A stretch of 64,000 nucleotides of DNA from an uncultured Fodinibius sp. (GTDB taxonomy: Bacteria; Bacteroidota; Rhodothermia; Balneolales; Balneolaceae), in the NCBI GenBank assembly GCA_913056235.1, contig CAJXMW010000001.1, positions 558,001 to 622,000 on the forward strand, read 5' to 3'. Below the pieces are notes generated by a model that saw nothing but the letters and a program-made list of their open reading frames with translations, did not search any database and had not been told where the DNA came from. Position 1 is the stretch's first letter. Every line of letters begins with the position of its first letter. Below, piece by piece: positions 1-64,000 of this stretch. The translations under genes and the position numbers were made by a program.

Positions 1-89
1 ACGGTAATTTGAGTTGCCCATCCTTGCTGCGTAAGAAATGCCAGCAGCAGGACTAATAACAATCCTGTTATTTTATTATTCGCCCACAT
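1..89 (-). CDS. nosD: Partial N-terminus of an exported protein, probably NosD
   Basis: Only the first 29 codons are present; the gene runs off the left edge of the window. The ATG is at 89 and the residues form a clear Sec signal peptide: a short polar start (MWANNK), a leucine-rich core and a cleavage-like segment ending in GWA. NosD is a periplasmic protein needed to assemble the copper site of nitrous oxide reductase, and it normally follows nosL in these clusters. The identity is therefore inferred from position alone, 41 bases downstream of nosL on the same strand; the visible residues do not prove the family. Confidence 0.5.
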   Translation of the reverse strand, partial: MWANNKITGLLLVLLLAFLTQQGWATQIT

Positions 90-130
90 TTTCAATCCTC
101 AATCCTTTTTTACAATTAGTACTCTATAAC

Positions 131-580
131 CTACCTGCTCATATTCATCTTTATCTTTGATACTTCTTCCCAGTTCATGAGCATTCCGGGCTTCTCCTGC
201 AAATGCTTTTTTGCCACTTCTTGCGATGGAAATGCCAACAGCGATTCGCCCATCGGACTCTTCACAACTTCACTTTTCACAAACTGGGCATTCGGTGCCA
301 TCAGCCATTGGCCGTGCTTATTGTAGTTATTCACCCAAAGCTTGGCCCCCTTAAATTCCTCGCTGTGATTGCGATGATATACCGCCATGCATTCGATGGC
401 ATCAAACTTGATTGCTTTCCCCTTTTCTGTCACAATCTGTGAAGCAAAGTGGGGATCGGTAATCATCATTTTGCAGTGCGCACATTCATCACTGCCGTAA
501 TGTATCTCCACCGGCTCTTGACTACAAGCCGACATTAATACTATCAAGATTAAACCTACTGCTGTTTTAAATGAAGTCAT
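131..580 (-). CDS. nosL: NosL copper chaperone lipoprotein
   Basis: 149-residue lipoprotein of the NosL family, which delivers copper(I) to apo-NosZ at the outer face of the cytoplasmic membrane or in the periplasm. The signal peptide ends in a lipobox (LMSAC, Cys19). The metal-binding motif C-A-H-C-K-M follows at residues 33-38, and a second conserved block around DAIECM lies near residue 60. The length is normal for the family. It sits between a nos-linked membrane protein (25-base gap) and the probable nosD, so it is likely co-transcribed with nosZ. Confidence 0.93.
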   Translation of the reverse strand: MTSFKTAVGLILIVLMSACSQEPVEIHYGSDECAHCKMMITDPHFASQIVTEKGKAIKFDAIECMAVYHRNHSEEFKGAKLWVNNYNKHGQWLMAPNAQFVKSEVVKSPMGESLLAFPSQEVAKKHLQEKPGMLMNWEEVSKIKMNMSR

Positions 581-605
581 CGCCTACCTCGTTATTTTTA
601 CTTAA

Positions 606-1232
606 CTATGCAGTAACTTTGGTTTCCTTACCGGTACCAACCTTTCCACTTTCACCTTCGTTATCGGTGTCACCACTTTTCCACCATGCCAACGAAGCAA
701 TGCTCATAGAAAGTAGCGCTACGTAAAATCCAATGTGAGGCATGGAAGTAGCATTGATATTCAACAGTTGCTTACTGCCAAGAAGCGGGGGTTGGTACGT
801 CATGCCCGGCACTTTTATTGGCGCATTGGGATTTAGGTTATGGCCGTAATCATATCCCCATAGGTAAAAGTCTACCAGCCCGGCAATGGCAAACAGTACA
901 AAAACTCCAAGCCACACCAGGATCCATTTACGACTGCCCCAGATGGCAATTACTATGCCCGAGACAATCAAGAGTCCAAAGATTATTGGCATTATTTTGA
1001 GCTCGGGAATTGATTCGGGTGTAATGGGCTTCATCCCGATGTAGTGATTCAGTCCGTTTATGTTCGCCAGGTCATGGAATTCTTTACCCTGTATATCATT
1101 CACGGTGATATTCATGCCAATGCCTTCCGGGTACTGCGGCGCTTCCATATTAATACTCCAGATTGGGAAAAAGTATACCAGTATCAGTAGTAATGATGCT
1201 ATTCCCATCCAGGTTCTTTGTTGTTTGTTCAT
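606..1232 (-). CDS. Nos-cluster membrane protein of unknown function
   Basis: 208-residue integral membrane protein with about four hydrophobic segments: near residues 10-27, 82-98, 104-124 and 166-185. A large extracytoplasmic loop between the first two carries the motif LNHYIGM, with His and Met residues that could bind copper. Proteins of this kind are often found between nosZ and nosL in clade II nos clusters, and the position here fits. A role in NosZ maturation or copper handling is inference from context. The C-terminal tail is charged and probably cytoplasmic. Downstream of nosZ (83-base gap) and upstream of nosL. Confidence 0.75.
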   Translation of the reverse strand: MNKQQRTWMGIASLLLILVYFFPIWSINMEAPQYPEGIGMNITVNDIQGKEFHDLANINGLNHYIGMKPITPESIPELKIMPIIFGLLIVSGIVIAIWGSRKWILVWLGVFVLFAIAGLVDFYLWGYDYGHNLNPNAPIKVPGMTYQPPLLGSKQLLNINATSMPHIGFYVALLSMSIASLAWWKSGDTDNEGESGKVGTGKETKVTA

Positions 1233-1315
1233 AATAGTTACCTCACGGGTTTACAGTTTTCATAAGAAGAGGAAGGGAGGCTTCACCCTCCCCTCCACAA
1301 AGGATTGAGGTCATT

Positions 1316-3292
1316 TTACTGACCTGTTCCGTAGGCGATTTCTACGTCTGAATCTTTTTCTGATACTCGTACATAACCCTGCATCTCTTGGTGTAATGCA
1401 GAACAGAAGTCGGTGCAGTAGAACGGCACAACACCTGCTTTTTTGGGCTGCCATTTCAGGGTCAATGTTTCACCCGGCATAATCAGGAGTTCAGCGGTAT
1501 TCGCTCCCTTAATTGCAAAGCCGTGGGGCACATCCCAGTCCTGCTCGAGATTAGTCACGTGGAAGTACACGTCGTCGCCCACTTTTACACCCTCGATATT
1601 GTCTGGCGTAAAGTGACTTCGAATCGTCGTCATATAAATGTGCACCTCATTACCTTTGCGAACCACTTTTGCTTGTTTTTCGCTTGTGGTTGCTTTCGGG
1701 TGTCCATTTTCTTCAAGCTTATAGAACCGTTTCTGATTCTTTATTACTTTGTCAGCCTTGATAGCCTGTGCATAGTGCGGCTCTCCCTCGGTCGGGAAAT
1801 CGAGCAACATCTTCATTTTTTCACCAGAAATATCAATCAGCTGTGCTGAGTGGAACATCTCGGGGCCCGTTGGCAAGAAACGATCCTTGGTAATCTTGTT
1901 AAGCGAAACCAAGTATTTCCCGTCTGGATTCTGGCTGTCGCCGCCGGGGATCATCAAGTGACCGGGAGAGTAGTAAACATCAATACGATCAACCACTTCC
2001 GTGTTCTCGATATTCCACTTTACAATTTCAGATGAGATAAAGGCAGTAGTATATGCATTGCCTCGACCGTCAAACTCGGTGTGCAATGGACCTAGGCCCG
2101 GGTTTTCCACTTCGCCATGCAGAATGGAATCGTACTTAAGTACCGGAATACCCATAACTTTCCCTTCAAACTCTTCGTTCTCGATGGCTTTTTGCATCTT
2201 AGCAAAAGAGTGCACCGGAATAACTGTTGAAAGCTTACCGCCGGCTGCAATGTATTGTCCGGTTGGATCTACATCCACACCGTGCGGGGACTTGGGTGTT
2301 GGCAGGAAGTATACGATACCCTCCAGTTCACGGGGGTCGAGTACGCGTACCTTATCTATAGTCTCACTCTTGACGATACCGCCCTCTTCGTGGTCAATAT
2401 AGTTGCGCACGTGCTCACCGGGAATCATTTTGCCCTTGCCCTGTTTGGCATATTCAGCAGCTTTCTTCCAGTTAATAGCTGCAATGAAATCTTTATCGTT
2501 TTTGGAAGCGTTAATTTCGAGCAACGTATTGGCTTGCTCACTGTTGTAGCTGGTAAAAAATGACCATCCATTTGACGGACCTTTACCAGCATGGGAAAGA
2601 TCATAGTCAAAACCCGGCATCATAATTTGGAAGTCGATGTTCATCTTGCCTTCATCAGATACCTTGATAAATGAAATAGTACCCTTGAAGTTCTCTTTAT
2701 ACGAATCGATGGAAACATCCATGTTTTGCATATTCTCATCGTCCATGGGAATACTGAATCGCGTAGCTGCTGAAACGTACTCTGTATTCGGGGTCACAAA
2801 AGAAGAAGCGTGATTACCCGCCGAGTTGGGAATTTCGATAATTTCCTGTGTCTTGAACTCGTTGAGTCCAATACGAGCTATCCGCGGCGTATTGTTTTCG
2901 TTCATAAATACCCATCGGCCATCCGTTTCACCATTGGTTTGTGAAAGTTCCGGGTGGTGGGCATCGCCCCAGGGTACAAAGCCGTGCGAAGTATTCAGCA
3001 TCGCCTTGGTTTCTTCACTGTATCCGTACCCATTCACAGGCGCTTGCGAGAATACCGGAATGGTAAAGATGTGGCGGCCCGAAGGCAGACCATACACGCC
3101 CAGCTGACCGTTATAACCGCCCGAGAAGAATCCGTAGAATTCATCGTGTTCACCCGGGGAAACGTAAACCTTGGACGCTGCATCCGCAGATGAACCCAGT
3201 TGTTGTCCGTTCTGACATCCTGTCAAAAGGAACCCAGAAATCACCAATAGTGGCAATCCCCAAGTGCGTATTATTTTATGTATTGTATTCAT
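1316..3292 (-). CDS. nosZ: Nitrous oxide reductase, clade II (Sec-dependent)
   Basis: 658-residue periplasmic copper enzyme reducing N2O to N2. The N-terminus is a Sec-type lipoprotein signal (GFLLTGC, Cys26) with no twin-arginine motif, the mark of clade II NosZ. The seven-bladed propeller carries the CuZ histidine motifs, for example DAHHPE near residue 105, HGVDVD near 340 and HTEFDGRGNAYTT near 408. The C-terminal cupredoxin domain holds the complete CuA motif, C-T-D-F-C-S-A-L-H-Q-E-M, near residues 626-637. The gene appears intact. It follows a cytochrome c gene with a 48-base gap, and that protein is a plausible electron donor. Expression is probably controlled by the Rrf2-type dyad upstream of the cytochrome gene. 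Confidence 0.97.
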   Translation of the reverse strand: MNTIHKIIRTWGLPLLVISGFLLTGCQNGQQLGSSADAASKVYVSPGEHDEFYGFFSGGYNGQLGVYGLPSGRHIFTIPVFSQAPVNGYGYSEETKAMLNTSHGFVPWGDAHHPELSQTNGETDGRWVFMNENNTPRIARIGLNEFKTQEIIEIPNSAGNHASSFVTPNTEYVSAATRFSIPMDDENMQNMDVSIDSYKENFKGTISFIKVSDEGKMNIDFQIMMPGFDYDLSHAGKGPSNGWSFFTSYNSEQANTLLEINASKNDKDFIAAINWKKAAEYAKQGKGKMIPGEHVRNYIDHEEGGIVKSETIDKVRVLDPRELEGIVYFLPTPKSPHGVDVDPTGQYIAAGGKLSTVIPVHSFAKMQKAIENEEFEGKVMGIPVLKYDSILHGEVENPGLGPLHTEFDGRGNAYTTAFISSEIVKWNIENTEVVDRIDVYYSPGHLMIPGGDSQNPDGKYLVSLNKITKDRFLPTGPEMFHSAQLIDISGEKMKMLLDFPTEGEPHYAQAIKADKVIKNQKRFYKLEENGHPKATTSEKQAKVVRKGNEVHIYMTTIRSHFTPDNIEGVKVGDDVYFHVTNLEQDWDVPHGFAIKGANTAELLIMPGETLTLKWQPKKAGVVPFYCTDFCSALHQEMQGYVRVSEKDSDVEIAYGTGQ

Positions 3293-3340
3293 AGTTATGA
3301 TGATTTATGATTGATTTTAGTATGTCTTTTATGGAATGAG

Positions 3341-3829
3341 TTATTGAATTTCCATTTGATCCTTGTGCTTTTTCATATACCTGAAGTATTCCAGTATCGT
3401 GCGAGCCTCATCGCGGCTCAAATTCTGGTTGGGCATCGGCGTCATAAATTCCTGCAGCATTTTTTGGGCTTCGGGATGCTTTTTGACCATCTCGGCAGGA
3501 TTCAAAATCATATTCATGACATATTCCGGGCTTCGACGATCCAATAAGTCTCGCTGCGCCGGTCCCACATACCGCTCATCAAGCTTGTGGCAGGCAGAAC
3601 ATTTTGTTTCAAAAAGAGCCTCACCTTTCTTAGCCAACTCTTTTTCAATATTACTGGGTAACTGAATCTCCTCAGTAACCGGTCCAATGCCGTTCTTTTG
3701 TTCAAAATCCGTGAGTCCACTTGACTCTTTTTCAGTCGAAGCCGACTTGTTGTTTCCTGTATCAGAACCGCCACCACAGCCTACAAAAAGCGTCAATGAG
3801 ATTACGAGCAATCCTATCAGTTTTTTCAT
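3341..3829 (-). CDS. Lipoprotein cytochrome c of the nos operon
   Basis: 162-residue mono-haem c-type cytochrome anchored by a lipobox Cys at residue 18 (LFVGC). A polar linker of about 45 residues separates the anchor from the haem domain. The haem site is C-S-A-C-H at 77-81, and a likely axial Met lies in MTPMPNQ near residue 130. Single-haem cytochromes of this kind precede nosZ in many clade II clusters and are thought to feed it electrons. It is the first gene of the nos transcript here, with the 16-base dyad at 3866-3881 just upstream of its ATG. Confidence 0.9.
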   Translation of the reverse strand: MKKLIGLLVISLTLFVGCGGGSDTGNNKSASTEKESSGLTDFEQKNGIGPVTEEIQLPSNIEKELAKKGEALFETKCSACHKLDERYVGPAQRDLLDRRSPEYVMNMILNPAEMVKKHPEAQKMLQEFMTPMPNQNLSRDEARTILEYFRYMKKHKDQMEIQ

Positions 3830-3865
3830 GTTTCTGGTATTCTAGATGGTTTAGTTTTTAAATTA

Positions 3866-3881
3866 AAGAGTATTTTATCTT
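3866..3881. promoter_or_regulatory. Candidate Rrf2 operator upstream of the nos operon
   Basis: The 16-mer AAGAGTATTTTATCTT lies 37 bases upstream of the cytochrome c start. Its ends form the inverted repeat AAGA-N8-TCTT. The identical 16-mer occurs at 4484-4499 in front of the neighbouring Rrf2 gene. AT-rich dyads with AAGA/TCTT ends resemble known NsrR-type sites. Assigning it to the adjacent Rrf2 protein is inference. Confidence 0.65.
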
Positions 3882-3902
3882 TTATTTATGTAAATGCAAC
3901 TC

Positions 3903-4014
3903 CTATGCCAATTTAATTATGGGCCTATTGTGACTATAAGCAGGATCTTTTGTACTGCCTGTTGTGTTGCTGCAACAAGCTGATTCCTGATTCTTGCATG
4001 CTTGCAATAATTTT
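3903..4014. other. Intergenic segment with small dyads, between Rrf2 gene and nos promoter
   Basis: This stretch lies downstream of the Rrf2 gene and upstream of the cytochrome c promoter. It contains the dyad TGTTGCTGCAACA at 3965-3977. No T-run follows on either strand, so it does not look like a classical terminator, and no convincing short gene was seen. Confidence 0.4.
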
Positions 4015-4467
4015 TTATATCCATTCAAAACCTCCGTCTTCGGTAATCCTGAGATTTTCTTTTTTCCCCTTCTTTGCCAGTTCAACCAAGTTGGTACCTT
4101 CAAGCATTAGCCGTATGCCGTCACGCGTATCGGCCCACTTGTCATGCAGGGGACAAGGTTTTTTGACTCCACACCCCGGCAATCCAAGGGCACACTCGGT
4201 AAAAAGCTCAGTGCCATCAATGGCCGCAACGATTTCAAACAAACTCACCTCAGAGCCTGATTTCGTAAGACGTACACCGCCTTTTGGACCTTTATGGGAT
4301 TCCATAAGCCCCGCACTGGTTAGCTGCTGCAAAATTTTTGTCAAGAAATGGAAAGAGATATCCAACTTTTCGCTCATTTCACGAATAGAGATGTACCCGT
4401 CTCCCTCATGGGAGGCAAGGAAAAGTGACGACCTCAATCCATATACACAGGCTTTTGAGAGCAACAT
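4015..4467 (-). CDS. Rrf2-family iron-sulfur transcriptional regulator next to nosZ
   Basis: 150-residue winged-helix protein of the Rrf2 family (NsrR/IscR relatives). The helix-turn-helix covers roughly residues 25-67, with the wing GPKGGVRL. Three cysteines at 92, 99 and 105 (ECALGLPGC...PC) match the cluster-binding loop. The family senses NO, oxygen or iron-sulfur status. It is about 58% identical by eye to the Rrf2 protein encoded at 14566-15018. The dyad in its own promoter matches that of the nos operon, so auto-regulation plus nos control is a reasonable model. Whether it is a true NsrR is not decided by the sequence. Confidence 0.92.
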   Translation of the reverse strand: MLLSKACVYGLRSSLFLASHEGDGYISIREMSEKLDISFHFLTKILQQLTSAGLMESHKGPKGGVRLTKSGSEVSLFEIVAAIDGTELFTECALGLPGCGVKKPCPLHDKWADTRDGIRLMLEGTNLVELAKKGKKENLRITEDGGFEWI

Positions 4468-4483
4468 TCTTATTAAAAGTTTT

Positions 4484-4499
4484 AAGAGTATTTTATCTT
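4484..4499. promoter_or_regulatory. Candidate Rrf2 auto-regulatory operator
   Basis: Second exact copy of AAGAGTATTTTATCTT, 17 bases upstream of the Rrf2 ATG. Here the dyad extends one base on each side (TAAGA...TCTTA). Its closeness to the start fits repression of its own gene. Confidence 0.65.
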
Positions 4500-4628
4500 A
4501 ATTTAAGGCTGTTGCGATTAATCAGCAAATATATTTTTGGAATAATATTACTCGTAATAACAAGGAACGAATTTACTCCTATCCCACTTCGTTATGTTCT
4601 TAGATACACCTTGAATTAAGATCATACT

Positions 4629-5660
4629 ATGGAATTTGGCATTTACACCTTCGCCGAAAACACGAATCATCCCCAGATAGAATCTAAACTAACGCCGGCC
4701 AAACGGCTGGAAAACCTTATGCAGGAGATAGAACTAGCCGACGAGGCTGGTCTTGATGTCTTCGGGATTGGCGAACATCACCGGGATGAATACCTGTCCT
4801 CCTCTCCATCCACGATACTCTCGGCTGCTGCAGCCCGTACCGAACAAATTAAGCTAAGCAGTGCTGTTACAGTATTGGGCTCGGAGGATCCGGTGCGAGT
4901 GTATCAACAATTTTCGGCCATTGACTTGCTTTCCAGAGGCCGTGCTGAAATTATGGTAGGCAGGGGTTCTTTTGTAGAATCCTTTCCCTTGTTTGGCTAT
5001 GATCTCAATGACTATGAGGCGCTGTTCGAAGAAAAGCTGGACCTCCTGCTGAAGCTACGCGAAAATCAGACCATCAGCTGGAGCGGTACCCATCGTCCCG
5101 ACATCGACAACCGGGGGGTCTATCCACAGCCCTATCAAGAAGAAATACCAATATGGCGTGCGGTAGGCGGAACCCCTGAATCGGCTTATCAAGCGGGAGC
5201 GTTGGGACTTCCCATGGCGCTGGGTATTATCGGCGGACAGCCCAAGCAGTTTAAGCAACTGGCAGAAATCCACCAGCGAGCCGCTGAACAGAATGGGCAG
5301 AAGGCACCAAAACTGAGCATCAACTCTCACGGTTTTATAGCCGATGACTCTCAAGAAGCTGCTGACCTGGCATTTCCAGCTTTTAAAATGACCATGGATC
5401 GCATTGGCAAAGAAAGGGGATGGTCGCCCATGAGCCGCGATCAGTTTGAGAAAAGCCGCACGCTAAAAGGTGCCAACGCGGTCGGTAGTCCACAGGAAAT
5501 TATTGACAAGATTTTATATCAACACGAGATTTTTGAACACGACCGATTTTTGCTGCAGATGAGCGTGGGTAGCATGCCTCACAAAAAGTTATTGCGCTCT
5601 ATCGAACTCTTTGCCACGAAAGTAGCGCCGGCAGTGAACAAGGCGCTCAACCAAAAATAA
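4629..5660 (+). CDS. LLM-class flavin-dependent oxidoreductase (luciferase-like)
   Basis: 343-residue member of the bacterial luciferase-like monooxygenase superfamily, a TIM barrel that uses reduced FMN or F420. Visible family features are the N-terminal FGIYTFAE strand, the GIGEHH motif near residues 46-51, SSAVTVLGSEDPVRVYQQFSAIDLLSRGRAEIMVGRG near 80-115, and a C-terminal half with the GSPQEI segment. The substrate is unknown. It stands alone, divergent from the nos-linked Rrf2 gene. A small dyad (ATTAC-TC-GTAAT, 4547-4558) lies upstream. Confidence 0.88.
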   Translation: MEFGIYTFAENTNHPQIESKLTPAKRLENLMQEIELADEAGLDVFGIGEHHRDEYLSSSPSTILSAAAARTEQIKLSSAVTVLGSEDPVRVYQQFSAIDLLSRGRAEIMVGRGSFVESFPLFGYDLNDYEALFEEKLDLLLKLRENQTISWSGTHRPDIDNRGVYPQPYQEEIPIWRAVGGTPESAYQAGALGLPMALGIIGGQPKQFKQLAEIHQRAAEQNGQKAPKLSINSHGFIADDSQEAADLAFPAFKMTMDRIGKERGWSPMSRDQFEKSRTLKGANAVGSPQEIIDKILYQHEIFEHDRFLLQMSVGSMPHKKLLRSIELFATKVAPAVNKALNQK

Positions 5661-5738
5661 ATTCCTTCACAATTTCCGTTGCAAGAACAGTTTTTTTATA
5701 CTGCAACCGCTTAATCAAACGACTTTAAACATCTATTT

Positions 5739-6167
5739 ATGTACACTGGACTACAATATCTACATTCGGGATTTGCTTACTTGGTACTGGCCGCACTAGT
5801 CATCGTTTTTGGGTATGTGCTTGTTAATTACTTCAAAAGCAATCCATTTACCGAAAAGGTACGCAAAGCTTCGCTGGTAGGACTCATTGTATCCCATCTT
5901 CAACTGCTTGTTGGACTGGTACTTTACCTTATCTCTCCCAAGGGATTGTCTAATTTTTCTGGAGAAGCGATGGGGGATGCCATGTCTCGGCTATATATGT
6001 TGGAACATCCGCTAACGATGATTATTGCCATAATCCTGATTACCGTTGGCTATTCCAAGGCCAAAAACGGCACGAATGATTCCTCTCGCTACAAAAAGAT
6101 TCTTATTTTTTACGGTCTTGGGCTCGTGCTGATGCTGATTCGCATCCCATGGTCGGTATGGCCCTAA
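5739..6167 (+). CDS. Small four-helix membrane protein, cytochrome b-like
   Basis: 142-residue integral membrane protein with four hydrophobic segments, near residues 10-28, 45-65, 88-103 and 121-138. Histidines occur in or near the helices (LHSGF at 9, SHLQ at 53, EHP at 87), a layout seen in small b-type cytochrome-like proteins of Bacteroidota. It lies 78 bases after the monooxygenase and converges on the heme A synthase gene. Haem binding is inference from the His positions. Confidence 0.65.
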   Translation: MYTGLQYLHSGFAYLVLAALVIVFGYVLVNYFKSNPFTEKVRKASLVGLIVSHLQLLVGLVLYLISPKGLSNFSGEAMGDAMSRLYMLEHPLTMIIAIILITVGYSKAKNGTNDSSRYKKILIFYGLGLVLMLIRIPWSVWP

Positions 6168-6182
6168 ACAGCAGCGGCCCGC

Positions 6183-7250
6183 TTAAGCGGCTACTGTATT
6201 TTGCCGGCTGATAGTTGACAAGTAGTGATAGTAGGCCAGCCAGGCTACCCACAAAATCATTGCTACAGCCTGATGGATTACCCCTAATGCCACTGGCACA
6301 TAGTAGATAAGGGTAAAGATACCCAGCATATACTGCACAAGAATAATTGCGCCCAGGATATGCACCCGAAGTTTAATATCTTGAGTCAGACTATTATCGG
6401 TTATTGCTTTGACCCACAACCCTAACACCGTCAATGCCAGTACGGTACCCAGCAAACGGTGAACCCATTGAACCGTTCCGGGATTCTCTACCAGGTTAAT
6501 CAGGAGCGGCTGCATCGAAAAGCCGTTTTGGGGCAGCCAGCTTTCATTCATAAGTGGAAAGGTGTTATAGATAAAGCCGGCATCGAGTCCCGCCGTGAGA
6601 GCACCCCAGAATATCTGCAGAAACAAGAGTATCCCCACTGCCAATCCCCATGGTTTGTAGGAGGGGCCAAAATGGGTTGAAGGGTTCGAGCTTTGTTGCA
6701 AATCTAAGGCATACCAAGCACAGAAAGCAATCAAGATAAACGCGAGCAAAAGGTGTGCTGCAAGGCGATAGTGACTCACATAGGGAACATCAACAAGCCC
6801 ACTCTTCACCATAATCCACCCCATAGCACCTTGAGCGGCACCAAGTCCCATCAGCACAAACATGCGCTTGAGGAGCTTTTTGTTGAAATAGCCGCGAATC
6901 CACAACCAGGCAAAAGGGATGAGAAAAACGATGCCCAGCAGACGCCCCAAGAGACGGTGCAGATATTCCCAAAAAAAAATCTGTTTAAACTCCCACAAGG
7001 TCATTCCCGTATTTATGTGCTGGTATTCAGGAAACTGTTTATATCGCTCAAAAACCTGTCGCCATTCTTCGGCCGACATCGGCGGCAATGCCCCCATAAT
7101 CAAATTCCAGTCGGTCATTGAAAGACCGGAGCCCGTCAGTCTGGTAATTCCACCTATAACGAGCATTACAAAAATGAGTCCTACGCCTGTCCACAGCCAA
7201 CGTGCTATATATTTTTTCTGCTTTTCACCTATCTGATCATTCTGCATCAA
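6183..7250 (-). CDS. ctaA: Heme A synthase (COX15/CtaA family)
   Basis: 355-residue polytopic membrane protein with about eight transmembrane segments. It converts heme O to heme A for aa3-type oxidases. Recognisable COX15 motifs are GGITRLTGSGLSMTDW near residues 33-48, FWEYLHRLLGR near 92-102, and QWVHRLLGT in the second half, with His residues that are haem ligands or substrate contacts in the family. The length fits the longer COX15-like (type 2) class. A heme A enzyme implies that this organism has an aa3-type oxidase elsewhere, besides the cbb3 enzyme in this window. Confidence 0.92.
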   Translation of the reverse strand: MMQNDQIGEKQKKYIARWLWTGVGLIFVMLVIGGITRLTGSGLSMTDWNLIMGALPPMSAEEWRQVFERYKQFPEYQHINTGMTLWEFKQIFFWEYLHRLLGRLLGIVFLIPFAWLWIRGYFNKKLLKRMFVLMGLGAAQGAMGWIMVKSGLVDVPYVSHYRLAAHLLLAFILIAFCAWYALDLQQSSNPSTHFGPSYKPWGLAVGILLFLQIFWGALTAGLDAGFIYNTFPLMNESWLPQNGFSMQPLLINLVENPGTVQWVHRLLGTVLALTVLGLWVKAITDNSLTQDIKLRVHILGAIILVQYMLGIFTLIYYVPVALGVIHQAVAMILWVAWLAYYHYLSTISRQNTVAA

Positions 7251-7474
7251 TACTTGTAATCTTTCCTAATTAAAAACCCCGTTTGGCCAACTTTCTGGGA
7301 AGCTTAAAATAATAAAAAAACACTGGATTACTTCCCTCTGAGTAAAATATTGAGACTCTAAAAAAATTCTTCAAAAGCTTGCTCTTAAATAAAATTATGC
7401 CAAATATTGAAGCCTAATAGAACAGGCTTTGGACACGGCTTTTATTTTCTTTTACGCACTTTAATTCGATTCCC

Positions 7475-8551
7475 ATGAGCAACTCAACTTATTCTGTAAT
7501 AGCAGGCACCGGCTCCTACATTCCCAAAAACGAAATACCTAATTCCTATTTTTTAGATAATCAATTTCTAGACTCCAACGGGAATGAGTATGAAAAAAGC
7601 AATGAAGAAATTATTCAAAAATTTGCCGAAATCACTGGTATTCACGAACGGCGATATGCCGCCGATGGTGTTATGGCTTCGGATATGGGCGCAGAAGCTG
7701 CCCAGAAAGCACTGGAATCAGCCGGAACTGACCTTAATGACCTAGATTATATTATTGTAGCTCACAACTTTGGCGATTTGCGCGCCGACAATCCCAGCGT
7801 GGATATGGTTCCCAGCCTGGCATCGCGGGTAAAACAAAAACTAGAGATAACCAATCCCGGCTGTGTTGCTTATGATCTCCCATTTGGATGTCCCGGCTGG
7901 CTACAGGGCGTCATTCAGAGCCATTATTACCTTAGTAGCGGGGATGCTCAAAACTGTTTGGTTATCGGTACCGAAACATTATCCCGCATCTGTGATCCCC
8001 ATGACCGTGACAGCATGATTTACGCTGATGGGGCCGGGGCCACCGTTTTAGAGGCTCAGCAAAATGATACCCCGATCGGAGTTCTTAGTCACGAAGCTCG
8101 TACTGATGCCGAGAAAGAGGCCTATTTTCTGCGCATGGAGCCCTCTTTTAATGACCAGCTTGACGATACACTTTATATGAAGATGGATGGACGCAAGCTT
8201 TACCAATATGCCCTGAGCAATGTGCCCGGTGTCGTGAAATCCAGCTTGGAGAAAGCCGAAATCTCTTTCGAGGATGTTCATAAAGTGTTAATCCATCAAG
8301 CCAATGCCAAGATGGATCAAGCCATCATGGATCGACTGGCCAAGTTATACGATCAAAAAGCTTCTGAAGATCTTATGCCCATGACTATTTCCTGGCTGGG
8401 CAATACTTCGGTAGCTACAATACCTACAATGCTTGATCTTATCTTAAGGGATAAGATGGACGGCCATCAAATTAAGAAAGATGACAATATCGTCCTCTCC
8501 TCGGTGGGAGCCGGGATGAATATCAACTCGGTAGTCTACAAAATGGCCTGA
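7475..8551 (+). CDS. 3-oxoacyl-ACP synthase III-like protein (FabH family)
   Basis: 358-residue thiolase-fold enzyme. The catalytic triad of the KAS III family is visible: Cys139 in FGCPGW, His in LIHQAN near residue 271, and Asn in GNTSVATIPT near 309. The C-terminal glycine-rich loop SSVGAGMNINSVVYK is also present. KAS III enzymes start fatty-acid synthesis or related condensations. FabH itself is usually 320-330 residues and lies with plsX or fabD, neither of which is here, so a secondary KAS III-like role is possible. Monocistronic, convergent with the DUF302 gene. Confidence 0.87.
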   Translation: MSNSTYSVIAGTGSYIPKNEIPNSYFLDNQFLDSNGNEYEKSNEEIIQKFAEITGIHERRYAADGVMASDMGAEAAQKALESAGTDLNDLDYIIVAHNFGDLRADNPSVDMVPSLASRVKQKLEITNPGCVAYDLPFGCPGWLQGVIQSHYYLSSGDAQNCLVIGTETLSRICDPHDRDSMIYADGAGATVLEAQQNDTPIGVLSHEARTDAEKEAYFLRMEPSFNDQLDDTLYMKMDGRKLYQYALSNVPGVVKSSLEKAEISFEDVHKVLIHQANAKMDQAIMDRLAKLYDQKASEDLMPMTISWLGNTSVATIPTMLDLILRDKMDGHQIKKDDNIVLSSVGAGMNINSVVYKMA

Positions 8552-8567
8552 TCCGCTTACCACTACG

Positions 8568-8954
8568 TTATAGCGATTCGATTACTTTTTTTAGCAGATC
8601 TCGAACCTCTTGCGCCACACCGCCGAGCTCATCATTTTCGACGGCCTGCATAGAAGCTACCGGATCCACGGCCGCAACTTCAACCTTGCCGTCATCTTGC
8701 TCTTGCACAATGACATTGCAGGGTAACATCAGACCAATATGTTCTTCAGAGGAAAGCGCCTTGTGAACCAGCGGCGGATTGCAAGCCCCAAGAATTTGGT
8801 ACTTCTTGAAGTCCACGTCTAACTTTTTCTTAAGCGTTGCTTTGATGTCAATTTCGGTAAGCACACCAAAGCCTTCTTCTTTCAGTACCTCGGTTGTTTT
8901 CTCAATAGCTTCTTCAAAAGAAGTATCCAATGTTTTGCTAAAATAGTAAGACAT
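8568..8954 (-). CDS. DUF302 domain protein
   Basis: 128-residue soluble protein that is one DUF302 domain. Typical features are the N-terminal YYFSKTLDTSFEEAIEKTTEVLKEEGFGVLTEID, the centre YQILGACNPPLVHKAL near residue 54, and LMLPCNVIV near 75. Its biochemical role is unknown; such domains often occur with stress or thiol genes. It is the last gene of the stress cluster that begins at 10588, 82 bases after dps. Confidence 0.88.
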   Translation of the reverse strand: MSYYFSKTLDTSFEEAIEKTTEVLKEEGFGVLTEIDIKATLKKKLDVDFKKYQILGACNPPLVHKALSSEEHIGLMLPCNVIVQEQDDGKVEVAAVDPVASMQAVENDELGGVAQEVRDLLKKVIESL

Positions 8955-9036
8955 AATCTGTTTAATTTTTGTTGAATATTTTTCCCTTGGACTAACCTAA
9001 ACGTAATGGCCGTTACCCGGAACGGCGTTCCAGGTA

Positions 9037-9516
9037 TTATCGCTCTTCTACATATGAGGAATACATCCATACATCTTTTTCCTGCTCACGGATATAATCA
9101 CTCATCAACGCATTGGTTCCCTCGTCGCCTGCTTCATCCGAGAGCTCCAGAATTTCGCGCTGCAGACGAAGCGTGGTCTTAAATGCATCTAAAATCTCAC
9201 GGACCGCCACCTTTCCATCTGATATCTGCTTGCTTTCTGTAATCTCTGATTTTTCAATATAGCTGGAATACCGATGACTGGGGGTATATCCCAGGGTAAG
9301 GATACGCTCTGCCACCTCATCAATTTTTACCTGCAGATCGTTGTATAGCTCTTCAAACTTCACATGCAGTTCAAAAAAATCATCTCCTTTAATGTTCCAG
9401 TGATAGCCACGGGTATTTTGGTAAAACACAGAGTAATTTGCCAGTAGCTCACTCAGTTTCTCTCCAAGCTCTTTTGATTTGGCCTTGTCCAAGCCAATAT
9501 TATTCAGGTCATTCAT
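9037..9516 (-). CDS. dps: Dps-family ferritin-like DNA protection protein
   Basis: 159-residue four-helix protein. The Dps ferroxidase signature is visible: YHWNIKGDDFFELHVKFEELYNDL at about residues 38-61, whose His and acidic residues bind iron between subunits. The later segment EVAERILTLGYTP is also typical. Dps oligomers oxidise Fe(II) with peroxide and shield DNA. It lies 37 bases after the OsmC gene in a thiol/peroxide stress cluster. Confidence 0.93.
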   Translation of the reverse strand: MNDLNNIGLDKAKSKELGEKLSELLANYSVFYQNTRGYHWNIKGDDFFELHVKFEELYNDLQVKIDEVAERILTLGYTPSHRYSSYIEKSEITESKQISDGKVAVREILDAFKTTLRLQREILELSDEAGDEGTNALMSDYIREQEKDVWMYSSYVEER

Positions 9517-9553
9517 AATAGTAGGGATCTCTTTTATATTGATTAGTTATATG

Positions 9554-10000
9554 CTATTGCAATGTTCCAACGGTAACCGTTGGCTCAAATATAATTTCTG
9601 TCTTGATAGATCGGGTAATCAAACAAGCCTCTTCGGCCTTTTCCATAATCCGACGAGCTTTGTCAGCAAATTTGTCATCGCTGATTATCAGTTCGGGCTT
9701 CAATATAATTTCTGTCACTTCAAACTTTCCATCCACCTTCCCGAGTTTGCCCGTTGCTTCCACCTTCAAATCCTCAAACGAAAGCTTGGAATATTCGGCT
9801 ATAGCTACAAAGGTGGTCATAAAACAGCTGCTTACCGATGATACGAAAAGATGTTCAGGCGACCAGATTCCCTCTACACCACCATCAAAATCAGGAGGGG
9901 TAGCAACCTCAATTTCTTCATTCAGCTCAGGTGAACGTAACGTTCCTATTCGCTCCTCTTTCCATGATAAATTTACATTGTATTTGTGTTCTTCGTTCAT
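9554..10000 (-). CDS. OsmC-family peroxiredoxin-like protein
   Basis: 148-residue OsmC/Ohr-fold protein, part of a family of thiol hydroperoxidases. The two conserved cysteines are seen in the SSVSSCFMTTF segment near residue 58 and in the EEACLITRSI segment near residue 129. The gene overlaps the thioredoxin gene by four bases, so the two are translationally coupled. Thioredoxin could serve as its reductant, which is inference from the coupling. Confidence 0.9.
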   Translation of the reverse strand: MNEEHKYNVNLSWKEERIGTLRSPELNEEIEVATPPDFDGGVEGIWSPEHLFVSSVSSCFMTTFVAIAEYSKLSFEDLKVEATGKLGKVDGKFEVTEIILKPELIISDDKFADKARRIMEKAEEACLITRSIKTEIIFEPTVTVGTLQ

Positions 10001-10323
10001 GAGGTTCCCAGTTTTTGGTTGATTATTGATTGCAACTGATGGGCCTGTACAACTCCTGACTGCTGCCAGAGTATTTGCCCATCCTTAAACAATATGAGAG
10101 TAGGCACACCGCGTACATTATACTTGATGGCTGCATCAGCATTCTTTTCGGCATCTACCTTAATAATGTTGATCTGATCTCCCATTTTCTTCTTCAAATC
10201 TTTCAGAATGGGACCCAGCATCTTGCACGGGCCGCACCAGTCGGCATAAAAATCGACCAGGACCGGCTTTTCACCGTTAATAATGTCGTTAAATGTCATC
10301 GTATTTTGCTTAGTCTTAGGCAT
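9997..10323 (-). CDS. trxA: Thioredoxin
   Basis: 108-residue thioredoxin with the classical W-C-G-P-C active site at residues 29-33, preceded by VLVDFYADW and followed by the cis-proline loop VRGVPTL near residue 73. No signal peptide, so it is cytoplasmic. An internal ATG at codon 9 (MTFNDI) is an alternative start. One base separates it from the upstream YgaP-like gene and it overlaps osmC, a tight operon. Confidence 0.93.
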   Translation of the reverse strand: MPKTKQNTMTFNDIINGEKPVLVDFYADWCGPCKMLGPILKDLKKKMGDQINIIKVDAEKNADAAIKYNVRGVPTLILFKDGQILWQQSGVVQAHQLQSIINQKLGTS

Positions 10324-10324
10324 A

Positions 10325-10588
10325 TCAATCCTCTTTGATTTCTGTAAACTCTACTTCTTTGATATTACTGCCACTTGATTGTGCAGATGGCGATGCCGGA
10401 ACGGCACAGTTCCCACAAAGGCAACCGGTATTGGTTATGGCCTGGAAGAGGAAGAACCCTCCCAATAATCCTGATATCAAGTCTTGATATCGAAGTCCCT
10501 GCACGATAAAAAACAAGCCGGCTGCGAACGCAACCCACCGCATCAAATGCCAGTTGGTAAACAATCTATCTTTTACTGTTTGAGTCAT
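10325..10588 (-). CDS. YgaP-like (DUF2892) membrane protein
   Basis: Small protein, 87 residues from the ATG at 10588. A TTG nine codons upstream is possible but less likely. It begins MTQTVKDRLF and carries two transmembrane segments separated by a short turn. The second is followed by a cysteine-rich segment T-G-C-L-C-G-N-C, unusual for the basic DUF2892 domain and suggestive of a metal or thiol function. First gene of the thioredoxin/OsmC/Dps cluster, behind a Crp/Fnr-type palindrome. Confidence 0.8.
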   Translation of the reverse strand: MTQTVKDRLFTNWHLMRWVAFAAGLFFIVQGLRYQDLISGLLGGFFLFQAITNTGCLCGNCAVPASPSAQSSGSNIKEVEFTEIKED

Positions 10589-10646
10589 AAAAATGCTTCT
10601 ATTTTTATTTGACAAGCAATAATAATGTACCGCCGCATCAATGTCA

Positions 10647-10660
10647 GTGACCTAAGTCAC
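10647..10660. promoter_or_regulatory. Candidate Crp/Fnr-type operator ahead of the stress operon
   Basis: GTGAC-CTAA-GTCAC is a perfect 5-base inverted repeat with a 4-base centre. It resembles the TGTGA...TCACA half-sites of Crp-like proteins. It overlaps the stop codon of the upstream Crp/Fnr gene and lies about 59 bases before the first ATG of the YgaP-like/trxA/osmC operon. Confidence 0.5.
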
Positions 10661-11304
10661 ACAAGTCTAATCTTGTTTCTACCCAGCTCTACAAGACCCT
10701 CGGCCTCCATTTTCTTCAGCAGACGCGATATGACCTCGCGTGCCGTGCCCAGCTCTTGGGCCAGCTGATCGTGGGTCATGGTCAGCGTGTCGGTATCCAT
10801 AACCTCACAACGCTTTTGCAGAAACTGTAGCAATCGCTCGTCCATGTTCTTAAACGCCACTGCGTCAACCACCTCCAGTAGCTCCTCGAAACGCTTGTGA
10901 TAGATCTGAAATATATAGTTCAACCACTCGGGATGCTCCCTGATCAGATCGTGTATTTTATCAACTGGGATAAACAACACATCTGACTCCTCTTCGGCCA
11001 CTGCCTTCACTTTGCTGGTATCGTGATACAGCCCCGCTAAAAATGACATAATGCAGGTTTCACCGGGACGCAGGTAGTAGAGTACCATCTCCTTGTAGGT
11101 GTCGTCCGACTGCATCACCTTGATACTCCCACTGGTGACAATAGGGATGCTGCGCACGGGTGCATCTTCGGTAACAATCGTTTCTCCGGGCGAAAAGTGC
11201 TTAGTAATTCCAAGATCTTTCAAATCTACATTTTCTTTTAATGCAGAGGTAAGAGACGACAGATCAGTTGGAGGTTTCATACCTGGATTCCTATTAGCCT
11301 TCAC
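10657..11304 (-). CDS. Crp/Fnr-family transcriptional regulator
   Basis: 215-residue regulator. A cyclic-nucleotide-binding-type beta-barrel spans about residues 30-145 and includes GSIKVMQSDD and LRPGETCIMSFLAGL. A long dimer helix is followed by a winged helix near residues 165-215 (HDQLAQELGTAREVISRLLKKMEAEGLVEL). There is no N-terminal cysteine cluster of the Fnr type and the usual cAMP-contact residues are not evident, so the ligand is unknown. It probably controls the downstream stress genes, where a GTGAC/GTCAC palindrome overlaps its own stop codon. Confidence 0.9.
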   Translation of the reverse strand: MKANRNPGMKPPTDLSSLTSALKENVDLKDLGITKHFSPGETIVTEDAPVRSIPIVTSGSIKVMQSDDTYKEMVLYYLRPGETCIMSFLAGLYHDTSKVKAVAEEESDVLFIPVDKIHDLIREHPEWLNYIFQIYHKRFEELLEVVDAVAFKNMDERLLQFLQKRCEVMDTDTLTMTHDQLAQELGTAREVISRLLKKMEAEGLVELGRNKIRLV

Positions 11305-11381
11305 CTTAAGATAGCTATAAAAGAGTAAATTGTCCTAGATAATTAATGTGTCTCTACTCCTTCCGGTGAGGTTAAGAAAAA

Positions 11382-12461
11382 TTATCTTTTGATATGAAAA
11401 GCGGTTGTTCGAGGTCGAATGGTTTCACGTTCCTCGATCGTCTCCCTGAGCAACATCTCTTTTGCTTTTTGGTCTTCAAAAACCTGCTTAAGATTTTTTA
11501 TTTCAGCTGCAGGCACCAATTGAGACCGGCACTTTTTTAATAACGGTTCAGCTTCTAACTGTTTTATTTTATCCCTGAGTACTTTTGCTAACGTCTCTCG
11601 GTTTTCAACGCGTGCGGCATTGCTGTTGTATTTCGAATTTTCGGCTAATCCGTCACTGCCTAGAATAGTACACAAATCCCGAAACTGCCGATCACTACCG
11701 ATAGCCAAGGTGATAGAACGCTCATCACAGGTGACAAAAATCTCTCCATAGGGTGCAATGTTGGGATGCCTGGAACCTAACCGCTGCGGTACATTACCAT
11801 TCATTAACCAGTTAGTTGCTTGATTTATGAGCGATGCAATTGCGCTCTCATATAAGCTTACCTCAATATTAAACGGTTGGTCAGGACGCTCTTTCTGCTT
11901 CAGCAAGGCACATAAAATACCTTCTTTCAACTGATGAGCAGCCAGCATATCAATAAGGGCCAGCGGCATCTTGGTGGGTGGGCTGTTTGGCTGACCGTTC
12001 ATCGACATAAAGCCGGTCTCGGCCTGAAGAATTAAGTCATAAGCCAGGCGGTCACTGCCACTCCCAAAACCCGAAATATGTCCATGAATAATGGAAGGAT
12101 TCAGACGTTTCAGATCCTCATAGCCAAGACCAAATTTTTTATCATCACCCTTTTTAAAGTTGGTAATAACGATGTCGGCATCCCTGATGAGCCTATCCAC
12201 CTTTTGTTTATCACTGTGATGCCCTAAATCAAGAAACAGAGATTTTTTATGCCAGTTGACCGAAGAATAATAGGCGGAGGGTCCCTCGTCAGTCTCACCG
12301 GGTTGACGCCATTGCCGGGTCACATCTCCGTCATTCTTTTTATTCTCAACTTTAATAACTTCAGCGCCATGTTCCGAAAAGAAGTTTCCCACCGCCGGCC
12401 CAGCCAGGACGCTGGCCAGCTCAACGATCGTTAGATCAGAAAACAAAGATTGCATAAGCAT
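11382..12461 (-). CDS. CaiB/BaiF-family CoA-transferase
   Basis: 359-residue class III CoA-transferase. Family features: LFSDLTIVELASVLAGPAVGNFFSEHGAEVIKVE at the N-terminus, NWHKKSLFLDL near residue 70, the loop VITNFKKGDDKKFGLGY near 98, and DLILQAETGFMSMNGQP near 142. The Asp in LALIDMLAAHQLKEGIL near 171 is the expected catalytic carboxylate. Such enzymes move CoA between organic acids; the substrate here is not evident. The start may be the ATG two codons in. It lies five bases after the lipoate ligase gene. Confidence 0.88.
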   Translation of the reverse strand: MLMQSLFSDLTIVELASVLAGPAVGNFFSEHGAEVIKVENKKNDGDVTRQWRQPGETDEGPSAYYSSVNWHKKSLFLDLGHHSDKQKVDRLIRDADIVITNFKKGDDKKFGLGYEDLKRLNPSIIHGHISGFGSGSDRLAYDLILQAETGFMSMNGQPNSPPTKMPLALIDMLAAHQLKEGILCALLKQKERPDQPFNIEVSLYESAIASLINQATNWLMNGNVPQRLGSRHPNIAPYGEIFVTCDERSITLAIGSDRQFRDLCTILGSDGLAENSKYNSNAARVENRETLAKVLRDKIKQLEAEPLLKKCRSQLVPAAEIKNLKQVFEDQKAKEMLLRETIEERETIRPRTTAFHIKR

Positions 12462-12466
12462 TCGGT

Positions 12467-13468
12467 TTATTCATCAGATCCATACACAAGCTCTAAAAAC
12501 TCGTTCTTGGGTACCGCACCAAAGTATTCTTCAATATCAACCGGTTCTAATAACGCTTCAATTTCTTCTCGGTCGTAACGGACTCCCTGGAAAAGTTCTT
12601 CCAGGTTTTCAACTGGCTCCTTACCAAAGAAATCACCGTAAATCTTAAGGTTCGAAATATGGCCATCTTCTACATCCAGCCTGAGATCAACTTCTCCGGC
12701 ATCAAACCGTTCTGATCGCTGAATATTAAAGCTCGGCGATTTACCATAGTTCCAGTCCCAATCAGCATATTTTTTATCTTTCAACGCATAAACCTGCTCC
12801 CACTCTTTTTCGGTCAGGCGATAGGTCTCAAACTCTTCTCGATCTTCATATAATCCCTGCAACAGTCGTTTTCGAAAGGTGCGGGTTTCCATTTGCTCAT
12901 CCAAAAATTCACTGATGTTAGCCACGCGGCTTCGCACCGATTTATGTCCCTTTGATTCAATTTTACTCATCTTCACATCCAGCGCCTTGGTAACCTCCGA
13001 CAGATCGCTGTCGAACAGCAGCGTACCATGACTAAACATTCGCTTTACACTCGAGAACTGCGCATTACCCGAAATTTTTCGCCCATCGACCAGAATATCG
13101 TTGCGACCGCTCAGCTCAGCATTCACTCCCATCGATCGAAGAACGCGAATGACAGGAGAGGTGAATTTCTCAAAATTATTGAGACTCTTTTTATCGTAAT
13201 TAGTGATAAAGCTGAAGTTCAGATTTCCTGTATCATGATATACCGCGCCGCCTCCCGAAATACGCCGAACTACGTGGATCTCATTTTCTTCCACATATTC
13301 GTGGTTAATCTCCTCGAGCGTATTTTGGTTGCGCCCAATAATGATAGATGGATCGTTGATGTAGAACAACAGATAATCGTGACCGTAATCAAAATTACGC
13401 AATGCATACTCTTCGAGTGCCAGATTTAAGTGGGGATCAGTATTACCTTCGTTATCAATAAAAATCAT
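12467..13468 (-). CDS. lplA: Lipoate-protein ligase A
   Basis: 333-residue ligase that attaches lipoate to the E2 and H subunits of 2-oxoacid dehydrogenases and the glycine cleavage system. The lipoyl-binding motif RRISGGGAVYHDTGNLNFSF is complete near residues 69-88. The IGRNQN motif near 43 and SGNAQ near 133 are also as expected. The C-terminal accessory domain is present (residues about 250-333). First gene of a two-gene unit with the CoA-transferase; a palindrome at 13581-13596 lies 110 bases upstream. Confidence 0.94.
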   Translation of the reverse strand: MIFIDNEGNTDPHLNLALEEYALRNFDYGHDYLLFYINDPSIIIGRNQNTLEEINHEYVEENEIHVVRRISGGGAVYHDTGNLNFSFITNYDKKSLNNFEKFTSPVIRVLRSMGVNAELSGRNDILVDGRKISGNAQFSSVKRMFSHGTLLFDSDLSEVTKALDVKMSKIESKGHKSVRSRVANISEFLDEQMETRTFRKRLLQGLYEDREEFETYRLTEKEWEQVYALKDKKYADWDWNYGKSPSFNIQRSERFDAGEVDLRLDVEDGHISNLKIYGDFFGKEPVENLEELFQGVRYDREEIEALLEPVDIEEYFGAVPKNEFLELVYGSDE

Positions 13469-13580
13469 AAAACAGTATTGTTTCGTACCAGTAGTTTAAG
13501 ACAGGAGTATATAGCCTATTACTTTGAATGGGATATGAAGATAACCCTTTAAGAAAACTTCAAATACACTAACAAAGAAG

Positions 13581-13596
13581 AACTAATCAGTTAGTT
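13581..13596. promoter_or_regulatory. Candidate operator palindrome upstream of lplA
   Basis: AACTAATCAGTTAGTT carries 6-base inverted arms (AACTAA/TTAGTT). A copy differing at one base lies at 40580-40595, just upstream of another gene. The size and symmetry would suit a TetR-type dimer, but no such regulator gene is in the window. Confidence 0.4.
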
Positions 13597-13642
13597 TATC
13601 TGCCTAAGAGTTATCGGGCAGCGCTAGTTCACCGTCCATTTT

Positions 13643-14476
13643 TTAAGCACAAACATCTGCGGCCTCTTTGAGTATTTTGTTTTTTCGCCGGTTGTCGATG
13701 TCTAATTGGGTCAGCATGTTTCCGTTTTCCTCCAACTGTTGACAAAATACGACATTTCGCTCTAACAATCCCTTTTTCTCCTTCTCCTCTATAGATGAAA
13801 GACACGTTATAGGGTGAAGATTCACCTGCTCAATCAAATCTTTAAGTCCATTATTTTGGGGATAGTCCCAGCTGAGTAAACGCAGGCCTATACAATCTCC
13901 ATATTGACGTGCATCATCGGTAAAACGGGTATTGGTAACAATCCAGCCGTGGTGCTTTTTGTTTTTATGAGCAGATTGGTGATTTAACTTACGCTCGATA
14001 TCCTCAAACCGGGCCTGTATATAAAGAGGAACCTGCACATTACACTTGTGATCCTTTCGGTTGTGGAACTTACACTCCACAATAAAATGATCCTCCTCTT
14101 TTTCAGCCACCACATCAACTTCATGAGCTACACAATTTCCCTCAATAATCTCATTCGTCGTTGTAGCATACCCTATTCGACTCAAAAGCTCAGCCACAAA
14201 TTGCTCAAATGGATATCCGGTAGGGCCCAATTCCAGCAACGCTTCCTTTAATTTATAACGACCGGCGGTCCGATCGGACCGCTGCTTTAACAGGCGAAAA
14301 GCCTCCCTGTACAATTTTTGAGTAGATATACCATCAAATAAAAGTTCATCAATTTCCGAGACGATATAATCGATAGTCTCCTGATCAGCTTCTGCACCAG
14401 CCAAGGAATGACGTAACTTTGACTCGTCATAAGCTTCCATCTCTCCAGACGCTTTTGTAACCTTCCTTCTTTCCAT
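13643..14476 (-). CDS. ATP-cone domain fused to a PD-(D/E)XK nuclease-like domain
   Basis: 277-residue protein. Residues 1-85 match the ATP-cone, the nucleotide-sensing domain of ribonucleotide reductases and NrdR (VTKASGEMEAYDESKLRHSL). Residues about 95-215 form a restriction endonuclease-type (Mrr-like) domain: the FEQFVAELLSRIGY helix, then E-V-D-V-V and V-E-C-K, the acidic/Lys catalytic core. ATP-cone/nuclease fusions exist in many bacteria but their role is not settled; DNA processing controlled by nucleotide state is a guess. The C-terminal 60 residues are helical and unassigned. Monocistronic. Confidence 0.82.
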   Translation of the reverse strand: MERRKVTKASGEMEAYDESKLRHSLAGAEADQETIDYIVSEIDELLFDGISTQKLYREAFRLLKQRSDRTAGRYKLKEALLELGPTGYPFEQFVAELLSRIGYATTTNEIIEGNCVAHEVDVVAEKEEDHFIVECKFHNRKDHKCNVQVPLYIQARFEDIERKLNHQSAHKNKKHHGWIVTNTRFTDDARQYGDCIGLRLLSWDYPQNNGLKDLIEQVNLHPITCLSSIEEKEKKGLLERNVVFCQQLEENGNMLTQLDIDNRRKNKILKEAADVCA

Positions 14477-14565
14477 AATTAAAGAACGTATTTTATCAAG
14501 GAGAAAAGCTGACCGATAAACCTGTTGCAGCCATCAAGAAGATTTAAAGACCATATGCGGATAAG

Positions 14566-15018
14566 CTATGCCCAGTTGAAGTTGCCGTCGGCGGTAATCC
14601 GCAAGTCACCCTCTTTACCTCGATCAACCAGATCTTTAAGAGAGGATTCGGACAGCATTTTGCGGATCTCATCACGGGTATCAGCCCATTTGTCGTGAAT
14701 AGGGCAAGGCTTCTCGGATCCACAGCCCGGCAGGCCAAGTGCGCATTCCGTGAGGATATCCATGCCGTCAATAGCGGCTACAATTTCCAGAAGATGTATT
14801 TCATCCCCCGAATAGGCCAGACGTACGCCGCCTTTGGGTCCTTTCATCGATTCCAATAGTCCAGCCTTGGTAAGCTCCTGGAGAACCTTCGTCAAAAAAT
14901 GACGAGAAATATCCAGATCATCACTAATCTGTGTAATTGATGTATAGGAATCGTTTGAAACAGAGGCTAGATAGACAGCAGCCCGCATGCCATAAACACA
15001 AGCATTTGATAGAAGCAT
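14566..15018 (-). CDS. Rrf2-family regulator, paralogue of the nos-linked one
   Basis: 150 residues, the same length as the nos-linked Rrf2 protein and closely related to it: the MLLS-ACVYG start, the GPKGGVRL wing and TECALGLPGCG are shared. Cluster cysteines are at 92, 99 and 105. It is divergent from the Rrf2/cco operon, which places two Rrf2 genes head-to-head. The shared 173-base control region holds inverted repeats. The target genes are unknown; the cco operon is the obvious candidate. Confidence 0.92.
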   Translation of the reverse strand: MLLSNACVYGMRAAVYLASVSNDSYTSITQISDDLDISRHFLTKVLQELTKAGLLESMKGPKGGVRLAYSGDEIHLLEIVAAIDGMDILTECALGLPGCGSEKPCPIHDKWADTRDEIRKMLSESSLKDLVDRGKEGDLRITADGNFNWA

Positions 15019-15075
15019 ACAAAGAAAATTAAAATTTCATCAAAAATTACACTCAACGCTTAAACGATCAATATA

Positions 15076-15169
15076 AGATTTCATAGTTATTTATACTAAA
15101 TCTACGTTGCTTATAGCTTGAAAAGGCAGTAAAATCTAATGCCGATATTAGAATATAAGGATTAGATTT
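15076..15169. promoter_or_regulatory. Two inverted-repeat pairs in the divergent Rrf2 control region
   Basis: AGATTT (15076-15081) pairs with AAATCT (15098-15103). AAATCTAAT (15132-15140) pairs perfectly with ATTAGATTT (15161-15169), with a further ATTAGA at 15147-15152. All are built from the same half-site. They lie between two divergent Rrf2 genes and are plausible operators for one or both. They do not match the nos-type AAGA...TCTT site. Confidence 0.45.
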
Positions 15170-15191
15170 AAAAACAGTACTTCTTCCGTAG

Positions 15192-15647
15192 ATGAAATTA
15201 TTATCCCAAGGCTCTCAATATGCTCTCTCGGCCGTTATTGCGCTTTCCAAACAACCGGAGGGGACTACTGTATCTGCTGCAGATTTAGCCAAACCGCTGA
15301 ATTGTCCGGCAGCTTATCTCTCGCAGATTCTCTCAAAATTGAAACCTTCGGGCATTCTTGGTTCGCGCCGCGGCCTCAACGGTGGCGTCTTTCTAGCGCG
15401 CCGTCCCAACCAAATTACGTTACTCCAAGTCATCGAAGGTATTGACGGCGATGACTTTTTCACGCGGTGCTTTCTGGGAATTGAGGGATGTGGAAATATC
15501 GAACCCTGTCCTTTTCACAAATTCTGGTCAAAAGAACGTAATAAGATACACCGGTGGCTTGCTGAAACCACCTTCGACAAGGTTGAAGAAGCTATGAGCG
15601 ATGACTGGTTTGACCTCACGCTTCACTTCAATAAAAAACAAAACTGA
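15192..15647 (+). CDS. Rrf2-family regulator leading the cbb3 oxidase operon
   Basis: 151-residue Rrf2 protein, clearly different from the two minus-strand paralogues. It has the LLSQGSQYALSAVIAL first helix, the wing GLNGGVFL and cluster cysteines at 93, 100 and 106 (RCFLGIEGC...PC). Its stop overlaps the ATG of the copper ATPase, so it is the first gene of the cco operon and probably controls it in response to oxygen, NO or iron-sulfur status. That control is inference from the coupling. Confidence 0.92.
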   Translation: MKLLSQGSQYALSAVIALSKQPEGTTVSAADLAKPLNCPAAYLSQILSKLKPSGILGSRRGLNGGVFLARRPNQITLLQVIEGIDGDDFFTRCFLGIEGCGNIEPCPFHKFWSKERNKIHRWLAETTFDKVEEAMSDDWFDLTLHFNKKQN

Positions 15648-18082
15648 TGGCTGGTGACACCCTCATATCAACCAACTGCTTCCACTGCGGGGAACCCTGC
15701 GATGAGGGAGTGGTCCAGCTGGATCAGAAATCTTTTTGCTGCGAGGGATGCAAGATGGTCTATGAGATACTGAATGACAACGAGCTTAACACCTATTATT
15801 GCCTCGAAGATCAGCCGGGGATATCCTTTAAAAAACAGCAGCAAAACGGGCGTTTTGAATATTTGGATGATGAATCCGTCGTTGAACGACTGACCGACTT
15901 TAAAAACAATGGATACGTATCGGTAAGCCTGTATATCCCAAACATCCATTGCACATCTTGCGTATGGCTGCTCGAAAATCTGTACAAATTGGATAACGGC
16001 GTCACCAAGAGCAGCGTTAATTTTCTGAAGCGGGAGCTTACCATTTCGTTTAATGAGGAGCAAACCAGCCTGCGATCAATTGTAGAGCTGCTGACCTCCA
16101 TCGGATACGAGCCCGAGCTTCGACTGGAAAAGCTAGACCAAAAATCAGCCGCTTCGCCCAACCGCAAACTATGGCTTAAATTGGGCGTTGCCGGCTTTGC
16201 TTTTGGCAATATTATGCTGTTCAGCTTCCCCGAATACCTGTCGGGATCAACGCTGAGTACAGAAGGAAACTTTCATATTTTCTTTGGGATTCTGAATATC
16301 GCCCTGGCGCTGCCGGTCTTGCTTTACAGCAGCAGCGACTATCTCAAGTCGGCCTGGGCGGCCATTAAGCAGGGCGGTATTAACCTGGATGTACCCATTT
16401 CTATTGGCATCCTTTCGCTGTTTGGACGCAGCCTTTACGAAATCATGACGGGTATTGGGGCCGGGTATATGGACTCGTTTACCGGACTTGTGTTCTTTCT
16501 GCTGATCGGACGTATCGTCCAGAAAAAAACGTTTGAGCAACTATCTTTTGATCGAGATTACAAATCATACCTGCCCATTTCGGTGACGGTCCTGGATGAA
16601 GAAGGCAATGAATCATCAACCTCTATTGATGCCCTACAAGTGGGTACACACATGCTCATCCGAAACCAAGAGCTGGTACCGGCCGATGCGATCCTGCAAA
16701 ATGAAAAATGCTTTGTGGACTACAGCTTTATCACAGGAGAGTCGGAACCGGTGGAAATACAGCCCGGCGAAATTATTTATGCGGGTGGAAAAGTGGTTGG
16801 GTCTGCAGCCAACATGAGAACCGTTAAGGAAGTATCCAACAGCTACCTGACCAAGCTCTGGAATAACGCTGCTTTTAAGAATGCCGAAAAAGCCAGTATC
16901 ACCTCGCTGGCTGATCGCGTCAGTCCCCATTTTACGCTGGCCGTACTGGGCATTGCCATTGGATCAGGCATTCTCTGGTGGTCGGTCAGTGCCGAAATGG
17001 CAATCTCGGTATTCACGGCCGTGTTGATTATTGCTTGCCCCTGCGCGCTGGCACTTTCTACGCCCTTCACGCTGGGCTCGGCGCTGAACATTTTTGCCCG
17101 GAATGGCCTCTATGTCAAAGGCATTGAAGTCGTTGAGAAACTGGCCAATGCCACTTCGCTTGTGTTTGATAAAACAGGCACGCTCACCAAATCCGACGAA
17201 GCGGAGGTATCCTTTAATGGAACACTGCAGGATTCTGAACGAGCACTGATTAAATCTGCCTGCAAACAGTCCGTGCATCCGTTGAGCCAAAAGATTGTGA
17301 GCTATTTAAATGGCCAGCCGACACGGGCGGTCAACCGGTTTGACGAGGTCATGAATAAAGGCATCACAGCAGTGGTGAATGACCGCCAGGTGCTTATCGG
17401 ATCAGCTGCCTTTCTAGCTAAAAATTTGAATACCAATCTTACTCAAAATACACATCCCGGTGACGGTTCCTCTATTGTTTATGCTGCTATTGACGGTGAA
17501 TGGAAAGGCTACTTCGAGATCGACAGTGCCTACCGAACCGGCATAAAAAAACTGCTTAATAACTTCAAAAAGCACTTTTCGACCTTCCTGATATCGGGAG
17601 ATAACGACGCACAAAAAACACAGTTTACGCCATATTTCAATGAAAACACACTGTGTTTTGAACAAACGCCTCAGCAAAAACTGAATTTTATTAAAGAACT
17701 GCAGGCTGGCGATCATCAAGTAGTGATGATCGGTGACGGTCTCAATGATGCCGGGGCGTTGCAAAAAAGCGATTTCGGTATCGCGCTGACCGACAATGTG
17801 AGCTCGTTCACTCCGGCCTGTGATGCTATCCTGGATGGACAATCACTGCGCAGGTTGGACACTTTTATCAATTTTGCAAAATCAAGCATCACCATCATTA
17901 AGCTCAGCTTTGTCCTTTCCCTGCTTTATAACATTGTGGGGCTGGGATTTGCTGTAGCCGGACAACTTTCTCCACTGGTGGCAGCTATTCTTATGCCGCT
18001 GAGTTCTATCAGTATCATGCTCTTTACCACGGGTAGCACGTATATAACTGCAAAAAGAAAGGGGCTGGCAACTTGGAAGTAA
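15647..18082 (+). CDS. ccoI: Copper-translocating P-type ATPase for cbb3 oxidase (CcoI/FixI type)
   Basis: 811-residue P1B-type ATPase. The N-terminal domain carries C-F-H-C-G-E-P-C and F-C-C-E-G-C, typical of the CcoI-type metal-binding domain. A heavy-metal-associated domain follows with IHCTSCVWLLENL near residue 106. Eight membrane helices include the C-P-C motif at 464-466. The phosphorylation Asp is at 508 (DKTGT), and MIGDGLNDAG lies near 693. CcoI exports copper for insertion into the cbb3 binuclear centre, and the genes downstream support that role rather than general copper resistance. Confidence 0.93.
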   Translation: MAGDTLISTNCFHCGEPCDEGVVQLDQKSFCCEGCKMVYEILNDNELNTYYCLEDQPGISFKKQQQNGRFEYLDDESVVERLTDFKNNGYVSVSLYIPNIHCTSCVWLLENLYKLDNGVTKSSVNFLKRELTISFNEEQTSLRSIVELLTSIGYEPELRLEKLDQKSAASPNRKLWLKLGVAGFAFGNIMLFSFPEYLSGSTLSTEGNFHIFFGILNIALALPVLLYSSSDYLKSAWAAIKQGGINLDVPISIGILSLFGRSLYEIMTGIGAGYMDSFTGLVFFLLIGRIVQKKTFEQLSFDRDYKSYLPISVTVLDEEGNESSTSIDALQVGTHMLIRNQELVPADAILQNEKCFVDYSFITGESEPVEIQPGEIIYAGGKVVGSAANMRTVKEVSNSYLTKLWNNAAFKNAEKASITSLADRVSPHFTLAVLGIAIGSGILWWSVSAEMAISVFTAVLIIACPCALALSTPFTLGSALNIFARNGLYVKGIEVVEKLANATSLVFDKTGTLTKSDEAEVSFNGTLQDSERALIKSACKQSVHPLSQKIVSYLNGQPTRAVNRFDEVMNKGITAVVNDRQVLIGSAAFLAKNLNTNLTQNTHPGDGSSIVYAAIDGEWKGYFEIDSAYRTGIKKLLNNFKKHFSTFLISGDNDAQKTQFTPYFNENTLCFEQTPQQKLNFIKELQAGDHQVVMIGDGLNDAGALQKSDFGIALTDNVSSFTPACDAILDGQSLRRLDTFINFAKSSITIIKLSFVLSLLYNIVGLGFAVAGQLSPLVAAILMPLSSISIMLFTTGSTYITAKRKGLATWK

Positions 18083-18255
18083 TATTTCTACTCATAGCAT
18101 TCAGCCTGCTGGTGGCGCTCATATTTCTGGGGCTCTTTTTCTGGGCTGTACGGGATGGTCAGTACGATGACGGCCACACTCCCGCCATGCGCATTTTATT
18201 TGATAGCAAATCATCTACGAAAAAAGACAACGACAAAAACAATAACAACAATTAA
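18073..18255 (+). CDS. ccoS: CcoS, cbb3 oxidase assembly protein
   Basis: 60-residue protein with one N-terminal transmembrane helix followed by the family motif FFWAVRDGQYDD and an Asn/Lys-rich tail. CcoS is needed to put cofactors into the cbb3 catalytic subunit. The reading frame opens at a TTG (18073) inside the last codons of ccoI, overlapping it by ten bases. No in-frame ATG is upstream within the intergenic sequence, so a TTG start with translational coupling is likely. Confidence 0.9.
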   Translation: MEVIFLLIAFSLLVALIFLGLFFWAVRDGQYDDGHTPAMRILFDSKSSTKKDNDKNNNNN

Positions 18256-18261
18256 CGGATA

Positions 18262-20501
18262 ATGGGTACAGATACATCAACGGCCGGCCAAAACGTCGGC
18301 ACCGACACCTTTTACTACGACAATGAGATTGTCCGCAAATTTGGGATTGCCACCATTTTTTGGGGCATTACCGGTTTCCTTGTCGGCTTAACCGTCGCCA
18401 TAAAACTGATTTTTCCTAATTTCCTGGGCTTCATCCCAGAACTTTCCTACGGACGATTGCGACCACTCCACACCAATGCAGTAATTTTTGCCTTTGCGGG
18501 CAACGCCATTTTCTACGGCGTTTATTACTCGCTGCCGCGGCTTTGTAAAGCCTCGATGTGGAGCAATCTGCTCAGCAAAATCAACTTCTGGGGCTGGCAG
18601 GCCATCATATTATCGGCCGTCATCTCTCTGCCGATGGGGTTCAATACCAGTAAGGAATACGCCGAACTGGAGTGGCCAATCGACATCGCAATCACAATAA
18701 TCTGGGTCATCTTCGGCATCAACATGCTGATGACGATCTGGAAACGCCGTGAAAAGCACATCTACGTGGCCATCTGGTTCTATATTGCGACCTTCGTAAC
18801 GGTGGCCGTGCTCCATGTGGTTAACTCTATTGAGATCCCGGCCACTATCATGAAAAGCTACCCGATTTACGCCGGCGTACAAGATGCCCTGGTGCAGTGG
18901 TGGTACGGGCATAATGCCGTGGCCTTCTTTCTAACCACGCCATTCCTGGGGATCATGTACTACTTCATCCCCAAAGCGGCCAACCGACCGATTTTCTCAT
19001 ATCGACTATCCATTGTCCACTTTTGGTCGCTCATTTTTATCTACATTTGGGCCGGACCGCACCACCTGCTTTACACCGCACTACCGGGCTGGGCGCAGGC
19101 ACTGGGTACGGTCTTCAGCATCATGCTGATTGCCCCCTCCTGGGGTGGGATGCTTAACGGGCTGCTTACGCTCCGTGGCGCCTGGGATCGGGTTCGCGAA
19201 GATCCTGTACTCAAGTTTCTGGTCGTTGGTATTACTGCCTACGGCATGGCTACATTCGAGGGACCAATGCTCTCTATTGGCAACGTAAATGCCGTGGCAC
19301 ACTACAGCGACTATATTATTGGTCACGTGCACCTAGGCGCCCTGCTCTGGAATGGAGGGCTGTCCTTTGCGATGCTCTACTACATCACCCCGCGCATCTA
19401 CAACACCGACCTGTACTCAACCAAGCTTGCCAATGTGCACTTCTGGTTTGCTACACTGGGTGCCGTATTCTACGTCATCCCGATGTACTGGGGCGGTATC
19501 ACACAGAGCCTGATGTGGAAAGAGTTTACCACCGAAGGCGTGTTGGCTTATCCCAACTTCCTGGAGACAGTGCAGCAGATTATCCCGATGTACGCTTTGC
19601 GCGCTGTCGGTGGAACGCTCTTTATTATCGGAGCAATTTTTGCAGTCTATAACCTCTATAAAACCTCCAAAAGTGGTACGCTGGTATCGCAGGAAGAAGA
19701 CGAAGCGCAACCTATTGTTGAGCACAAGTCCGAAAACAAAGAAAAATGGCACCGGCGCCTTGAAAGCCGTCCGGTACAGTTTACAGCTCTTACATTGGTC
19801 GTCATACTCATTGGAGGTATCGTTGAGTACGTACCTACGGCCCTGATTGATTCTAACGTGCCGACCATTTCCAGCGTAAAACCGTATACCCCGCTCGAGG
19901 TCGAAGGGCGCGATATCTACATCGCTGAGGGCTGCAACAATTGCCACTCGCAGATGATTCGTCCCTTCCGATCCGAAACCGAGCGCTATGGCGAATACTC
20001 CAAAGCGGGCGAATTTGTGTATGATCACCCCTTCCTTTGGGGATCTAAACGTACCGGACCGGACCGGACCTGCACCGTATCGGCGGCAAGTATCCCGACT
20101 CGTGGCATCTGCGTCACATGGCTGACCCAACCTCCACATCGCCAGGTTCCATCATGCCGGCTTACTCGTGGTTGCTGGAACAAGAAATGGATATGGAATC
20201 TGTGGATGAGCGTATCTCAGCACTTCGCGCCGTAGGCGTCCCCTATGCAACAGGGTACGAAGAACAGGCACTGGCTGATCTTAAAGCGCAGGCTAAAGAA
20301 ATTACCCAAGGCCTCCACAAGAGCGGCTTTACGCAGATCGACGGTATCAAGATTGAATCAGACAAGAAGATCATTGCCATCATCGCCTACCTGCAGCGGC
20401 TGGGTATCGATATCAAAGGCAACAACAGCCCGTTCGAGGATCTGCCATCCAGCAAAGCGCTGGGCACCGGGATACTGGAACAACGAAATCAAAATAAATA
20501 A
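18262..20501 (+). CDS. ccoNO: Fused cbb3 oxidase subunits CcoN-CcoO, interrupted by a 5-base frameshift
   Basis: The frame from 18262 encodes CcoN (residues 1 to about 480: twelve-helix haem-copper subunit, with RLRPLHTNAV, WWYGHNAVAF and IIGHVHLGAL haem/copper histidines). A linker leads into CcoO, whose haem c site is C-N-N-C-H at 558-562. At residue 600 the frame leaves the family sequence and runs to a false stop at 20235. The true continuation (LHRIGGKYPDSWHLRHMADP) is in another frame and ends at 20501. The break sits at three tandem copies of ACCGG; two copies would give a 744-residue protein. CcoN-CcoO fusions are common in Bacteroidota, so the fusion is normal. Only the frameshift is odd: mutation, phase variation or a sequence error. 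Confidence 0.92.
20053..20070. repeat. ACCGG tandem repeat (3.6 copies) at the CcoO frameshift
   Basis: ACCGG is repeated three times and followed by ACC. The CcoO consensus here is R-T-G-P-D-L, which needs two copies; the third adds five bases and shifts the frame. Short tandem repeats of non-triplet unit are prone to slippage. Confidence 0.9.
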
Positions 20502-20506
20502 GCGCC

Positions 20507-20701
20507 ATGTACAAAGAGGTATTACGCTCAATCGAAGGAATCGGCATCTTCCCCAGCATCTCGCTGGTACTGTTTCTGGGATTCTTTACCCTGCTGATCA
20601 TTCACTTAATCAAAAAGGGTAAATCCCACTACGAGGATGCCTCTCGATTGCCTCTGGAGACGGACGAATCAATTGAAAATTATAAACAGGAATCATTATG
20701 A
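20507..20701 (+). CDS. ccoQ: CcoQ-like small cbb3 oxidase subunit
   Basis: 64-residue protein with one transmembrane helix (about residues 16-36) and a charged cytoplasmic tail. It sits between ccoNO and ccoP, exactly where CcoQ lies, and overlaps the ccoP start by four bases. CcoQ stabilises the cbb3 complex. Sequence conservation in this family is low, so the call relies on size, topology and position. Confidence 0.75.
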   Translation: MYKEVLRSIEGIGIFPSISLVLFLGFFTLLIIHLIKKGKSHYEDASRLPLETDESIENYKQESL

Positions 20702-21315
20702 AAATCAGACAAGGAGAAGAAGACAAGCTGCTGGATCACGAGTACGACGGCATTCGTGAGCTGGATAATCACATGCCGTTCTGGTGGCTCTGGCTGTTTT
20801 TTATCAGCATCGTATTTGCAGTCATGTATTTGCTATACTACCAGGTTCTGGGATGGGGCCCAACCCAGGTCGAGGAGTATGAGCAGGAAGTAGCAGCAGC
20901 CGAAGCAAAGTTTGGCGGGGAGAACAATCAGGAACCGGCGGCGAATTTCACCTGGACCGTGAGCACCGACGAGGAAGATATCCAGGCTGGCAAAGAGCTC
21001 TTCATGAGTTCCGGGCAGCTCTGCTTTACCTGCCACGGCAACAACGGGGAGGGAATGGTTGGACCAAACCTGACCGATAACTTGTGGCTCCACGGTTGCA
21101 AACCCGAAGATATTGCCACCAATATTATTAACGGCTTTCCGGATAAAGGTATGCTAGCCTATGGCAGTGGCACAAAGATAAGTAATGAAAAAGTGCAGCA
21201 ATTGGTGAGTTACATCGCATCGTTACAGGGCACCGAACCGGCCAATGCAAAAGAACCGGATATGAATCGTGCCGAACCTTGCACCGAAGGCCCACTGGCT
21301 TCTTCGGAGTCATAA
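20698..21315 (+). CDS. ccoP: CcoP, cytochrome c subunit of cbb3 oxidase
   Basis: 205 residues. The N-terminal segment matches CcoP (LLDHEYDGIRELDNHMPFWWLWLF), with one transmembrane helix near residues 30-51. A periplasmic cytochrome domain follows with a single haem site C-F-T-C-H near 110-114 and an axial-Met candidate in DKGMLAYG. Proteobacterial CcoP has two haem domains; the one-haem form is typical of Bacteroidota. It passes electrons from soluble cytochromes to CcoO and CcoN. Confidence 0.93.
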   Translation: MKIRQGEEDKLLDHEYDGIRELDNHMPFWWLWLFFISIVFAVMYLLYYQVLGWGPTQVEEYEQEVAAAEAKFGGENNQEPAANFTWTVSTDEEDIQAGKELFMSSGQLCFTCHGNNGEGMVGPNLTDNLWLHGCKPEDIATNIINGFPDKGMLAYGSGTKISNEKVQQLVSYIASLQGTEPANAKEPDMNRAEPCTEGPLASSES

Positions 21316-21344
21316 TTTCGAATAATCAATGGTAATCTAGTAAC

Positions 21345-22826
21345 ATGTCGACAGAAAAAGAGCGCCGCATTGACCAGAATTCGTACCGCGATCATATCGC
21401 AACGGTCAACGAGGAGGGCAAACGCAACTGGATATATCCCAGCAAGCCGAGTGGTCGGTATTACAAATGGCGTAATATCGTTGCCGTTTTCTTGCTATTG
21501 TTCTTCTTTTCGGGTCCCTTCATCACCATCAACGGGCAACCCCTGTTGCTGCTGAATATCCTGGAGCGCAAGTTTGTGATCTTTGGGACAGCTTTTTGGC
21601 CTCAGGACCTGCATCTGCTGGTGTTTGGTGCTCTTTCTCTAATTATCTTTATCGTCCTTTTTACGGCTGTTTTTGGACGACTTTGGTGCGGATGGGCCTG
21701 CCCGCAGACTATATTTATGGAAATGGTCTTCCGGAGGATCGAATACTGGATCGAAGGCGATCGTGCCCAGCAAATTCGCCTCAACAGGGCGCCCTGGAAC
21801 TGGACCAAAATCTGGAAAAAGACGCTCAAGCACAGCGTGTTTTTTGGGATGGCCTTCCTGATCTCCAACCTCTTCCTAGCCTATATTATTGGCAAAGATC
21901 AGTTGTTCACCATTATTACCGACCCCCCATCGCAACATCTGGCCGGCTTATCGGCCATCACTATTTTCAGCGGGGTATTTTACGGTGTATTTGCCTTTTT
22001 GCGGGAGCAGGTCTGCCACTTCATTTGTCCCTATGGACGCATGCAGTCGGTACTGCTCGACAATAACTCCATCAACGTGATGTACGATTACAAGCGCGGA
22101 GAGCCCCGTACGCCAGTCAAAGAACGTGATGACATCGGTCGCAAAGCCAGGCTAGATGATCTCGGCCTCAGCGGTGCCGATTATGGCGACTGTATCGACT
22201 GCCACCAATGCGTACGGGTCTGCCCGATGGGCATCGATATTCGCAACGGTACCCAGCTCGAGTGTGTGCACTGTACCGCCTGTATCGACGCCTGCGACGA
22301 TGTTATGGAAAAGATCGACAAGCCAAAAGGACTCATCCGATACTCCTCAGAAAACGCCATCAGCGAAGGTAAAAAGAAAATCCTAACCCCACGCGTGGCC
22401 GGCTACAGCGGTATCCTGATTGTGCTGGTCGTCACCTTCTTTACATTCTTGGGGATGCGCGCCGATACCGAAACCACGATCCTACGTCAGCCAGGTACGC
22501 TGTTCCAGGAGCTGCCCAATGACCGATATAGTAATATCTACGAGATCCGCGCGATCAACAAAACATTTGAACCCATTAATTACGAAGTTAAACTGCAGAG
22601 TCCCGACGGAGAGTTAACGCCACTGGGCGACATCCACAAGCTGCCCGCGCAGGGTTCCACCGAAGGACGGTTTTTAGTTAAGCTGCCGCAGGAACAACTG
22701 AATGGATCCAACACTACGGTAACCTTCGCCGTTTTTGCCAACGGCGAAAAAATCGAGACCATCACCTCTGGGTTTATCGGTCCGGAACCAACATCCAACA
22801 ATAAAAAAGAGGACATCAATGAGTGA
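21345..22826 (+). CDS. ccoG: CcoG/FixG, cbb3 oxidase accessory ferredoxin-like protein
   Basis: 493-residue membrane iron-sulfur protein. About five transmembrane helices include the FGRLWCGWACPQTIFME motif near residue 120. Two 4Fe-4S motifs, C-I-D-C-H-Q-C-V-R-V-C-P and C-V-H-C-T-A-C-I-D-A-C, lie near residues 286-320. A C-terminal immunoglobulin-like IG_FixG domain follows the last helix. CcoG is thought to reduce Cu(II) for CcoN assembly. It overlaps ccoH by eight bases. Confidence 0.95.
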   Translation: MSTEKERRIDQNSYRDHIATVNEEGKRNWIYPSKPSGRYYKWRNIVAVFLLLFFFSGPFITINGQPLLLLNILERKFVIFGTAFWPQDLHLLVFGALSLIIFIVLFTAVFGRLWCGWACPQTIFMEMVFRRIEYWIEGDRAQQIRLNRAPWNWTKIWKKTLKHSVFFGMAFLISNLFLAYIIGKDQLFTIITDPPSQHLAGLSAITIFSGVFYGVFAFLREQVCHFICPYGRMQSVLLDNNSINVMYDYKRGEPRTPVKERDDIGRKARLDDLGLSGADYGDCIDCHQCVRVCPMGIDIRNGTQLECVHCTACIDACDDVMEKIDKPKGLIRYSSENAISEGKKKILTPRVAGYSGILIVLVVTFFTFLGMRADTETTILRQPGTLFQELPNDRYSNIYEIRAINKTFEPINYEVKLQSPDGELTPLGDIHKLPAQGSTEGRFLVKLPQEQLNGSNTTVTFAVFANGEKIETITSGFIGPEPTSNNKKEDINE

Positions 22827-23289
22827 TAATAATCAACAGAGTAGATTTAACTGGGGCACCGGCCTTACCATTGTGATCGTTCTATTTGTCTGCGCTACGC
22901 TAAGTGTTGTCGTTTTTTTGGTGAGCCTCGATTACGAAATGGTCACCGAAAAACATTACGAAGAAGCCACGAAATACCAGCAACACATTGAACGCATAGA
23001 ACACACTGCCGCGCTTGGGGATCCCGTGGAAATAGAACTGCTGCAAGAAACCAATGCAGTGGAAATCCGCTTTCCTGTTGAAATTTCGACAGCAAATCCT
23101 CGGGGTACCATTGAACTTTACCGCCCCAGCGACTCATCACTTGACCAAAAGCTAGCACTAAAAGTGGATGAACAGGGAAAACAGCAGGTATCCACAGTAA
23201 ATCTTGCCAAAGGAAAGTGGCGGATTAAAGTAAATTGGATGGCCGATTCCACATCGTTTTTCAAAGAAAGGAATATCTTTCTATACTGA
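22819..23289 (+). CDS. ccoH: CcoH/FixH-like cbb3 assembly protein
   Basis: About 156 residues from the ATG at 22819, which lies inside the last codons of ccoG; a longer frame upstream is only overlap. One transmembrane helix (residues about 12-34) is followed by MVTEKHYEEATKYQQHIER, a FixH hallmark, and a periplasmic beta-rich domain ending in KGKWRIKVNWMADSTSFF. FixH helps assemble cbb3 oxidase. It is the last gene of the cco operon. Confidence 0.9.
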   Translation: MSDNNQQSRFNWGTGLTIVIVLFVCATLSVVVFLVSLDYEMVTEKHYEEATKYQQHIERIEHTAALGDPVEIELLQETNAVEIRFPVEISTANPRGTIELYRPSDSSLDQKLALKVDEQGKQQVSTVNLAKGKWRIKVNWMADSTSFFKERNIFLY

Positions 23290-23403
23290 TCATAAGTGGT
23301 AATAAAATTATTAGAGATCATCTCCCTTAAACCTTATTCATCTTGATTTTTCAGCGGATAGGAGGAGGGACTAAACTGGGAGAAGCTTATATTGGTATAG
23401 TGT

Positions 23404-24873
23404 ATGGACGTTCAACTCAACATATCGACCGATGAAGAGGCCATAACTCCTACGTGCGACTTCACCTATAGCTGGTGTTTAAGTTGTGGACTGTCTGAGG
23501 ATGAAGCGAATCGGTTTACCATAGCCGTCAGTGAGCTTATCAGCGATATTATTCTGTTTGCCTATCCGCATGATGGCCGTGCATATTTTGATTTAACCTT
23601 TCGCCATACGCTCTCAAACGTGGAAGTTATTGTCAGTGAGGTCGGAGAACCTTTTGATCCTGATCGGCACCGATACAATCCCCAGGAAGCCATTCAACAA
23701 GGCAATTTCGAAGGGGCCGGATTCCGGCTGATTCGGCGTTTTACCGATGAGTTTTTTTTCATTAATAAGGGCAAAGAGGGCAAGGAGTTCCGGCTAACGA
23801 AGAATTTAGATCTTCATGACCTCGACGAAATGATTGAGCTCTCACGGTCCCAAAAACCAAAAGAACCAGAGTACGAAGAAGATGAAGTGCCCGAAGTGCA
23901 ATTCCAGATTTCGCAAATCACGCCTGCCGATGCCGAAGATATCGCAAAACTGATCTACCGGACCTACGAGTACACCTATCCAAAAGAGGATCTGTATTTC
24001 CCAAAAAAGATTGAGAAGACCCTTCTTGGAAAAGAAAAACTCGGGGTAATTGCGCGAACGGAAGAAGGGGAGGGAATCGGTTATTTTGCTGTACTAAAAA
24101 AAGAGGATTCAAATATTGCTGAAGTCGGCGAAGCCGTTGTAACTCCTGCCTATCGCCGGCAGGGAGCCATGAGTAAAATGATGGAAAAGCTTATCAACAC
24201 TGCTCGAAATCAACAACTGGACGGGCTAATGGGCAAAGCCGTTACAATTCATCCTGTAAGCCAACGGGTTAATCAAAAGTTCGATTTTGTTACCACCGCC
24301 CTGATGCTGGGTGAAACCAACAAGGTAACTTACAAGGGATTTGATGAACAATATCCACAGCCGGTATCGGTGGTGATTGACTTTCTGCCATTGCAAACTC
24401 CCCACAAGAGATCGGTTTATCTTCCGGCGGAATATGCTGATATACTACAGGATACTTACAATGAGTTGAAAATTCCGGTTGCCCCCCAAAACCCACCGGC
24501 CTATAAAATGGCCGACCAATCTGACATGGAGCTTTCAATCAATTATGCAGACGCTACCGCACTGATTGTCGTCCACAAATACGGTCCCGACTTTCGATCG
24601 GTACTCTCGGATATGTTAGAAAGCCTTGAAAAACAGGAAGATCTCAATGCGATCTATGTTGACTTGCCATTGGACAATTCAGCGACCCCGGAACACCTTC
24701 CTATATTGAGGGAATTGGACTTCTTCTATTGCGGATTAGCCCCGATGTTTCATCGACAATCAGACTACCTGCGCCTGCAAAAAATTAATGCCGAACTCGA
24801 CCTGGAACTGGTAGACGTATTCTCTGACTTTGGTAAAAAAATTAAATCGCGAGTAGCCGATGAATATTGTTAA
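23404..24873 (+). CDS. Anti-sigma-like ATPase domain fused to a GNAT acetyltransferase
   Basis: 489 residues. Residues 1-145 are an RsbW-like GHKL ATPase: the N-box region AVSELISDIILFAY (41-54), a G1-like EVGEPFDPDRH and a G2-like EGAGFRLIRRFTDE. The usual N-box Asn is Asp48 here, so ATP/Mg binding may differ. Residues about 165-300 are a GNAT fold with the acetyl-CoA loop VTPAYRRQGAMSKMMEKLI. The remaining 190 residues are unassigned and include a second alpha/beta domain. The gene overlaps a STAS gene by 14 bases, so the two probably form a partner-switching pair in which the output is acetyl transfer rather than sigma-factor binding. Confidence 0.83.
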   Translation: MDVQLNISTDEEAITPTCDFTYSWCLSCGLSEDEANRFTIAVSELISDIILFAYPHDGRAYFDLTFRHTLSNVEVIVSEVGEPFDPDRHRYNPQEAIQQGNFEGAGFRLIRRFTDEFFFINKGKEGKEFRLTKNLDLHDLDEMIELSRSQKPKEPEYEEDEVPEVQFQISQITPADAEDIAKLIYRTYEYTYPKEDLYFPKKIEKTLLGKEKLGVIARTEEGEGIGYFAVLKKEDSNIAEVGEAVVTPAYRRQGAMSKMMEKLINTARNQQLDGLMGKAVTIHPVSQRVNQKFDFVTTALMLGETNKVTYKGFDEQYPQPVSVVIDFLPLQTPHKRSVYLPAEYADILQDTYNELKIPVAPQNPPAYKMADQSDMELSINYADATALIVVHKYGPDFRSVLSDMLESLEKQEDLNAIYVDLPLDNSATPEHLPILRELDFFYCGLAPMFHRQSDYLRLQKINAELDLELVDVFSDFGKKIKSRVADEYC

Positions 24874-25156
24874 GACACATAAAGAAGGGAATAAACTAGA
24901 GGTTAAGCTGAATAATGCTTTTAATCTTACTGCACGGAATAAGCTGGAAAACCGGCTTCCGAAAGAGATCACGCATCTGCAAATTGATCTAAGTGATTGT
25001 CGATTAGTAGACAGCGAAGGCGTCATCTTTATGTTTGAGTGGCAAAACACGGGTAACACACTCGAATTGATTAATCCGCCCGATATACTTTTTGAGATTA
25101 TTGAAATACTCGAACTCCGCGAACACTGGAATGCAACCATTACTGAAACCAATTAA
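24860..25156 (+). CDS. STAS-domain protein (anti-sigma factor antagonist type)
   Basis: 98-residue single STAS domain. The central motif IDLSDCRLVDSEGVIFMFEW places the phospho-acceptor Ser at residue 52, as in SpoIIAA and RsbV. The protein is on the short side for the family and its C-terminal helix is present. It starts inside the end of the ATPase-GNAT gene, which implies translational coupling and a physical partnership. Confidence 0.87.
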   Translation: MNIVKTHKEGNKLEVKLNNAFNLTARNKLENRLPKEITHLQIDLSDCRLVDSEGVIFMFEWQNTGNTLELINPPDILFEIIEILELREHWNATITETN

Positions 25157-25159
25157 CCG

Positions 25160-25771
25160 ATGTCTGACACTAATACCAGGATGATTGAAATTGATACCGA
25201 TCTGGATGTATGGAGTAAAAGCTACACCGTACATTCGTTGGTAATTATCGGGAGCAAAGAGGAAAACGGCCGCTATAATTTCGCCCCCAAACACATGGCT
25301 ATGCCCCTTGGATTTAGCAATCACTTTGGGTTTATGGGTACCCCGCGCAAAAGTACATACCGCAATGTGCAACGGGAAAAAGTATTTACCGTAAGCTACC
25401 CGCAGCCCAATCAGGTTATTATTTCCAGCTTGATGGCCACGCGTCGTGAGGAGAATGACTCCAAGCCTGTGCTGGATCAGGTGCCGACCATTGATGCCAA
25501 ACAGGTTGACGGCAAATTTTTACAGGACTCCTACCTGCAGTTTGAATGTAAATTTACTGAGTGCCTGGGCAAGTTTGGTGAGTGGGAAATTATCGCTGGA
25601 GAAATTGCCGCCGCGTACGTCCACGAAGAGTTCCTGCGGAAGGATGAGGAAGAGCTCGAGAAAAATAGGCGACTCCAGGAACATCCCCTACTGGCCTATT
25701 TACATCCCGACCGATTTAGTGTCATCAAAAAAAGCAATGTTTTTCCTTTCCCAAAAGATTTCAAACGATAG
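25160..25771 (+). CDS. Flavin reductase-like domain protein
   Basis: 203-residue protein of the flavin reductase/FMN-binding split-barrel group. Visible features are the N-terminal AP-K-HMAMPLGFSNHFGFMG segment (FMN pocket), STYRNVQREKVFTVSYP near residue 70, and the middle CKFTECLGKFGEWEIIAGEI. It follows the STAS gene with three bases between them and precedes an M20 peptidase gene by ten bases, an apparent operon. The substrate is unknown. Confidence 0.83.
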   Translation: MSDTNTRMIEIDTDLDVWSKSYTVHSLVIIGSKEENGRYNFAPKHMAMPLGFSNHFGFMGTPRKSTYRNVQREKVFTVSYPQPNQVIISSLMATRREENDSKPVLDQVPTIDAKQVDGKFLQDSYLQFECKFTECLGKFGEWEIIAGEIAAAYVHEEFLRKDEEELEKNRRLQEHPLLAYLHPDRFSVIKKSNVFPFPKDFKR

Positions 25772-25781
25772 TCCCCCGTAG

Positions 25782-26951
25782 ATGACTGAACGCGCCAACG
25801 AGTTATATGAATATTTACTTTCTGAAAAACAGGATTTTCTATCCCTGCTGCAATCCCTCGTCGAGCTGGAAACCCCTTCCGACCAACCGGACACATTTCC
25901 GCCATTATGGGATATATTGCAACAAGAGTTTAAATCGCTGGGATTTTCTGTGGACCTTTTTGAGGGCTCTAAAACAGCTGGACAACTGCTCTGCACACCT
26001 CCTGGCTTTGATTCCCAAAGTCCTATTCAGCTAATTATTGGCCATTGCGACACCGTCTGGGATACTGGAACTCTGGAAGAAATGCCCTTCAGCGTTGAAG
26101 ACGATACGGTATCCGGACCGGGTGTTTTTGATATGAAAGCCGGTCTGTCCATGATGATATTTGCGATGCGGGCCATTACCCACCTAGACTTATCGCTGCC
26201 TGTACAACCGGTATTTTTAATCAATTCGGATGAGGAAATTGGCAGTGAGGAATCAAAAGAGCTGATTATCGAACAGGCCAAACGAGCTGAGCGGACGTTG
26301 GTGCTGGAACCCGCGTTGGGGACTGATGGGAAAATAAAGACACAGCGAAAGGGCATTGGAGAGTTCGAAATCACCATCAAGGGCAAGCCATCACATGCGG
26401 GATTAGCGCCAGACGAGGGCGTAAGCGCCATCTTGGGGTTATCTCATATCGTGCAGCAACTCTTTCGGCTAAACGACCCGGCCAACGGCATCACCGCAAA
26501 CGTAGGTACCATCGAAGGCGGCGAACGATCGAATGTTATTGCTGCCCAAAGCAAAGCCTTGGTCGATGTTCGAGTGCCTACCAAAGAAGATGGCGAACGA
26601 ATTGAAGAAACCATCTACAATTTAACACCCGAAATTGAAGGCATAGAAATTAATGTTAGTGGTGGTATTAGGCGTCCACCGCTCGAAAAGAACGACGGTA
26701 ACAAAAAACTCTGGCAACTCACTAAAAAGCTGGGTGCCGAACTCGATTTGGACCTCCAGGAAGGAACCTCGGGCGGTGCCTCCGACGGTAACCTTACCAA
26801 TCTACATTCGCCCACTATCGATGGCCTCGGGGCCGTTGGCGAAGGAGCCCACGCCTTTCATGAAAAGATATTCTTGGATCAGACACTAAAGCGGCTAGCT
26901 CTTCTTACGCTTCTCCTGCTACATCCTTCACACAAATCCTCAAAAAACTAA
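25782..26951 (+). CDS. M20-family metallopeptidase (glutamate carboxypeptidase-like)
   Basis: 389-residue zinc exopeptidase. Metal ligands are visible: His and Asp in IIGHCDTVWDTG near residues 88-92, Asp in GPGVFDMKAG near 119, Glu-Glu in NSDEEIGSEES near 150, and the terminal His in GEGAHAFHE near 362. The dimerisation domain with GKPSHAGLAPDEGVSAI is present. The arrangement resembles carboxypeptidase G2. No signal peptide, so it is probably cytoplasmic. Last gene of the operon. Confidence 0.92.
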   Translation: MTERANELYEYLLSEKQDFLSLLQSLVELETPSDQPDTFPPLWDILQQEFKSLGFSVDLFEGSKTAGQLLCTPPGFDSQSPIQLIIGHCDTVWDTGTLEEMPFSVEDDTVSGPGVFDMKAGLSMMIFAMRAITHLDLSLPVQPVFLINSDEEIGSEESKELIIEQAKRAERTLVLEPALGTDGKIKTQRKGIGEFEITIKGKPSHAGLAPDEGVSAILGLSHIVQQLFRLNDPANGITANVGTIEGGERSNVIAAQSKALVDVRVPTKEDGERIEETIYNLTPEIEGIEINVSGGIRRPPLEKNDGNKKLWQLTKKLGAELDLDLQEGTSGGASDGNLTNLHSPTIDGLGAVGEGAHAFHEKIFLDQTLKRLALLTLLLLHPSHKSSKN

Positions 26952-27039
26952 TTGCTGCTGTACTCGATAAGCAGGGTGCCACTTTACTTGATACGATATG
27001 TGAGTAGGTACTGGTCATACCCACTTCAAAAGAGCCGCT

Positions 27040-27225
27040 TTAGCCTGTCAGTATCAGACTGTCTTCAAATGACACATCCGCACTGAGCTCCCATTTGAGA
27101 TTAAAATCTTCACCGTTGGCCAAATCATCACAGGTGCCGATTATTACAACGAACGGATCACTAAAATTTACCACAACCTACTCGGCCAAACGGATCAACC
27201 TGTCCAGGCTAGTGGTAAGTGACAT
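27040..27225 (-). pseudogene. Short reading frame interrupted by an in-frame amber codon
   Basis: From an ATG at 27225 the minus strand reads 15 residues (MSLTTSLDRLIRLAE), a TAG at 27178-27180, and then 45 further residues (starting VVVNFSDPFVVIIGTCDDLA) to a TAA at 27040. One CAG-to-TAG change would explain it. The downstream half has a protein-like composition with no further stops. No family recognised. It lies 12 bases beyond the neighbouring lipoprotein gene. Chance cannot be excluded for a frame this short. Confidence 0.35.
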
Positions 27226-27237
27226 TGGGAACTAGAT

Positions 27238-28032
27238 CTACGGCAGCGAATTGCCACTTTCACTTACAAATTCAACATTGCCATCCACATATACATTGAA
27301 CGTCCATGTATGCTCATTGATGCAACCAGCGGGACAATCTCCAAACCGGTAATTAAATTTGTAACGCAGGTGATCGTCAAACATAAGTACTTCGATATTG
27401 CTTCCATCGGTAACGACCGGAGGACCGGCACTGCTGATATCGTCAACTTGCATAAAAAGCCTTCCTACTGCATAGCCATTAATCGCATATTCCGATTGAA
27501 GTTTAGCAACAGCTAATGATGAACTCTCCAATTCGTAATATTTAAGAAGCGACAAATCAAATTGGTTTAACAGCTCATCAATTTCCTCGTTATCCGTCTG
27601 TGTAGTACTGTCGCGCCACGCATCGATCCAGGGAGCTGTAGTATCTACTCGAACGGTTATCGCTCTTGGATCAGCTGGCGTACGAGCATGTACCTGATAC
27701 TCGGGATCGGTTGCTTCCTGGGCCTCCGGATGATCGGCGTTTACAATATGGATCAACCCGTTGTAAAACAACTTTATCAAAGCTTCCGGAATATCGGTTT
27801 GTGTAGAATCTCTATTGTTGATATATCGAACCGCCAACTTTTCGGCATCCATCCGATATTTGCTCTTTCGATCGTTGGACAGACTGTAGGCATTGGCTTC
27901 GATCATGGTCATCCCTTCCCAGCTCACAGCACCGGAATCCCCAACCGAATTCGTACTCAGTTCATTTCCGGAGCAGGCACTAAGCAACAGTACAAGGCCG
28001 AACAGAATGCAAAGGTTATATCGTATCTTCAT
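27238..28032 (-). CDS. Lipoprotein of unknown function
   Basis: 264-residue exported lipoprotein with a clear lipobox (LLLSACSG, Cys20). The mature part begins with a Ser/Gly-rich linker, then an Ala/Arg-rich helical region near residues 60-130, and ends with a beta-rich region holding the Cys pair F-G-D-C-P-A-G-C and TWTFNVYVDGNVEFVSESG. The two cysteines may form a disulfide. I do not recognise the family. It follows the TonB-receptor terminator and seems to be transcribed alone. Confidence 0.75.
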   Translation of the reverse strand: MKIRYNLCILFGLVLLLSACSGNELSTNSVGDSGAVSWEGMTMIEANAYSLSNDRKSKYRMDAEKLAVRYINNRDSTQTDIPEALIKLFYNGLIHIVNADHPEAQEATDPEYQVHARTPADPRAITVRVDTTAPWIDAWRDSTTQTDNEEIDELLNQFDLSLLKYYELESSSLAVAKLQSEYAINGYAVGRLFMQVDDISSAGPPVVTDGSNIEVLMFDDHLRYKFNYRFGDCPAGCINEHTWTFNVYVDGNVEFVSESGNSLP

Positions 28033-28071
28033 AGTTCGATTCCCAAAAGGGTTTTTATTTCATTTATAGTA

Positions 28072-28107
28072 TATTAAAAATACCGGGACTTTTGTTCCAA
28101 GCCCCGA
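28072..28107 (-). terminator. Rho-independent terminator of the TonB-receptor operon
   Basis: On the minus strand CGGGGCTT pairs with AAGTCCCG (28099-28106 with 28084-28091, one G-U pair) around a 7-base loop, followed by a T-rich run. It lies about 90 bases past the stop of the receptor gene. Confidence 0.75.
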
Positions 28108-28195
28108 TATCGCGGCGTCTCTCTGGGCTAATCAGAATCAGGGTACGTTGTGGTACACATTTGTGAATTGCAATAACTATTTGCTGGCTATCAGC

Positions 28196-30967
28196 TTATA
28201 AGTTCACTTGAATGCTAAGCGAAGGGCTAAAACCCGGCATGGTGCGCTTTTTGATATCATATTCTCCATCCACCCCCGACTGGTCGGGGCGCAGGCTCCA
28301 GTCGATGGTATTACGGCGGTCGAGCACGTTCGTCAAGTTAGCCCGAACCTTCAGATCCATAAAGCTCAGCTCAGGCTTGTAAATGAGCGAAAAGTCGAAC
28401 TGGTGCACTGGGCTCATCTTATCATTTTCGGGAGTGTCAAAGGTATAACCTCCATACCAGGCATTGCTTTCAAAAAGCAGGTAGTTGTAGTAGGATTGCC
28501 GGAATCCCCACGTTCGTCCCCACACGCTCTGCCATTTGGCTACCGCCGTCAGCTCGGGCATTAAGTGCCAAAGTGAGCGAAGTTGCAGGCGGTGTGGCTC
28601 GCTCCAGGGTGGCGGCATCGTCCGGCCAAACTGCGTCTCCATATTCATTCGTGTAAAATTGTAGTCGTAGCCAAGCATCAGCTTTAGCCGTTGATTAACA
28701 GATTGCTGCACCTGCAGGCCAGCTCCAAGCGACTTGAGGGTTGTCTCCTCCGCAAAGGCAGCAAGATCAGAGCGATTAAGCCCAATACCTCCCAATAAGT
28801 TTTTGTACGAAACCCGGTATGCTGTTGGCTGCCACTTGTAAAACCATTCCACATTCACCGTTGTATTCTGGGCCGGCTCAAGATGAAATGATCCACTTAA
28901 ATGCCACGCTTTAGGGATGTCGGAACTGCCGGTGTGCGACCAGAAGGTAAAGCTGGGCACCAGCGAGGTAGGGCCGGGGTTAGTCACTTCATACTGATTG
29001 ATAAACTGCCGATAAAGTCCCCCTGAAAACCGCGCCGACCAGTAGCCAATATCAGAATCGGGGCGCTCGTATTGAATGCTACCCCTGGGTTCCGAATAAA
29101 CAGTATTTGTAGAATGAGTGTAAGTGAGGCGATTGCCAAGCGTCACTTTCCAGTAATTGCCCGGCCGCCAGTGCCCATTCAGATAAGTGCTAAAATGGGT
29201 AGATTGCTGATCCGTTAGCGTCGGCAAATAAAAGAGGTCGCTGAAATTCACACGGGATTTCACATAATCCATTTCGACCCCCATCTCTAAACTGTAGTTG
29301 GGACTGATGCTGTAATTCGCATCAGAACGTAAGGTGAAGTGCTGGATACGGTTTTCATTTTGCTGACGTGGTAGCACGTTTCGGTCATCTGCAGAGGCAA
29401 ATTGACTATAAACCGCATCGCCACTACTTAAAAGCTCTATTTGTGGATTTGAACTCGTGCCTATCACATATCGGTGCTGCAACTTATTGGCGCTATAACT
29501 CACTTGTGTGCTCCAATCCAGCCGCGGCGACACAAGCTGATTGTACGTTGCTTGCCCCATAATATTATTCCAACGATACCCATCACGCGCATACAGGTAT
29601 TCCGGTGATTGGGTAACCGCAGCCTGGTTAAGCAAGCCGGTGTTAACCACGTTTTTGCCTACATAAAATGAGGTATTGATGGTTTCATACTTGTTGATGT
29701 TATACCGCGAAGCCAAGTGCAGATCGTAGAAACTCACATCAGCCTGTTGCTCCCGGGGGCGATACCGCGAGGCATCCATATCAGAATCGATCAGCCGATT
29801 GGCAACCAGCGGATCCAAATTATTCCACCTACTCAGCGTTTGATCCAGGATCGGATCTTTGAACGTATTCCAGTAGTTAAATCGAGCCGCACTCATCACT
29901 TTGAATTTGGGATCATCACCGGAATCGTCCAGTGGCAGTGCAAGATCACCTCGTATATTTACACTTAATGGGTCGGCCTGTACCATAGCCTGCGTTTGAT
30001 CTACACTGTTGATATCGTGCTCCATGTTGATTAAACCGGCAATTTGACTACCTTCGTCCACGCCATAGCCTGCCTTGTACAATTTAATTCGGTTAATCGC
30101 ATAGGGACTAAACGCACTAAACATCTGTCCAAAGCTGTGAGGGTTATACACCGGAACCCCATCCAACTTGATGCGATGCCCCCCCGACTGGCCGCCCTGT
30201 AGGTGCAGATCCGTGAGTGACAAGCCATATTTAACACCTGGGAAAAGAGTCAGGCTGCGAATAGCATCCTGCATTGAACCTGGCGTCTGCCATTGATTAT
30301 CAGCAGCCACCGATTGTTCACCGTTATTGCGGTACGACAACTGCGGGGCATCTCCCTTTACTACAATAGGCCTAAAATCTACTGGCTTGGGATCAAGGGG
30401 AACCTTTTGGCGCACATTCTCTTGCGGCTCAATGGTTATCTTCTTCGACACCGATTCGTATCCAACATAGCTGAAAATTATTTTGTGGGTGCCAGACATC
30501 AACTTGTTAATCGCAAAGGTTCCACTCCTGCTCGTGCTGGTTCCGCCCGATGCATCAGCCAGCAAAATGGTGGCTCCAGGCAGCGGCTCACCGCTTCGGC
30601 TATCCACTACCTTACCACTGTAGGATCCATAGACGGGATTTTCGTTCACGTTCTCCACGATCACAATTGTTCCAGAGGAAAGGATGACAAAATCCAGGCG
30701 GGTGTCGTCCAACACGCTATGCAACACTTCTGCAATGGGCTGGTCTTGTACACGGTCGTAAACGGTAATCCCGGCTACCAATTGGGGATCATAAACCAGA
30801 TCAATATTGGCTTGCTGCGCCACCTTTTCCAGCACCTGTTGCAGGGGCGCCCCTCTGAAATTAAATGAATAAAGCTCAGATTTCTGATCCTGGGCGTACG
30901 CCGGCATTGTGATGCCACCACATAAAAACAACAGGCAAAATACCGTGAGCACGCACCGTTTTTTCAT
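28196..30967 (-). CDS. TonB-dependent receptor with N-terminal STN signalling domain
   Basis: About 923 residues from the ATG at 30967, which opens a clean signal peptide (MKKRCVLTVFCLLFL...AYAQ); an ATG ten codons upstream is possible. The STN domain (FNFRGAPLQQVLEKVAQQANIDLVYDP...) occupies about residues 35-110, followed by a CarboxypepD_reg-like domain (GKVVDSRSGEPLPGATILL) to about 200, a plug (GVKYGLSLTDLHLQGGQSGGHRIKLDGVPVYNPH), then a 22-strand-type barrel ending in a C-terminal aromatic strand. STN receptors signal through FecR to an ECF sigma factor, and both genes lie immediately upstream. The ligand is unknown. Confidence 0.93.
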   Translation of the reverse strand: MKKRCVLTVFCLLFLCGGITMPAYAQDQKSELYSFNFRGAPLQQVLEKVAQQANIDLVYDPQLVAGITVYDRVQDQPIAEVLHSVLDDTRLDFVILSSGTIVIVENVNENPVYGSYSGKVVDSRSGEPLPGATILLADASGGTSTSRSGTFAINKLMSGTHKIIFSYVGYESVSKKITIEPQENVRQKVPLDPKPVDFRPIVVKGDAPQLSYRNNGEQSVAADNQWQTPGSMQDAIRSLTLFPGVKYGLSLTDLHLQGGQSGGHRIKLDGVPVYNPHSFGQMFSAFSPYAINRIKLYKAGYGVDEGSQIAGLINMEHDINSVDQTQAMVQADPLSVNIRGDLALPLDDSGDDPKFKVMSAARFNYWNTFKDPILDQTLSRWNNLDPLVANRLIDSDMDASRYRPREQQADVSFYDLHLASRYNINKYETINTSFYVGKNVVNTGLLNQAAVTQSPEYLYARDGYRWNNIMGQATYNQLVSPRLDWSTQVSYSANKLQHRYVIGTSSNPQIELLSSGDAVYSQFASADDRNVLPRQQNENRIQHFTLRSDANYSISPNYSLEMGVEMDYVKSRVNFSDLFYLPTLTDQQSTHFSTYLNGHWRPGNYWKVTLGNRLTYTHSTNTVYSEPRGSIQYERPDSDIGYWSARFSGGLYRQFINQYEVTNPGPTSLVPSFTFWSHTGSSDIPKAWHLSGSFHLEPAQNTTVNVEWFYKWQPTAYRVSYKNLLGGIGLNRSDLAAFAEETTLKSLGAGLQVQQSVNQRLKLMLGYDYNFTRMNMETQFGRTMPPPWSEPHRLQLRSLWHLMPELTAVAKWQSVWGRTWGFRQSYYNYLLFESNAWYGGYTFDTPENDKMSPVHQFDFSLIYKPELSFMDLKVRANLTNVLDRRNTIDWSLRPDQSGVDGEYDIKKRTMPGFSPSLSIQVNL

Positions 30968-31027
30968 ATCAGCGCAGAGATTAATTTTTATTTGCACATC
31001 TTCGGGTTATCAGTGAAGAAAAGCACA

Positions 31028-31936
31028 TTATTTATACACTCTATACCCATTCGCTGTGGGCGCAAAGCGAAGACCTTTGACGCGGCAAATGTCTTTCAAA
31101 ATAGACGCAACATCCTTGGGATTATTATAGTAGGTCGTCAACGTTTCGCCAGCCATATCAGAAGCTTCCAAAGTAATCCTCGTATCGAACCTGCGCTCAA
31201 GTTCCTGAAAGATAACCGCCAGCGTTTGCTGATCGAAAATAAGCTTACCTTCACGCCAGCCCGAAATTTTGTCCAGTGCAATTGGTTTGGGATCGCTGGG
31301 CTGTTCCATTGCTTGGGTCCACCGACTGGTCTCACCCGGCATCAAGTACACTGCCTGATTTTGCTTCCCGTTTGGATAAAATGCTACGCTTCCTTCTGCT
31401 ACAGATACAGTTGTCTCAACATCAGGATTGGCGCTCCAGGACTGGACATTAAACTCGGTACCTGTGACTTCCACCTTGGTTCCTTGCGCCGAAACCACAA
31501 ATGGCTCCTCAGACTCCTGAACGGCAAAATAGGCCTCCCCATCCAAACTAACTGACCGATTAGTTATGTCAAATAACCATCCATACTGCAGCTCACTTCC
31601 ACTATTCAGTTCTACCGTTGATCCATCCGGCAGCGTTGCGGTAGTTAACTCCCCATGTGGGGCCGTTACCGTTCTGGGGATAAACAGGATTCCGGCCCCG
31701 AACATGAGAAGAATTACAGCGGCAGCAGCCAGCCACCTCCAACTATTAGACATGCCAGTGTCGGCGCCAATCTGCTCGTGGACATTTGATAATGCTTGCT
31801 CCACTTCATCGTCAGGAACTTCCGGCTCAACGGCGCCGGCCGACTTGCTTTCCTGCCAAAGTTCACGCACTTCTTCCTGTTCTTCGGCAGGGAACTCATC
31901 AAAAACTTTTTCTGCATCAAACTTAGAATTTTTCAT
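31028..31936 (-). CDS. FecR-family anti-sigma/signal transducer
   Basis: 302 residues from the ATG at 31936, four bases after the sigma-factor stop; a longer frame upstream overlaps the sigma gene and is unlikely. A cytoplasmic N-terminal region with an acidic coiled stretch (EEQEEVRELWQ) is followed by one transmembrane helix near residues 68-86. The periplasmic FecR domain has TATLPDGSTVELNSGSELQY and GEAYFAVQ. The C-terminal DUF4974 module (KLIFDQQTLAVIFQELERRFDTRI) resembles an STN fold and may contact the receptor. Confidence 0.92.
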   Translation of the reverse strand: MKNSKFDAEKVFDEFPAEEQEEVRELWQESKSAGAVEPEVPDDEVEQALSNVHEQIGADTGMSNSWRWLAAAAVILLMFGAGILFIPRTVTAPHGELTTATLPDGSTVELNSGSELQYGWLFDITNRSVSLDGEAYFAVQESEEPFVVSAQGTKVEVTGTEFNVQSWSANPDVETTVSVAEGSVAFYPNGKQNQAVYLMPGETSRWTQAMEQPSDPKPIALDKISGWREGKLIFDQQTLAVIFQELERRFDTRITLEASDMAGETLTTYYNNPKDVASILKDICRVKGLRFAPTANGYRVYK

Positions 31937-31940
31937 AACA

Positions 31941-32513
31941 CTAGGTACTCTTTGCTTGGTCTTTATATTCACCAGAGCGACTTCGCAAGGTATCCAGCGC
32001 AGCCACAATGTGATTGTTCACCGTATTGGCAGAAATATCCATGACTTCGGCAATTTCATCATGATCCAGCCCTTCGAACCGGCTAAGCTCAAAGGCCTCG
32101 CGCTGCCGCTTCGGCAACTCCTTGATCCACTGGCTCAACAGCTCTGATCGATCGTCTGTCTCCGCAGACTGTTTGCTTCCATTTTTGGCCTCTAAGCCAT
32201 ATTCCTTCAGCGGATCGAGACCCACTGTCTCTTTTGAATGATCTCGAATATAATTCAGCGAACGATTCCGCACTGTTTGGTACAAATACGCTTTTACCGA
32301 TCGTTGGGGATCCAGGGTTTGTCGTTTTTTCCACAACCCGACAAAGCTCTCCTGCACAATATCCGACGCAGTGGCTTTGCTTTTCACGTACTTACAGGCA
32401 AAACGGACAAGCTGGGCATAGAAATGTCGGAATAGGCGATCGAACGCCTTTTGATCCGACTCCGAGATCTTTCGAACCCAGTTACGTATTTGTTTTGATG
32501 AAATATTGCCCAT
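31941..32513 (-). CDS. ECF RNA polymerase sigma factor
   Basis: 190-residue sigma-70 family protein of the FecI-like ECF group. Region 2 covers residues about 20-90 (FDRLFRHFYAQLVRFACKYVKSKATASDIVQESFVGLW). Region 4 covers about 120-180 (LPKRQREAFELSRFEGLDHDEIAEVMDISANTVNNHI). It is the first gene of the sigma/FecR/receptor operon and probably drives it once the receptor is engaged. Confidence 0.93.
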   Translation of the reverse strand: MGNISSKQIRNWVRKISESDQKAFDRLFRHFYAQLVRFACKYVKSKATASDIVQESFVGLWKKRQTLDPQRSVKAYLYQTVRNRSLNYIRDHSKETVGLDPLKEYGLEAKNGSKQSAETDDRSELLSQWIKELPKRQREAFELSRFEGLDHDEIAEVMDISANTVNNHIVAALDTLRSRSGEYKDQAKST

Positions 32514-32687
32514 AAGCCTGTTAGTAATACACCCTCATCTAAGCGGGTAACTACTTGCTCACTGAATTATTTTCTTATAAAACCGATTGCTATTATTGTT
32601 AAACGTTTTGATATCAAACAGTAAGACTTTTGCGGCTTCGTTCATCCAACTTAATAAATATGCACCAGTTATAAGACCTCGGTACCA

Positions 32688-33401
32688 TTGGGTAATCAAT
32701 ATAACAACATAGCAATTTTGTTTTTCAGCCGATCGGCCAAAGCCGAAGCAAAGCAAAAACAGTTTAGCCGAAAGAATGATATCACCCAGAATACCCAGCT
32801 TGCAAGCTCGCTGATTAGTCACACCTTCAGTCAAATCAAAAAAACGGATCTCCCGTATTTCCACATCGATGAAACCAGGCAGATAGGCACCAGTTTTGGT
32901 GAACGCTTTGCCAATGCATTTCAATATATTTTTGATCACGGATTCGACTACGTAATCTCGGTAGGCAACGACATTCCACAACTCCGAGCTCATCATATTA
33001 GACAGGCAGCTCAAAAGCTCCGTTCAGATGATGCCGACATGGTGTTTGGTCCCGATGCTGATGGCGGCACTTGGCTGATGGGCTACAGCAAAGAGAAATT
33101 TAACGCCAACCGTTTTCGACAGCTTCCCTGGAATTCTGATTATCTGCTGGACACCATTTTGGAGCAGTCCGGCAACATTGCGACCATAGCACTACTGGAA
33201 ACGCTCTTCGATATCGATGATCCAGGTGCACTGCAGGTTTTTACGGAAAGCCGTTTTATCGACCAGACATTACTAAAGCTGATTCGAAAACTGCTAGCCA
33301 TATTGTCCGGCGCGTTCTACAAACAAACATTTACGCAGTTTGCTTCTTTCCAAACGTCCTCCTTTCGTCTTCACTTACTGCGCGGCCCACCCCTTTGTTG
33401 A
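32688..33401 (+). CDS. DUF2064 glycosyltransferase-like protein
   Basis: 237-residue protein of the DUF2064 (TIGR04282-like) nucleotide-diphospho-sugar transferase group. Motifs: FSRSAKAEAKQKQF near the start, GTSFGERFANAFQYIFDHG near residue 66, VISVGNDIPQL near 90 and VFGPDADGGTWLMG near 118. No ATG is available; the frame opens at a TTG (32688) after an earlier stop, so the exact start is uncertain. The C-terminal 45 residues are atypical. Relatives are tied to arsenosugar or selenium-linked chemistry; no partner genes are here. Confidence 0.75.
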   Translation: MGNQYNNIAILFFSRSAKAEAKQKQFSRKNDITQNTQLASSLISHTFSQIKKTDLPYFHIDETRQIGTSFGERFANAFQYIFDHGFDYVISVGNDIPQLRAHHIRQAAQKLRSDDADMVFGPDADGGTWLMGYSKEKFNANRFRQLPWNSDYLLDTILEQSGNIATIALLETLFDIDDPGALQVFTESRFIDQTLLKLIRKLLAILSGAFYKQTFTQFASFQTSSFRLHLLRGPPLC

Positions 33402-33465
33402 CCTCTTATTCCAGAGCAAAACTACTTCGTGAAGATCATTCTACTGAAATTTGTGAAGTAGGCAA

Positions 33466-33527
33466 TCATCCCCCTATCCCCCTTCGAAGGGGAAGGGCTC
33501 GGTAAGCTTATCGAGATCAGGGGATGA
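33466..33527. repeat. Nested palindromic repeat upstream of a TonB receptor
   Basis: Outer arms TCATCCCC (33466-33473) and GGGGATGA (33520-33527) enclose a perfect 14-base palindrome CCCCTTCGAAGGGG at 33479-33492. A related palindrome lies downstream of the receptor gene at 36764-36784. It looks like an intergenic REP-like element. Confidence 0.6.
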
Positions 33528-33571
33528 CCTTAATCGCTAAACAAAGCCTCAGCAATCTTACTATTTGATAC

Positions 33572-36500
33572 ATGAAGAAACTATTTCTTACTCTGATCGG
33601 ACTCTTTCTGGCCGCACCGCTATGGGCACAGTCCAGTCTCGAAGTTTCCGTCGTTAATAAAAAGAGTGGAGACCCTGTTGGTAGTATCTCTATCATCCTG
33701 GAAAACCAGAGCATTGGCTACCAGCAAAGCCAACAGACTAATCAGCAGGGCAAAGCTTTTTTTACAGGGCTTTCTACGAGTGGCTCGTACAATGCCTCGA
33801 TCGTGGACAGCAAACAGTACTACCCTCTCACGGCTTCTGATCTTGTTTTTAGATCCAATAATGAGAAAAGTATTACAATGGCGCTATCCCCCAAAACAAC
33901 CCAGCAGCTCGATGAGATTACCGTGGAGAGCAACAACTCCATCGCACGCATCAACACCATTGATGCGGAGGTGTCGGCAGAACTACAGGAGCAGGATTTG
34001 GAAAACATTCCCATCGAGGGACGCGATATCACCAACTCGCTGCACCGGTTGCCCAATGTCACCAAGTCTACCGGATTTTATCCCGAGGCCCCCAACGTGA
34101 CCATCAACGGAGCCAACTCGCTGTACACCAGCTACCTGATCGATGGCATGGACAACAACGAGCGCTTCCTGGGCGGCATCCGGTTTCGTATTCCCACCGG
34201 ATTTACCAAAAACGTAACCGTCCTGGCCAACAACTACTCAGCCGAATACGGACAAACCAGCAATGGCTTATTCAACTACACGACCAAATCCGGCGACAAC
34301 GAATTCAGCGGCGAAGGATATTACAACGTGCGTCCCGGTCCGGTGATCGATGCCTCCTCACCGTTCAATCAAACAGATCTATCCGGCAATGCGGTTGGGG
34401 ATGGATTTCAGCGTCACCAGTTTGGAGTAGGATTGGGCGGCCCCATCAAAAAGGATAAAACCTTTTTTTACCTTAATGCCGAGCAGACCCTCAGCGTGAA
34501 AGATAACCTGCTGAACGTGCCGGAGCTGGGTGTCAACACCACCGTTCAGGGACAGAATAACTACACGCTGTTATCCGGCAAGATCGACCATAACTGGACC
34601 GACAATTTCCGCACCACTCTTCGGCTGCACAAGGGACTGGTGAGCATCGACCGACAGGGCGGAGGGCTCAGCGGCGGCAATACGTTCCCTGAAGCAGCCA
34701 ACGAACAGCAACGTGATTCTTTCACCGCGGCGCTTCAAACTACCTACAACGGTCGCGGTTTTACCTCCGAAACCAACTACCAGTATGCTAATTTCGACTG
34801 GATTTACACTCAGCCCAATACCACGGGCGCGCCTTCAGTGCGGGTCCGCGATCCGCAGGGACAAACCATTGCCATATTAGGCGAATCGTTCGGCAATTTT
34901 GATATCGTAGAACGCATCCACCAAGTGCAGCAGAAATTCACCTTTTATCGCGGAGATCACACCATCAAAGTCGGCGGCGGAGTGCTTGGCTCCCTTCATC
35001 ACGATACACGTGGCGGCAATGGGCAGGGACTTTACACCGTACAGCTAAACAGCCAGCAACTCAATAATCTACAGTCACAAGATTATGGTCGCGACCTGTC
35101 TTATCGAGATATTCCTTCTGATGTGGAAGTGATCTCCAACCAGGTTGAGCTGCATCCCAATACTTTTGACGGTAACCAAATGATCTACAGCTTCTATATT
35201 GAGGATCTCTACTCTGTAACCAACCGGCTCAACCTGACCGCGGGACTGCGTTACGACTACGATAATCTCTCAAAAGGCGGTGCCGACCAAGGCGACCTCA
35301 ACAACCTTGCCCCACGCTTCAACGCTAACTACCGTCTGACTGATAAGAGCACCCTCCGCGCTGGATACGGTTTATTTTATGATCGCATTCCCTACACCAT
35401 CTACAGCGACGCTCTGGCCGGCAGCTCCAATGCTCCCGATTTCAAAGAGCAGCTTCGCCTGCTCAAACAGCAGGGCTACTTGCCAGGGGATACCGATATT
35501 GACCAAATCACTTACGATGGCAATGCCTCTGCTTTTGAAAGCGACGTCGATTATCTGCAGGGATCAACCGCCGACGATTTTGCAGATGCTGACGGCTACG
35601 CCTTTAGCAACCAGAAAACGATCCTCAACCCCAATGGCCTTGACAATCCTTACGCGCACCATTTCACGCTGGGATATCAGAACCAAGTCCGCAATGACAT
35701 GCTCTTTTATGTGGATCTGATTCACAAGCGCGGTTACAACAAGTTTCGGCTAGTGGATGTGAATACACCGGCCCCATATGAGGTGGATAATCCAAATGCT
35801 GATGCCTCCGACGTGCGTTCAATGCAGCAAGCCGATGCCACCCGACGGGTACCAATCCACTATGATGAGCAAGGAAACCCCTATGCGTTGAGCAGCACCG
35901 ACACACTGCGCAATGTAGCTCGACGCATCACCATGACCCAGACCGGGGGCGAATCGCGCTACTGGGCAGCTAATTTTAACTTACTCAAAAGTCGCGGTCA
36001 GGATGATTACAGCTACCGAATTAGCTACACGCTGTCGAGCCTGCGCAACAATACTGAGGATATCAATTTTGAGGCCGAGGACGCTAACGACTTTTCGGAT
36101 GAATGGGGACCTTCGATTAACGACCGTCGACATGTAATCAGTGCGATAGGCACATACTATCCTATTCAAAAGCTGGGCATTACGCTAACTTCGATCATCC
36201 AGAGCGGACAACCGGTCAACCGAATCCCTGATGCAACCCAGTATGGCGGCACCACTGACTTGAATGGGGATGGTAGCAGTCGCGCCGTGCAGTACACCGG
36301 CAAGACCGATCGCGCGCCGGGTGCCACCCGCAACGATAAACGCCTGCCGTGGGCCTATACGTTTGATCTGAGCCTGCAATACAGCCTATCTTCGTTTGGT
36401 AACAATCTGCAAGTCCGCGCCGATGTTTTTAATCTGCTAAACACAACCAATTACAGCGGATATACTAGTAACGCTACAGCTAGTAACCAGGTTCAGGTGG

Positions 36501-36583
36501 GACTTGTTGACCAGGAGGAGTTCGTCTATCGCAACGCGGCCCCGCCGCGGCAGTGTCAGTTTAGTTTGAGTTATCGATTTTAA
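33572..36583 (+). CDS. Large TonB-dependent receptor (Oar-like)
   Basis: 1003-residue outer-membrane receptor. Signal peptide at 1-19 (MKKLFLTLIGLFLAAPLWAQ). A carboxypeptidase-regulatory-like beta domain covers about 22-110. The plug has IEGRDITNSLHRLPNVT near residue 148, DGMDNNERFLGG near 190 and YSAEYGQTSNGLFNYTTKSG near 222. A beta-barrel follows with aromatic girdles and ends ...QCQFSLSYRF, a normal C-terminal strand. No STN domain, so it is unlikely to signal through FecR. It is bracketed by palindromic repeats on both sides; the substrate is not evident. Confidence 0.92.
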   Translation: MKKLFLTLIGLFLAAPLWAQSSLEVSVVNKKSGDPVGSISIILENQSIGYQQSQQTNQQGKAFFTGLSTSGSYNASIVDSKQYYPLTASDLVFRSNNEKSITMALSPKTTQQLDEITVESNNSIARINTIDAEVSAELQEQDLENIPIEGRDITNSLHRLPNVTKSTGFYPEAPNVTINGANSLYTSYLIDGMDNNERFLGGIRFRIPTGFTKNVTVLANNYSAEYGQTSNGLFNYTTKSGDNEFSGEGYYNVRPGPVIDASSPFNQTDLSGNAVGDGFQRHQFGVGLGGPIKKDKTFFYLNAEQTLSVKDNLLNVPELGVNTTVQGQNNYTLLSGKIDHNWTDNFRTTLRLHKGLVSIDRQGGGLSGGNTFPEAANEQQRDSFTAALQTTYNGRGFTSETNYQYANFDWIYTQPNTTGAPSVRVRDPQGQTIAILGESFGNFDIVERIHQVQQKFTFYRGDHTIKVGGGVLGSLHHDTRGGNGQGLYTVQLNSQQLNNLQSQDYGRDLSYRDIPSDVEVISNQVELHPNTFDGNQMIYSFYIEDLYSVTNRLNLTAGLRYDYDNLSKGGADQGDLNNLAPRFNANYRLTDKSTLRAGYGLFYDRIPYTIYSDALAGSSNAPDFKEQLRLLKQQGYLPGDTDIDQITYDGNASAFESDVDYLQGSTADDFADADGYAFSNQKTILNPNGLDNPYAHHFTLGYQNQVRNDMLFYVDLIHKRGYNKFRLVDVNTPAPYEVDNPNADASDVRSMQQADATRRVPIHYDEQGNPYALSSTDTLRNVARRITMTQTGGESRYWAANFNLLKSRGQDDYSYRISYTLSSLRNNTEDINFEAEDANDFSDEWGPSINDRRHVISAIGTYYPIQKLGITLTSIIQSGQPVNRIPDATQYGGTTDLNGDGSSRAVQYTGKTDRAPGATRNDKRLPWAYTFDLSLQYSLSSFGNNLQVRADVFNLLNTTNYSGYTSNATASNQVQVGLVDQEEFVYRNAAPPRQCQFSLSYRF

Positions 36584-36595
36584 TTTGGGCTAACC

Positions 36596-36860
36596 GCAGA
36601 GGTCCGCGGAGGAACCCAAAGAGTATTTTTTGAGGGTAAAGTCTGGAGACTTCAGCCAATTATTCAATTTCAATCAAAAATAAATTCGCCGCTTTCAGAA
36701 TTCTCCAGACTTCTGAAAGCTAAAGGTAAGAGATAAAAATATCGGAATTTAAAATCCTCCTTAATCCCCCTTCCGAAGGGGGGACTAGAAAAGTGTCATC
36801 CTGAGCCTGCCTTAGCCGAAGCGAACTTGGCTTCGCGCAGGCAGGCCTGTTTCAGGATCT
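36596..36860. repeat. Cluster of inverted repeats in the 330-base gap after the TonB receptor
   Basis: The gap 36584-36913 contains no gene. It holds AGTCTGGAGA/TCTCCAGACT (36640-36649 with 36702-36711), GCTTTCAGAA/TTCTGAAAGC (36691-36700 with 36711-36720), CCCCCTT/AAGGGGG (36766-36772 with 36776-36782), and a three-tier hairpin: ATCCTGA/TCAGGAT (36798-36804, 36852-36858), GCCTGCC/GGCAGGC (36805-36811, 36840-36846) and CGAAGC/GCTTCG (36817-36822, 36830-36835). Confidence 0.75.
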
Positions 36861-36913
36861 ACCAGCAATAGATTTTGTATCTTAGCGCAATTTGCGGTTG
36901 TTAACAACACAAT

Positions 36914-38122
36914 ATGAAAACATTTTTAAAGTATTTACTGATATATATCTTTCTGATTTCCTGCAGCAGCTCATCCAAGCAGCAGGATGAGCTTACAGAT
37001 CTCGACTGGGAACAAATCACCCAGCGGGCGAAGGGTCAGACCGTCAACATGATGATGTGGCAGGGCGATCCCAACGTAAACAGCTATATGCAGAACTATG
37101 TGGCGCCGGCGGTGCAAAAGCAGTACGGTGTGGATCTGAAGATCGCCAGCGGCCAGGGCAACACCATTGTCTCCATCCTGATGAGCGAGCTCGAAGCCGG
37201 AAAGTCGGAGAGCGAACTTGATCTCGTTTGGATCAACGGGGAAACCTTTTATCAACTTCGGGAAATCGATGCCCTCTATGGACCTTTCGTCTCCAAACTC
37301 CCTAATTCGAAATATCTAGACCTCGACAATCCCTTTATTAAATATGATTTCCAGCAACCCATCAACGGCTACGAAGTACCGTGGGGCAACGTGCAGTTTG
37401 CAATGATCTACGATTCGGCTCGCGTGCAGGATCCCCCACAAAACCGACAGCAGCTCACCGAGTACGTTAAAGCGCATCCCGGCAGCTTTACCATTCCCAA
37501 CGACTTTACGGGGATGACCTTCCTCAAATCACTGCTCATCGATTTCGCCGGTCCCAGTACGCTGGACGGAGAATTCGATAAAGAAACGTATCAACAATAT
37601 TCAACCCAACTCTGGGAGTACCTCAACCGTATCAAACCGTACTTTTGGAAAGAGGGTAAAACCTTTCCCTCGTCGGTCTCCGCCATGCATCAGCTCTTTG
37701 TAAATGGTGAGATCAAACTTACCATGAGCAACAACGACGCCGAGGTTGACAACAAGATGCTGGAAGGCCTGTTTCCCGAAACCGCCCGCGCCTACCTACT
37801 GCAGCCCGGCACCATTCAGAACTCACACTATGTGGGCATTCCGGTCAAAAGTACACACAAAGCCAGCGCCATGGTGGTCAGTAATTTCTTAATTTCTCTC
37901 AAGGCGCAATACCGAAAGGCACGCCCTGATGTCTGGGGCGACGGCACCGTACTGGCCAGGGAGAAACTACCCGATAATTGGCAATCCAAATTTAATGATA
38001 TTCCTAGACAGCGCTATGCACCGTCCCAAGATTCGCTACAAAAATATGCGCTGCGAGAGCTTGCGCCCAAATACATGAGTCGACTCTATGAGGATTTCCG
38101 AACAGAAGTTATTCAACAATAA
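36914..38122 (+). CDS. ynjB: YnjB-like ABC transporter substrate-binding lipoprotein
   Basis: 402-residue solute-binding lipoprotein (lipobox LISC, Cys17). The sequence follows E. coli YnjB: VNMMMWQGDPNVNSYMQNYVAPAVQKQYG, then ELDLVWINGETFYQLRE near residue 105, and GYEVPWGNVQFAMIYD near 155. It overlaps the first permease gene by 35 bases. The ligand of the Ynj system is not established; related binding proteins carry thiamine, iron or spermidine-type ligands. Confidence 0.85.
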   Translation: MKTFLKYLLIYIFLISCSSSSKQQDELTDLDWEQITQRAKGQTVNMMMWQGDPNVNSYMQNYVAPAVQKQYGVDLKIASGQGNTIVSILMSELEAGKSESELDLVWINGETFYQLREIDALYGPFVSKLPNSKYLDLDNPFIKYDFQQPINGYEVPWGNVQFAMIYDSARVQDPPQNRQQLTEYVKAHPGSFTIPNDFTGMTFLKSLLIDFAGPSTLDGEFDKETYQQYSTQLWEYLNRIKPYFWKEGKTFPSSVSAMHQLFVNGEIKLTMSNNDAEVDNKMLEGLFPETARAYLLQPGTIQNSHYVGIPVKSTHKASAMVVSNFLISLKAQYRKARPDVWGDGTVLAREKLPDNWQSKFNDIPRQRYAPSQDSLQKYALRELAPKYMSRLYEDFRTEVIQQ

Positions 38123-38969
38123 GGCCGAGGGCATCGGCATTCTGCTATTTCTCGTGCTGGCCGTCCTGCCACTGGTACTGGGGATTATCTATGCCTTGCT
38201 GTACAGCCTGGGGGTTATTGGGCTGGTCAGCGATGGCTTTACATTTGCCTACTGGCAGCGCGCCTTGTCGGATGCTGAGTTTTGGCTGTCGATCGGCTAC
38301 ACTTTTTATATTGCGCTGGCCACTATTGGACTGACGATTATTCTGAGCTTATTCCTCTCGCTCTATTTTCGGAAAGAACTGCGCCACGGACTACCGGGCT
38401 TTGCCATCTACGTGCCTTTGGCCTTTCCAGCAATCGTCGTAGCCTTTCTATTTTTTCAACTACTCTCCCAATCCGGATTATTCGCGCGCATAGCTTTCCA
38501 GCTGAGACTGATTGCCGACTCTTCTGTCTTTCCTGAGCTCGTTAATGATCCATTCGGCATCGGGATTATCGGGGCGCACACCTTTATGGCCACGCCCTTT
38601 TTTACACTCTATTTCATGAATCTTTACAGGCAGGCCAACTTGAAAGAATTCCGCCAGGTGGCCGAATCACTAGGAGCTTCCGCCTTCGAACAGCTTCGCC
38701 GCATTGTAGTACCCGTGCTATTGAAACGCGCTTTCCCCACGCTCACGCTCTACACTATTTTTGTGATGGGATCGTATGAAATTCCCCTGATCCTGGGCCG
38801 TCAGACTCCACAGATGATGTCGGTACTGGTGATTCGCAAGCTTCGGCGCTTTAGTCTATCCACCATTCCTGAAGCATACATTACCGCGATCGTATTTATC
38901 GCGATTATCATAGCGCTGCTCACCGTTCTTTTTAAATCTAAAAACTTCAGCTATGATCTCGACCGGTAG
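38088..38969 (+). CDS. ABC transporter permease (first half of the YnjC-type permease)
   Basis: 293-residue inner-membrane permease with six transmembrane segments. The EAA loop that contacts the ATPase is EFRQVAESLGASAFEQLRRIVVPVL near residue 204. It overlaps both neighbours (35 bases with the binding protein, 17 with the second permease). In E. coli one double-length YnjC does the work; here there are two separate proteins. Confidence 0.88.
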   Translation: MRISEQKLFNNKAEGIGILLFLVLAVLPLVLGIIYALLYSLGVIGLVSDGFTFAYWQRALSDAEFWLSIGYTFYIALATIGLTIILSLFLSLYFRKELRHGLPGFAIYVPLAFPAIVVAFLFFQLLSQSGLFARIAFQLRLIADSSVFPELVNDPFGIGIIGAHTFMATPFFTLYFMNLYRQANLKEFRQVAESLGASAFEQLRRIVVPVLLKRAFPTLTLYTIFVMGSYEIPLILGRQTPQMMSVLVIRKLRRFSLSTIPEAYITAIVFIAIIIALLTVLFKSKNFSYDLDR

Positions 38970-39729
38970 AGCTCGTACATTCTGGGTCAAAGTACTGATC
39001 ATTACCCTGCTGTTTCCGGTAGCCTACCTGCTGATGCTCTCCCTGGCTACGCAATGGATTTTTCCAAGTGTACTACCCGCATCATTGACACTAGATCGAT
39101 GGTCTACATTACTTGGCGCCAGTAATTTATTTGGGAGCTTGCTCCTTTCACTGGGCATTGCTCTCAGCGTGGCCACGATTTCTACTTTTGCCGGTTTCTT
39201 CAGCAGTAAGCACCTAGCCTATCATCCCCAACGCAGCCTATGGATACGTTTATCCTATTTTCCCTTTGTGCTGTCACCGGTAATCTATGCCGCCGTATTA
39301 TATTTCTATTTTATCAAGCTGGACCTGGCCGGGAGTTTTGTCGGCGTCATCCTGGGACAGTTGCTGATCGCCTATCCCTACAGCGTAATTTTGTTTAGCG
39401 GATTCTGGAGCGAGCGTATTCAGCAGATTGAAAAACTGACCCAGACACTTGGCGGCAGCCGCTGGCAAATATACCGACGTGTGCTACTGCCGATGGCGCA
39501 GGGTTTGCTGCTGGTCTGCTTTTTTCAGACGTTCCTAATCTCGTGGTTTGAGTATGGCCTCACGACCATCATTGGCGTGGGTAAAGTGCAGACACTGACA
39601 CTCAAAGTATTTCAGTACATTAACGAAGCCAACTTCTACAATGCGGCACTGGCCAGCTCGTTGCTCGTGCTGCCGCCCATTATTCTGCTCTTTTTTAACA
39701 GGAAATACCTCTTTCGACAACGATGGTAA
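38953..39729 (+). CDS. ABC transporter permease (second half of the YnjC-type permease)
   Basis: 258-residue inner-membrane permease with six hydrophobic segments and the EAA loop QIEKLTQTLGGSRWQIYRRVLLPMAQG near residue 157. It overlaps the ATPase gene by seven bases. Together with the preceding protein it should form the heterodimeric channel of the importer. Confidence 0.88.
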   Translation: MISTGRARTFWVKVLIITLLFPVAYLLMLSLATQWIFPSVLPASLTLDRWSTLLGASNLFGSLLLSLGIALSVATISTFAGFFSSKHLAYHPQRSLWIRLSYFPFVLSPVIYAAVLYFYFIKLDLAGSFVGVILGQLLIAYPYSVILFSGFWSERIQQIEKLTQTLGGSRWQIYRRVLLPMAQGLLLVCFFQTFLISWFEYGLTTIIGVGKVQTLTLKVFQYINEANFYNAALASSLLVLPPIILLFFNRKYLFRQRW

Positions 39730-40463
39730 CGCCGCTGAAAGCCGAACATATTTCGAAATCCTATGGTAGTGAGCAGGTGCTTGATGATCTGCACCTCCAG
39801 CTCTATTCTGGGGAAACGCTGAGTATCCTTGGGCGTTCGGGCTGTGGTAAGACAACCTTGCTGAAGATTCTGGCGGGATTGGAACCGGCTGATCAAGGTA
39901 AAGTGCTGGTTAACGACATAGATATTCAGTCGCTGTCCCCTCAGGCACGAGAAGTGGTGTATCTGTACCAAGAGGCATTGCTATTTCCACATCTCAATGT
40001 TTTTGAAAATATTGCTTTTGGGTTGCGGTTGCGAAATCGATCAGAAGAAGAAATTAAGGAGCACACCCTGACAATGATTGATCGGCTGGGACTTAATGGA
40101 ATGAATGAAAAGATGCCGCATCAGCTATCCGGGGGACAGCAACAGCGCGTCTCATTTGGACGTGCCCTCATTACCAATCCCAGCGTACTACTGCTGGACG
40201 AACCCTTTGGTAGCCTCGATGCCGATACGCGAAGCAATATGCAGCAGTTTTTTAAGAATATAGCCAAGCAGTTTGATATTACCGCGATCTTTGTGACCCA
40301 TAATGTGAAAGAAGCAATGCTGATGGGCAATCGCATCGCAACTTTGGCAAATGGCTCATTATCTGTTTTTGATTCGATTGATGCCTTTATTAATTCAAGT
40401 AACAACGTAGTGCAGGAAGAGATTGCTTTCTGGGAATCGGTTCAAGCGCGTAGATCAAATTAA
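39723..40463 (+). CDS. ynjD: ABC transporter ATP-binding protein (YnjD-like)
   Basis: 246-residue nucleotide-binding subunit. Walker A is GRSGCGKTT near residues 38-46, the Q-loop is LYQEALLFPHLNVFENIAFGLRL, the signature is LSGGQQQR near 137, Walker B is VLLLDEP near 157, and the switch His lies in FVTHNVKEA. There is no extra regulatory domain at the C-terminus. Last gene of the four-gene importer operon. Confidence 0.92.
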   Translation: MVTPLKAEHISKSYGSEQVLDDLHLQLYSGETLSILGRSGCGKTTLLKILAGLEPADQGKVLVNDIDIQSLSPQAREVVYLYQEALLFPHLNVFENIAFGLRLRNRSEEEIKEHTLTMIDRLGLNGMNEKMPHQLSGGQQQRVSFGRALITNPSVLLLDEPFGSLDADTRSNMQQFFKNIAKQFDITAIFVTHNVKEAMLMGNRIATLANGSLSVFDSIDAFINSSNNVVQEEIAFWESVQARRSN

Positions 40464-40470
40464 ATTCAAA

Positions 40471-40514
40471 GCTGTTAGGTTCTGCAAATGTTAAGTTAAC
40501 GCTGTTAGGTTCTG
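40471..40514. repeat. Direct repeat of GCTGTTAGGTTCTG
   Basis: Two exact copies of this 14-mer, at 40471-40484 and 40501-40514, have a 30-base period. They lie in the gap between the ABC operon and the phosphorylase gene. They could be a tandem regulatory site or a small duplication. Confidence 0.6.
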
Positions 40515-40579
40515 GCGGACACTAATTTTTGAATTAATGTATTCACAGCATGGGACGGCAAAAAGCTAAACAAAATACC

Positions 40580-40595
40580 AACTAATCAATTAGTT
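40580..40595. promoter_or_regulatory. Candidate operator palindrome upstream of the phosphorylase gene
   Basis: AACTAATCAATTAGTT has 7-base inverted arms (AACTAAT/ATTAGTT) and ends eight bases before the ATG at 40604. It differs at one base from the element at 13581-13596. The position would block translation initiation or transcript elongation if bound. Confidence 0.45.
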
Positions 40596-40603
40596 AATAT
40601 TTT

Positions 40604-41392
40604 ATGCAGTCAGTCGCCGTTATTTTGGGAAGTGCTTTCGGGGATCAAATACCACAAGAGTTAGATATGCAGCCTATTGACGTGGATACCCGGTGGGGTA
40701 CACAAACAATTTATTCGGGCACTGCCCAAAGCGGTCGTAACATGTATGCCCTTATCCGTCACGGTTCGCCCCACCAGCTGCTACCACATCAGATCAATTA
40801 CCGAGCACAAGCTGCTGCGCTGAAAGCTGTTGGTTGTGGCGCACTGGTAATTAACAGCTCCGTGGGTGTGCTGGATGGGGAGATCCCGCTATACGAACCC
40901 TTGCTACTAACCGATCAGTTAATGTCAGAAAATCGACTTCCTGACGGCTCTACCTGCAGCATGTTCACAGAACCCGAGGAAGGGCAGGGGCACCTGGTAC
41001 TTAACGAAGGCCTTTTTTCGGAAGCCCTTGCCAATCAACTAAAGCAGCTGCATGGTGATAATATTTATCAACGTGACCAAGAGACAGTTTTTGTTTATGC
41101 GGGTGGACCGCGTAGCAAGACGGCGGCCGAAAATCGCATGTGGGCACAGCTTGGGGGACACGTCAACTCCATGACCGTAGCGCCGGAGGTGGTGCTGGCC
41201 AATGAATTGGAAATTCCTGTAGCGGGACTAGTGGTGGGGCACAAATATTCACTCCCGGAACTTGATAATCCGCCGGAAGAAGAAATACAGGAATCGCTGG
41301 TAAACGCCCGCGCAGCCACAAAAGAAATACTGATTGATTTTCTGCAACAGGGTTCACCTGTGGAATTTGCTAACCACATCTATCGCTACTGA
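40604..41392 (+). CDS. Purine nucleoside/methylthioadenosine phosphorylase-like protein
   Basis: 262-residue member of the PNP/MTAP phosphorylase superfamily. ILGSAFGDQ at the start, RHGSPHQLLPHQINYRAQAAALKAVG near residues 47-72, and VINSSVGVLDGEI near 80 match MTA phosphorylase motifs. The segment PEVVLANELEIPVAGLVVGHKYS lies near residue 195. The phosphate-binding and base-binding positions are only partly conserved, so the exact nucleoside is uncertain. One base separates it from a kinase-like gene, which suggests salvage of a thio-ribose or ribose product. Confidence 0.78.
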   Translation: MQSVAVILGSAFGDQIPQELDMQPIDVDTRWGTQTIYSGTAQSGRNMYALIRHGSPHQLLPHQINYRAQAAALKAVGCGALVINSSVGVLDGEIPLYEPLLLTDQLMSENRLPDGSTCSMFTEPEEGQGHLVLNEGLFSEALANQLKQLHGDNIYQRDQETVFVYAGGPRSKTAAENRMWAQLGGHVNSMTVAPEVVLANELEIPVAGLVVGHKYSLPELDNPPEEEIQESLVNARAATKEILIDFLQQGSPVEFANHIYRY

Positions 41393-41393
41393 T

Positions 41394-42440
41394 ATGATCT
41401 CGGAGCAGCATATTTTTGATATTATCCAACGCCATCTCCCTGCCTTTAAAGCCTCTGGTGAACTGGAGAGGATTTCAGACGGTAACCTCAACCACGTGTG
41501 GCGACTAAGAGGAAAAGAAAAGAATCTCATTATTAAATGGGCCCCGCCGCATATTGCTGCAAATCCCGAGGTGCCTCTGAGTCCCAAGCGAATACATTTC
41601 GAAGCAAAAGCACTCCATCTTTTTGAGAGAGACAACATGCTGAGCTTACTTGCTTCGGATAACGTGCGCCCTCCAGAGCTTTTACATTTTGAGGAAGAAG
41701 CTGATCTGCTCATCATGGAGGATATGGGATCCCAACCTTCCATCGCTGAATGGATTATAAATGGTGGGGATGGAAAAGTGGGCACTCGGCTGGGCCGCTT
41801 TATTGGCAAACTGCATAACTGTACGCTTAATACCCCCGCACTTCAGCAGCAATTCAACAATCATGATATACAGCAAACGCGTCTAAACGTGCAGTATAGC
41901 CCGGCGGCCGATTACCTGTGGAAAACCGGGCTCCGTGATGTGGACTCCAACCTCGTCTCAGAAAAAACGAAAGCGCTGGGACAAGAACTGCTGGAGCCGG
42001 GCAGGTGCTTGGTGATGGGCGATTTGTGGCCGCCTTCGGTGCTGGTAGATTCCGGCAAATTGTGGTTGATTGACTGGGAGTTTGCACACTATGGGCGACC
42101 GCTGCAGGATATTGGACATTTTGCGGCGCACTGCTGGATGCAGTCTCATATGGCCTCGTCCCGTGAGCAGTCGGAGTCATTTAAAAAGTTGTGGAATAGG
42201 TTTTGGACGGCGTACCGCCAAACACTGGATGAGGACTGTGATAACCTTTTGAGCGATGACGAAACTGAGTTGATGGCTATCCATGCGGGAGCGGAAATTC
42301 TAGTGCGGGCGGCGGGACCGTTTAAGGAGGGATACGTGTACGGATCATTGACCGCGGAAGATAAGGCTGTACGTGAGGCTGGCCAGCAAGCTGTCCAATT
42401 AATTCTGGACGGTAACTTTTCTAAGCTCTGGGTATGGTAA
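41394..42440 (+). CDS. APH-family phosphotransferase (small-molecule kinase)
   Basis: 348 residues from the ATG at 41394, one base after the phosphorylase stop. The aminoglycoside phosphotransferase fold is clear: the ATP-lobe IKWAPP, LIMEDMGSQPSIAEWI (hinge), VMGDLWPPSVLVDSG (catalytic Asp), and LIDWEFAHYGRPLQDIGHF (DFG-like). The neighbour makes methylthioribose kinase or a related sugar kinase a reasonable guess. The family also contains choline and antibiotic kinases, so the substrate is open. Confidence 0.8.
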   Translation: MISEQHIFDIIQRHLPAFKASGELERISDGNLNHVWRLRGKEKNLIIKWAPPHIAANPEVPLSPKRIHFEAKALHLFERDNMLSLLASDNVRPPELLHFEEEADLLIMEDMGSQPSIAEWIINGGDGKVGTRLGRFIGKLHNCTLNTPALQQQFNNHDIQQTRLNVQYSPAADYLWKTGLRDVDSNLVSEKTKALGQELLEPGRCLVMGDLWPPSVLVDSGKLWLIDWEFAHYGRPLQDIGHFAAHCWMQSHMASSREQSESFKKLWNRFWTAYRQTLDEDCDNLLSDDETELMAIHAGAEILVRAAGPFKEGYVYGSLTAEDKAVREAGQQAVQLILDGNFSKLWVW

Positions 42441-42555
42441 CGAACAGCTACTGGTCTATCAGATAGGCAAGTTTATAACTGATTCTCATTGTAAAGGTAA
42501 GAAAGTGCATTTCTCTGTTAAATTCTGTTAATTGACAATAACCAGTTCATAAAAA

Positions 42556-43362
42556 ATGGGGGCTATGATGAAGAAGCTACTTTTTCCTTTGGTACTCTGT
42601 CTAATTGTAATCTCAACCTCATTTGGACAAAGCAACCGTAACGATTATAAGAAGATTGACTACATCAAGGTTAATCAAGATCATCTTGAGCGATTTGTTC
42701 GCTTGGCAGAAAATGAGCTTAAACCCAAGATCAGCTCGCTGATTGAGTCGGGAGATTTTATTTGCTGGAGCCTGTACAAGGTACAATATCCCGGGGGTGA
42801 AAAAAGTGGTTACAATTTTGTGAGCGTTGTCACGGCCAACTCTATGGACTCTTTTGGTAATCAGTTTGCCCAAATTACCAGTCTGGAATACCTGCCCGGC
42901 GACATGGGCACCAACGGGCAAGAACATTTTTCCAGCATATCATCGGTCATTAAATCCGAAATCTGGAAGGTGGAAAATAATATTGAGGCAGACACTCTGT
43001 CAGAACCCAGCAAGTTCATGACTATGGATTACATGAAGGTAGCACCTGCCAAAAGTCCAGACTACCTGATGCTGGAAGATGAAATAGCTAAACCCATGCA
43101 TATTGAGCGTATTCAAAAGAACCGGATGGATGATTGGGAGGTTTATGCGCTGCTTTTACCAGGTGGTATAAACTATGAATACAATTATGCCACTGGGAAT
43201 CATTTTGAGAAGCTTAGCCATGTTGAATTTGGATTTAACGACGAAATCATAAAACAGGCTATTGGTGAAAACAGCAATATTCCGGAACTGTTTGATACAA
43301 TTTACAGCACACGAGATCTTGTAAAAAGTGAGCTCTGGCAGCTAATTGACCATGTTCAATAG
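42556..43362 (+). CDS. Exported protein with two repeated domains, unknown function
   Basis: 268-residue secreted protein with a signal peptide (MKKLLFPLVLCLIVISTSFGQ); the start may be the ATG at codon 4 or 5. The mature part is an internal duplication. Residues about 30-140 (KIDYIKVNQDHLERFVRL...) and 150-265 (TMDYMKVAPAKSPDYLML...) share the D-Y-x-K-V opening, a central PGG segment and the closing V-K-S-E-I/L-W. The half-repeats look like ferredoxin-type alpha/beta units. No named family. Ends seven bases into the convergent BlaR1-like gene. Confidence 0.7.
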   Translation: MGAMMKKLLFPLVLCLIVISTSFGQSNRNDYKKIDYIKVNQDHLERFVRLAENELKPKISSLIESGDFICWSLYKVQYPGGEKSGYNFVSVVTANSMDSFGNQFAQITSLEYLPGDMGTNGQEHFSSISSVIKSEIWKVENNIEADTLSEPSKFMTMDYMKVAPAKSPDYLMLEDEIAKPMHIERIQKNRMDDWEVYALLLPGGINYEYNYATGNHFEKLSHVEFGFNDEIIKQAIGENSNIPELFDTIYSTRDLVKSELWQLIDHVQ

Positions 43363-45218
43363 ACCGCTGTTGAATCCACTTTTCTCATGCGTAAGGCGGT
43401 GCCGTCAGATTTAATATCTGTCACCTTAAATTTTGCACCGCCGAGGCTGAGAGTAGGATTTTGATATAAGAAATAAGATGTGCGGTTATCAAGGGTACGG
43501 TTATCTACCTTATTGACAGCTAAAAATCCTACGGAAGGCTCACCAAATATTCCGTTTAGGTTACGATCAATTAGCGTAAATGTGTACGAATCGCCTTCAT
43601 AGTTCCACTTTCCTGTGCTGTGGTTTAACCGCTCAATGCCAACAATTGTAATATAGGGATATTCATTCGTCCAATGAGCGGGACGCTGTTGCAGCTGCTC
43701 TATTTTCTGCTGCTCCAATTCACTCCACCCGATCATGTGATTCGCACCTTCTTTTTTATCATTTGGGATCTTCTGAACAAGGCTAGAGGATGACTGTCGG
43801 CGTGGCCCACCGTCATCGGTAAAATTGAGATTGCGGTTCTTATCCAAATAAATAGTCGGGCTCGAAGACATTGGATTCACAAACAGCGCCAGCACTTTCT
43901 CAGAAGCTGGTTCTGATGGGGGACCCCTAAATGTTATTCGCGCATACGCCTTGGTATCTGCTAATTTGAGCTGCGGCAACACTGCTAATTGACGTTTATC
44001 TTGATCAAGATAACTCCAGGGTAGTAGTACAGCCATTCCGCCCCCATTATATGGGTTGGGGATTCGCTGTGTAAGCTCAACCGTAATCCCAGAACCTCCA
44101 GACCCAAATACAGGCTCATAATCTAACTGGTAGGTGGTCCATCCCATACCGAACAAGGCCGTCACCAGCATCAGAACCAGACCAGTCATCAGCGAAATTC
44201 TCGTTTCCTGTCGGTCTGAAGCAGCAGACAGTCTTCGTATCCGCTTTGTCAGCTGGTGTTCAGCCGCCTTGATACCGGCAACTGCGGACAACCACAAACG
44301 TTGTGCGCAATTTTTCTTTACCCAGAGCAACGTATCAGCGTAGTGATAGTAATGCTGCTGATAACCAACTGACTGTTCATCGCAGATGAACTCCCGCTCT
44401 TCCTGCAAAACTTTGATCAGCCACCAAGCCAACGGCTGGATAAACAAAACAGATAGTGCTAAGTACTGTATTAATCCCGCCAGATAATCGCGCCGTTTGA
44501 TATGGATAAGTTCGTGAGTCAGCAGTGCTCTAATTTGCGAATCTTCCAGGTCAGCCACCAAATGCGACGGAATCCAGATAGACGGACGAAAAATGCCTAC
44601 TACTGAAGGCGTAGTTGTTTCATCCGACCTAAGCAATTGAAACGATTGCGTAATACTCAATTCGTCTGAAAGCTCCATGCCAATCTGTTGCCACCGTGTG
44701 GCTTCTAATGGTGCAAAATGTCTGTTTTTTCGGATGATCAGCACAATGCCTCCCAACTGGTAACCAATCAGCAGGATACAGCCAATGAGCCAGGTTCCAC
44801 CCAGGTAGGGATATAGCCACGTGATTTCCAGCTCAGATATTTCACCAATTGTACTTTCACCAGCACCTGCCGCACCTTGGCTTTCGCGCACCATTCCCTT
44901 ATTCGTGCTACTTCCAACTGTTTGGAGATCTGAGCCTGACGATTTCGAAGCTGGTGTTGATACTGTTACTTCTGATTTTTCTTTTTGACCAATTGTTTCC
45001 GGGGAAGAGACCGGAGCCGGCTTTTCAACCCACAGCGCAATGGGTAGTAACAGTAACACCACTAATGACGATTGTGCAATCCGATATCGCAAAGTAGCAT
45101 TTTTGACAATCTTCAGTACCAATCCCACTACCCCCATAAACAGACCACCGAGCCACAAAAAATGTATGGCTGTCCATCCGATTTTATGGAATGGAATATG
45201 TGTAAAGAAGTCAATCAC
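43356..45218 (-). CDS. M56 metallopeptidase sensor (BlaR1-like) with a novel C-terminal domain
   Basis: 620 residues. Four transmembrane helices, three before the protease domain. The M56 zinc motif H-E-L-I-H is near residue 237 and the downstream Glu ligand in EEREFICDEQS near 275. BlaR1 proteins cleave BlaI-type repressors on sensing beta-lactam through a C-terminal penicillin-binding domain. Here that domain is replaced by about 240 unassigned residues, including two Ca-loop-like motifs, D-K-N-R-N-L-N-F-T-D-D-G and D-R-N-L-N-G-I-F. Only ten bases separate it from the BlaI gene. Confidence 0.87.
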   Translation of the reverse strand: MIDFFTHIPFHKIGWTAIHFLWLGGLFMGVVGLVLKIVKNATLRYRIAQSSLVVLLLLPIALWVEKPAPVSSPETIGQKEKSEVTVSTPASKSSGSDLQTVGSSTNKGMVRESQGAAGAGESTIGEISELEITWLYPYLGGTWLIGCILLIGYQLGGIVLIIRKNRHFAPLEATRWQQIGMELSDELSITQSFQLLRSDETTTPSVVGIFRPSIWIPSHLVADLEDSQIRALLTHELIHIKRRDYLAGLIQYLALSVLFIQPLAWWLIKVLQEEREFICDEQSVGYQQHYYHYADTLLWVKKNCAQRLWLSAVAGIKAAEHQLTKRIRRLSAASDRQETRISLMTGLVLMLVTALFGMGWTTYQLDYEPVFGSGGSGITVELTQRIPNPYNGGGMAVLLPWSYLDQDKRQLAVLPQLKLADTKAYARITFRGPPSEPASEKVLALFVNPMSSSPTIYLDKNRNLNFTDDGGPRRQSSSSLVQKIPNDKKEGANHMIGWSELEQQKIEQLQQRPAHWTNEYPYITIVGIERLNHSTGKWNYEGDSYTFTLIDRNLNGIFGEPSVGFLAVNKVDNRTLDNRTSYFLYQNPTLSLGGAKFKVTDIKSDGTALRMRKVDSTAVY

Positions 45219-45228
45219 GGTGGTATTG

Positions 45229-45618
45229 CTATGTATCCTTACTTTGATCTTTCAATTTGTCCATCAGTTGATTGAGTTCCTCCCAATCACTTTTGTCTAG
45301 TTCTTTCGATGAAATCGCTTGCTGTAAAAGCTGACTCATTGAGCCGTCAAATGCTGTATCCATGAGTCGATCCAGCAGGTTCTGTTGCACATTTTCTTTT
45401 TCTATAGCAGCCTCGTAGCGATGGGCGCGACCCTCTTTTTCGCGACTCACCAGCTGCTTGTCGTGCATAATCTGCATCAATTTTAACACGGTGGTGTAAC
45501 CCTGCTCTTGGCCTAGCGCATCGCGCACTTCGTGCACTGTTGAGGGACCGTGTTTCCATAACACGTTTAGTATCGCCAGCTCAGAATCCGTTGGTGTAAA
45601 TTTTTCTGCTGCCATCAA
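45229..45618 (-). CDS. BlaI/MecI-family repressor
   Basis: 129-residue winged-helix repressor. The N-terminal DNA-binding half is typical: FTPTDSELAILNVLWKHGPSTVHEVRDALGQEQGYTTVLKLMQIMHDKQLVSREKEGRAHRYE. The C-terminal half forms the dimer and carries the usual cleavage region for the membrane protease. Three ACGAA-N4-TTCGT palindromes lie between this gene and the divergent DUF5916 gene, and are likely its operators. No beta-lactamase gene is present. Confidence 0.92.
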   Translation of the reverse strand: MMAAEKFTPTDSELAILNVLWKHGPSTVHEVRDALGQEQGYTTVLKLMQIMHDKQLVSREKEGRAHRYEAAIEKENVQQNLLDRLMDTAFDGSMSQLLQQAISSKELDKSDWEELNQLMDKLKDQSKDT

Positions 45619-45633
45619 TTACCTCCATTAAGT

Positions 45634-45647
45634 ACGAATTATTTCGT
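45634..45647. promoter_or_regulatory. Candidate BlaI operator 1
   Basis: ACGAA-TTAT-TTCGT, a perfect palindromic pair 16 bases upstream of the blaI-like start. It shares its form with operators 2 and 3. Confidence 0.7.
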
Positions 45648-45703
45648 TTTTAAGTAACAAAAGTTGCTTCAAAACCCCAAGAAGCTCAAAAAACTTGATT
45701 GAA

Positions 45704-45717
45704 ACGAAACATTTCGT
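45704..45717. promoter_or_regulatory. Candidate BlaI operator 2
   Basis: ACGAA-ACAT-TTCGT, in the middle of the divergent region, 23 bases centre-to-centre from operator 3. Confidence 0.7.
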
Positions 45718-45722
45718 ATTTT

Positions 45723-45744
45723 AATTACGAACTAATTCGTAATT
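45723..45744. promoter_or_regulatory. Candidate BlaI operator 3
   Basis: The core ACGAA-CTAA-TTCGT (45727-45740) is extended by AATT on each side, giving a 22-base dyad. It ends 15 bases before the ATG of the DUF5916 gene, so a bound repressor would cover its start region. Confidence 0.75.
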
Positions 45745-45759
45745 AACGCTGGCCTCTTT

Positions 45760-48033
45760 ATGTCTTTCATGGTTCGATTGGTATCTAAGTTTGTGATTCC
45801 CAGTTACCTACTACTATTTATTTGTCCTGGCGCTTTTGGGCAATCCGAATCACCAAACTCCGACAACAAATCCCATTCCGTAAGCTCCACGCCTTCGGAA
45901 ATATCGGTAGATGGATCGCTTTCAGAGTCGGCCTGGCACAACGCTGAAACCATTAGCCTAGACTATGAAATTTATCCTGAGTTAAATGGCAAACCCGCGG
46001 TGCAGACGCAATCTTTTGTGACCTACGACCAGCAAAACCTTTATGTGGCCTTCCGGGCGCAAACACCAAATCCAGATGACATTCGAGCTCATTTTATGGA
46101 TCGCGACCAGACCGAAAAAATGCGTCGTGATGATCATGTCGGCTTCACCATTGATCCATTCGATACTGGCCAGTGGGCTTATCGTTTTCGGATCAATGCG
46201 CTCGGCATACAGGCTGATGCCACCTATAATGACCAGACCGGGCGGGCCGACTATTCCTGGGATACCATCTGGGAATCAGAAGGGAAACAAACACCAGAGG
46301 GATATGTTGTTGAAGTACGTATTCCTTTTAATTCCATCTCAATGCCGTCCGACTCGGTTCAGAACTGGCGCTTCCGGGTTTACCGCTCCCACCCCCGAAA
46401 TGTACGTCACGAAATGATCAGCCATCGGTTAAATATCGACCAGCAATCCGAGCTTGGTCAATTTCATACGCTTACAGGATTCCAAAATCCCTCGAGTGGG
46501 CTCAATCTGGAGCTCAATCCTACGCTAACAGCCAACCGTACCGACCAGCAATCCGCAAGCGGCAGCAGGTTGGAAAATGGCTCAGTGTCGATAGATCCAG
46601 GCTTTAACCTCAACTGGGGCATCAAACCCAATATGAACCTGGCCGCTACGGTCAATCCTGACTTTTCCCAGATTGAAGCCGATGCCCTGCGCTTTCGTCA
46701 AAATGAGCGGTTTGTGATTTCCTTCCCCGAAAAACGCCCCTTTTTCCTAGAGGGGTCCGAAATTTTTGACACACCGCTCAACGCCGTATTTACCCGTTCA
46801 ATCATAGAGCCGGTGGGTGGACTCAAGTTTACCGGCAAGCAGCAAGGCCATACCTATGGAGCCATCGTCACGCGGGATCGCAAAAACCGCGTGCTTTTCC
46901 CGGCCAACGGCTCATCCGATCAGGCTATCCTCAGCGAGCCGACATACAGCCAAGTTTTTCGCTACCGCAATAGGCTAAACGAAACCACAACACTAGGAGT
47001 CATGGCCGAGGGACGTCAGGCACAGGACTCCCAGTATCGAAACTACGTAGCCGGTATTGATGGGTTCAAACAGCTCGGGCAGTCCAATACCGTTCGCTTC
47101 CAGTACCTGCGATCTCAAACCAAATATCCAACCGATATTTCTGATCAGTATAATCAGCCAGCAAGTACTTTCTTCGGCGACGCGCTTTCTATCAATTACA
47201 ATCACAGCAGCGAGCAATGGCTGGCCAGCGCGGACTTCGAATCCCTGTCTTCTGATTTTAGAAATGATAATGGCTTTTTCCCGCGCGCCAATTATCGGTC
47301 CTATAATGCCTCACTTCGCAGAATCATCAGAGGGGGCAAAAGCAAATGGCTGAGCCGGCTGCAGTTTGGGCCTACCTACAGCCTTACCACGAGTCAATCA
47401 GGATTGGTGACCGACCAAACAATCGACTTTTCGGCTACCTATAATGGGCCATGGCAGAGCGAGGTATTTGCTTCTATCGACTGGAACAACATTCGATTCG
47501 AAGAACGGTTGTACAAAGGACTGCGCTCGCAACAGATTTTCTTTCGGACACAACTGGGAGGAATCCTCTCTAAATTTCGAATATACACGTCCTACGGCGA
47601 AGCAGTTGATTTTACCAATCAGCGCCAAACGTATGAACTGATTATTCATCCCAGCTTCAACCTTAATCTCGGTAAAAGCCTGAGCATCGAGCTGGATCCT
47701 AACTTTAAGCGCCTTTCCCACAATGGAAAACCGGTATTTTCAACCTACCTGCTCGGCACGCAGTTTGTCTATCATTTCAACAAAAAGCTGTTTCTGCGAG
47801 CCACTACACGGTACCGTTACGTTGATCGGAATCTGAGTACTTTCGAACAACCCAGTCAGTTCGAATATTCAAGCGAACAGGTTTACTACCAACTGCTATT
47901 CTTATATAAACTCAATCCACAGTCGAAGCTATTCCTGGGTTACTCGAGCGGATATGACAGCATCAACGAACGCCCGCTTTCGATTCAACGCCGCAGCGGC
48001 TTCTTGAAAGTGGGATACGCCTGGGTATTCTGA
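45760..48033 (+). CDS. DUF5916 outer-membrane-type protein with CBM9-like N-terminus
   Basis: 757-residue exported protein with a signal sequence near residues 12-28. A carbohydrate-binding family 9-like domain (ISVDGSLSESAWHNAETISLDYE...) covers about residues 48-230, followed by a DUF5916 region that reads as an outer-membrane barrel: alternating aromatic strands and a C-terminal strand ending in YAWVF. Function unknown. Divergent from the BlaI/BlaR1-like pair and apparently under the same operators, so it is a probable target of that system. Confidence 0.9.
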   Translation: MSFMVRLVSKFVIPSYLLLFICPGAFGQSESPNSDNKSHSVSSTPSEISVDGSLSESAWHNAETISLDYEIYPELNGKPAVQTQSFVTYDQQNLYVAFRAQTPNPDDIRAHFMDRDQTEKMRRDDHVGFTIDPFDTGQWAYRFRINALGIQADATYNDQTGRADYSWDTIWESEGKQTPEGYVVEVRIPFNSISMPSDSVQNWRFRVYRSHPRNVRHEMISHRLNIDQQSELGQFHTLTGFQNPSSGLNLELNPTLTANRTDQQSASGSRLENGSVSIDPGFNLNWGIKPNMNLAATVNPDFSQIEADALRFRQNERFVISFPEKRPFFLEGSEIFDTPLNAVFTRSIIEPVGGLKFTGKQQGHTYGAIVTRDRKNRVLFPANGSSDQAILSEPTYSQVFRYRNRLNETTTLGVMAEGRQAQDSQYRNYVAGIDGFKQLGQSNTVRFQYLRSQTKYPTDISDQYNQPASTFFGDALSINYNHSSEQWLASADFESLSSDFRNDNGFFPRANYRSYNASLRRIIRGGKSKWLSRLQFGPTYSLTTSQSGLVTDQTIDFSATYNGPWQSEVFASIDWNNIRFEERLYKGLRSQQIFFRTQLGGILSKFRIYTSYGEAVDFTNQRQTYELIIHPSFNLNLGKSLSIELDPNFKRLSHNGKPVFSTYLLGTQFVYHFNKKLFLRATTRYRYVDRNLSTFEQPSQFEYSSEQVYYQLLFLYKLNPQSKLFLGYSSGYDSINERPLSIQRRSGFLKVGYAWVF

Positions 48034-48741
48034 CTATTCGAGTGTCCGTCCACAGCCACGGTAAGTTTCACCATCCACGGTAATGGTTACTTTGAATGGA
48101 AACTGGAAGCCGCTCATGCTGTCGGTGCAGAGCTCGTCCGAAATCTCAATCCTGAGTGAATGCGCTTCGGTTTGGGCCTCATACACAGTTTGTCCGGCGA
48201 CTGTTTGTTTGGAATTTGGGACGGGCGTAAAAACCGTGTCTTGTCCATAGCTGCCCACATACCTGATTTGCTTGCCTTCGGTAATTTCCAGATGCCAGCC
48301 GGGCTCTTGGCCCAGCGCACGGAAATCAACCCCTCGGATGCGGGCGGCCTGCCACGACTTTTCTTTGGGACTAGTAGTGCAGGTCATAAATGGACCTGTG
48401 GGCTCTTGCAGGATCGCTTCGTTGCCCTTGCTCCAGTAAATATACCTGCTGCCCTGATACTTAGCCCCTGAGCCCGCAGGTACCGGGGAAACCTTAAGTG
48501 CGGTATCGGGCAGGAACAACCACGTGCTGTCGTTGGTGACGTGGGCGGTAAACTGCAGGGAATCACCACAATTATAAACGAATACGTCTTTAGTATTGAT
48601 GGAAGAAAAGTCCGGTAGTGTAACCTGTTTCTGTTGCGACTTTTGGAGCTCAGACGGGCTTTCTTGCTCGGAAGCACATCCCAAAACCAACAACAAGGCA
48701 AATATAAGAAGCGCCGAAGATTTAAAATGGGCAACCATCAC
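48034..48741 (-). CDS. Lipoprotein with MliC-like and COG3650-like domains
   Basis: 235-residue lipoprotein (lipobox VLGC, Cys22). Residues about 50-120 resemble MliC, the c-type lysozyme inhibitor (VFVYNCGDSLQFTAHV...SRYIYWSKGNEAILQ...CTT). Residues about 135-235 match the COG3650 region (RGVDFRALGQEPGWHLEI ... CTDSMSGFQFPFKVTITVDGETYRGCG). The combination suggests a cell-envelope defence role, but this is inference. Its stop directly abuts the stop of the convergent DUF5916 gene. Confidence 0.85.
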   Translation of the reverse strand: MMVAHFKSSALLIFALLLVLGCASEQESPSELQKSQQKQVTLPDFSSINTKDVFVYNCGDSLQFTAHVTNDSTWLFLPDTALKVSPVPAGSGAKYQGSRYIYWSKGNEAILQEPTGPFMTCTTSPKEKSWQAARIRGVDFRALGQEPGWHLEITEGKQIRYVGSYGQDTVFTPVPNSKQTVAGQTVYEAQTEAHSLRIEISDELCTDSMSGFQFPFKVTITVDGETYRGCGRTLE

Positions 48742-48767
48742 AATAAATCCTAATCAGAAACCCTTAT

Positions 48768-48804
48768 CAAAAATAAAGTGGGGAACTCAAATGAGTTCCC
48801 CACT
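48768..48804 (-). terminator. Strong rho-independent terminator after the DoxX gene
   Basis: Twelve-base perfect stem AGTGGGGAACTC/GAGTTCCCCACT (48777-48788 with 48793-48804) and an AAAT loop. A T-rich run follows on the minus strand. Confidence 0.85.
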
Positions 48805-48830
48805 GGTTGTAACTGCAATTTAGCTAAATC

Positions 48831-49244
48831 CTAGCTGTTATCTACCGAAAATTTACCGGGCCCTATTAGCAGTATTACAAGAAAAGAGAGCAGATATATA
48901 AGCGGCAACTCCATGTCTCCGAACCAATCACCGCCCGGTAAGTGGACAAAAAAGACGGCGACGGCCATATTTATTGTTAAGATCAGAGAAGCCAGCCGGG
49001 TCCAGAATCCAACCAAAATGAGCAGGGCACAGATTCCCTCGGCAAAAGCAGCAAGAATCAAGGATGCCGCAGGGCCAATGCCAAGGGGATCCAAAAATTG
49101 AAAGTTGCCGCCGAAAACGCTCATCAACTTGCCCCAACCATGGCCGTAGAGCATAAAAAAGGCTATAAAAATTCGAAATACAGCTACTGACGTTTTTGTA
49201 TCAACAAATTCACTTAATGTAGAAGACTTTAACCGTTGTAACAT
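48831..49244 (-). CDS. DoxX-family membrane protein
   Basis: 137 residues from the ATG at 49244. Four transmembrane helices with the DoxX pattern: VAVFRIFIAFFMLYGHGWGKL, GPAASLILAAFAEGICALLILVGFWTRLASL, INMAVAVFFVH and LPLIYLLSFLVILLIGPGKFSVD. DoxX-like proteins are linked to thiosulfate oxidation or thiol stress, with no fixed function. The upstream in-frame extension belongs to a decayed fragment and is excluded. Confidence 0.88.
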   Translation of the reverse strand: MLQRLKSSTLSEFVDTKTSVAVFRIFIAFFMLYGHGWGKLMSVFGGNFQFLDPLGIGPAASLILAAFAEGICALLILVGFWTRLASLILTINMAVAVFFVHLPGGDWFGDMELPLIYLLSFLVILLIGPGKFSVDNS

Positions 49245-49412
49245 GTTACCCCGTGATTGATTTAGGATGAATAACAATAAAAAGACTTCAAGAGGAATAA
49301 ATCCAGTCCATATCCCCTGAATCGATGTTAAAGGCTGCAAAAGCTATTTGAGTAAAAATATCACCGTAGAGAACACTACATAGATGATGGAACCCAATAC
49401 AATTCCTTTTAT
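49245..49412 (-). pseudogene. Decayed membrane-protein fragment upstream of DoxX gene
   Basis: Between a stop at 49413-49415 and the DoxX start, the minus strand reads about 55 codons in one frame with a single internal stop (TAG near 49346). Two hydrophobic helices are visible: IVLGSIIYVVFSTVIFLL and FIPLEVFLLLFIL. It lacks a complete gene and has no family I recognise. It may be the remnant of a small membrane protein. Confidence 0.4.
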
Positions 49413-49477
49413 CTATAGCCCAACCTATCAGTAATGACGCAGGTTTGTGCCTGATACCATCAGCCAGAAAAGAGTGA

Positions 49478-49597
49478 CTAAATAGTTTCTATCACTTTCA
49501 TTTCGAATAGCTCAACCCTTAAGACTGACTTCGGTAGCTTCCCAGCCCAGCATATTTGTCCACTGAAATCATCGATCTCCAAAAGATAATCGGCTGT
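49478..49597 (-). pseudogene. Possible orphan C-terminal fragment
   Basis: Directly after the stop of the gene at 49598, the same frame stays open for 39 codons (ADYLLEIDDFSGQICWAGK...) to a TAG at 49478. There is no ATG start. The composition is protein-like, so a decayed tail is possible, but it could also be chance. Confidence 0.3.
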
Positions 49598-50002
49598 TTA
49601 GGAACCTTTGCATGCCGGACCATCACCAAAGAGCAGGTATCCAAAAATAACCGCAAACAGGACATTAATCAGCGTCAGGCTCCACACCGTTGCCGCAAAC
49701 GGGGTGCTCATGGATTCTTTTAGCAGGGTAATTGAAGCAACCATAAAGTTGAGAAAGTTACCGGCAGCGACGGGGCGGCTATAGATGCCACCGATGAGGT
49801 TGGCGCGTGCCATCCAGTTGAGAAACGCAAAGGCCAGATACAACCCGCCCAATAATTTCATCACAACAACTGCGACACCTTGCGAAGGCACATTGAAATA
49901 GCCCAGTATCTCCTGCGGGAAAAAGGAAATGGCGACGCCCAATATTCCCATAAACAAGGCACTGGCAATCATTAACAGTTTTGTCTTTTCTTTGTCAAAC
50001 AT
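49598..50002 (-). CDS. Four-helix membrane protein, unknown function
   Basis: 134-residue integral membrane protein with four helices, near residues 10-27, 43-63, 75-93 and 103-124. It ends with a short C-terminal tail F-G-D-G-P-A-C-K-G-S. Motifs such as GVAVVVMKLLGGLYLAFAFLNWMARANLIGGIYSRPVAAGN are shared by small uncharacterised membrane proteins of Bacteroidota. Function unknown. Divergent from the UPF0489 gene. Confidence 0.75.
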   Translation of the reverse strand: MFDKEKTKLLMIASALFMGILGVAISFFPQEILGYFNVPSQGVAVVVMKLLGGLYLAFAFLNWMARANLIGGIYSRPVAAGNFLNFMVASITLLKESMSTPFAATVWSLTLINVLFAVIFGYLLFGDGPACKGS

Positions 50003-50146
50003 AAGAGGGTCGTTTTTAAACGATCCAAATTTTGAAATGAGTGCGGAAAAAGATACAGGAATGTTACATACACAACAAGCTTGAAGTTCACCATTTGTAT
50101 CATAACTTACGTACTCAATATTTGCTCATAAGAAGAATTACCTTTC

Positions 50147-50935
50147 ATGTACGAGAACATTGAACCCAAAAGTTGTAATCCACCGGGTACACACCTGGAA
50201 ACGATTTCTCATCCGGGAGAACAGGACCGCTCCATCGAAAAAGCAATCATCATGGAGCACCGCTTTGCATTCTTCTTCTGGATGAAGTGGTACAATCAGC
50301 TTCAGGAGAACCACAGGCTTCAACAGACTGCTCCCACCCTGGTTACTATTGACTGGCACCGCGATTTAGCTCCGGTTCCTGATGAACAAAAAGAAAAGCT
50401 GCAAAAGCTTGATCAGGAGAACCTGTCGGATGTAGCCAATTACGTTTGGGCACAGTTCGAACAAACCAATGACGGGCACATTTTATGTGCCGCCTGGTTA
50501 AATTTGATTGGAGATATCGTGTTGCTGCAAAATACCACCCAATACCAAGAGTCAAAGTTTACTGACAAAGACGGCAATACGCATTACATTTATGAAATTC
50601 AGAAGTACGAGCAATTCACGGACCTTATGCAACAACGGGATGATCGGAATATTATCTTCGATATCGATCTGGATTATTTTATCCATGGCAAGGGCAGCAG
50701 CCAATATTCTAAAAATTTTAGCCGGTATTCTGACGATGAGATCAAAGCAATTATCAACCATCGTAACCCGGTGTTTCAGCAGATGCTTCCCAACATCGAC
50801 GGCATCACCATAGCCCAAGAGCCGGGCTACTGCGGCGGCATCAGAAACTCTTGTCATATCATGAATGTAGTACACTCCCAATTGTTTGATGATGAAGGCC
50901 GGTGGAAACACTTCGCTGGAAATGGCAATAGCTAA
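50147..50935 (+). CDS. UPF0489-family (arginase-fold-like) protein
   Basis: 262-residue protein of the UPF0489 (C5orf22-like) family. Acidic and His clusters that resemble an arginase-type metal centre are visible: TIDWHRDL near residue 66 and IIFDIDLDYFIHG near 168-180, plus ITIAQEPGYCGG near 225. One family member is known as a peptide arginase in RiPP biosynthesis; no RiPP precursor or radical-SAM gene lies here, so the substrate is unknown. It is followed 24-30 bases later by the DUF3095 gene. Confidence 0.83.
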   Translation: MYENIEPKSCNPPGTHLETISHPGEQDRSIEKAIIMEHRFAFFFWMKWYNQLQENHRLQQTAPTLVTIDWHRDLAPVPDEQKEKLQKLDQENLSDVANYVWAQFEQTNDGHILCAAWLNLIGDIVLLQNTTQYQESKFTDKDGNTHYIYEIQKYEQFTDLMQQRDDRNIIFDIDLDYFIHGKGSSQYSKNFSRYSDDEIKAIINHRNPVFQQMLPNIDGITIAQEPGYCGGIRNSCHIMNVVHSQLFDDEGRWKHFAGNGNS

Positions 50936-50965
50936 CTCCTGTATATTTAATCCTGATTTGTGGCT

Positions 50966-52153
50966 ATGACGGCGACCGATAGCAGTAAATTTTATGCCAA
51001 CCTTCCTGTGGTTGAAGATTTCTTTAATGCCTCTGCGCATCACAATCACCATCCTTTACCCGAAGACTGGTATATTGCCGTCACTGATATTGAGAACTCG
51101 ACCGCGGCCATCAATAACGATCGTTATAAGACCGTTAATATCCTGGGTGCATCCCCAATTGTGGGGATCCTGAATGTGGGTCAGCGCGATGAGATTCCCT
51201 ACACTTTTGCCGGCGACGGATCGGCTTTTTGCATCCCGCCCAACTTACTAGATGGAGCCAAGCGCGTACTTGGCGGCGCCCGACAAATTGGAAAGGTAGA
51301 GTATGAGCTAGACCTACGGACTGCCATTTATCCTGTTTCATTGATTCGCCAGCAGGGCTACGATGTGCGCGTAGCTCGTTATCGGGCTACGGAATTTTAC
51401 ACACAGGCGATTTTTACAGGGGGCGGCATCAGCAGAGCCGAAGAATTACTCAAGGAGCACGGCTATGAAAAGTATGATGTGCAGGCCCTCAAGGATGCCG
51501 AAAATGTTGATTTCTCGGGCCTGGAGTGCCGCTGGCAGGAAGTAGAGCAACCCGACAAGGAAGTAATAACCCTGCTGGTGAAGAGTAATCCCTCAGCCGA
51601 TCAGCCAGACCAAGTATACAACAGCGTCCTCCAAAAAATGCGTGAAATGTTTGGTTTCGACAATAAAACCAATCCCATTAACGTATCTGATCTGACGATG
51701 AACCTTTCGTTTGGCAAGCTAATGGGAGAGGCCAAGTTCCGCAACTTTGGCAAAAGCTGGTTCAAGCGGTTTGGCTATGTGCTGCAAGTGCAGCTGCAAA
51801 CAATAATTGGAAAAGTGTTGATGGCCCTGAACTACGAGACTTCTGCCACCGACTGGTCGCTCTACAAACCCGATATGGCACGTAACTCCGATCACCGAAA
51901 ATTTGACGATATGCTGCGTGTCGTTATCAGTGGCACCAAAAGCCAACGGCAAGAACTGGAGAACTTCCTGGACCAACAACACCAACGGGGTAATCTGGCA
52001 TACGGCATCCATCTGGCCAATGCCGCGATGATCACCTGCATGGTCTTTCAGTACCATCGCGACCACGTGCATTTTGTTGACGGCAAGGGCGGTGGCTATG
52101 TCTCGGCTGCGAAAGGACTCAAAAAACGCTTGGAATCACTGGAGAAAAATTAA
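50966..52153 (+). CDS. DUF3095 protein, nucleotide cyclase-like
   Basis: 395 residues from the ATG at 50966; a GTG two codons upstream is possible. DUF3095 is a class III adenylate cyclase-related domain. The metal-binding strand is seen as YIAVTDIENSTAAINNDRYKTVNILGAS near residue 33, and the second acidic strand as PYTFAGDGSAFCIPP near 79. The C-terminal half includes a region with NRSDHRKFDDMLRVVISGT-type sequence. A nucleotide-signalling role is inference; the activity of the domain has not been shown to my knowledge. Confidence 0.83.
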   Translation: MTATDSSKFYANLPVVEDFFNASAHHNHHPLPEDWYIAVTDIENSTAAINNDRYKTVNILGASPIVGILNVGQRDEIPYTFAGDGSAFCIPPNLLDGAKRVLGGARQIGKVEYELDLRTAIYPVSLIRQQGYDVRVARYRATEFYTQAIFTGGGISRAEELLKEHGYEKYDVQALKDAENVDFSGLECRWQEVEQPDKEVITLLVKSNPSADQPDQVYNSVLQKMREMFGFDNKTNPINVSDLTMNLSFGKLMGEAKFRNFGKSWFKRFGYVLQVQLQTIIGKVLMALNYETSATDWSLYKPDMARNSDHRKFDDMLRVVISGTKSQRQELENFLDQQHQRGNLAYGIHLANAAMITCMVFQYHRDHVHFVDGKGGGYVSAAKGLKKRLESLEKN

Positions 52154-52544
52154 CTTTATCTGGTGACTTTCATCTCGAACTCTTCAGTATAAATATAATA
52201 TCTGAACTCAGATAGGTCGGCATTGCTGGCATTTGCAGCCGCTTTACAAATAGCTTCAACCGCCTACCCAGGGGGTTGCCACTCGGTCGTGGAGCCACTA
52301 CTAAAATTTTGGAAGTATCATTGGCTAACCTCGCGATGGCTGCAAATATAAGTGTTGCAAACGCTGCGGTTATATTCCTCATAGTGACGGCTTCTTTAAG
52401 CGGATGAATAACCAAAGTACTAAAACAAATGATGAGCCACATGTTATTCTAGGGTTTAAGAGGCGATTATATTATTGCATGTACAAGCATTTTTTCAGAT
52501 CAAGCTTTAGATGCTATGTTTTTCTACAAGGCAGAGCGGCTTTT
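52154..52544. other. Gap without a recognisable gene
   Basis: Between the DUF3095 stop and the S10 terminator there are short open frames on both strands, the longest about 90 codons at 52170-52442 on the minus strand. Neither has a recognisable domain, and the two strands are about equally open. I therefore call nothing here. Confidence 0.4.
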
Positions 52545-52580
52545 TAATAAAAAATCCCCGACATCTCGAAATGCCGGGGA
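52545..52580 (-). terminator. Rho-independent terminator of the S10 peptidase gene
   Basis: CCCCG-A-CAT (52556-52564) pairs with ATG-C-CGGGG (52571-52579), with one internal mismatch, around a 6-base loop. On the minus strand it is followed by ATTTTTTATT. It lies about 33 bases past the peptidase stop. Confidence 0.8.
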
Positions 52581-52612
52581 CCTAGCATCTACTCAAAATT
52601 TATTGTGATTTT

Positions 52613-54136
52613 TTAATCACGATCAGTACGCTCGATAAAGCTTTCTACATCCTCATGAAATTTCTCGAGTGACGGCTTGTGGATGTACATCATGTGTCCC
52701 GCCTCGTAGTATTTCATGGAGATGTTCTTTTCCAGATCGGAAGGTATATTGAGATGGTCCATAGTATATTCGGCTCCCATAAACGGGGTGGCCAAATCGT
52801 AATATCCATTCAGGACCAGCACTTCCAGGTTGGGATTCTTTATCATGGCCTCGGAAAGATCCGGCGCTGTTGTAGGACTGGTGGGGAACCAACCGCCACC
52901 GTGCTCCCAATCCCAATCAAAACCTTCCATACTACCGGCCGAAATGTTGTACTGCTTGTCCTGGCCGAACTCGAGTTCACTGTGAAGGTAGTTCAAAAAC
53001 ATGCTGGTGTACGCTGGACCAATGGCCGAGCTCTGTGGGTCATAAAACGCTCTCTGAGAGAGGTTATCCATGCTGTACCCTTTATAACGAGAATCCAACC
53101 GGCCAACGGTTTTACCTTCTTCGCGCAGCAGCTCTTTGGTAAACTCTGACTGGGTAACACGCATGTTGGCCTTATCCAGGTAGTCGGTGCTTAACCCGGT
53201 AAATTCAGACAGCTTGTTGATGATTTGTGTCCTTCGGCTTTCCGACAGTTCGTCGCCTTTCATAAGGGCCGAAGCATACTCGTTTGAGGCAAACTGACGA
53301 ACCCGCTGGACAAATGCCTCAAGGTTTTTGGGCTTATTATCGAGCTTATCATGATACCAGGCTACCGCAGCATAGGTGGGCAGGTAAACCACATAAGGCA
53401 GGTTATCGGAATCCCCAAAAGCAATAGTGCGCAGGTCCAAGACAGTGGAAACCAGCACCACGCCATTCATGGCAATGCCCTCTCCCTGCAGGTAATTTAC
53501 AACGCCGGCCGAACGGGTCGTACCATAACTTTCTCCCAACAAGTACTTCGGCGAATTCCAGCGTTTGTTTTCGCTAATGTAACTCTTGATAAAATTGCTT
53601 ACCGATCGAATATCCTGATCGACACCCCAGAAGTCCTTGCCTTCTGCCTTGCCAACCGGGCGGCTGAGTCCTGTTCCAACGGGATCCACCATCACAATAT
53701 CGGTGGCATCCAGCATTGAATACTGGTTGTCGGTGAGCTCATAAGGTGCCGGCGGTGTTGACTCCGGATCTTTTACAACCACACGGCGTGGTCCCATTAC
53801 CCCCATGTGCAACCAGATAGATGACGAGCCCGGTCCCCCGTTGTAAGAAAAAGTAAGCGGCCGGTTCGACTTATCCTCAACCCCGTCTTTACTATAGGCC
53901 GTGTATCCAAACGTGGCCACCGGCTCTCCTTTATTGTTTTTGAGAATCATCGTTCCGGCGGTGGCCGTATAGTCAATTTCTTCGCCGTCCACCGTAACCG
54001 TGTGATGTGTCACTGATTTTTCCGCTTCCGGAACGGACGTTTTTGCCGTATCCGAACTCGATTGCGCGTAACTGCTGGAACTAATTCCTACGTGGAACAG
54101 CCCCATTAAAACAAGACCAACAAGAAGCTTCTTCAT
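52613..54136 (-). CDS. Serine carboxypeptidase-like S10 family peptidase
   Basis: 507-residue exported alpha/beta hydrolase with a signal peptide (MKKLLVGLVLMGLFHVGISSSSYAQ). Family landmarks: SYNGGPGSSSIWLHMGVMGPRRV near residues 99-121, the nucleophile Ser in LLGESYGTTRSAG near 203, the Asp in LNGYYDLATPF near 450, and the His in YEAGHMMYIH near 487. S10 enzymes remove C-terminal amino acids at acidic pH. Bacterial versions are mostly periplasmic. Monocistronic with its own terminator. Confidence 0.93.
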   Translation of the reverse strand: MKKLLVGLVLMGLFHVGISSSSYAQSSSDTAKTSVPEAEKSVTHHTVTVDGEEIDYTATAGTMILKNNKGEPVATFGYTAYSKDGVEDKSNRPLTFSYNGGPGSSSIWLHMGVMGPRRVVVKDPESTPPAPYELTDNQYSMLDATDIVMVDPVGTGLSRPVGKAEGKDFWGVDQDIRSVSNFIKSYISENKRWNSPKYLLGESYGTTRSAGVVNYLQGEGIAMNGVVLVSTVLDLRTIAFGDSDNLPYVVYLPTYAAVAWYHDKLDNKPKNLEAFVQRVRQFASNEYASALMKGDELSESRRTQIINKLSEFTGLSTDYLDKANMRVTQSEFTKELLREEGKTVGRLDSRYKGYSMDNLSQRAFYDPQSSAIGPAYTSMFLNYLHSELEFGQDKQYNISAGSMEGFDWDWEHGGGWFPTSPTTAPDLSEAMIKNPNLEVLVLNGYYDLATPFMGAEYTMDHLNIPSDLEKNISMKYYEAGHMMYIHKPSLEKFHEDVESFIERTDRD

Positions 54137-54272
54137 AATTACCTTTTTTTATGATTGTATTTTCTTTACAAAATGAAGGTATAAAAATATCGACAGATCG
54201 AAAGTGAATTAACGTACTTTTACGCCCTGCCGAGGAGGCTTCCCATCAGGGTGTCGAATTTACAGATCGGAC

Positions 54273-54288
54273 TTGTCAATATTGACAA
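54273..54288. promoter_or_regulatory. Perfect 16-base palindrome upstream of hsp20
   Basis: TTGTCAATATTGACAA reads identically on both strands. It lies in the 302-base divergent gap between the S10 peptidase and hsp20 genes. It could be an operator for either. It is not the CIRCE element. Confidence 0.5.
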
Positions 54289-54367
54289 CAGATAATCCCA
54301 TCGTTTGCCAAAATTACAAATGCTCAGCCCTTGGCACATCATTTGTTACATCTTTAAATGTGTTGAT

Positions 54368-54379
54368 GGTGATATCACC
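54368..54379. promoter_or_regulatory. Palindrome GGTGATATCACC near the hsp20 start
   Basis: A perfect 12-base palindrome, extended by TGA/TCA on the outer sides with one mismatch. It is about 60 bases upstream of the hsp20 ATG, in a good position for a repressor or activator. Confidence 0.45.
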
Positions 54380-54423
54380 GTCACACTCATGAGTAACTAG
54401 TAACTGCTAAATGAAATACTTTT

Positions 54424-54430
54424 AGGAGGT
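54424..54430 (+). promoter_or_regulatory. Strong Shine-Dalgarno sequence of hsp20
   Basis: AGGAGGT lies nine bases before the hsp20 ATG. This is a full match to the anti-SD. Most starts in this window have weak or no SD, so this gene is likely to be translated at high rates. Confidence 0.8.
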
Positions 54431-54438
54431 AAATAGCT

Positions 54439-54885
54439 ATGCTGATGAGAAGAAACACAACCAACTTCCCATCACTATTGAACAAAAATCGCAACAGCTC
54501 TACACTGCGATTTTCGGATATGCTCGATGAGATTATGGAAGACGCATTCTCATTGAGCAAGGGAACTTTTATCCCAGAACTCAACGTGTATGAAAATGCC
54601 GAAGAGTTTGAACTTACACTGGCTCTTCCCGGCATGCGCAAAGAAGACATCAACATAAGCTTTGAGAACAATACCATAACAATCAGCGGTGAACGCGAGC
54701 TGAAAGAAGAGGAAGGAACCAAGTATCATCGCATCGAAAGCCGTTTTGGCAAATTTGAGCGTTCAATGCCGCTGCCTAATGTTATTGATGAAGAAAACAT
54801 CAGTGCTACCTACGAAAATGGCGTTCTGACCGTCAATGTCCCCAAGACAAAAGACAAGGCAGGCAAGCAAATCGAAGTCAAATAA
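54439..54885 (+). CDS. Small heat-shock protein (Hsp20/alpha-crystallin)
   Basis: 148-residue holdase chaperone. The alpha-crystallin domain spans residues about 40-135, with VYENAEEFELTLALPGMRKEDINISFENNTITISGER and the closing ENGVLTVNVPK motif. A short N-terminal arm and a C-terminal KDKAGKQIEVK tail flank it; the IXI-like tail (IEV) is typical of oligomerising Hsp20s. Followed by a clear terminator, so monocistronic. Confidence 0.95.
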   Translation: MLMRRNTTNFPSLLNKNRNSSTLRFSDMLDEIMEDAFSLSKGTFIPELNVYENAEEFELTLALPGMRKEDINISFENNTITISGERELKEEEGTKYHRIESRFGKFERSMPLPNVIDEENISATYENGVLTVNVPKTKDKAGKQIEVK

Positions 54886-54912
54886 TACTTAACATACTTT
54901 CTTGTTGAAGTG

Positions 54913-54939
54913 AAGCCGTGGTTTCTCCACGGCTTTTTC
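54913..54939 (+). terminator. Rho-independent terminator of hsp20
   Basis: AAGCCGTGG (54913-54921) pairs with CCACGGCTT (54927-54935), loop TTTCT, then TTTCT/ATTTT. It starts 28 bases after the hsp20 stop. Confidence 0.88.
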
Positions 54940-55067
54940 TATTTTGACCTACTCTTTTACCTGGATAAAATCAGAAAAGAGATTGCCCCGCAGGAGGTAG
55001 GGAACCAAACTCAGAAATAAAAGATCACGAAGGGTAAGAATTAGCCTACTTATTTGTCCGTAAGCGA

Positions 55068-55610
55068 TTAGGAAAGCTCGACAAACGACGCCGGTACCTG
55101 CTTAGTCAGCCAGATACTCGACTCGCTTTCGGATTGATAAACCTCATAGCCAGCTTCTGCCATCCGGATGGCTGCGATGGTTAAAATCACTGGTGCCCCG
55201 TGGCGACTGCCCACGTTTCGGGCCTCATCACGCGTTGCCGACAGGTGCACAAAATTTCGGTTGCCCGCTCGCAGGCCTTCGGCTAAAATGGCATCCACAT
55301 TGCGTTTGGCCGTACCATGATACAGCTGCTTCGGCGGGGTCTTCGGCTTCATTTGCAGTTCCACATCAATCGAATGACCATAACCGGCCCGGATATAGTT
55401 TGTATCCTCGCTCAGGATGAACCGCTGCTTGGAACCGTGATTCAACACTTGCTCCAATATTGTGTGATCAATGGACTTACCCTCTCTTTGCGCCTTGCTG
55501 ATAAGTTCTTCCACTTCTGCCCAGCCGTTTTCATCCACAACCAATCCTATCGATTCGGGATGGTGGCGCAGCACGTAGCTCAAAAACTTACTGATCGACG
55601 TTAAATCCAT
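55068..55610 (-). CDS. kptA: RNA 2'-phosphotransferase (KptA/Tpt1)
   Basis: 180 residues from the ATG at 55610; a TTG four codons upstream is an alternative. KptA moves the 2'-phosphate of RNA to NAD. The conserved regions are all seen: SKFLSYVLRHHPESIGLVVDENGWAEVEELI, the R-H-H of the RNA/NAD pocket, IRAGYGHSI near residue 83, LYHGTAKRNVDAILAEGLRAG near 100 and FVHLSATRDEARNVGSRHG near 124. No tRNA ligase is nearby. Bacterial KptA has no known essential substrate. Confidence 0.94.
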   Translation of the reverse strand: MDLTSISKFLSYVLRHHPESIGLVVDENGWAEVEELISKAQREGKSIDHTILEQVLNHGSKQRFILSEDTNYIRAGYGHSIDVELQMKPKTPPKQLYHGTAKRNVDAILAEGLRAGNRNFVHLSATRDEARNVGSRHGAPVILTIAAIRMAEAGYEVYQSESESSIWLTKQVPASFVELS

Positions 55611-55690
55611 ACCGGCTTTCAATTACTTTCTATTTAGCCTTTTTTTAATATATAGGAATAGTACAATTGGGATAAAATAGTATCGGGGCT

Positions 55691-56152
55691 ATGGACAAAA
55701 CAGAACATGAATTTAGTTTGACGACAAGAGCCAAGCTGATAATGCTGGCTATACTTCTCATCTTTGGAGTTCCCATCCTATACGCGGCCTGGTTACAGTT
55801 CCAGTCTCAAAAGCCCCTGATAGGCGGGCTCATGATTGGACTATTCATTCTTTTTATACTCGTACTCTTTGTCGCTACCGGATATAAGATTAAAATCTCA
55901 GATTCAACCCTTCATCGTGAATCGTTGCTCGGTTCTACTACCCTCAGATTTACCGAAATCGATGGGAGCCATTTCGGTTCATCGTGGACTAACTTTTATG
56001 TACAGTCAGGCCCCAATAAAATATTTGTCACCCAAGACTTTGAGGATCATGAAAATATTATCCGGCATATTTTGAATAACGTCAGGAGCGATAGGGGATT
56101 GAAGGATATTGAATTAACCGGTAAAGCTGATCTTATTGAGCAGTACACCTGA
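55691..56152 (+). CDS. Membrane protein with PH-like C-terminal domain (paralogue 1)
   Basis: 153-residue protein. Two transmembrane helices lie near residues 16-34 and 46-64, and a C-terminal region of about 85 residues has alternating beta-strands (IKISDSTLHRESLLGSTTLRFTEIDGSHFGSSWTNFYVQSGPNKIFVTQDFEDHENIIRHI), the layout of a bacterial PH-type domain. Paralogous to the next gene (SHFGSSWTNFYV versus IHFGTIWSNFYV). Function unknown. Confidence 0.72.
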   Translation: MDKTEHEFSLTTRAKLIMLAILLIFGVPILYAAWLQFQSQKPLIGGLMIGLFILFILVLFVATGYKIKISDSTLHRESLLGSTTLRFTEIDGSHFGSSWTNFYVQSGPNKIFVTQDFEDHENIIRHILNNVRSDRGLKDIELTGKADLIEQYT

Positions 56153-56217
56153 GCACAGGATCAAAGTACAATCATCAAGTTTTATACAAATACCAAATAC
56201 CAAAAGACAAAACTGCT

Positions 56218-56697
56218 ATGAAACAAAGTAATCAAGAGTTTGGTATTCGGCTGCGCAGTAAAATTGGTATTCTTTTTTTACTGCTATTTGTAGGGATTCC
56301 AATGTTGTATGCCGCCTATAAGAATTTTCAAGTCCAGAAAATAGTAATGGGATCGCTGATGGTAGCATTATTCCTTTCCTGGGCAGCTGTAATAACAGTG
56401 GCATTTAATTTCCGAATTGAGTTGTCCGACAATTCTATCCAACGTGATGGCATTTTTTCTCCCAAAGTAGTTGATTTTGCCGATGTAGAGGCTATCCATT
56501 TCGGCACCATATGGTCCAACTTTTATGTGAAATCGGGAGAAACCAAGCTATATGTCTCCAAGGATTTTAAAGACTATGACGACATTATCCACCACATTGT
56601 TGATAGGGTACAGGCATCAAAAGAGCTGAACGCCGTGGAGCTAACGGGAAAAACCGAGCACATCGAGGAATACACATCTGCCGAAACCGTTGGTTAA
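56218..56697 (+). CDS. Membrane protein with PH-like C-terminal domain (paralogue 2)
   Basis: 159 residues, same topology as the preceding gene and separated from it by 65 bases: two helices near residues 16-34 and 45-62, then the beta-rich region FRIELSDNSIQRDGIFSPKVVDFADVEAIHFGTIWSNFYVKSGETKLYVSKDF. The closing E-L-T-G-K-x-E-H-I-E-E-Y-T matches the end of paralogue 1. It looks like a local tandem duplication with wide divergence. Function unknown. Confidence 0.72.
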   Translation: MKQSNQEFGIRLRSKIGILFLLLFVGIPMLYAAYKNFQVQKIVMGSLMVALFLSWAAVITVAFNFRIELSDNSIQRDGIFSPKVVDFADVEAIHFGTIWSNFYVKSGETKLYVSKDFKDYDDIIHHIVDRVQASKELNAVELTGKTEHIEEYTSAETVG

Positions 56698-56733
56698 AAG
56701 AATGGCACGGACCGATGTCCGCGCCAAATTCTT
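56698..56733. terminator. Bidirectional terminator-like hairpin
   Basis: AAGAAT-GGCACGGAC pairs with GTCCGCGCC-AA-ATTCTT around a CGAT loop, with one internal mismatch. It starts right at the stop of the upstream gene and lies before the convergent S9 peptidase stop, so it can serve both. Confidence 0.65.
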
Positions 56734-56737
56734 GTGT

Positions 56738-58789
56738 CTAGTTGTTAGTCTCGATGGTCGTATTCTCAAGTTCCAGCTCGTCATCCGGCTGCACATCTTT
56801 TTGCCCCTTGAGATACTCATTAAACCAGCGCATCATACGTAGGTTATAATCCAAGCGCGCCGTGGCCTTGGCATTGCCGTGACCTTCGCCGGGGTAGAGT
56901 ACCAGCCGTACCGGAGTATCCGTGCGTGTTTTAATATGACGATACAACTCGTACGACTGCCCGGGATCTACGCGTGTATCTTCCTTTCCTGCCATTATCA
57001 GCAGAGGCGTGTCGGCCTGCCCGGCGTAATAAATAGGGCTGCGCTCTAGAAATGACTGATAGTCTTCCCAGATGCGTTCCCGGGCATGCACCAAGTAAAG
57101 CTCTTCTGGTATATCGCTGGTACCCCACTTCGAAATATTATTGCTGATTCCCACAAACATCACACCCGCCGCAAAGCGATCAGTATAGCGAGTCGACATC
57201 CAGCCGGTGGCGTATCCACCATAGGAACCTCCTGTGACGCCAATACGGCTTGAATCGGCAATACCAACTTTTATCAATTCATCAATGCCAGCTACAATAT
57301 CATCAAATTCGGCTCCCGCCATGTCGGCTTGGCTGCTTTTAGCAAAAGTCTCTCCACGACCGGTACTGCCGCGGTAGTTGGGATAAAACACAAAGTAGCC
57401 CTGTCCTGCCGCCACCTGCCCGGGATCAGAATAGCCGGTAATCCATCCATTGTTATAGTGGCTTTCGGGACCGCCATGCACTGATGTAATAACTGGATAT
57501 CGCTGACCTTTTTCATAATTGGTGGGATAAACGAGCATACCCTGCAGCTCCAGGCCGTCTTGTGCTTTCCAGGAAACGACCTCCTGCTTGCCCAGGTTCT
57601 GTTTATCCAACCATGGATTATTGTCCGTTAGCCGTACCGGATCGCTGTTTTTCTTGCCCAACTTGTACAGTTCAGTTGGATGGGAGGGCGAACTGGCAGT
57701 AAAAATAGTCGTGCCATTCGGAGATCGGTCGAAAGAAGAAAGGTTTACCTTACCTTTATCAACAACGGTTTTCATTGATGAACCATCAGATTTAATACTC
57801 CCAAAAGTTGACCAAACACCTTTGCTGGTCAGATAGTACAGGGTATTGCTGTCGGCCCACTTAAACTGCTCAAACATGCCTTCGAACTGGGGCTGCAGCT
57901 GCGTAGGCTCTCCGCCCTCCGACGAAACCACAAACAGGCGACCATCAATGGGATCATTGATATCGGCGCCAGCCAACATGGCCAGCTTTTTGCCATCGGG
58001 ACTCCATCCAATATGGCCCAACTTGCCGCGGTGATCAACAGTGCCGTATACTTCTTTACCGTGATGGCCAACGATCTGCACCTGTTGGTGCATGTAATAG
58101 TCGTCAACAAGCGGCGAAGGGGCTACTGCAATGGCAAGTCGTTTGCCGTCCGGGCTCCAGTGCATCTGATAGACCGATCCATCAACCTGCAGCTGATGCG
58201 GCTGATGGTCCTGCATATCAAGATTGGTCACATAACCACGACGCTGCTTCAGATTCTCTTCATAAATTTCCGGGTGGTACGGCAAGGAGGAACGCTCATG
58301 GGAGATGGTATCTTTTGCCATAAAAGCCAGGTGACCGCCATCCGGCCCCCAGGAATAACTGGCAATAGGGGTAGGAAAAGAAAATATCTTTTGAGCTTCA
58401 CCGCCGTTGGTCGAAATTTCGTACAGGCTGGTCGGCTGATTTGAAGATCTGCTTGCCAAAAATGTTATGGTATTGTGATTAGGACGATAAGCGATATTAC
58501 TCACACTCATCGAAGTAACGTAGGGCAGGGAATTGCCGCTTTCCAAGTCAGCCATGTACAGGTGATAGTCGGCCGACTTATTTTCTTTTAGTGGATTAGC
58601 CTGCACACGCAGCGTATAAATAGCTTTCTGGCCAGACGGCGAAACAGCTATTTCATCTACTTGTTCAATATTGGCAACCTCCAGGGGCGTCAATCCGGTG
58701 GTATCTGACTGCCCTGCGGCAATACTTACAAACATGACGCAAAGTACAAGTACGAATAACAAACTCTTGGGAATAACCAGCGATCTCAT
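56738..58789 (-). CDS. S9 family prolyl oligopeptidase-type peptidase
   Basis: 683-residue exported peptidase with an N-terminal signal sequence (ends near SIAAGQ). Residues about 35-400 are a WD40/TolB-like propeller with repeated SPDGKxLA motifs. The catalytic alpha/beta hydrolase domain holds the nucleophile Ser in GVTGGSYGGYATG near residue 520, the Asp in AGKEDTRVDPGQS near 608, and the His in PGEGHGNAK near 640. DPP-type enzymes cut dipeptides from peptide N-termini; the acidic C-terminal tail is unusual but not rare. Confidence 0.93.
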   Translation of the reverse strand: MRSLVIPKSLLFVLVLCVMFVSIAAGQSDTTGLTPLEVANIEQVDEIAVSPSGQKAIYTLRVQANPLKENKSADYHLYMADLESGNSLPYVTSMSVSNIAYRPNHNTITFLASRSSNQPTSLYEISTNGGEAQKIFSFPTPIASYSWGPDGGHLAFMAKDTISHERSSLPYHPEIYEENLKQRRGYVTNLDMQDHQPHQLQVDGSVYQMHWSPDGKRLAIAVAPSPLVDDYYMHQQVQIVGHHGKEVYGTVDHRGKLGHIGWSPDGKKLAMLAGADINDPIDGRLFVVSSEGGEPTQLQPQFEGMFEQFKWADSNTLYYLTSKGVWSTFGSIKSDGSSMKTVVDKGKVNLSSFDRSPNGTTIFTASSPSHPTELYKLGKKNSDPVRLTDNNPWLDKQNLGKQEVVSWKAQDGLELQGMLVYPTNYEKGQRYPVITSVHGGPESHYNNGWITGYSDPGQVAAGQGYFVFYPNYRGSTGRGETFAKSSQADMAGAEFDDIVAGIDELIKVGIADSSRIGVTGGSYGGYATGWMSTRYTDRFAAGVMFVGISNNISKWGTSDIPEELYLVHARERIWEDYQSFLERSPIYYAGQADTPLLIMAGKEDTRVDPGQSYELYRHIKTRTDTPVRLVLYPGEGHGNAKATARLDYNLRMMRWFNEYLKGQKDVQPDDELELENTTIETNN

Positions 58790-58880
58790 ATTTACCCTAT
58801 GTTGATGTGTTAAGATGAATTCTTTAGGAACTCTGTGTTCTAATATAATACAATTAAAAAATGTTTTCCGGTGATGGGCG

Positions 58881-60806
58881 TCAATCCTTAATCTGGAATC
58901 TCAGCTGAAATGTCGTGCCCTCTCCTGAAGATACCTCAAAATCTCCACCAAGCTGTTTCACCAATGTTTGAATTAACGTCATGCCCAGTGTAGATTTGTT
59001 GGCCATGTTAAAATCATCCGGGAGTCCAACGCCATTGTCTTTAATCTGTAGCAAAAGATGCTCATTATCCTCTTTGGCAATTGAAATTTTAATGAGCCCC
59101 TCATCACGCCCTTCAAACGCATGTTTGTAACAGTTGGTAATAAGTTCATTCAACAATAATCCACAGGGAATAGCCTGACTGACAACAAGAGTAACCGGCT
59201 CAATATCTTTTTCTACCCGGATGTCTTTTTCGGAATCAATTAGGGAACTCGAGATCATGTTCAGCAGGTCATTAATATACTGGTCAACCTTAATCTCAGA
59301 GAAAGACTCAGAGCTGTAAAGCTTTTCGTGCACCATGGCAATAGACTGAATCCGAGACTGGCTTTCCTGAAGCTTATCAAGCAGTTTTTCATCTTCTGAA
59401 TTCATTACTTGCATTTCCAGCAGTCCCGAAATTACGGCCAGGTTATTTTTTACCCGGTGATGAACTTCAGCCAGCAGTGTTTCCTTTTCTTTCAGCGACC
59501 TGCGTATCTTGTTTTCATATTCCTTGTGAGCTGTGTTATCGCGTACATACGCCACCAGACGCTCGCTGCCATTCGCTTCATACATTTGCGTGTGAATTTC
59601 CGTGGGGAAAATGGTGCCGTCTTTCTTTTGATATATTCGTTCCCAGGCTCCCTCATCGGTGGTTTCTATATCACTTAAAACATTAGGCATCGTATCACGG
59701 TATTCCTCTGGAATAAGCTCCAGGCTATTCATACCAACAAGCTCTTCTCGTTTGTATCCAAACAGCTGGCATGCCCGCTTGTTACAATTAATGATGGTAC
59801 CATCCAGATTGATCTCAAAAATAGCATCAAAAGAAAGCTCAGCCAACGTTCGATATCGTTCTTCACTTTCCTCCAGTTTTTCCTCTGCCTGTTTTCGTTT
59901 GGTCACATCCCGGTTGATGCCCACCCAGTACTCGTAGTCGCTATCCATTGAGGAAAAGGGCGACATATCCAGCTCTACCCAATAGGGCGTACCATCCTTG
60001 GTGTAGTTGATAAACTCCTCGCGCAGTGGCTCGTGATTTTTAATTTTATCACTGATACGATCCAGTACTTTTTGTGACGTCTCATCTCCGTGCAAAAAAG
60101 TAGGGGTTCGGCCGATTACTTCATCAGAGCTATAACCGGTAAATTTTTCAAAGGCTTCATTCACAAACACAATTTCCGAGTTGGTGGGATCTTCCTTTGG
60201 TGCTCTCGTGATGACCACCATGTCATTAAGATTACTAATGGCCAGCCCTTGCAACTTTAATTGCTCATTTTGCTCCTGGAGCCTCTTTTCTGCCTTGTTA
60301 CGGTACTGTATTTGTTTTTTAAGCTTGCGATTGGCGTCAGTCAATTTTGATGTTCGTTCCTTAATGCGCTCTTCGAGCGTTCGGTTGAGCTCCTGAAGAT
60401 TTTTCTCGGCCTTTTTCTGTTCGGTTACTTCGATGGAAGATCCTATTAAAGAATCAGGCTCACCCTGTGAGTTCGTTATCTCCTTTACTTCATCTCTTAA
60501 CCAGATATAATGACCGTCTTTATGACGAAATCGAAACTCAACAACAATGCGGCTCTGTTCCGAGATATCCTCATAAACAGAAAGCACCCGGCTTACATCC
60601 TCTTTGTGGATGCGATTCAACCAAAGTTGTTCATCGGCCTCAAAATCCTCCTTTTCAAAACCCAGTATTTCGCCTACGTTAGAGCTCATATTGATGATAG
60701 GATAACCCTCAGCCAGATCACAGTGATAAAAAATAATAGAACTTGACTGCATCAGCTCTTTAAAAGGGAAAGGATTCTCGGCACCGTAATTTTTTGTGTC
60801 CGGCAT
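58881..60806 (-). CDS. Soluble PAS-domain sensor histidine kinase (HisKA_2 type)
   Basis: 641 residues, no transmembrane segment, so cytoplasmic. Three PAS domains lie at about 25-130, 195-310 and 315-430; the first has the PAC motif FRFRHKDGHYIWLRDEVKEI. A coiled coil (EQKKAEKNLQELNRTLEERIKERTSKL) links the first two. HisKA_2 follows with the phospho-acceptor His in EVHHRVKNNLAVISGLLEMQ near residue 448, then an HATPase domain with N-box LLNELITNCYKHAF and GVGLPDD. No response regulator lies nearby, so it is an orphan kinase. Confidence 0.93.
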   Translation of the reverse strand: MPDTKNYGAENPFPFKELMQSSSIIFYHCDLAEGYPIINMSSNVGEILGFEKEDFEADEQLWLNRIHKEDVSRVLSVYEDISEQSRIVVEFRFRHKDGHYIWLRDEVKEITNSQGEPDSLIGSSIEVTEQKKAEKNLQELNRTLEERIKERTSKLTDANRKLKKQIQYRNKAEKRLQEQNEQLKLQGLAISNLNDMVVITRAPKEDPTNSEIVFVNEAFEKFTGYSSDEVIGRTPTFLHGDETSQKVLDRISDKIKNHEPLREEFINYTKDGTPYWVELDMSPFSSMDSDYEYWVGINRDVTKRKQAEEKLEESEERYRTLAELSFDAIFEINLDGTIINCNKRACQLFGYKREELVGMNSLELIPEEYRDTMPNVLSDIETTDEGAWERIYQKKDGTIFPTEIHTQMYEANGSERLVAYVRDNTAHKEYENKIRRSLKEKETLLAEVHHRVKNNLAVISGLLEMQVMNSEDEKLLDKLQESQSRIQSIAMVHEKLYSSESFSEIKVDQYINDLLNMISSSLIDSEKDIRVEKDIEPVTLVVSQAIPCGLLLNELITNCYKHAFEGRDEGLIKISIAKEDNEHLLLQIKDNGVGLPDDFNMANKSTLGMTLIQTLVKQLGGDFEVSSGEGTTFQLRFQIKD

Positions 60807-60984
60807 GTAGGGCAGGGGCTTTTAAAAACAACTATTTATGGAAACCTAATTATAACAAGTATTACGCAAAAATGGGGAAGAACATAGCCCCGTCTAAAAT
60901 ACGAAAATCTTTAGTCAACACTTTTTATCAGCCAAAATATTTTCTACCATAACTTCTAATTTTGATGATGACAATCGTGATAGC

Positions 60985-61725
60985 ATGAGCACTTCAAAGG
61001 ACATCAATATGTGGTCAGGGCCACGCAACGTCTCTACCGCTATCATGTATTCCTTTGCCCAGCGGGCAGATACCCGGGTGATTGATGAGCCCTTTTATGC
61101 TCATTACCTGCTGCAGAGCGGTGCCGACCATCCAGGACGCGCCGAGGTGTTGGAAAGCCAACCCCGAAATCCGGCTATCGTCATGCGCAAGCTTATCTCG
61201 GAAAGCGCCCGATGCGAAGTACTGTTTCTCAAAAATATGGCGCACCACATGATTGAGATGGAGGACCAACTTGACAAGCTGCTCCAGAAATTCCAGCACG
61301 TATTCCTAATTCGCGATCCCGCTGAAATGTTACTTTCGCTAGATAAAACTTTGCCCAACCCAACTATGCAAGACACGGCCTACCGCCGACAGCTGGAGCT
61401 GTTTGAAATTGTCCAAGCCGACGGACATCCCTTCAGCGTTATCGATTCCCGTGAATTACTAAAGGATCCTGAGCACGTTCTTTCTACGCTTTGCGAACAG
61501 CTGGATATTCCCTTCACCAAGGCAATGCTGTCGTGGGAGGCCGGACCTATTCCTGAAGACGGCATCTGGGCTAAACACTGGTACGACAGCGTACACCAGT
61601 CTACTGGCCTTGAACCCTATAAGCCCAAGGCGGAACCTATTCCCGAACGACTAAGACCCCTATACAAGGATTGTAAGGCGATTTATCAAAAATTGTTTGC
61701 ACATGCAATTAAATATGAACATTAA
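60985..61725 (+). CDS. Sulfotransferase-like protein
   Basis: 246-residue P-loop protein resembling PAPS-dependent sulfotransferases. The 5'-PSB-like segment MWSGPRNVSTAIMYSFAQRADT is at residues 9-30, followed by VIDEPFYAHYL. The 3'-PB-like region FLIRDPAEMLLSL is near residues 111-123. Relatives are common next to class IV aminotransferases, and one is 14 bases downstream here. The sulfate acceptor is unknown. PAPS binding is inference from the motifs. Confidence 0.82.
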   Translation: MSTSKDINMWSGPRNVSTAIMYSFAQRADTRVIDEPFYAHYLLQSGADHPGRAEVLESQPRNPAIVMRKLISESARCEVLFLKNMAHHMIEMEDQLDKLLQKFQHVFLIRDPAEMLLSLDKTLPNPTMQDTAYRRQLELFEIVQADGHPFSVIDSRELLKDPEHVLSTLCEQLDIPFTKAMLSWEAGPIPEDGIWAKHWYDSVHQSTGLEPYKPKAEPIPERLRPLYKDCKAIYQKLFAHAIKYEH

Positions 61726-61739
61726 GAATATTTCTTTCT

Positions 61740-62657
61740 ATGGATTCACATGCAACAATCCCTGATCCCCGCAACGAAGACATCAAGATATGGATCGACG
61801 GAGAATTATATGATCGTGAAAATGCCAAAATCTCTGTCTTTGACAGCCTCGTCCAGGGCGGCGATGGCGTTTGGGAGGGACTTCGTGTTTATGACGGCAA
61901 AATTTTTGCCCTGGACGCCCATCTCGACCGACTGCAAAACTCGGCCAAGGCCATGGCCTTTGATGATGTGCCCACGAATAAAGAAATCAAAGATGCGCTT
62001 TTTGCTACACTAAAAGCCAACGGCATGCGCGACGAAACGCATATTCGACTTACACTTTCGCGCGGCAAAAAAGTCACCTCGTATATGGACCCGCAGGTCA
62101 ATCAGTACGGATCAACCTTGATTGTACTGCCCGAATGGAAGCCTGCGCTGCATCGCAACAAAGATGGCATGCGGCTTATCACTTCCTCGATCCGCCGGAA
62201 TACCCCACAGTGCCTGGATTCCAAGATCCACCATAACAACCTGATCAACAACATACTGGCCAAAATTGAGGCCAATGTGGCCGGCGTGGATGCTGCTGTT
62301 ATGATGGATCTCGACGGCTACGTTTCAGAAGCCAATGCTACCAATATATTCTTTGTCAATGACGGAAAGGTAATGACCCCACACCCGGATTACTGCCTGC
62401 CCGGCATCACCCGGCAAACCGCTATCGATCTGTGCAAAGAACATGATATACCAGTAACTGAAAAACGCATCAGCATGGCTGAAATGTATGCAGCCGATGA
62501 ATGCTTTACCACGGGAACCATGGGAGAACTGGCCTACGTAGTTGAAATAGACGGCCGCAGCATCGGTCAGGGAGATGAGATTGGTCCTGTAACTTCGCGG
62601 CTGCAAACGTTGCATCGCGAGCTGGCCCAAACCACGGGTGAACCGCTACCTTTTTAA
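61740..62657 (+). CDS. Class IV aminotransferase (branched-chain type)
   Basis: 305-residue PLP enzyme. Fold type IV features: IWIDGELYDRENAKISVFDSLVQGGDGVWEGLRVYDG at the start, HLDRLQNSAKAM near residue 60, and the PLP lysine in CLDSKIHHNNLINNILAKIEA near 161. The E-A-N-A-T-N-I-F-F PLP-phosphate loop lies near 199, and the TTGTMGEL motif near 258. Similar to branched-chain aminotransferase and D-amino acid aminotransferase; IlvE is likely but not proven. Co-transcribed with the sulfotransferase. Confidence 0.88.
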   Translation: MDSHATIPDPRNEDIKIWIDGELYDRENAKISVFDSLVQGGDGVWEGLRVYDGKIFALDAHLDRLQNSAKAMAFDDVPTNKEIKDALFATLKANGMRDETHIRLTLSRGKKVTSYMDPQVNQYGSTLIVLPEWKPALHRNKDGMRLITSSIRRNTPQCLDSKIHHNNLINNILAKIEANVAGVDAAVMMDLDGYVSEANATNIFFVNDGKVMTPHPDYCLPGITRQTAIDLCKEHDIPVTEKRISMAEMYAADECFTTGTMGELAYVVEIDGRSIGQGDEIGPVTSRLQTLHRELAQTTGEPLPF

Positions 62658-62661
62658 GTGA

Positions 62662-63288
62662 ATGTCTATGCCCTCATTACCTGAAATAACGTTCCAAGCA
62701 GTCAGTTTTGGCTTTGAAGACGAACAAATTCTGCAGAGATGTTCGTTTCGGGCGCCGGCTGCCCAGCATACTATCTTGAAAGGCGAATCGGGTTCGGGCA
62801 AGAGCACTATTCTGCAACTCATTCTGGGCTACTATCAGCCGCAGGTGGGGCAAATTATGGTAAACAACAATCCACGGCAGCCCCGCGATTTGCGCAAGCA
62901 GAGCAGCTGGTTGCCCCAGGATCTGGATATCGGCGACGGCTCCGTACGAGATGTTATGGCAACGCCTTTTGACTTTGCTGCCAATACATCCCAAAAACCC
63001 AGCGTGACTACACAACAGGAGGTTTGGCAAAAGTTGGGATTGGAGCTGGGCCTGCTGGACAAGAAGTTTCGCAATTTGTCTACGGGTCAGCGCCAGCGGG
63101 TGGGGTTGGCTTTGTGCCATCTGCTGGATAAGTCGCTGGTGCTGCTTGATGAGCCCACCTCATCGCTGGATCGCGCCTCGAAACAGAAGGTGGCGGAGCT
63201 GTTGCTTGATCACAATCGCACGATTATTTCTACATCACACGATCCGTTCTGGGTCGATCTTGGCGATAACTTAATTGAACTCGACTGA
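62662..63288 (+). CDS. fetA: ABC exporter ATPase, FetA (YbbL)-like
   Basis: 208-residue short nucleotide-binding protein. Walker A GESGSGKST near residues 37-45, the Q-loop SSWLPQDLDIGDGS, signature LSTGQRQRVGLAL near 137, Walker B LVLLDEPTSSLD near 157 and the switch His in ISTSHDPFW. The size fits FetA. Its stop overlaps the ATG of a FetB-type permease, and FetAB exports iron in E. coli. The pairing is the main argument. Confidence 0.85.
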   Translation: MSMPSLPEITFQAVSFGFEDEQILQRCSFRAPAAQHTILKGESGSGKSTILQLILGYYQPQVGQIMVNNNPRQPRDLRKQSSWLPQDLDIGDGSVRDVMATPFDFAANTSQKPSVTTQQEVWQKLGLELGLLDKKFRNLSTGQRQRVGLALCHLLDKSLVLLDEPTSSLDRASKQKVAELLLDHNRTIISTSHDPFWVDLGDNLIELD

Positions 63289-64000
63289 TGGAAATTATTA
63301 ACCTGAGCTGGCTACAAATTGGGATCGGCTTTCTCATTTTAGTGCTGCCCGCCTACATCCTCTGGAGATACCGCACGGGACTAAACAGAAAGCTGCTGAC
63401 CGCTTCTGTGCGGATGGTGCTACAGCTTCTTTTCGTAGGCTATTATCTGGAATACTTGTTTGCCTATGATAATCCCTGGATTAACGCCGCCTGGATACTG
63501 GTAATGGTGGCGGTTGCCGACTTTGCGACAGTAGATCGCAGTAATCTTCAACAAAAAGCCTCGGTGCTGGTTCCCATCTTTGGGGCTACTTTTCTGGGGA
63601 TTATCGTCATCGATTTCTTTTTTCTGGAGGCCGTCATTCAGCTTCCCAAGCTCTTGGCCGCACAATACACTATTCCTATTACCGGGATGGTGCTGGGCAA
63701 TTGCCTTCGCAGTAATGTCATTGGGATCAATGCCTTCTATTACAGCCTGAATGAGCATAAAGAACGGTATCAGTTTTACCTCTCCTGTGGTGCCACGCGT
63801 TCGGAGGCGCTGAGGCCTTTTATCAGCCAGGCCCTGCAAAAGTCGGCTAATCCTACACTTGCTTCTATGGCCACGATCGGGCTTGTGTCGCTGCCCGGCA
63901 TGATGACCGGACAGATTCTAAGCGGCAGCTCCCCGCTTATTGCGATCAAGTATCAAATTATGATTATGGTGGCCATTTTTTCGGGGACGATACTCTCGGT
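63288..64000 (+). CDS. fetB: FetB (YbbM/UPF0014)-like iron export permease, 3' truncated by window
   Basis: The frame opens at 63288 (ATG overlapping the fetA stop) and is open to the end of the window (237 codons). Helices near residues 8-24, 36-58 and 64-82 precede the UPF0014 motifs TGMVLGNCLRSNVIGINAFY, ATRSEALRPFISQALQKSANPTLASMATIGLVSLPGMMTGQILSG. FetB homologues are about 260 residues, so only the C-terminus is missing. Confidence 0.88.
   Translation, partial: MEIINLSWLQIGIGFLILVLPAYILWRYRTGLNRKLLTASVRMVLQLLFVGYYLEYLFAYDNPWINAAWILVMVAVADFATVDRSNLQQKASVLVPIFGATFLGIIVIDFFFLEAVIQLPKLLAAQYTIPITGMVLGNCLRSNVIGINAFYYSLNEHKERYQFYLSCGATRSEALRPFISQALQKSANPTLASMATIGLVSLPGMMTGQILSGSSPLIAIKYQIMIMVAIFSGTILS

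Follow-up and report, generated by a model that had tools for sequence, protein, structure and literature searches.

A conserved ATPase–acetyltransferase fusion and its STAS partner gene in Balneolaceae: a putative partner switch with enzymatic output

Gene organization of the locus

The window, that is, the whole stretch of 64,000 nucleotides analysed, comes from a salt-lake bacterium of the genus Fodinibius/Aliifodinibius (Balneolaceae). In a contig scan that reached close relatives only, the nearest named ones, Fodinibius halophilus and Aliifodinibius salipaludis, share 68-69% identity with it. Four genes follow one another on the forward strand, to which all window features described below belong. 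The first (23404-24873) encodes a HATPase–GNAT–GNAT-like fusion protein of 489 aa, defined by its ORF, Pfam, an AlphaFold model and orthologs. The second (24860-25156) encodes a STAS-only protein of 98 aa, recognized by comparing an ortholog profile with RsbV/SpoIIAA. The two ORFs share 14 bases, 24860-24873, just as a sequence-only reading of this DNA had noted, and recurrence in 32/32 loci rules out a chance or mis-called overlap.

Gaps of 3 and 10 bases precede the remaining two genes. Third in the Balneolaceae operon, a gene at 25160-25771 encodes a flavin-reductase-like protein of 203 aa with an FMN-binding split barrel (PF01613, E 2.5e-10), and the last (25782-26951) an M20 metallo-hydrolase of 389 aa resembling ArgE, DapE and carboxypeptidase G2 (PF01546, E 2.8e-21). 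Neither a sigma factor gene nor a PP2C gene is present within the four-gene unit, and no PIN-domain VapC toxin is encoded in the operon, whose enzymes are the flavin-reductase-like protein and the M20 hydrolase. A promoter/terminator scan returned sites no more numerous than in shuffled sequence.

Genes for a cbb3 oxidase lie upstream. Since they adjoin the unit only in some Fodinibius-lineage loci, they are not counted as members of it. In the window, a frame break at 20040-20120, in a repeat of CCGGA units, divides the ccoNO-type oxidase gene in two (ORFs 18262-20235 and 20118-20501), and a single frame encodes both parts in three relatives (L033, L143, L036). The break reflects either repeat slippage, sequencing error or phase variation.

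Domains of the fusion protein

Residues 1-140 of the fusion protein (23404-23823) form a GHKL ATPase domain like those of RsbW and SpoIIAB, according to Pfam, profile and structure matches. HATPase_c_2 is found over cut-off at residues 8-133 (E 4.1e-12), and profile comparison with RsbW (6m36_A) gives E 4.6e-20. In the AlphaFold model of the fusion, with a mean pLDDT of 84.9, residues 1-136 superpose on RsbW and SpoIIAB at Z 16-17, and structure comparison pairs the model with RsbW 6m37 at Z 17.4 over 115 residues.

A GNAT acetyltransferase domain occupies residues 165-335 (23896-24408). PF00583 is found at residues 180-274 (E 2.5e-8), also over cut-off, and residues 165-335 of the model match GNAT enzymes with Z about 14 over 130-155 residues. 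The joining of an RsbW-like ATPase to a GNAT domain in one chain, as first read from the letters of the sequence, is thus borne out by Pfam and by the model. The acetyl-CoA loop, placed by ortholog alignment, is R251-R-Q-G254-A-M256 (24154-24171). This RxxGxM sequence departs from the usual pyrophosphate-loop pattern, R/Q-x-x-G-x-G/A, at the final position, which is Met here and can be Leu or Phe in relatives; R251 and G254 are kept, and R251 is nearly invariant. The beta-lysine acetyltransferase AblB was considered as an identity for the protein and was not adopted, its match (E 9.5e-4) being far below the cut-off.

The C-terminal third of the protein, residues 336-489 (24409-24870), had gone unmentioned in the sequence-only reading. 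Modelled alone, it reaches a pLDDT of 92.3. Its best 25 Foldseek matches at E <= 1e-3 are all GNATs, with a best E of 7e-5, and VIA-align pairs it with GNAT-like folds at Z about 8 over 80-100 residues; beyond GNAT-like folds, neither Foldseek nor VIA-align gave a standout structure match. Because the CoA loop is absent, we read this part, as modelled, as a second, probably degenerate GNAT-like domain.

The four parts of the pair evolve at different rates. Mean distances are 0.72 for the GNAT domain, 0.84 for the ATPase domain, 1.29 for the C-terminus and 1.28 for the STAS protein; the GNAT domain is therefore the slowest-evolving of them. Partial correlations of the STAS distances with those of the ATPase domain (r 0.31), the C-terminus (0.34) and the GNAT domain (0.17) do not point to the ATPase domain above the others as the part that STAS contacts.

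The STAS partner

For the single STAS sequence, the Pfam match to STAS_2 is weak (E 2.5e-4) and below cut-off. The profile built from its orthologs matches RsbV (E 4.3e-8) and SpoIIAA (E 3e-5) of B. subtilis. In the profile alignment, Ser52 (25013-25015) falls on the phospho-acceptor serine of these proteins, and it is well established that the serine so aligned is the one phosphorylated in RsbV and SpoIIAA (restated in PMC13373217). All 32 operon-type members have a residue able to fill this place, Ser in 26 and Thr in 6.

A genome-wide search of Balneolaceae found that the STAS protein belongs to a dedicated subtype (E < 1e-17), which occurs in 25/25 genomes whose fusion locus is not truncated and in 0/66 that lack the fusion. 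A gap in E-values from 3.5e-18 to 4e-15 divides this subtype from ordinary STAS proteins.

Conservation of the gene unit

The fusion is carried by 26 of 92 Balneolaceae genomes (27 loci), by 6 of 27 genomes of a sister family in the same class, and by 2 of 79 genomes of a distant family. The neighbourhoods of the fusion loci were fetched and then scanned with profiles, loci cut by a contig end being left out. In Balneolaceae, the order fusion, STAS, flavin reductase, M20 is found in 26/26 assessable loci; in the sister family, 6/6 read fusion, STAS, M20. Identities fall to about 40% across the 32 assessable loci of the two families, and the outer flanking genes vary between lineages. So the unit is kept by selection and not by recent descent.

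The placement of both enzyme genes in the operon by the sequence-only reading holds in Balneolaceae; in the sister family M20 follows without a flavin reductase (0/6 loci in the profile scan of neighbourhoods). M20 is thus present at every assessable locus of both families and the flavin reductase at every Balneolaceae locus, but since five genomes lacking the fusion also have M20, this gene is less tied to the fusion than STAS is. The M20 locus scan used a profile whose training sequences included an unrelated aminotransferase, which accounts for a seeming M20 gene beside the fusion in L052; the remaining M20 genes are supported by BLAST to the window M20, by genome search or, in L107, by Pfam. 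A seeming absence of STAS at L035, L036, L037 and L044 arose because an antisense ORF had been picked instead, and STAS is present there.

The co-occurrence that the sequence-only reading suggested looking for is found at all assessable loci of the two families for the fusion, STAS and M20 genes, and in Balneolaceae for the flavin reductase gene as well. It had also named a separation of the two genes in related genomes as grounds for abandoning the idea; within the class the genes stay together and the dedicated STAS subtype is missing from fusion-free genomes, and only among distant Bacteroidota are they apart. Outside the class there are eight full-length homologs, a ninth, degenerate one (L052) being excluded from this number. 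Three have STAS directly upstream, one of them (L048) with little downstream sequence, and five have none nearby, which indicates that the fusion can function without an adjacent STAS gene. In two of the STAS-upstream cases, the order is a separate RsbW-like kinase, STAS and fusion, which is what phosphorylation of STAS by a kinase other than the fusion would predict. The ATPase–GNAT fusion itself is retained in all full-length homologs found.

In a midpoint-rooted tree, the STAS-downstream group forms one clade (support 100/100) and the STAS-upstream group another (98/91). The tree thus gives the downstream arrangement one origin and the upstream arrangement another, with STAS linked to the fusion in both. 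One genome (G354) contains two complete four-gene operons of different clades; the second copy (L104, C6:4798-6246) groups with the sister family, with moderate support (84/92).

The nucleotide site of the ATPase domain

Alignment to RsbW and SpoIIAB places the N-box at E44-x-x-x-D48 (23533-23547) and, in the G1 box, Glu79 (23638-23640) at a position where Asp is usual. The Asp at position 48, where the solved RsbW and SpoIIAB carry Asn, had been remarked on before and proves to be typical of the clade: among 33 operon-type members, E44 is found in 33, Asp48 in 30 and Asn48 in three (L037, L041, L133). Glu79 is found in 32/33, and L041 has both Asn48 and the usual Asp79. The G2-box glycines G104 and G106 are present in the window protein, and the second G2 glycine is lost in 11/33 members. 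Outside the class, position 48 is Asn apart from a Ser in the L049/L106 pair and a gap in the degenerate L052.

Compared with an intact RsbW kinase site (E-x-x-x-N, G1 Asp, GxG), the window protein thus differs at Asp48 and Glu79. We take Glu79 to stand at the position of D87 in RsbT. In RsbT, the STAS kinase of another system, changing this conserved active-site Asp (D87N) leads to loss of activity (PMC4976288). A search of the open-access literature found no paper on what an Asp in the N-box does to SpoIIAB.

We take these differences to mean that the nucleotide site has drifted in most, though not all, operon-type members. The earlier suggestion that the domain binds rather than phosphorylates its partner is then a reasonable reading for proteins like that of the window, given the conservation of Asp48 and the further changes in the nucleotide site. 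It does not extend to a dead kinase in general, because three operon members retain Asn48; since L041 also keeps the G1 Asp, some operon-type ATPase domains may be active kinases.

A proposed mechanism and its alternatives

We propose that the pair is a partner switch whose output is an enzyme: STAS would dock on an ATPase domain of weakened kinase function and gate the acetyltransferase in a phosphorylation-dependent manner. To this proposal we give about an even chance. Strict co-inheritance, the gene overlap, the invariant Ser/Thr and linkage in two arrangements speak for STAS and the fusion as a working pair, and the GNAT domain being the most conserved argues for a real enzymatic output. 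On these grounds, together with the phosphorylation machinery of the host genome described next, gating of the acetyltransferase by STAS docking is favoured.

Six PP2C (SpoIIE) domains are encoded in the genome, along with a canonical STAS/RsbW-like/PP2C cluster, and these could write and erase the STAS phosphate. The cluster (L108, 2976-5504; G000 C1:249975-252503) consists of STAS, RsbW-like and GAF-PP2C genes and is a candidate source of both kinase and phosphatase.

In the mechanism that we envisage, unphosphorylated STAS would dock on the ATPase domain as RsbV does on RsbW, and docking would switch the adjoining GNAT domain on or off. Because the N-box Asn has become Asp, the G1 Asp has become Glu and the second G2 glycine is often lost, the drifted ATPase domain would, in most members, be mainly a docking and nucleotide-sensing module. 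Ser52 would receive its phosphate from a different RsbW-type kinase in the cell and lose it again to one of the cell's PP2C phosphatases. Since an M20 amidohydrolase/carboxypeptidase always follows, the acetylated substrate would probably be a small amine or an amino-acid derivative; this is the weakest step and a first guess. What we infer here is the docking, the gating, the direction in which control runs and the substrate. With more reserve, we raise the possibility that a former serine kinase has become an adaptor that reads phospho-state inside an acetyltransferase, so that a separate kinase could toggle metabolic or protein acetylation without transcription.

It is also conceivable, if rather unlikely, that the ATPase domain is an active STAS serine kinase despite Asp48, and that the fusion acts autonomously, phosphorylating its own partner and freeing itself as in RsbW/RsbV. 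Invariance of E44 and of the STAS Ser/Thr is what a kinase–substrate pair would show, the tight gene overlap means that both proteins are made together, and Asn48 persists in three operon members, one of them with the usual G1 Asp, as Asn does, with the exceptions given above, outside the class. However, the prevalent Asp48 and Glu79 and the loss of the G2 glycine in a third of members all touch the nucleotide site, and two distant relatives have a gene for a separate RsbW-like kinase ahead of STAS and the fusion.

A further alternative, which we consider improbable, is that the STAS–ATPase pair regulates the operon enzymes or some other partner, with the GNAT domain constitutive and merely attached, for example for co-localisation. 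The distant homologs that have the fusion without a nearby STAS fit this, as does the constancy at the locus of M20 and, in Balneolaceae, of the flavin reductase, which equals that of STAS; yet the fusion is intact in all the full-length homologs found, its GNAT domain is the part most conserved, and M20, found also in fusion-free genomes, is less tied to it than STAS. Least probable of all, and by our estimate very much so, is that the GNAT domain is an acetyl-CoA sensor (or acylates the switch proteins), its acetyl-CoA state setting how STAS is held while STAS acts on another target: the atypical CoA loop, the GNAT-like domain without a CoA motif behind it, and the existence of STAS-only proteins with unknown downstream targets, SypA and RbaV (PMC8256260, PMC3999984), speak for it, but the strong conservation of the GNAT domain with R251 and G254 kept is as expected for catalysis.

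Comparison with known systems

The proposed docking of STAS on the fusion draws on RsbW/RsbV (SpoIIAB/SpoIIAA) of Bacillus, with which the pair shares the ATPase fold, the STAS family, the catalytic Glu, the STAS phospho-acceptor and adjacent overlapping genes. Here, in contrast, the ATPase shares its chain with a GNAT and a GNAT-like domain where RsbW has a sigma factor to bind, the N-box has Asp and the G1 box Glu, and the operon contains no sigma factor or PP2C gene. Because the N-box Asn and the G1 Asp are missing and the unit has no sigma factor, the window protein is not a canonical RsbW, although it would operate in the way a partner switch does.

In VapKSC, the STAS protein VapS directly inhibits an enzyme, VapC, and mimicking phosphorylation at the conserved serine disrupts the complex (PMC13373217). 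VapKSC and CapK/CapS resemble the present pair in that a GHKL kinase and a STAS protein control a neighbouring output that is not a sigma factor (PMC13373217). In those systems the output, a PIN RNase or a wHTH repressor, is separate or fused to STAS, whereas in the present pair it is the ATPase that carries the output, an acetyltransferase, and there is no PIN nuclease and no HTH. VapKSC is the nearest functional precedent.

SypE/SypA and RbaW/RbaV (PMC8256260, PMC3999984), as well as LvrC, likewise place RsbW-like or GHKL domains and STAS-only proteins beyond the sigma-factor scheme, and LvrC ranks tenth among the structure matches of the fusion model. Their outputs are biofilm formation, gene-transfer-agent production and two-component signalling, and none is described with a GNAT domain.

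Control of a GNAT by a regulatory domain on the same chain is known from the cAMP-regulated Pat. The ACT–GNAT protein AAPatA is likewise reported to have a fused regulatory domain that controls a GNAT acetyltransferase (PMC6434083). The regulators of AAPatA and Pat bind small ligands, whereas here the regulator would be a putative protein-docking ATPase with a dedicated STAS partner. In the open-access literature searched, we found no paper that describes the combination of an RsbW-type ATPase, GNAT and STAS.

Significance and related loci

Partner switching is known mainly for freeing sigma factors, and where such a sigma factor is missing the output is often unknown. The conserved ATPase–GNAT/STAS pair points, in Bacteroidota, to a concrete enzymatic output that can be assayed and connects STAS phosphorylation with acetylation, suggesting that a switch best known for the control of transcription here acts directly on an enzyme. 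If this is true, the pair would show in nature how an RsbW-type kinase site drifts towards a pure docking module, with the Asn48 members as built-in comparisons.

Two other loci bear on this GNAT family. In L052 (G218, 4205-6814), genes for a tandem-GNAT protein, an acyl-carrier-like protein and an AMP-binding ligase come before that of a divergent ATPase–GNAT-like protein, and an aminotransferase and a transporter are next in line; the locus looks like a small biosynthetic cluster that uses this family. On a conjugative Salmonella plasmid (CP054717), a match was rejected as a homolog of the fusion, only its GNAT domain being similar (32% over 133 aa). There (L102, 2992-3873), a 294-aa GNAT follows two acyl-adenylating enzymes, a context hinting at acylation in small-molecule synthesis.
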